Source: Deltaproteobacteria bacterium RBG_13_61_14
GTDB taxonomy: Bacteria; RBG-13-61-14
Length of the DNA: 13,568 nt
Assembly: GCA_001797815.1 (NCBI GenBank)
Contig: MGQK01000023.1
Location: 5,712-19,279 of the forward strand
Direction of reading: 5' to 3'
A program made the translations under genes and the position numbers. The notes beneath the pieces were generated by a model. The model ran no database searches and was not told the DNA's origin. It saw nothing but the letters and a program-made list of their open reading frames with translations. This document shows, one piece after another, positions 1-13,568 of the stretch (positions are counted from its first letter, which is position 1; each line of letters starts with the position of its first letter).

Positions 1-521
1 ATATCACCAACTTGCCCATCCGCGACAACGCCATGGACGCCGTCATTTCCCTGCACACGATCTATCATGTTCCCGCGGATGAGCAGGGCCGGGCGTTTCA
101 GGAACTTTACCGGGTGTTGAAGCCCGGCTCTTCGGCGGTGGTGGTCTATTCCTGGGGAGATCAGGTCCTTCCCATGAAAGTGCTGCGGGCGATAAAGCAT
201 ATTCTGGTGAAAGGGCCGCAAACCCTGTTCCAGGAAATCTGGAGAAAGATCCGCCGGCTTCCCCCACCGGATGCTCGTCCCGATCCGGAGCCGGCGCTCT
301 ATTTCTATACCCATGGCCGCTCCTGGTTCAATCGGTCCAACCTGAATTTCGATTTTACCATTCTCGGCTACCAAAGCCTGAACCTCAAGCTGTTGCAGAC
401 GTTCATCCGGCCCCGGCTCTGGGGATCACAACTTCTCAACCTGATCTTTCATCTGGAAGGAGCGTTCCCCCGTCTCTCCGGCCGGTTCGGTCAATACCCC
501 ATGATTCTGATGACCAAATAG
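1..521 (+). CDS. SAM-dependent methyltransferase (class I), 3' part only
   Basis: The open frame runs in from the left edge (first full codon at position 3), so the N-terminal part with the SAM-binding glycine loop lies outside the window. What remains starts at the end of the Rossmann core: LPIRDNAMDAVISLHTIYHV is the acidic strand-4 region seen in Methyltransf_11-type enzymes. It is followed by an ELYRVLKPG segment, the 'rvLkpGG' helix and turn typical of the family. The remaining ~125 residues have aromatic and basic patches (YFYTHGRSWF) that probably form a substrate lid. The frame ends at a TAG. The substrate cannot be told from this piece. The next gene begins 112 nt downstream on the same strand. 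The methyltransferase call is secure at superfamily level only. Confidence 0.8.
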   Translation, partial: ITNLPIRDNAMDAVISLHTIYHVPADEQGRAFQELYRVLKPGSSAVVVYSWGDQVLPMKVLRAIKHILVKGPQTLFQEIWRKIRRLPPPDARPDPEPALYFYTHGRSWFNRSNLNFDFTILGYQSLNLKLLQTFIRPRLWGSQLLNLIFHLEGAFPRLSGRFGQYPMILMTK

Positions 522-618
522 CCGAGCTCCATCATCGCCTTGACCCGGCTCCTGCCGGCAACCCTTCGAGCCAAGGCGAATTTGTGCTATTCTGGAAAAA
601 ACCCCTGGGAAGCATTCT

Positions 619-626
619 GGAAAGGA
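619..626 (+). promoter_or_regulatory. ribosome binding site supporting the TTG start of the phosphatase
   Basis: The purine run GGAAAGGA ends 7 nt before the TTG at 634. It favours this TTG over the in-frame ATG at 655, which would cut into the basic N-terminus that precedes the membrane anchor. Confidence 0.5.
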
Positions 627-633
627 TACTCGG

Positions 634-1254
634 TTGCGAAAAAGCTTGCGGGCCATGATCGGAGGATCGGCTCTGGCCAGTGTGGTCCTGGGCGCCGGGC
701 TCTATTTGGGCGCCCATGCCCTGGAACAGGAAAACCCTTTCTTGAATCTGGAGGTGGTCGAGCCGGGCGTGCTCCTGCGCTCGGCCCAGCCCCGCCTGGG
801 CGACATCGAGCGGCTGCACCGGGAATACGGAGTCCAGACCATCCTCAGCCTGAAGGACGGGGAAGACCCGGAGGTGATCCGGTATGCCAAGGCCAACGGC
901 CTGGATTGGATCATCCTCAAGATGAAGGCCGACGACCCGCCCACGCCGGAGCAGGCGGCGCTGTTTTTCGACCTGGTGGAGGGCAAGCCGGTGGACCTGG
1001 ACCGCTATGCCGGCGTGATCCAGCGCTGTTCCCGCAAAGGCCCGGGCCAAGTCGTCTTTGGCCGGCCGGTGCTCATGCACTGCGAGGGCGGCGCCGACCG
1101 TTCCGGCGTCCTGACCGCGCTCTTTCGGATCGAGTTCCAGGGCTGGAGCATCGAGGAAGCCAAAGCCGATATGCTCCGTCATTTTCATTTTTGGTGGGCC
1201 CACCCGCGCTTGTTTCATTTCCTGGACCAATACCATCCCCGGAAGAAAGATTAA
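634..1254 (+). CDS. membrane-anchored dual-specificity/tyrosine phosphatase-like protein
   Basis: This 206-residue protein has the Cys-based phosphatase signature HCEGGADRSG (CX5R, with Cys150 and Arg156), so it should hydrolyse phosphoesters through a phospho-cysteine intermediate. Asp100/Asp101 in KADDPPTPEQ sit where the general-acid loop of DSP-like enzymes is expected. The N-terminus has a short basic stretch (MRKSLR) and then a hydrophobic segment (about residues 8-30), which suggests a signal anchor and a periplasmic catalytic domain. The start is TTG at 634 with a purine-rich site 7 nt upstream; ATG at 655 is the alternative. Residues ~113-145 form a basic insertion between the acid loop and the catalytic Cys. 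The substrate is unknown: phosphotyrosine, phosphoinositide-like or nucleotide substrates are all possible. The gene ends just before the left inverted repeat of the next cassette. Confidence 0.78.
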   Translation: MRKSLRAMIGGSALASVVLGAGLYLGAHALEQENPFLNLEVVEPGVLLRSAQPRLGDIERLHREYGVQTILSLKDGEDPEVIRYAKANGLDWIILKMKADDPPTPEQAALFFDLVEGKPVDLDRYAGVIQRCSRKGPGQVVFGRPVLMHCEGGADRSGVLTALFRIEFQGWSIEEAKADMLRHFHFWWAHPRLFHFLDQYHPRKKD

Positions 1255-1266
1255 GAAAAGAAATTA

Positions 1267-1289
1267 TCCACGAAGGACTCGAAGGTCAC
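1267..1289 (+). repeat. left inverted repeat flanking the GxxExxY gene
   Basis: These 23 bases match the reverse complement of 1762-1784 at 21 of 23 positions (mismatches at 1279 and 1286). Both copies are bordered on the outside by an ATTA-type A/T-rich tract. The repeat is built from 9-bp units of CACGAAGGA type. It lies 13 nt after the phosphatase stop codon and 24 nt before the GxxExxY ATG. Confidence 0.85.
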
Positions 1290-1304
1290 GAAGAACTCGG
1301 AGGT
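1269..1304 (+). repeat. four tandem 9-bp units (CACGAAGGA type)
   Basis: The units are CACGAAGGA, CTCGAAGGT, CACGAAGAA and CTCGGAGGT, so bases 1-5 and 7-8 of the unit are strongly conserved. The period is a multiple of three and in frame with the GxxExxY gene, where the units would read HEG-LEG-HEE-LGG. No start codon precedes the repeat closely, so it is more likely a DNA or leader element than coding sequence. Confidence 0.7.
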
Positions 1305-1313
1305 AAGGAGCGG

Positions 1314-1673
1314 ATGACCGAATTGATCTTAAAAGACGAAGCTTATGCTGTTGTGGGTGCAGCCATCGAAGTTCACCGGGTATTGGGTCCGGGCTTTTTG
1401 GAAGGCGTTTACCAGGAAGCATTGGAAATAGAATTGCGCGAACGTAGCATCCCGTATTCGATCCAGCCGAAACTAACCATCTCCTATAAAGGGAACCAAT
1501 TGAAAAAGGAATACATGCCGGACTTCGTTTGCTTCGACCAGATAGTGGTCGAGTTGAAGGCTCTCGATCGGCTCTCCGGCCAGGAAGAGGCGCAGGTTTT
1601 AAATTATCTCAAGGCGAGCGGGATGCGAGTCGGACTTCTTTTCAACTTCGGCAGTTCGGGCCGGCTTGAATGA
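1314..1673 (+). CDS. GxxExxY protein (PD-(D/E)XK-like), probably lacking its last few residues
   Basis: This 119-residue protein carries the diagnostic GFLEGVY (GxxExxY) motif at about residues 30-36. A nuclease-like core follows: PDF at about residue 68 and VELKAL at about 77-82 supply the D...ExK pattern of the PD-(D/E)XK superfamily. GxxExxY proteins (PF13366) are common in environmental bacteria and their function is unknown. The ATG at 1314 has GGAGG at 1299-1303 and AAGGAG at 1305-1310 upstream. The frame stops at TGA 1671-1673 after GRLE. Beyond it the same frame reads KRLVK and then TAA at 1689, matching the usual family ending in which an aromatic residue follows LE. The TGA is thus probably a nonsense change of a Trp TGG. 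GC is clearly below the neighbours (28/60 in two sampled lines, against 43/60 at 2221-2280), and the gene lies between inverted repeats; both suggest horizontal acquisition. Confidence 0.85.
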   Translation: MTELILKDEAYAVVGAAIEVHRVLGPGFLEGVYQEALEIELRERSIPYSIQPKLTISYKGNQLKKEYMPDFVCFDQIVVELKALDRLSGQEEAQVLNYLKASGMRVGLLFNFGSSGRLE

Positions 1674-1761
1674 AAGCGACTGGTCAAATAAAAAAATCCA
1701 CCAGCCCCCCTCGCTTCTTGATCCTTCAAGGCTCTTTCGAAATCTCATCTTCTTAAGCTTG

Positions 1762-1784
1762 GTGCCCTTCGTGTCCTTCGTGGA
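1762..1784 (-). repeat. right inverted repeat flanking the GxxExxY gene
   Basis: This is the inverted partner of 1267-1289 (21/23 identical). Read on the minus strand it has two 9-bp units, CACGAAGGA and CACGAAGGG, followed by a partial third. The outer flank again is an ATTAAT-type A/T tract, so similarity continues weakly beyond the 23-bp core. The stretch from 1674 to 1861 otherwise holds no gene. Confidence 0.85.
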
Positions 1785-1824
1785 TTAATCATTCTTGTAT
1801 TTTCTTCCTTCCTTTCCTGACCGC

Positions 1825-1853
1825 TTGTGATCCGCATGAAAATTTGCTAACTT
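1825..1853 (+). promoter_or_regulatory. candidate sigma70-type promoter for galU
   Basis: TTGTGA (1825-1830) and TAACTT (1848-1853) are separated by 17 bp. The expected transcription start would fall at about 1860, next to the galU ATG at 1862. This would give a leaderless or nearly leaderless message, in line with the absence of a Shine-Dalgarno sequence. It is a pattern match only. Confidence 0.35.
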
Positions 1854-1861
1854 TATCACTT

Positions 1862-2767
1862 ATGATTCGTGGCAATCGTCCCATTCGCAAAGCGGTAATC
1901 CCGGCCGCGGGGCTGGGCACGCGGTTTTTGCCGGCGAGCAAGGCCATCCCCAAAGAGATGATTCCGGTGGTGGAAAAGCCGATTCTGCAATATATCGTGG
2001 AGGAGGCGGCGGCTTCGGGGATCGAGCAGGTGGTGCTGGTCACCGGCCGGCAGAAGACCGCGATGGAAGATCATTTCGACGTGTCCGGCGAGCTGGAGGA
2101 CGCCCTGAAGCAGCGGGGCAAGGACGCGCTCTTGGAGCTGTGCGTCAAGCTGCGGGAGCTGGTGGAGGTCGTCGCCGTCCGCCAGCACGAGCCGCTGGGC
2201 CTGGGCCATGCCATCCTCTGCGGCAAGGGGGTGGTGGGCGAGGAGCCCTTCGCGGTGATGCTGCCGGACGACCTGGTGGACGGCGAGGGCCGGCCCGGGT
2301 TGCGCCAGTTGCTGGACGTTTACGAGGAGCGGGGCGAAGCGGTGGTGGGGTTGATCGAGGTGCCGCCGCCTCAAATTTCCTGGTATGGGATTGTCAAGCA
2401 CGAGCCGGTCGCGCCCAATCTTTACCGGATCTGGGACATGATCGAGAAGCCCAGGCCCGAAGAGGCTCCCTCGAACCTGGGCATTGTCGCCCGCTACGTG
2501 TTTCCGCCGGAAATTTTCCGGGCGATCGAGGAGACCAAACCCGGCTGGGGCGGCGAGATCCAGATCACCGACGCCATCCGTAAGCTCGCCGGCGAGCGCG
2601 CCGTTTACGGCTGGGTCTTCCAGGGACGGCGTTTCGACGCGGGGGACAAGCTGGGATACCTGGAGGCGACCCTGCATTACGCGCTCAAGCACCCGGAGCT
2701 GGGCGAGCGTTTCCGCTCGCTCCTCTTGGAGCGGGCGCAGAGCCTCTCCGGAGGAAAGGCCGGATGA
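1862..2767 (+). CDS. galU: UTP--glucose-1-phosphate uridylyltransferase
   Basis: GalU makes UDP-glucose and pyrophosphate from UTP and glucose-1-phosphate in the cytoplasm. At 301 residues it has the usual family length. The N-terminal nucleotide-binding loop is AAGLGTRFLPASKAIPKEM. Further family motifs are LGHAILCGK, the metal/substrate segment VMLPDDLVD, EKPRPEEAPSNLGIVARY, GGEIQITDAI and the C-terminal FDAGDKLGYLEA. ATG 1862 is preferred because the core begins about ten residues later; an upstream in-frame TTG at 1844 would add six residues, and neither has a clear ribosome binding site. Its stop overlaps the ATG of the ACT gene (ATGA), so the two are probably translationally coupled. 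UDP-glucose is the donor for OtsA and possibly the TreT-like enzyme encoded on the other strand. Confidence 0.96.
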   Translation: MIRGNRPIRKAVIPAAGLGTRFLPASKAIPKEMIPVVEKPILQYIVEEAAASGIEQVVLVTGRQKTAMEDHFDVSGELEDALKQRGKDALLELCVKLRELVEVVAVRQHEPLGLGHAILCGKGVVGEEPFAVMLPDDLVDGEGRPGLRQLLDVYEERGEAVVGLIEVPPPQISWYGIVKHEPVAPNLYRIWDMIEKPRPEEAPSNLGIVARYVFPPEIFRAIEETKPGWGGEIQITDAIRKLAGERAVYGWVFQGRRFDAGDKLGYLEATLHYALKHPELGERFRSLLLERAQSLSGGKAG

Positions 2768-3294
2768 ACCGCTACGTGGTCTTGACCGGCGTGGGCCCGG
2801 ACCGGCCGGGCCTGGTGGACGAGGTCACGGCGTTTTTGGCCGAGCGGGAGATCAACATCGAGGAGTCGCGGATGGCGGTGCTGGGCGGGGAGTTCGCCAT
2901 GATCCTGCTCGCCTCCGGGCCGGAGCCGGCCTTGACCGACCTGCGCCAGAACCTGGGGCAGATCACCCGGGCGACCGGGCTGGAGTTCAGCCTCAAGACC
3001 ACCCGGCCGCCGAGCGAGCGGACCGGCAGCCCAGGCTTGCCTTACCGGCTCCTGGCCCAGAGCCTGGACCATCCCGGCATCGTCCACGAGATCACCCGCC
3101 TGCTCCACGCCCGCAACGTCAACATCGAGTCCATGGAAACCCACGTGCGTTCGGCCCCGGTTTCGGGCACGCCCGTCTTCGCGCTCGAAGCGCAACTGAG
3201 CGTGCCGGCCGAAACCAAGGCCACCCGGCTGCGGGTCGAGCTTGAAGAATTGGCCGACCAATTCAACCTCGACATCGTCTTCGAGCCGGCCTGA
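2764..3294 (+). CDS. tandem ACT-domain protein, GcvR-like
   Basis: The 176-residue protein consists of two ACT domains. The first (about residues 1-80) has GVGPDRPGLVDEVTAFLAER followed by INIEESRM. The second (about residues 90-172) has SLDHPGIVHEITRLLHARNV followed by NIESMETH. This DRPG/DHPG pattern with a following NIE turn is that of the amino-acid-binding GcvR family, in which E. coli GcvR controls the glycine cleavage operon by protein contact and not by DNA binding. No DNA-binding or catalytic domain is visible. The start ATG overlaps the galU stop as ATGA, and GGAGG at 2750-2754 gives a good ribosome binding site. Placement between galU and glgB suggests a link between amino-acid or nitrogen status and glucan or UDP-glucose metabolism; this is inference. 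A function in glycine metabolism alone is equally possible. Confidence 0.85.
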   Translation: MNRYVVLTGVGPDRPGLVDEVTAFLAEREINIEESRMAVLGGEFAMILLASGPEPALTDLRQNLGQITRATGLEFSLKTTRPPSERTGSPGLPYRLLAQSLDHPGIVHEITRLLHARNVNIESMETHVRSAPVSGTPVFALEAQLSVPAETKATRLRVELEELADQFNLDIVFEPA

Positions 3295-3297
3295 GCC

Positions 3298-3302
3298 AGG
3301 AG
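3298..3302 (+). promoter_or_regulatory. ribosome binding site deciding the GTG start of glgB
   Basis: AGGAG lies 7 nt before GTG 3310 and 4 nt after the ACT-gene stop. It supports GTG as the start and co-translation with the preceding gene. Confidence 0.7.
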
Positions 3303-3309
3303 TAAAATC

Positions 3310-5562
3310 GTGCCCACTTCTTCCAAAACTGTCGCAGCGGCGATTGATTCGCTCGGGCCCCTGGGTGGTCCGGCCGCGGAACTCGAGAGCCTGGTCCGCG
3401 GCGACCATTCGAACCCGCATGCGATCCTCGGCGGCCACCCGGGCGAGGCGGAAGGCCGCCGCGGGGTCACCATCCGCGCTTTTCACCCGGGGGCGACCAG
3501 TGCGGAACTGATCCTCTCCGACGGCGCCCGGATTCCCTTGCGCTCGATTCACCCGGCCGGCGTGTTCGCCGCTTTTGTCGCCGGCCGGACCTGGCCGTTC
3601 TCCTATCGGGTGCGTTTCCGCTCGGCCGACGGCGAGAGCCGGGAGCGGGAAGATCCTTACCGTTTCCTGCCCACTCTCGGCGAGCTTGACCTTTACCTCA
3701 TCGGCGAGGGCACCCATTACCGGCTGTGGGAGAGCCTGGGCGCGCACCCGCGGGTGGTGGACGGCGTCTCGGGCGTCAGCTTTGCCGTGTGGGCGCCCAA
3801 CGCGGTGCGGGTGAGCGTGATCGGAGAATTCAACCATTGGGACGGCCTGACCCTGCCCATGCGCAGCATGGGCGCCTCGGGGATCTGGGAGTTGTTCGTG
3901 CCCGGGCTGGAGCCCGGCACGCTTTACAAATACGAGGTCAAGACCAAGGCCGGAGACCTCCGGGTCAAGACCGATCCCTTGGCCTTTGCCATGGAGCTCC
4001 GACCGCAGACCGCGGGAATCATCCATGAGCTCGGCCGCTACCGGTGGGGCGACGCCAAGTGGATCAAGGCCCGGGCCAAACGCAACCTGCGTGAATCGCC
4101 GATGGCCGTTTACGAGGTGCACCTGGGCTCGTTCATGCGCAATCCGGGAGAAGGCCGGCGCTGGCTGACCTACCGGGAGGCGGCGCCGAAGCTGGTGGCC
4201 CATGCCAAAAAATATGGTTTTACCCACCTCGAGTTCATGCCGCTGGCCGAGCACCCGCTCGATGAGTCCTGGGGCTACCAGGTGACCGGCTACTACGCCC
4301 CCACCCACCGCTACGGGTCGCCCGATGACCTCAAATACCTGGTGGATCTCTGCCACCGGAACGGCCTGGGCGTGCTCATGGACTGGGTGCCGGCTCACTT
4401 TCCCAAGGACGATTACAGCCTGCGCTGGTTCGACGGCACCCCTCTCTACGAGCACGCCGACCCCCGCCTGGCCGAGCACCCGGACTGGGGCACCCTGATC
4501 TTCAACTACGGCCGCACCGAAGTGAAAAATTTCCTGCTCGCCAACGCCCTTTTCTGGCTGGACGAATATCACCTGGACGGGCTGCGGGTGGACGCGGTGG
4601 CCTCCATGCTTTACCTGGACTACAGCCGCCAGGAGGGCGAGTGGGTCCCCAACCGCTTCGGCGGCCGGGAGAACCTGGAAGCCGTGGACTTCCTCCGCCA
4701 GCTCAACGAGCAGATTTACAGCCGCTACCCCGGCGCTTTCACCGTGGCCGAAGAATCCACGGCCTGGCCCGCGGTGAGCCAGCCCACTTACCTGTGCGGC
4801 CTCGGCTTCGGCTTCAAGTGGAACATGGGCTGGATGCACGACTCGCTGCTCTACTTCAGCAAAGAGCCGGTCCACCGCAAATTCCACCACAACGACCTCA
4901 CCTTCTCCATGCTCTACGCCTACACCGAAAACTTCATCCTGCCCCTCAGCCACGATGAGGTGGTGCACGGCAAGGGCTCGCTCCTGGGCAAGATGCCGGG
5001 CGACGAATGGCAGAAGTTCGCCAACCTCCGCCTGCTCTACGCTTACCTTTTCACCCACCCGGGCAAGAAGCTCTTGTTCATGGGCAGCGAGCTGGCCCCG
5101 GACCTGGAATGGAACCCCGAGCACAGCCTGCCCTGGCACCTGGCCGAAGAGCCGATGCGCCAGGGCCTGCTCCGGTTCCTCGCCGACCTCGGCCGGCTCT
5201 ATCACCAGCAGGCCCCGCTCTGGAAATGGGACCACCGGCCCGAGGGCTTCCGCTGGATTGACTGCCAGGACGCGGACCAGAGCGTGGTCGCTTACCTGCG
5301 CCTGGCCGAAGACAACCACCTGGTGGTGATCCTCAATCTCACCCCGGTGCCCCGCTACGGCTACCGCATCGGCGTGCCCCGCGCCGGCACCTACCGCGAG
5401 CTTTTGAACACGGACTCCTACCACTACGGCGGCTCCAACCTTGGCAATGCCGGCCAGATTCAGACCGAGCCGGTTCCCTGGCATCTGTATCCCCAGTCGT
5501 TCTCTCTGACCCTGCCCCCGCTGGCCGCGCTGATCCTGGAGCCGGAAACTGCGGAAAAATGA
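3310..5562 (+). CDS. glgB: 1,4-alpha-glucan (glycogen) branching enzyme
   Basis: GlgB cuts alpha-1,4 glucan chains and reattaches them as alpha-1,6 branches during glycogen synthesis. At 750 residues it has the length of the long GH13 GlgB type. Order of parts: an N-terminal beta domain (HAILGGHP near residue 37); the EDPYRFLP linker and ELDLYLIGEGTHYRLWESLG signature; a CBM48 module (FAVWAPNAVRVSVIGEFNHW, about 157 onward); and the GH13 barrel beginning with VYEVHLGSF. Catalytic residues are intact: nucleophile Asp428 in GLRVDAVASMLYLDYSR, acid/base Glu481 in VAEEST, and transition-state Asp549 in LSHDEVVHGK. An all-beta C-terminal domain closes the protein. The start is GTG with AGGAG 7 nt upstream, 15 nt after the ACT gene. 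No glgC or glgA is present here. It is probably the last gene of the galU-ACT-glgB operon. Confidence 0.96.
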   Translation: MPTSSKTVAAAIDSLGPLGGPAAELESLVRGDHSNPHAILGGHPGEAEGRRGVTIRAFHPGATSAELILSDGARIPLRSIHPAGVFAAFVAGRTWPFSYRVRFRSADGESREREDPYRFLPTLGELDLYLIGEGTHYRLWESLGAHPRVVDGVSGVSFAVWAPNAVRVSVIGEFNHWDGLTLPMRSMGASGIWELFVPGLEPGTLYKYEVKTKAGDLRVKTDPLAFAMELRPQTAGIIHELGRYRWGDAKWIKARAKRNLRESPMAVYEVHLGSFMRNPGEGRRWLTYREAAPKLVAHAKKYGFTHLEFMPLAEHPLDESWGYQVTGYYAPTHRYGSPDDLKYLVDLCHRNGLGVLMDWVPAHFPKDDYSLRWFDGTPLYEHADPRLAEHPDWGTLIFNYGRTEVKNFLLANALFWLDEYHLDGLRVDAVASMLYLDYSRQEGEWVPNRFGGRENLEAVDFLRQLNEQIYSRYPGAFTVAEESTAWPAVSQPTYLCGLGFGFKWNMGWMHDSLLYFSKEPVHRKFHHNDLTFSMLYAYTENFILPLSHDEVVHGKGSLLGKMPGDEWQKFANLRLLYAYLFTHPGKKLLFMGSELAPDLEWNPEHSLPWHLAEEPMRQGLLRFLADLGRLYHQQAPLWKWDHRPEGFRWIDCQDADQSVVAYLRLAEDNHLVVILNLTPVPRYGYRIGVPRAGTYRELLNTDSYHYGGSNLGNAGQIQTEPVPWHLYPQSFSLTLPPLAALILEPETAEK

Positions 5563-5605
5563 AGCACGGCCGGGGCGGGAAGTGAGGGCGGGGGACAGGC
5601 GCGGC

Positions 5606-5634
5606 TTGATTTTCCGGGCCGTTGCCTATATAAG
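5606..5634 (+). promoter_or_regulatory. candidate promoter of the LRR lipoprotein gene
   Basis: TTGATT (5606-5611) and TATAAG (5629-5634) are 17 bp apart, 4/6 and 5/6 matches to the sigma70 consensus. The TATATAAG stretch stands out in otherwise GC-rich DNA. It would allow the LRR gene to be transcribed separately from glgB, 43 nt after the glgB stop. Confidence 0.5.
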
Positions 5635-5663
5635 CAAAGAAGAAAGACCGTGGTCGGTGCCAG

Positions 5664-5670
5664 AAGGAGG
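5664..5670 (+). promoter_or_regulatory. strong ribosome binding site for the LRR gene
   Basis: AAGGAGG, 6 nt before ATG 5677, is a near-perfect Shine-Dalgarno sequence. It decides for ATG 5677 over the in-frame GTG at 5650, which lies upstream of it. Confidence 0.85.
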
Positions 5671-5676
5671 AAGACC

Positions 5677-6762
5677 ATGAAGAAATTTTCGTTCCGGCTA
5701 GTAGGGTTGGCCTTGATCTTGGGGGGCGTGGCCAGTATTTCATCCTGCTTTTCCCGCTGTGGAAAAAGCCCGTTTTCCGACCCCAACCTCGAGACCGCGG
5801 TGCGGGAAGCACTGGGCAAACCCACGGGCAAAATCACGGCGGACGACCTCAAGGGCCTCCAAACCTTAAAAGCCGAAGACCGCGCGATCCGCGATCTTTC
5901 CGGCCTGGAGCACTGCTCGGCCCTGGTCCAGCTCGACCTGGGTTCGAACCCGATCGCCGACTTATCGCCGCTGAAAAAGCTCGAGCGGCTGCGGCGCTTG
6001 AGCCTGGAGCGCACCGGCGTCAAGGACCTGAAGCCCCTGGCCAAGCTCACCAACCTGACGGCCCTGGACGTCTCGGCCAATGACTTGACCGACCTGAGCG
6101 CCCTCGCCAAACTCACCAAGCTCTCCGAGCTTAACCTCGGGGGCAACTCGGTCAGCGACCTTGGGCCGCTCACCAAGCTGACCCAGCTCACCGTGCTCCG
6201 CGCCCACATGAACGCCGTCGCCGACCTCACTCCCCTCGCCGACCTCACCAATCTGCGCACGCTCTTGCTCTCGGACAACAAGATCTCGGACCTCCAGCCG
6301 CTGAGCCAGCACATCTACTTGACCGGCCTGGATCTCCAGGGCAATACCATTACCGATCTCAGCCCGCTGGCCGAGCTGACCGACCTCACCCAATTACAAC
6401 TCGGCGACAACAAGGTCAGTAACCTTGAGCCGCTGGCGCACCTGGCCCGGCTGACCAGGCTCGCCTTGTGGAACAATGAGATTTCCGACCTTTCACCCCT
6501 GGCCCGCCTGACCGAGCTAAAGGAACTGACTCTGTATTCCAACCGGATCAGCGAACTGGCGCCGCTCGCCGGATTGACCCAACTCCGCCAGTTGGACCTG
6601 CATTCCAATGATATCTCTCAGCTCACCGCGCTGGTGCAGAACAGCGATGCCGGGGGACTGGGCGAAAATTCACAAGTGAATCTGGTCCAGAACCCGCTCA
6701 GCGACCAGGCCCTGCAGGACATTGCCTACCTGCAAAGCCAGGGGGTGGAGGTGTCCCACTGA
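5677..6762 (+). CDS. leucine-rich-repeat protein, probable lipoprotein
   Basis: The 361-residue protein starts with MKKFSFR and a hydrophobic stretch, then ISSC with Cys24. This looks like a lipoprotein signal, so the protein is probably anchored in the membrane facing the periplasm or the surface. A cap follows (FSDPNLETAVREALGK), typical of internalin-like bacterial LRR proteins. About twelve leucine-rich repeats fill residues ~70-340, most of 22 residues with pattern I-x-D-L-x-P-L-x-x-L-T-x-L-x-x-L-x-L-x-x-N. The last one is expanded and the C-terminus (NPLSDQALQDIAYLQSQGVE) is a standard closing segment. LRR arrays bind proteins; no catalytic domain or LPXTG anchor is seen, and the ligand is unknown. 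Its own promoter and strong ribosome binding site suggest independent, possibly high expression. Link to the glycogen genes upstream is only by position. Confidence 0.88.
   Translation: MKKFSFRLVGLALILGGVASISSCFSRCGKSPFSDPNLETAVREALGKPTGKITADDLKGLQTLKAEDRAIRDLSGLEHCSALVQLDLGSNPIADLSPLKKLERLRRLSLERTGVKDLKPLAKLTNLTALDVSANDLTDLSALAKLTKLSELNLGGNSVSDLGPLTKLTQLTVLRAHMNAVADLTPLADLTNLRTLLLSDNKISDLQPLSQHIYLTGLDLQGNTITDLSPLAELTDLTQLQLGDNKVSNLEPLAHLARLTRLALWNNEISDLSPLARLTELKELTLYSNRISELAPLAGLTQLRQLDLHSNDISQLTALVQNSDAGGLGENSQVNLVQNPLSDQALQDIAYLQSQGVEVSH
5884..6696 (+). repeat. 66-bp-period coding repeats of the LRR array
   Basis: About twelve consecutive 22-codon LRR units. The protein pattern is strict, but the DNA units differ at many synonymous positions, which indicates an old array and not a recent tandem expansion. 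The final unit carries about six extra residues (SDAGGLGENSQVN). Confidence 0.8.
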
Positions 6763-6772
6763 CGGTGAAGTG

Positions 6773-6788
6773 GTCGGCCCGGGCCGAC
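6773..6788. repeat. perfect 16-bp palindrome after the LRR gene
   Basis: GTCGGCCC is followed directly by its reverse complement GGGCCGAC, 10 nt after the LRR stop codon. With no loop and no T-run after it, a classical terminator is unlikely. It could be a DNA-binding site or an accident of GC-rich sequence. Confidence 0.5.
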
Positions 6789-6811
6789 GAGCCGTCTGAC
6801 CCCGGCGGTTG

Positions 6812-6851
6812 ACGCTCGGTTTGCCGGTTTCGGAAAGACCGGCAGGAGCGT
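6812..6851 (+). other. candidate structured RNA leader or hairpin upstream of the flippase-like gene
   Basis: Two nested stems can form: ACGCTC (6812-6817) with GAGCGT (6846-6851), and TGCCGGT (6822-6828) with ACCGGCA (6838-6844), with a 9-nt loop and a small asymmetric internal loop. No poly-T follows, so it is not a standard intrinsic terminator. It lies 40 nt before ATG 6891, which itself lacks a visible Shine-Dalgarno sequence. Whether it acts in mRNA stability or regulation is unknown. Confidence 0.35.
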
Positions 6852-6890
6852 GAACAGTCCGGGAATCCGCACGATCTAACGAACACCACG

Positions 6891-7922
6891 ATGGACAATA
6901 CAACTCCGAAACTCTTGTCCCGGGTGCCGGCCTGGGCCAAGAAGGCCGTCCCCGCCCTGATCAGCCTCTTGATCCTCTACTACTACTTCCATGACCAGGA
7001 CTGGGCCGCGCTCTGGGCCGCCACCGCTCATGCCCGGCTCTGGCTGGCGCTGCTCGCGATCGTGGTCCCCCAACTCATCTACTGGGCGCTGGAAGTGCTG
7101 TTGACCGAGCGCACCATGACCTGGTTCCACGCGCCCTTCCCCTGGCGCCCTTACTTCTGGGTGCGGGGGGCCATTTACATCCTGCAAATCCTTAACCCTA
7201 CCCTGGCCGGCGGGGGAACGCTTTTGTATATCCAGCGCCGCACCCTCATCCCCTGGCGCCGGTTCGCCGGCATCCTGCTCTTCCGCTTCGGCATGACCAT
7301 GTGGGCCTTGACCCTGTTCCTGATCCCCGCCACCCTGGCCATGCATTACTACGGCCTGGCCGAGCGCGCCAGGCTCAACCTCTGGGTTTGGTGGGGATTC
7401 CTGATCTTCGGCGTCGCCTGGATGGTCGAGGCCTGGGTCGTCTGGCACCATCAGAAGCACTTCGGCTTAAGCAAGCTGGTGGTCCGCGACCGGGAAAGCG
7501 AGTTCTGGACCGCCTTCCGCCTGGCCACCCGCGGCCAGTGGCTCGCCACCGGCGCCCTCGCCCTCGCGCCCATGCTCTTCGTGCTCTTCGGCTTCTACCT
7601 CCTCGCCCTGGCCTTCGAGGTGCGCGTCCCCTTCTGGCACTTCCTGGTGGTCGCGCCCCTGGTCATGCTGATCATGGACCTGCCCATCGCCTTGGCCGGC
7701 TTCGGCACCACCACCCTGGCCTGGATGACCTTCTTCGGGGAATTCGGCAGCGAAGAAAATTTGGCCGCGCTCAGCCTGTTCCTGCCCTTTGCCCGCTCCA
7801 TCTGCCGCGGCCTGATCGGCCTGGTCTCCCTGCGGCCGGCCCTCGCCGACCTGGCCGCGCTCCCCCCAGCCCCGGCCGGCGAGCCGGCATCGCCCGCATT
7901 TCTGGAAAGAGAAGAAGCTTAA
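6891..7922 (+). CDS. multi-pass membrane protein of the UPF0104 / LPG-synthase transmembrane (flippase-like) family
   Basis: The 343-residue protein is mostly hydrophobic, with about seven or eight membrane segments (for example near residues 22-36, 48-66, 120-150, 165-190, 215-245 and 248-275). LNPTLAGGGTLLYIQRR at about 101-117 and PIALAGFGTTTLAWMTFFGE at about 264-283 resemble conserved loops of this family. Its members include the flippase half of MprF and many proteins next to lipid-modifying genes. No soluble synthase domain is attached, so lipid flipping or transport is the likeliest broad role; the substrate is unknown. The ATG has no clear ribosome binding site and no better start is seen. 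The last residues are Pro/Ala-rich and cytoplasmic-looking. The gene converges on the ABC permease gene, with only 18 nt between the two stop codons. Confidence 0.75.
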   Translation: MDNTTPKLLSRVPAWAKKAVPALISLLILYYYFHDQDWAALWAATAHARLWLALLAIVVPQLIYWALEVLLTERTMTWFHAPFPWRPYFWVRGAIYILQILNPTLAGGGTLLYIQRRTLIPWRRFAGILLFRFGMTMWALTLFLIPATLAMHYYGLAERARLNLWVWWGFLIFGVAWMVEAWVVWHHQKHFGLSKLVVRDRESEFWTAFRLATRGQWLATGALALAPMLFVLFGFYLLALAFEVRVPFWHFLVVAPLVMLIMDLPIALAGFGTTTLAWMTFFGEFGSEENLAALSLFLPFARSICRGLIGLVSLRPALADLAALPPAPAGEPASPAFLEREEA

Positions 7923-7944
7923 GCGAAACCCGCCGGCGGCTTAA
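7919..7944. repeat. palindromic convergence point of the two gene blocks
   Basis: TTAAGC (7919-7924) and GCTTAA (7939-7944) form inverted arms around a 14-nt GC-rich centre that contains the 10-bp palindrome CCGCCGGCGG. The stop codons of both convergent genes lie inside the arms. It could act as a weak bidirectional terminator, though there is no long T-run on either side. Confidence 0.4.
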
Positions 7945-9071
7945 TACAAACTCCGGCGCATGGTGAAGATGCTGCCCGCGATCATGAGCAGGGCGAAGCC
8001 GACGAGCACGCCGAGCTCGGGCAGGACCTGGTCCAGGGAGAAGCCCTTGATCATGAGGGCGCGGAGCGCGAGGTTGGCGTAGGTCAGGGGCAGGGCATAG
8101 GCGAGGTATTGGAGGAGCTTGGGCATGGACTCGATGCTCCAGAGGATCCCGGACAGGAACACCTGGGGCACGATCACCAGGGGGATGAACTGGGCCACCT
8201 GGAACTCGTTCTTGGCAAAGCTGGAGAAGAGGATGCCCATGTTGGAAGCGCCGATCACCAGGATTAACTCCACCATCAGGATCGAGCTGAGGTGGCCGAG
8301 ATAGTGGATCTTCAGGATGTAAAGGACAAAGAAAAGGATGACGCCGGTCTGGGCCAGGGCGAAGAGCAGGAGCCCGAAAAAGTAACCGGCGATGATCTGG
8401 AACCGGCTGAGCGGGCTGGCCATCAGCCGCTCCATGGTGCCCTGGGCGCGCTCGCGCAAGAAGCTGACCGCGGTGAGCAGGAACACGAAGAAAAAAGCCA
8501 TGAAGGCGATGGCCGGGGGCGCCAGGTAATCGGTCTCGGTGAACTCCGCGCCGCCATAGAGGAACTGGAAGGAAAGGTTGGGCGGCAGGATCAGTTCCAC
8601 GTCCTCGTCGGAGAGGAACAGGAGCGAGCGCATCGCGTCCAAGAGCGGCCGCTGGATGCGCTGCAGCTCGCGCAGAAAATCCCGGCTGGTCATGGGATCG
8701 CTGCCCTCCAGCACCACCTCCAACTGGGCCCGCCGGCCCTGCTTCAATTCTTCCAGCCCGCCGGCCCGGATCACGATCGCGGCCTGGATCCGGCCCGACT
8801 GGAGCGCGGCCATGATCTCGGGCTCGCTCACGTCCTCCACCAGCTCGACGTTGGCGTTCTGGACCAGGAGTTGGCAAAGCAAATCCCGGATCAGGGCGCT
8901 CTCCGGGGTGGCCGCGAGGATGGCGGCGCGCAGCGGCTGCGCCTGGGCGCGGAGAATCCAGGTGAAGAGCCCCATGACCACGATCGGGGCGAGAAAGATG
9001 AGCGCGAGCGTGCGCCGGTCGCGCAGGAACTGGCGGAGGATGCGGAGCGCGAGCGCGAAGACCCCTTTCAT
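7941..9071 (-). CDS. ABC-2 type transporter permease
   Basis: The 376-residue protein has the ABC2_membrane_3 layout. One membrane segment near residues 22-42 is followed by a large extracytoplasmic domain (about 43-185). Five further membrane segments follow: near 187-210, a pair around 230-260, one with VELILVIGASNMGILFSSFA, one with FIPLVIVPQVFLSGILWSIE, and a last near 350-368. SFLRERAQGTMERLMASPLS after the second segment is the conserved cytoplasmic coupling region of this family (YbhR/YhiI-associated exporters). GGAGG at 9080-9084 on the minus strand lies 8 nt before the ATG. It pairs with the ATPase gene 73 nt upstream to make a half-transporter that would dimerise. Exporters of this kind move drugs, lipids or polysaccharides; the cargo cannot be told here. 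Confidence 0.9.
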   Translation of the reverse strand: MKGVFALALRILRQFLRDRRTLALIFLAPIVVMGLFTWILRAQAQPLRAAILAATPESALIRDLLCQLLVQNANVELVEDVSEPEIMAALQSGRIQAAIVIRAGGLEELKQGRRAQLEVVLEGSDPMTSRDFLRELQRIQRPLLDAMRSLLFLSDEDVELILPPNLSFQFLYGGAEFTETDYLAPPAIAFMAFFFVFLLTAVSFLRERAQGTMERLMASPLSRFQIIAGYFFGLLLFALAQTGVILFFVLYILKIHYLGHLSSILMVELILVIGASNMGILFSSFAKNEFQVAQFIPLVIVPQVFLSGILWSIESMPKLLQYLAYALPLTYANLALRALMIKGFSLDQVLPELGVLVGFALLMIAGSIFTMRRSLY

Positions 9072-9094
9072 CTAGCGCGCCTCCGGGCAAAACA

Positions 9095-9115
9095 GTAGGC
9101 GGTAGGCGGTAGGCA
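9095..9115. repeat. three tandem heptamers (GTAGGCG)
   Basis: Copies are at 9095-9101, 9102-9108 and 9109-9115, the last with one changed base. They lie in the 73-nt gap between the ABC ATPase and permease genes. Such 7-bp intergenic iterations occur in several bacterial groups, where they vary in copy number. Confidence 0.7.
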
Positions 9116-9144
9116 GGGGACGGGGGAAGAGGATAAGGAAGCCG

Positions 9145-9879
9145 TCATGTGGGCCGCCTTCGGGAGAAATAAAGAAAGGTGTCTTCCAGGGTGTCGGCCT
9201 TGGCCTCGGCCCGGAGAGCATCCGGCGCGCCTTCGATCATCAGTTCTCCTTCGCGGAGCAGGCCGAGGCGAAGGCAGCGCCAGGCCTCGTCCAGGTGATG
9301 GGTGGAGACCAGGATCGAGGTGCCGGTCCGGGTGAGCTTCTCGAAGTAATCCCAGAATTGAATACGGAGTTCCGGGTCCACCCCCGCCGTCGGCTCGTCC
9401 AGGATCAGGAGCCGCGGCTGGTGCACCAGGGCGCAGGCCAGGCTCACCCTCCGGCGCATGCCCCCGGACAGCTCTTCCACCAGGCTTTTCCGCCGCGGGG
9501 CCAAGTCCACCAGCTCCAGGACCTCGTCCACCCGGCGACTCAGCCCCGCGCCGGAAACACCATAGACCCGGCCGAAAAACCGGAGGTTCTCCTCCACCGT
9601 CAGGTCCTGGTAGAGCGCCTCGGCCTGGGTCATGTAACCAATGACTTTCGCGGTCTCCCGGTCCGGCATCACCCGGCCCAGGACCGCGGCCGTGCCCGAA
9701 GACGGGCGGGAGATCCCGACCAGGATCCGCATCAGCGTGGTCTTGCCCGAGCCGTTAGGCCCGATCAAGCCATAGGTAATTCCGGCCGGAATGCTCAGGC
9801 TTAAATCCTTAAGCGCAGGAATCGCGCCAAAGCGTTTGTGCAGGCGGTCCAGTTGAATGATGGGCGTGGCCGGGGTCAT
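9145..9879 (-). CDS. ABC transporter ATP-binding protein
   Basis: The 244-residue single ATPase domain is complete: Walker A GPNGSGKTT (40-48), Q-loop Gln85 in YMTQAEALYQ, signature LSGGM (137-141), Walker B LLILDEP (157-163) and H-loop His194 in VSTHH. It powers the ABC-2 permease encoded just downstream. It belongs to the DRR/CcmA-like exporters typical of ABC-2 pairs. The ATG at 9879 has no Shine-Dalgarno sequence, but a promoter-like TATAAT and a small hairpin lie in the 41 nt that separate it from otsA. It is therefore probably transcribed both from the trehalose operon and from its own promoter. A role in exporting something linked to trehalose or glucan is speculation. Confidence 0.93.
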   Translation of the reverse strand: MTPATPIIQLDRLHKRFGAIPALKDLSLSIPAGITYGLIGPNGSGKTTLMRILVGISRPSSGTAAVLGRVMPDRETAKVIGYMTQAEALYQDLTVEENLRFFGRVYGVSGAGLSRRVDEVLELVDLAPRRKSLVEELSGGMRRRVSLACALVHQPRLLILDEPTAGVDPELRIQFWDYFEKLTRTGTSILVSTHHLDEAWRCLRLGLLREGELMIEGAPDALRAEAKADTLEDTFLYFSRRRPT

Positions 9880-9885
9880 GATCGG

Positions 9886-9903
9886 GCGGGTTGATGCACC
9901 CGC
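9886..9903 (-). promoter_or_regulatory. leader hairpin just upstream of the ABC ATPase start
   Basis: GCGGGT and ACCCGC form a 6-bp stem with a 6-nt loop on either strand. On the minus strand it ends 6 nt before the ATPase ATG and starts about where transcription from the TATAAT at 9915-9920 would begin. It occupies the place where a ribosome binding site would be expected and has no T-run, so an effect on translation or mRNA stability is more likely than termination. Confidence 0.4.
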
Positions 9904-9914
9904 AAGTGTATTAA

Positions 9915-9943
9915 ATTATACTATTTCGGCGGATTTTCGCCAG
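9915..9943 (-). promoter_or_regulatory. candidate promoter between otsA and the ABC genes
   Basis: A perfect TATAAT reads on the minus strand from 9920 to 9915, directly after the otsA stop codon. The hexamer 17 bp upstream (CTGGCG, 9943-9938) is a poor -35 element with three of six matches. An internal promoter for the ABC genes is plausible but unproven. Confidence 0.4.
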
Positions 9944-11411
9944 CATGGATGGGAGGATGATACTCTTCCAGGGTTGGGAAATCCCTCAATTTTATCGCAA
10001 AAGCGGCTTGAAGAAACGAATCCACCCAATCGAAGACGTTGAAGGTGCGGATGGATTCACGGAGCCTCCGCATCCGGAATTTTCTTTCTCCCTCTTCCAT
10101 CTGAAAGGCGCGATGGATCGCGTCCGCTACCGCCTCGATGTGATAGGGATTGACCAGGAGCGCGTTCCGATGCAACTGGGCCGCGGCCCCGGCAAATTCG
10201 GATAAAATCAACACCCCATTTTCCTCCAAGGTGCAGGCACAGTATTCCTTGGCCACCAGATTCATCCCATCCTTGAGCGGAGTGACCAGGGCGATTTCCG
10301 AAGTTCGATAATAGGCGATCAGTTCATCCCACTCCAGCCTCCGGTAGAGATAATGGATCGGGACCCAACCGGGCCGAGTGAAACGGCCGTTGATCTCCCC
10401 CACCATCCGCTCGATCTGGCTCTTGAGCGTTTGATACATGGGAACCTCTTCCCGGCTGGGCACCACGAACTGCACCAAGGTCACTTTCCCGTGCAGGTCG
10501 GGATAGCGGCTCAGGGCATTGCGAAACGCTTCCAAGCGTTCCGGAATCCCCTTGGTGTAGTCCAGCCGATCCAGCCCCAGAATAATCTGCCGGTTGGGCA
10601 GGGCCTCATGAATCAGCCAGGCTTGGTCGGCGACCTCTTGCGAGTCCGCCCGTTCCGCAAAGCCGTGAAAGTCAATTCCGATCGGGAAAGCTCCGATTCG
10701 CACCTGGCGTTCGCCCCAGGGGATCGAAAGCACCGCTCCCCGGCCACGGGTTTTGATCTCCGGGTGCAGATATTGGATGCATTCGATAAAATTGCGCCGG
10801 TCGCGCATGGTTTGAAAACCGATCAAGTCGTAATCGAGCAGCGCCTGCAGAACCTGAACCCGCCAGGGCAGTTTGAGGAAGATGTCCACCGACGGAAAGG
10901 GGATGTGAAGGAAGAAGCCGGTCTTCAGACCCGGAACCCTCTGCCGCAAGGTCCGGCCCGCCAGCATCAGGTGGTAATCGTGCACCCAGATATAATCGGT
11001 GGGCCGGCTTTCCCGGGCCACTACCTCCGCAAACTTGCGATTCACTTCCACATAGGCCTGCCAGTATTCCGGCGCAAAGTTACAGCGGGTCTGCAAATCG
11101 TGAAACAGGGGCCAGATGATCTCATTGGCAAAGCCATAATAAAAACCTTTGACATCTTCCGCGGTCAACCCGACCGGGATCAGTTTGTAGCCCAGATCTT
11201 CCGTGGCCGGCTCCAGCTTCTCGAACTCCACCGCTTCGCTGGTGCCCAGCCAGCCGATCCACAGCCCGCCCCGGTTCTTCAAGACCGGCACCAGGGCGGT
11301 GACCAGGCCCCCGGAACCCGGATGGACTTGCCACTCGCCCGATTCCTGCCACAAGGTGATCGGCAGCCGGTTCGAGACCACCACCAAACGAGTTTCGGGT
11401 CGCGGCTCCAT
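9921..11411 (-). CDS. otsA: alpha,alpha-trehalose-phosphate synthase (UDP-forming)
   Basis: OtsA (GT20) joins UDP-glucose and glucose-6-phosphate to trehalose-6-phosphate. At 496 residues it is slightly longer than the ~474 of E. coli. Motifs in order: VVVSNRLP at 10-17 (donor loop arginine), GSGGLVTAL near 32-40, YYGFANEIIWPLFHD, YIWVHDYHLM with His144/Asp145, LDRLDYTKG with Arg282/Lys287 (equivalent to the E. coli phosphate-binding Arg262/Lys267), and the C-terminal TPLKDGMNLVAKEYCA and LSEFAGAAAQL. All key residues are present. GGGAGGAA on the minus strand sits about 6 nt before the ATG. The gene follows otsB by 28 nt in the same direction. GalU on the opposite strand provides its donor. 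Such pathways respond to osmotic, desiccation or heat stress, though no regulatory site for this is visible. Confidence 0.96.
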   Translation of the reverse strand: MEPRPETRLVVVSNRLPITLWQESGEWQVHPGSGGLVTALVPVLKNRGGLWIGWLGTSEAVEFEKLEPATEDLGYKLIPVGLTAEDVKGFYYGFANEIIWPLFHDLQTRCNFAPEYWQAYVEVNRKFAEVVARESRPTDYIWVHDYHLMLAGRTLRQRVPGLKTGFFLHIPFPSVDIFLKLPWRVQVLQALLDYDLIGFQTMRDRRNFIECIQYLHPEIKTRGRGAVLSIPWGERQVRIGAFPIGIDFHGFAERADSQEVADQAWLIHEALPNRQIILGLDRLDYTKGIPERLEAFRNALSRYPDLHGKVTLVQFVVPSREEVPMYQTLKSQIERMVGEINGRFTRPGWVPIHYLYRRLEWDELIAYYRTSEIALVTPLKDGMNLVAKEYCACTLEENGVLILSEFAGAAAQLHRNALLVNPYHIEAVADAIHRAFQMEEGERKFRMRRLRESIRTFNVFDWVDSFLQAAFAIKLRDFPTLEEYHPPIHAGENPPK

Positions 11412-11439
11412 CAGGCTTCCTCCCAGCCCCGCCAGCCGG

Positions 11440-12234
11440 CTAAACCCTCCCGGCGCAGCCCCGGGCCCACTGGTTCAACCATTCCACTAGCTCCCCGGGA
11501 GGCCTCAGCCACAACTCCGCCGCGGTTTCCCGCCATTGCTCTCGCACCAGAACGCTCAAGCCTCTTCCCCTTATCGCACCAAAGGCGTCCTCGTCGGTGA
11601 GGTCATCGCCCAAGTAGGCCGCCGCCGCTTCCGGTCCCGCCTCGGCCAGAATGGTCTCGACCGCATCGCCCTTGTTCCGGCCCGGCGCCCGGAGCTCGAG
11701 CCCGCCGTCGAAGTCATGCAACTCCAGGCCCGAGGCCGGACCGCGGACGGCCCAGGCCTCTCGAAATTGGCGGGAAAGCGCCTCCTGCTCCGCCGGGGCC
11801 AAACCCCGCCAGTGCAGGGCGATGCTGCCCGGCTTGGCCTCGCACCGCTCCCCCCAGCCTTGCGCCTCCGCCCAGTGGTCCGCTTCCGCCAGCGCCTGGA
11901 CCGACCGCTCATCCATCGGGGCTATCTCATAGCGGCCGTCCGGAAACAAACGCTCCAGGCCGTGACAACCCCAGATCTCCGGCAACTCGCGCAGTCCGAG
12001 CAGGGGGATCAAGTCCTTGGTCCAGCGGCCGCTGACCAGCACCAGCCGGCTGGTGCGGCCGGCCAGGATCCTATCCAGAGCTTCGCGCACTCCCGGATAG
12101 GGAAAGGCGTGGTCGCGCTCCACCCGGAACGGCGCCAGGGTGCCGTCATAGTCGAGCATGAGCACGCGCTGGGGAGCGCCGGCCAGCCGCTCCCAGAACC
12201 GGGCCAGCTCCGGAGAATTAAGCTCAGGTTTCAC
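11440..12234 (-). CDS. otsB: trehalose-6-phosphate phosphatase
   Basis: OtsB dephosphorylates trehalose-6-phosphate to trehalose. The 264-residue HAD-family protein has the nucleophile motif LDYDGTLAPF (Asp28, Asp30), the substrate-recognition GCHGLERLFPDG, and the metal-binding LGDDLTDEDAF (Asp210, Asp211). The open frame extends much further upstream, to 12501, but that part lies inside the neighbouring gene and has a composition unlike protein. The real start is GTG 12234, which overlaps the stop of the treT-like gene as GTGA and has GAGGTGGA before it. The result has the usual OtsB length. The order otsB then otsA, behind a TreT-like gene, is a compact trehalose operon. Confidence 0.94.
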   Translation of the reverse strand: MKPELNSPELARFWERLAGAPQRVLMLDYDGTLAPFRVERDHAFPYPGVREALDRILAGRTSRLVLVSGRWTKDLIPLLGLRELPEIWGCHGLERLFPDGRYEIAPMDERSVQALAEADHWAEAQGWGERCEAKPGSIALHWRGLAPAEQEALSRQFREAWAVRGPASGLELHDFDGGLELRAPGRNKGDAVETILAEAGPEAAAAYLGDDLTDEDAFGAIRGRGLSVLVREQWRETAAELWLRPPGELVEWLNQWARGCAGRV

Positions 12235-13469
12235 TCCACCTCGATCCGCTCTTCTTGGCCGCTGAGCAGGCTGATCATCATCACCAGGTATTCCCGCAGG
12301 TGCCGGGTAATCAGGAAATTCTCGCGCACGAACCGGCGGGCCCGCTGCCCCATGTCGAGCAAGTGGTCGCGGTGATGGAGCAGGTAGCGGATCCGGAGCG
12401 CGGCGCCTTCCGGCGTGCGCACCAGGAAGCCGGTCTGGTGGTTGATCACCTGCAGCCGGATGCCCCCGGTGTCCCCTCCGATCACCGGCTTGGCCTTCCA
12501 CATGGCCTCGGCCACGGTCAGGCCGAACCCCTCCTTGATGGATTTCTGGAGCACGATGTCCGCGGCCCGCTGCAAGGCGTTGATGGTGCGGTGGGCGTCG
12601 GGCGGGAGAAGCAGGATATGGATGTCCGGGTCGCCGTTGCTCGCCTGCATCACTTCCTTGAGCACCGCCTCTCCCTCCGGGTCGTCGCTCGCGTTCCCCC
12701 CGGCCAGCACCAGTTGCAAGGGCGTGAGCTGGCGCGCCAGGCGGTAGGCGGAAATCACGCCCAGCGGGTCCTTGAACCGGTCGAAGCGGGAAACCTGGAG
12801 CACGATCGGCCGCTCCGGGTCCAGCTCGAAGCGCCCGACCACTGTCTGCACTTCTTCGTCCGGGAGCTCGAGGTTCTTTTCGCTGAGCGGGTCAATGCTC
12901 GGCGGGATCAGGTATTGCCGGTGCGGCAGCACCTGGGCGAACTCGGGCAGGGAAAAAACGCTGGCGTCGTAAGCCGCGACCCAGTTGCGCAGGTATTTCC
13001 AGACCGCGCGGTAAGGGTGGCTGGCGTCAATGTGGCAGCGCCAGATCCATTTGCCTTTGCGGCCGGGACAGAAATGCAAGAGCGCCGCCGGCTGGGGATC
13101 GTGGATGAAGACCAGGTCCGCGGCCTCCAGGGTCGGCCGCAGCCGCTCGGCATTAACGGCGTTGGTCTTCTCGTAAGCCTCGATCATGGATTTGGTCAGC
13201 ACCGTCGGCCGGCCTTGCAGGGCGTTATGAAACCCCTTGGTGCACTCGAAGAACTCCCGCTCGCCGTTAATCACTTCCCAACCGGCCTCGATCCCCAGCG
13301 CCTGCATCAAGGGCACCAGCTTGGTCAGGATCTCGGCCACTCCCCCGCCTTCCCGGGTGGAATTGACGTGGACGACCTTAAGCCCTTGCAAAGAGCGGGC
13401 TAACTGGCGGAGGTGTTGGACCACGTCCTGCCCGGCCACCGCGGCGTATTGCTGGAGCAGGTCTTTCAC
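12231..13469 (-). CDS. treT: TreT-like trehalose glycosyltransferring synthase (GT4)
   Basis: The 412-residue GT-B glycosyltransferase has the length and motifs of TreT. VNSTREGGGVAEIL (about 36-49) is the acceptor-side glycine loop. HDPQPAALLHF and KWIWRCHIDASHPY are characteristic of TreT. VLQVSRFDRFKDP starts the donor domain, and KEGFGLTVAEAMW gives the EX7E pair Glu313/Glu321. TreT makes trehalose in one step from ADP-, UDP- or GDP-glucose and free glucose, and in some organisms works in reverse. The GTG start overlaps the stop of the preceding gene (GTGA) and AGGAA lies upstream. Its stop overlaps the otsB start. Having it in one operon with otsB and otsA is unusual, because the routes are alternatives. 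A related activity, such as glucosylation of another acceptor, cannot be excluded. Confidence 0.85.
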   Translation of the reverse strand: MKDLLQQYAAVAGQDVVQHLRQLARSLQGLKVVHVNSTREGGGVAEILTKLVPLMQALGIEAGWEVINGEREFFECTKGFHNALQGRPTVLTKSMIEAYEKTNAVNAERLRPTLEAADLVFIHDPQPAALLHFCPGRKGKWIWRCHIDASHPYRAVWKYLRNWVAAYDASVFSLPEFAQVLPHRQYLIPPSIDPLSEKNLELPDEEVQTVVGRFELDPERPIVLQVSRFDRFKDPLGVISAYRLARQLTPLQLVLAGGNASDDPEGEAVLKEVMQASNGDPDIHILLLPPDAHRTINALQRAADIVLQKSIKEGFGLTVAEAMWKAKPVIGGDTGGIRLQVINHQTGFLVRTPEGAALRIRYLLHHRDHLLDMGQRARRFVRENFLITRHLREYLVMMISLLSGQEERIEVE

Positions 13470-13568
13470 GACGCTTTTTCCTGGAAATACAACGCGAAGA
13501 GGTCGGCCAGGATCCGGCGCAGCTCTTTCAGCGAAGCGAAATAGGGGTCAATGGCGGCGAGCTGAGGC
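13466..13568 (-). CDS. unidentified protein, last 33 residues only
   Basis: An open frame on the minus strand enters from the right edge and stops at TGA 13468-13466, overlapping the treT-like GTG start as GTGA. The visible end reads from PQLAAIDPYFASL through ELRRILADLF to QEKAS. It is an amphipathic, probably helical tail with no recognised motif. The overlap shows that it is the previous gene of the trehalose operon, so its identity would help to explain the TreT-like enzyme. No product is proposed. Confidence 0.65.
   Translation of the reverse strand, partial: PQLAAIDPYFASLKELRRILADLFALYFQEKAS

Follow-up and report, generated by a model that had tools for sequence, protein, structure and literature searches.

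What does a small GxxExxY gene do between two inverted repeats, and does it move with them? GxxExxY genes are annotated in many genomes without a function, and one of them lies in front of a galU-type gene in the 13,568-nt stretch of Deltaproteobacteria bacterium RBG_13_61_14 DNA analysed here, which we call the window. The initial annotation, made from the sequence of the window alone, had reported 23-bp inverted repeats (1267-1289 and 1762-1784, 21/23 identical) and proposed a mobile cassette of ~530 bp.

A GxxExxY gene framed by inverted arms

A repeat search of the window returned the same repeats as the core of longer inverted arms at 1266-1293 and 1758-1785, which are 28 nt long, 89% complementary and separated by 464 nt. 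The features of the locus are as follows.

634-1254 (strand not stated): phosphatase-like gene, neighbour before the cassette
1241-1265, + strand: left outer flank, weakly complementary to 1786-1812 in a gapped local alignment; overlaps the 3' end of the phosphatase-like gene
1269-1303, + strand: left arm, four 9-bp units of CACGAAGGA type, by inspection CACGAAGGA, CTCGAAGGT, CACGAAGAA and CTCGGAGG in order; inverted-repeat core 1266-1293
1314-1673, + strand: GxxExxY gene (PDDEXK_3, TIGR04256), 360 bp, 119 aa
1758-1785, - strand: right arm of three CACGAAGGA-type units in the orientation opposite to that of the left arm; by inspection CACGAAGGA, CACGAAGGG and CACCAAG when read on the - strand
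1786-1812, - strand: right outer flank, weakly complementary to 1241-1265 in a gapped local alignment
from about 1859: galU-type nucleotidyltransferase gene, neighbour after the cassette

The gene inside the arms was described as a low-GC GxxExxY gene, and both parts of this description hold: GC content is 48.6% at 1251-1750, compared with 60-69% across most of the window, and over the whole domain the protein matches both PF13366 (E 2.5e-39; 134.7 bits against a curated cut-off of 22) and TIGR04256 (E 1.1e-39; 135.4 bits against a curated cut-off of 35). The similar A/T-rich outer flanks were also recovered, if weakly and with gaps (1241-1265 against 1786-1812). To score such arms, we took the 500 bp on either side of a gene and aligned the upstream stretch with the reverse complement of the downstream one. 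The arms and outer flanks of the window locus (L038) reached a gapped alignment score of 24.5, whereas 27 galU control loci scored at most 16 in the same test.

Synteny comparison showed a different gene upstream of galU in two relatives (G001 and G002) from that in the window. None of four neighbouring genes is a cas gene, and PADLOC and Rfam gave no match. The GxxExxY gene ends at a TGA codon where its closest relative has Trp, so that the last ~10 residues are missing in the alignment. With this early stop and its imperfect arms, the window copy may be ageing. Further along, 9921-13469 on the - strand carries trehalose-type genes by inspection (synthase, phosphatase and glycosyltransferase), after glgB-like and leucine-rich-repeat genes, which is an ordinary neighbourhood.

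The protein is predicted to adopt a Cas4-like nuclease fold

Among Pfam families, the window gene matches PF13366 only, and no HUH/Y1 (IS200/IS605-like) transposase was recognised. An AlphaFold model of the protein (pLDDT 95) gave Cas4 SSO0001 (4ic1) as its best fold match, with a Z-score of 8.5 and an rmsd of 3.3 over 92 residues. BamHI followed at Z 7.7, within 1 of Cas4, and then Hjc (Z 6.2) and XisH (Z 5.7); sequence identity in these matches is 10-17%. As Z-scores of 5-8 are common for the PD-(D/E)XK fold, they give the fold class and not the function. The catalytic D, ExK and QxxxY are conserved, the last being a motif of RecB/Cas4 nucleases, and the invariant alignment columns include the window residues and GxxExxY. 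In the model, the fold is that of a Cas4-like PD-(D/E)XK nuclease and not of a transposase, a fold common to Cas4/RecB-type nucleases, Hjc, XisH and restriction endonucleases; GxxExxY is about half the size of Cas4. Together with the PF13366 match, the predicted fold upholds the proposal that the only gene of the cassette is PD-(D/E)XK-like and that no transposase is encoded. A match to T7 endonuclease I was set aside as evidence, since a PDB-sequence profile search gave E 0.31-0.39 with one alignment and nothing with a larger one. A dN/dS of about 0.06 in two close pairs indicates that GxxExxY is under purifying selection.

Inverted arms recur around GxxExxY genes across phyla

Using the inverted-arm test, we compared 79 testable GxxExxY loci from about 19 phyla, archaea included, with 125 positional controls, in which the same geometry was moved by 2.5 kb in GxxExxY-bearing contigs. 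A score of at least 14 was reached by 62 of the 79 loci and by 1/125 controls, and a score of at least 16 by 54/79 and 0/125, respectively; about a fifth of the 79 loci have no clear inverted arms. Relatives' GxxExxY loci, for which galU loci served as the control, agreed with this result. A further 29 loci, mostly extra copies in ten genomes, were weaker: 20 scored at least 14, and strict CRCNRAG arms were found on both sides in nine.

The arms consist of tandem CRCNRAG units spaced 8-10 bp apart, the commonest being, in order of frequency, CACAGAG, CACGGAG, CGCAGAG, CACGAAG and CACAAAG. Their sequence differs between loci, and the two arms of one locus match each other. The arm-to-arm match within a locus was 15.75, compared with 8.43 for permuted pairs, and none of 2000 permutations was as high. 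Pairs of arms taken from different loci score at least 14 in 17% of cases, because all arms have a common theme. Complementarity also runs 10-20 bp past the units into locus-specific sequence of the outer flanks (p<=0.0025), and the outer ends of the arms tend to TT(C/A)ACC by inspection. Arm pairs around other genes are rare. By these comparisons, a GxxExxY gene with inverted repeats is a recurrent unit across phyla.

Carriage of the gene by phages or plasmids was considered and rejected: GxxExxY was found in 0/50,697 phage records and 7/72,556 plasmids, and at three loci in 2.9 million viral contigs, a count that is a lower bound as that scan used one peptide pattern.

Dispersed arms accompany the gene

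The host genome (G000; 4.7 Mb in 132 contigs) has four GxxExxY genes, and 4/4 have inverted arms of common design and differing sequence. CACAGAG-type arms frame L036 (score 30) and L035, where the right arm lies 1.7 kb off, past a second gene; L037 has weaker CACTAAG/CACCAAG-type arms (score 14.5), and the arms of the window locus are of CACGAAG type. The window arm type (the ATCCACGAAGGACACGAAGG repeat) has 32 copies in the host genome at up to 3 mismatches, compared with 0 for the reversed pattern, and these copies are mostly without a nearby gene. In 400 kb of the host genome, adjacent arms less than 400 bp apart were convergent in 13 cases and divergent in none.

We then counted matches to the arm pattern CACRRAGNCACRRAG in 60 genomes, a set with mostly one genome per family, which limits relatedness. 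At least three matches were found in 10/18 genomes with the gene and in 0/42 without it (Fisher 6e-7, a test that ignores kinship), and the totals were 364 matches in gene-bearing and 8 in gene-less genomes. The remaining eight of the 18 gene-bearing genomes have fewer than three matches. With a single GxxExxY gene, G048 has 133 matches; its dispersed arms are mostly single and unpaired, and at least 30 of 35 sampled arms have the T-spacer variant found in the gene's own arms. Across the genomes compared, dispersed arms occur mainly where a GxxExxY gene is carried. Repeats occurring at random without the gene had been named in the initial annotation as evidence against a cassette. Repeats away from the gene do exist, but they are not random, as the dispersed copies depend on the gene.

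Genes for Y1/RAYT transposases, another candidate owner of the repeats, are present in 25/26 genomes tested, repeat-bearing or not. At 30 Y1/RAYT loci, no periodic arm was found within 600 bp, and many of these loci have inverted repeats of their own. RAYT was therefore rejected as the owner of the repeats: Y1 genes never carry arms, whether or not the genome has repeats, which places the repeats with GxxExxY.

The cassette is replaced at a conserved locus in Thioalkalivibrio

Locus L126 was looked for in 30 Thioalkalivibrio species. Between the same two neighbour genes, a cassette is present in seven species and a gap of 15-94 bp in eight, so that the empty sites sought in orthologous loci were found here. 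The GxxExxY gene occurs in 9/30 species, as a single copy in each. Three types of cassette occupy the site: one with CACAGAG arms (G060 and G080), one with CACGAAG arms (G076, G078 and the 5'-truncated G098) and one with ACAGGAAG arms (G075 and G084). In a tree of 110 proteins, the six readable genes of this site group as a single clade (support 99/90). In G084, G098 and G080, the left neighbour gene is 93-98% identical and the right one 90-95%, and the three cluster together at both sides, yet they carry three different cassettes despite these similar flanks. As the cassette types disagree with the flanks, the cassette has been replaced in place. A ~400-bp recombination tract is suggested by the right flank of G084, and homologous recombination alone could account for the exchange. 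Copies also decay: the GxxExxY motif of G080 lacks its Tyr, and G098 is truncated.

The seven cassette species have 49-258 matches to CACRRAGNCACRRAG, compared with 1-9 in the eight empty-site species. There are exceptions: two gene-bearing species, G071 and G072, have 0 matches, and G086 has 75 matches with no gene detected, in sampled contigs of less than 10 kb from which the gene may be unassembled. The best reading of this pattern is that the gene mostly stays put or is swapped in place, and that the repeats disperse. The proposed ~530-bp mobile cassette is thus upheld in part: the gene and repeats recur as a unit across phyla, orthologous sites can be empty, and cassettes are replaced at a conserved locus. 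Free hopping of the gene-bearing unit found no support, the Thioalkalivibrio gene being confined to a single locus and one copy per genome while the repeats disperse. With both gene-bearing and empty species, the genus is a natural experiment.

Gene-less arm pairs are nested and differ between species

The dispersed gene-less copies in Thioalkalivibrio are 180-280 bp long and adjoin stop codons, often between convergent genes. They are nested, with outer CACGAAG arms, inner CACAGAG or ACAGGAAG arms and then a loop. In 400 kb of one Thioalkalivibrio genome, neighbouring arms less than 400 bp apart were convergent in 5 cases and divergent in 0, which brings the ratio over this and the host genome (400 kb each) to 18:0. 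At four orthologous sites (241, 250, 253 and 257), pairs are present in some species and absent from others, and the suggestion of a non-autonomous element fits these gene-less pairs, which behave in this way. Target duplications, proposed as a further mark of mobility, were not evident at any of the four sites, where intergenic drift blurs the junctions. At site 257, the inner arms differ by species inside the same outer arms, with only a relic in G098. G060 and G076 have the loop in opposite orientations at sites 241 and 253 (G060 C12:49937-50140, L241, against G076 C7, L375; and G060 C14, L353, against G076 C8, L253). The symmetric nesting and loop inversion suggest insertion or rejoining at paired arms; ordinary recombination between arms could also explain the inversion.

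Proposed mechanism and alternative explanations

We consider it fairly probable, judging from sequence comparison, that the window holds one copy of a REP/RAYT-like system, a Cas4-like PD-(D/E)XK nuclease gene with inverted CRCNRAG arms, whose repeats would be moved by the nuclease. The most economical reading is that GxxExxY acts on the repeats. The nuclease would recognise arms of its own class, probably once they have paired into a hairpin or cruciform, and would cut near the base of this structure. After such a cut, a segment bounded by arms could be copied or moved and then rejoined, in many cases inside a different inverted repeat where convergent genes end; the GxxExxY gene itself would move rarely. 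Such cutting and rejoining at arm pairs would produce nested arms, loop inversion between species and insertions with no evident target duplications. A broader proposal is more tentative, and we would place it a little short of an even chance: a class of chromosomal elements found in both Bacteria and Archaea and built on a stand-alone Cas4-like nuclease of ~120 aa that recognises and disperses paired arms, which insert preferentially in inverted repeats and nest like Russian dolls, as an independent non-HUH counterpart of REP/RAYT.

Alternatively, the repeats could be a MITE or REP class moved by another enzyme, e.g. a Y1 or DDE transposase, with GxxExxY as a homing-like gene in the loop that cuts empty relatives at the same site, after which homologous recombination replaces the cassette. 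Species whose flanks are closely similar have indeed exchanged cassettes in place at a single locus, the protein has a nuclease fold without transposase features, and the Y1 transposases of 25/26 genomes could act in trans. However, the dispersed arms track the GxxExxY gene and, in G048, have the variant of the gene's own arms, while Y1 genes are equally present in repeat-less species and never found with arms; we regard this explanation as unlikely. Less likely still is that GxxExxY serves the host by processing inverted-repeat hairpins or cruciforms, so that the gene is kept in repeat-rich genomes and has arms of its own for regulation or by accident. The strong purifying selection, the persistence of the gene at one locus across species and the Holliday-junction resolvases among the fold matches are consistent with such a role, which leaves unexplained the framing of the gene by arms as well as the empty sites and cassette replacement at its locus, and several gene-bearing genomes have few repeats.

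The arms could also be immobile and serve convergent gene ends only in recombination, transcription termination or RNA pairing. Dispersed pairs do adjoin stop codons, often between convergent genes, and each arm of L179 holds a terminator-like hairpin. This explanation is already disfavoured by the empty sites, as whole pairs of 180-280 bp are present or absent at orthologous sites; copy number moreover depends on the gene, and the same arms are found round the gene and dispersed, which makes it very improbable. Movement of the repeats by the nuclease is the reading that we prefer.

Relation to known repeat systems

RAYTs belong to the HUH/Y1 single-strand transposases, and a REP is a palindrome of 20-40 bp that bears a GTAG/GTGG tag (PMC3686654). 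In the REP/RAYT 'orthoswitch', monophyletic genes at a shared locus have differing repeat classes in related strains (PMC3686654). The GxxExxY loci resemble REP/REPIN and RAYT (PMC3686654) in that a DNA-cutting enzyme, here a predicted nuclease, is encoded between two inverted copies of a short repeat from intergenic regions; in both, the abundance of the repeat depends on whether the cognate gene is present (here with the exceptions G086, G071 and G072), close inverted doublets occur, and related genes at one site have different repeat classes. They differ in the enzyme, which is PD-(D/E)XK and not HUH/Y1, and in the arms, which are tandem 7-nt units spaced 8-10 bp apart and have no GTAG/GTGG tag. 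As the defining enzyme and tag are both absent, GxxExxY is not a RAYT system, though it is RAYT-like in its workings. TIRYTs and TIRtrons (PMC3733652) likewise carry their enzyme gene between inverted repeats, and some of these repeats make up dispersed families, but their enzyme is a Y1 transposase and their terminal repeats are of other sequence. Like the MITEs of bacterial insertion sequences, the gene-less pairs are short non-autonomous inverted-repeat elements between genes. Unlike in MITEs, no transposase partner was recognised and no target-site duplication was evident at the four sites with drifted junctions, the loops vary in sequence, the pairs nest symmetrically, and the parent-like unit holds a PD-(D/E)XK gene and no transposase.

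In the open-access literature searched, we found no account of a link between GxxExxY and repeats, and no explanation of CACAGAG/CACGAAG-type intergenic repeats. Linking the two gives each a testable role, and the flanks of each gene predict the repeat that its nuclease recognises. If the nuclease drives the repeats, this would be a second, transposase-free route to REP-like repeats; if the broader proposal above is true, a large part of the periodic repeats between genes that lack an explanation would be accounted for.

Variants of the arm design

Several loci depart from the simple design. A nearby cassette at L133:686-1217 has CGCAGAG arms around a different gene of 154 aa, whose product has a PD...VEAKGE motif and is PD-(D/E)XK-like by eye, with no Pfam match. 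L035 (G000 C75:32044-33806) is a two-gene cassette, in which GxxExxY and a 370-aa protein without a Pfam match lie between CACAGAG arms 1.7 kb apart. At L179 (~4001-4339), both arms of the gene are full inverted pairs in themselves, each round a terminator-like hairpin (GGGTGGGCC...GGCCCACCC). Arm units are tandemly expanded at G000 C125:8005-8346 and at L247; one right arm, for example, has about nine CTCCGTGTA units. Further periodic intergenic repeats, e.g. CCACAGATTACGCAGATT and AACCGCAGATTAACGCGGATGAACGC, adjoin arms in the host genome (L005, L008, L009, L014 and L015), and the GxxExxY genes of L041, L044 and L058 have arms of CCACAGATTACGCAGATT/AACCGCAGATTAACGCGGATGAACGC-like types.
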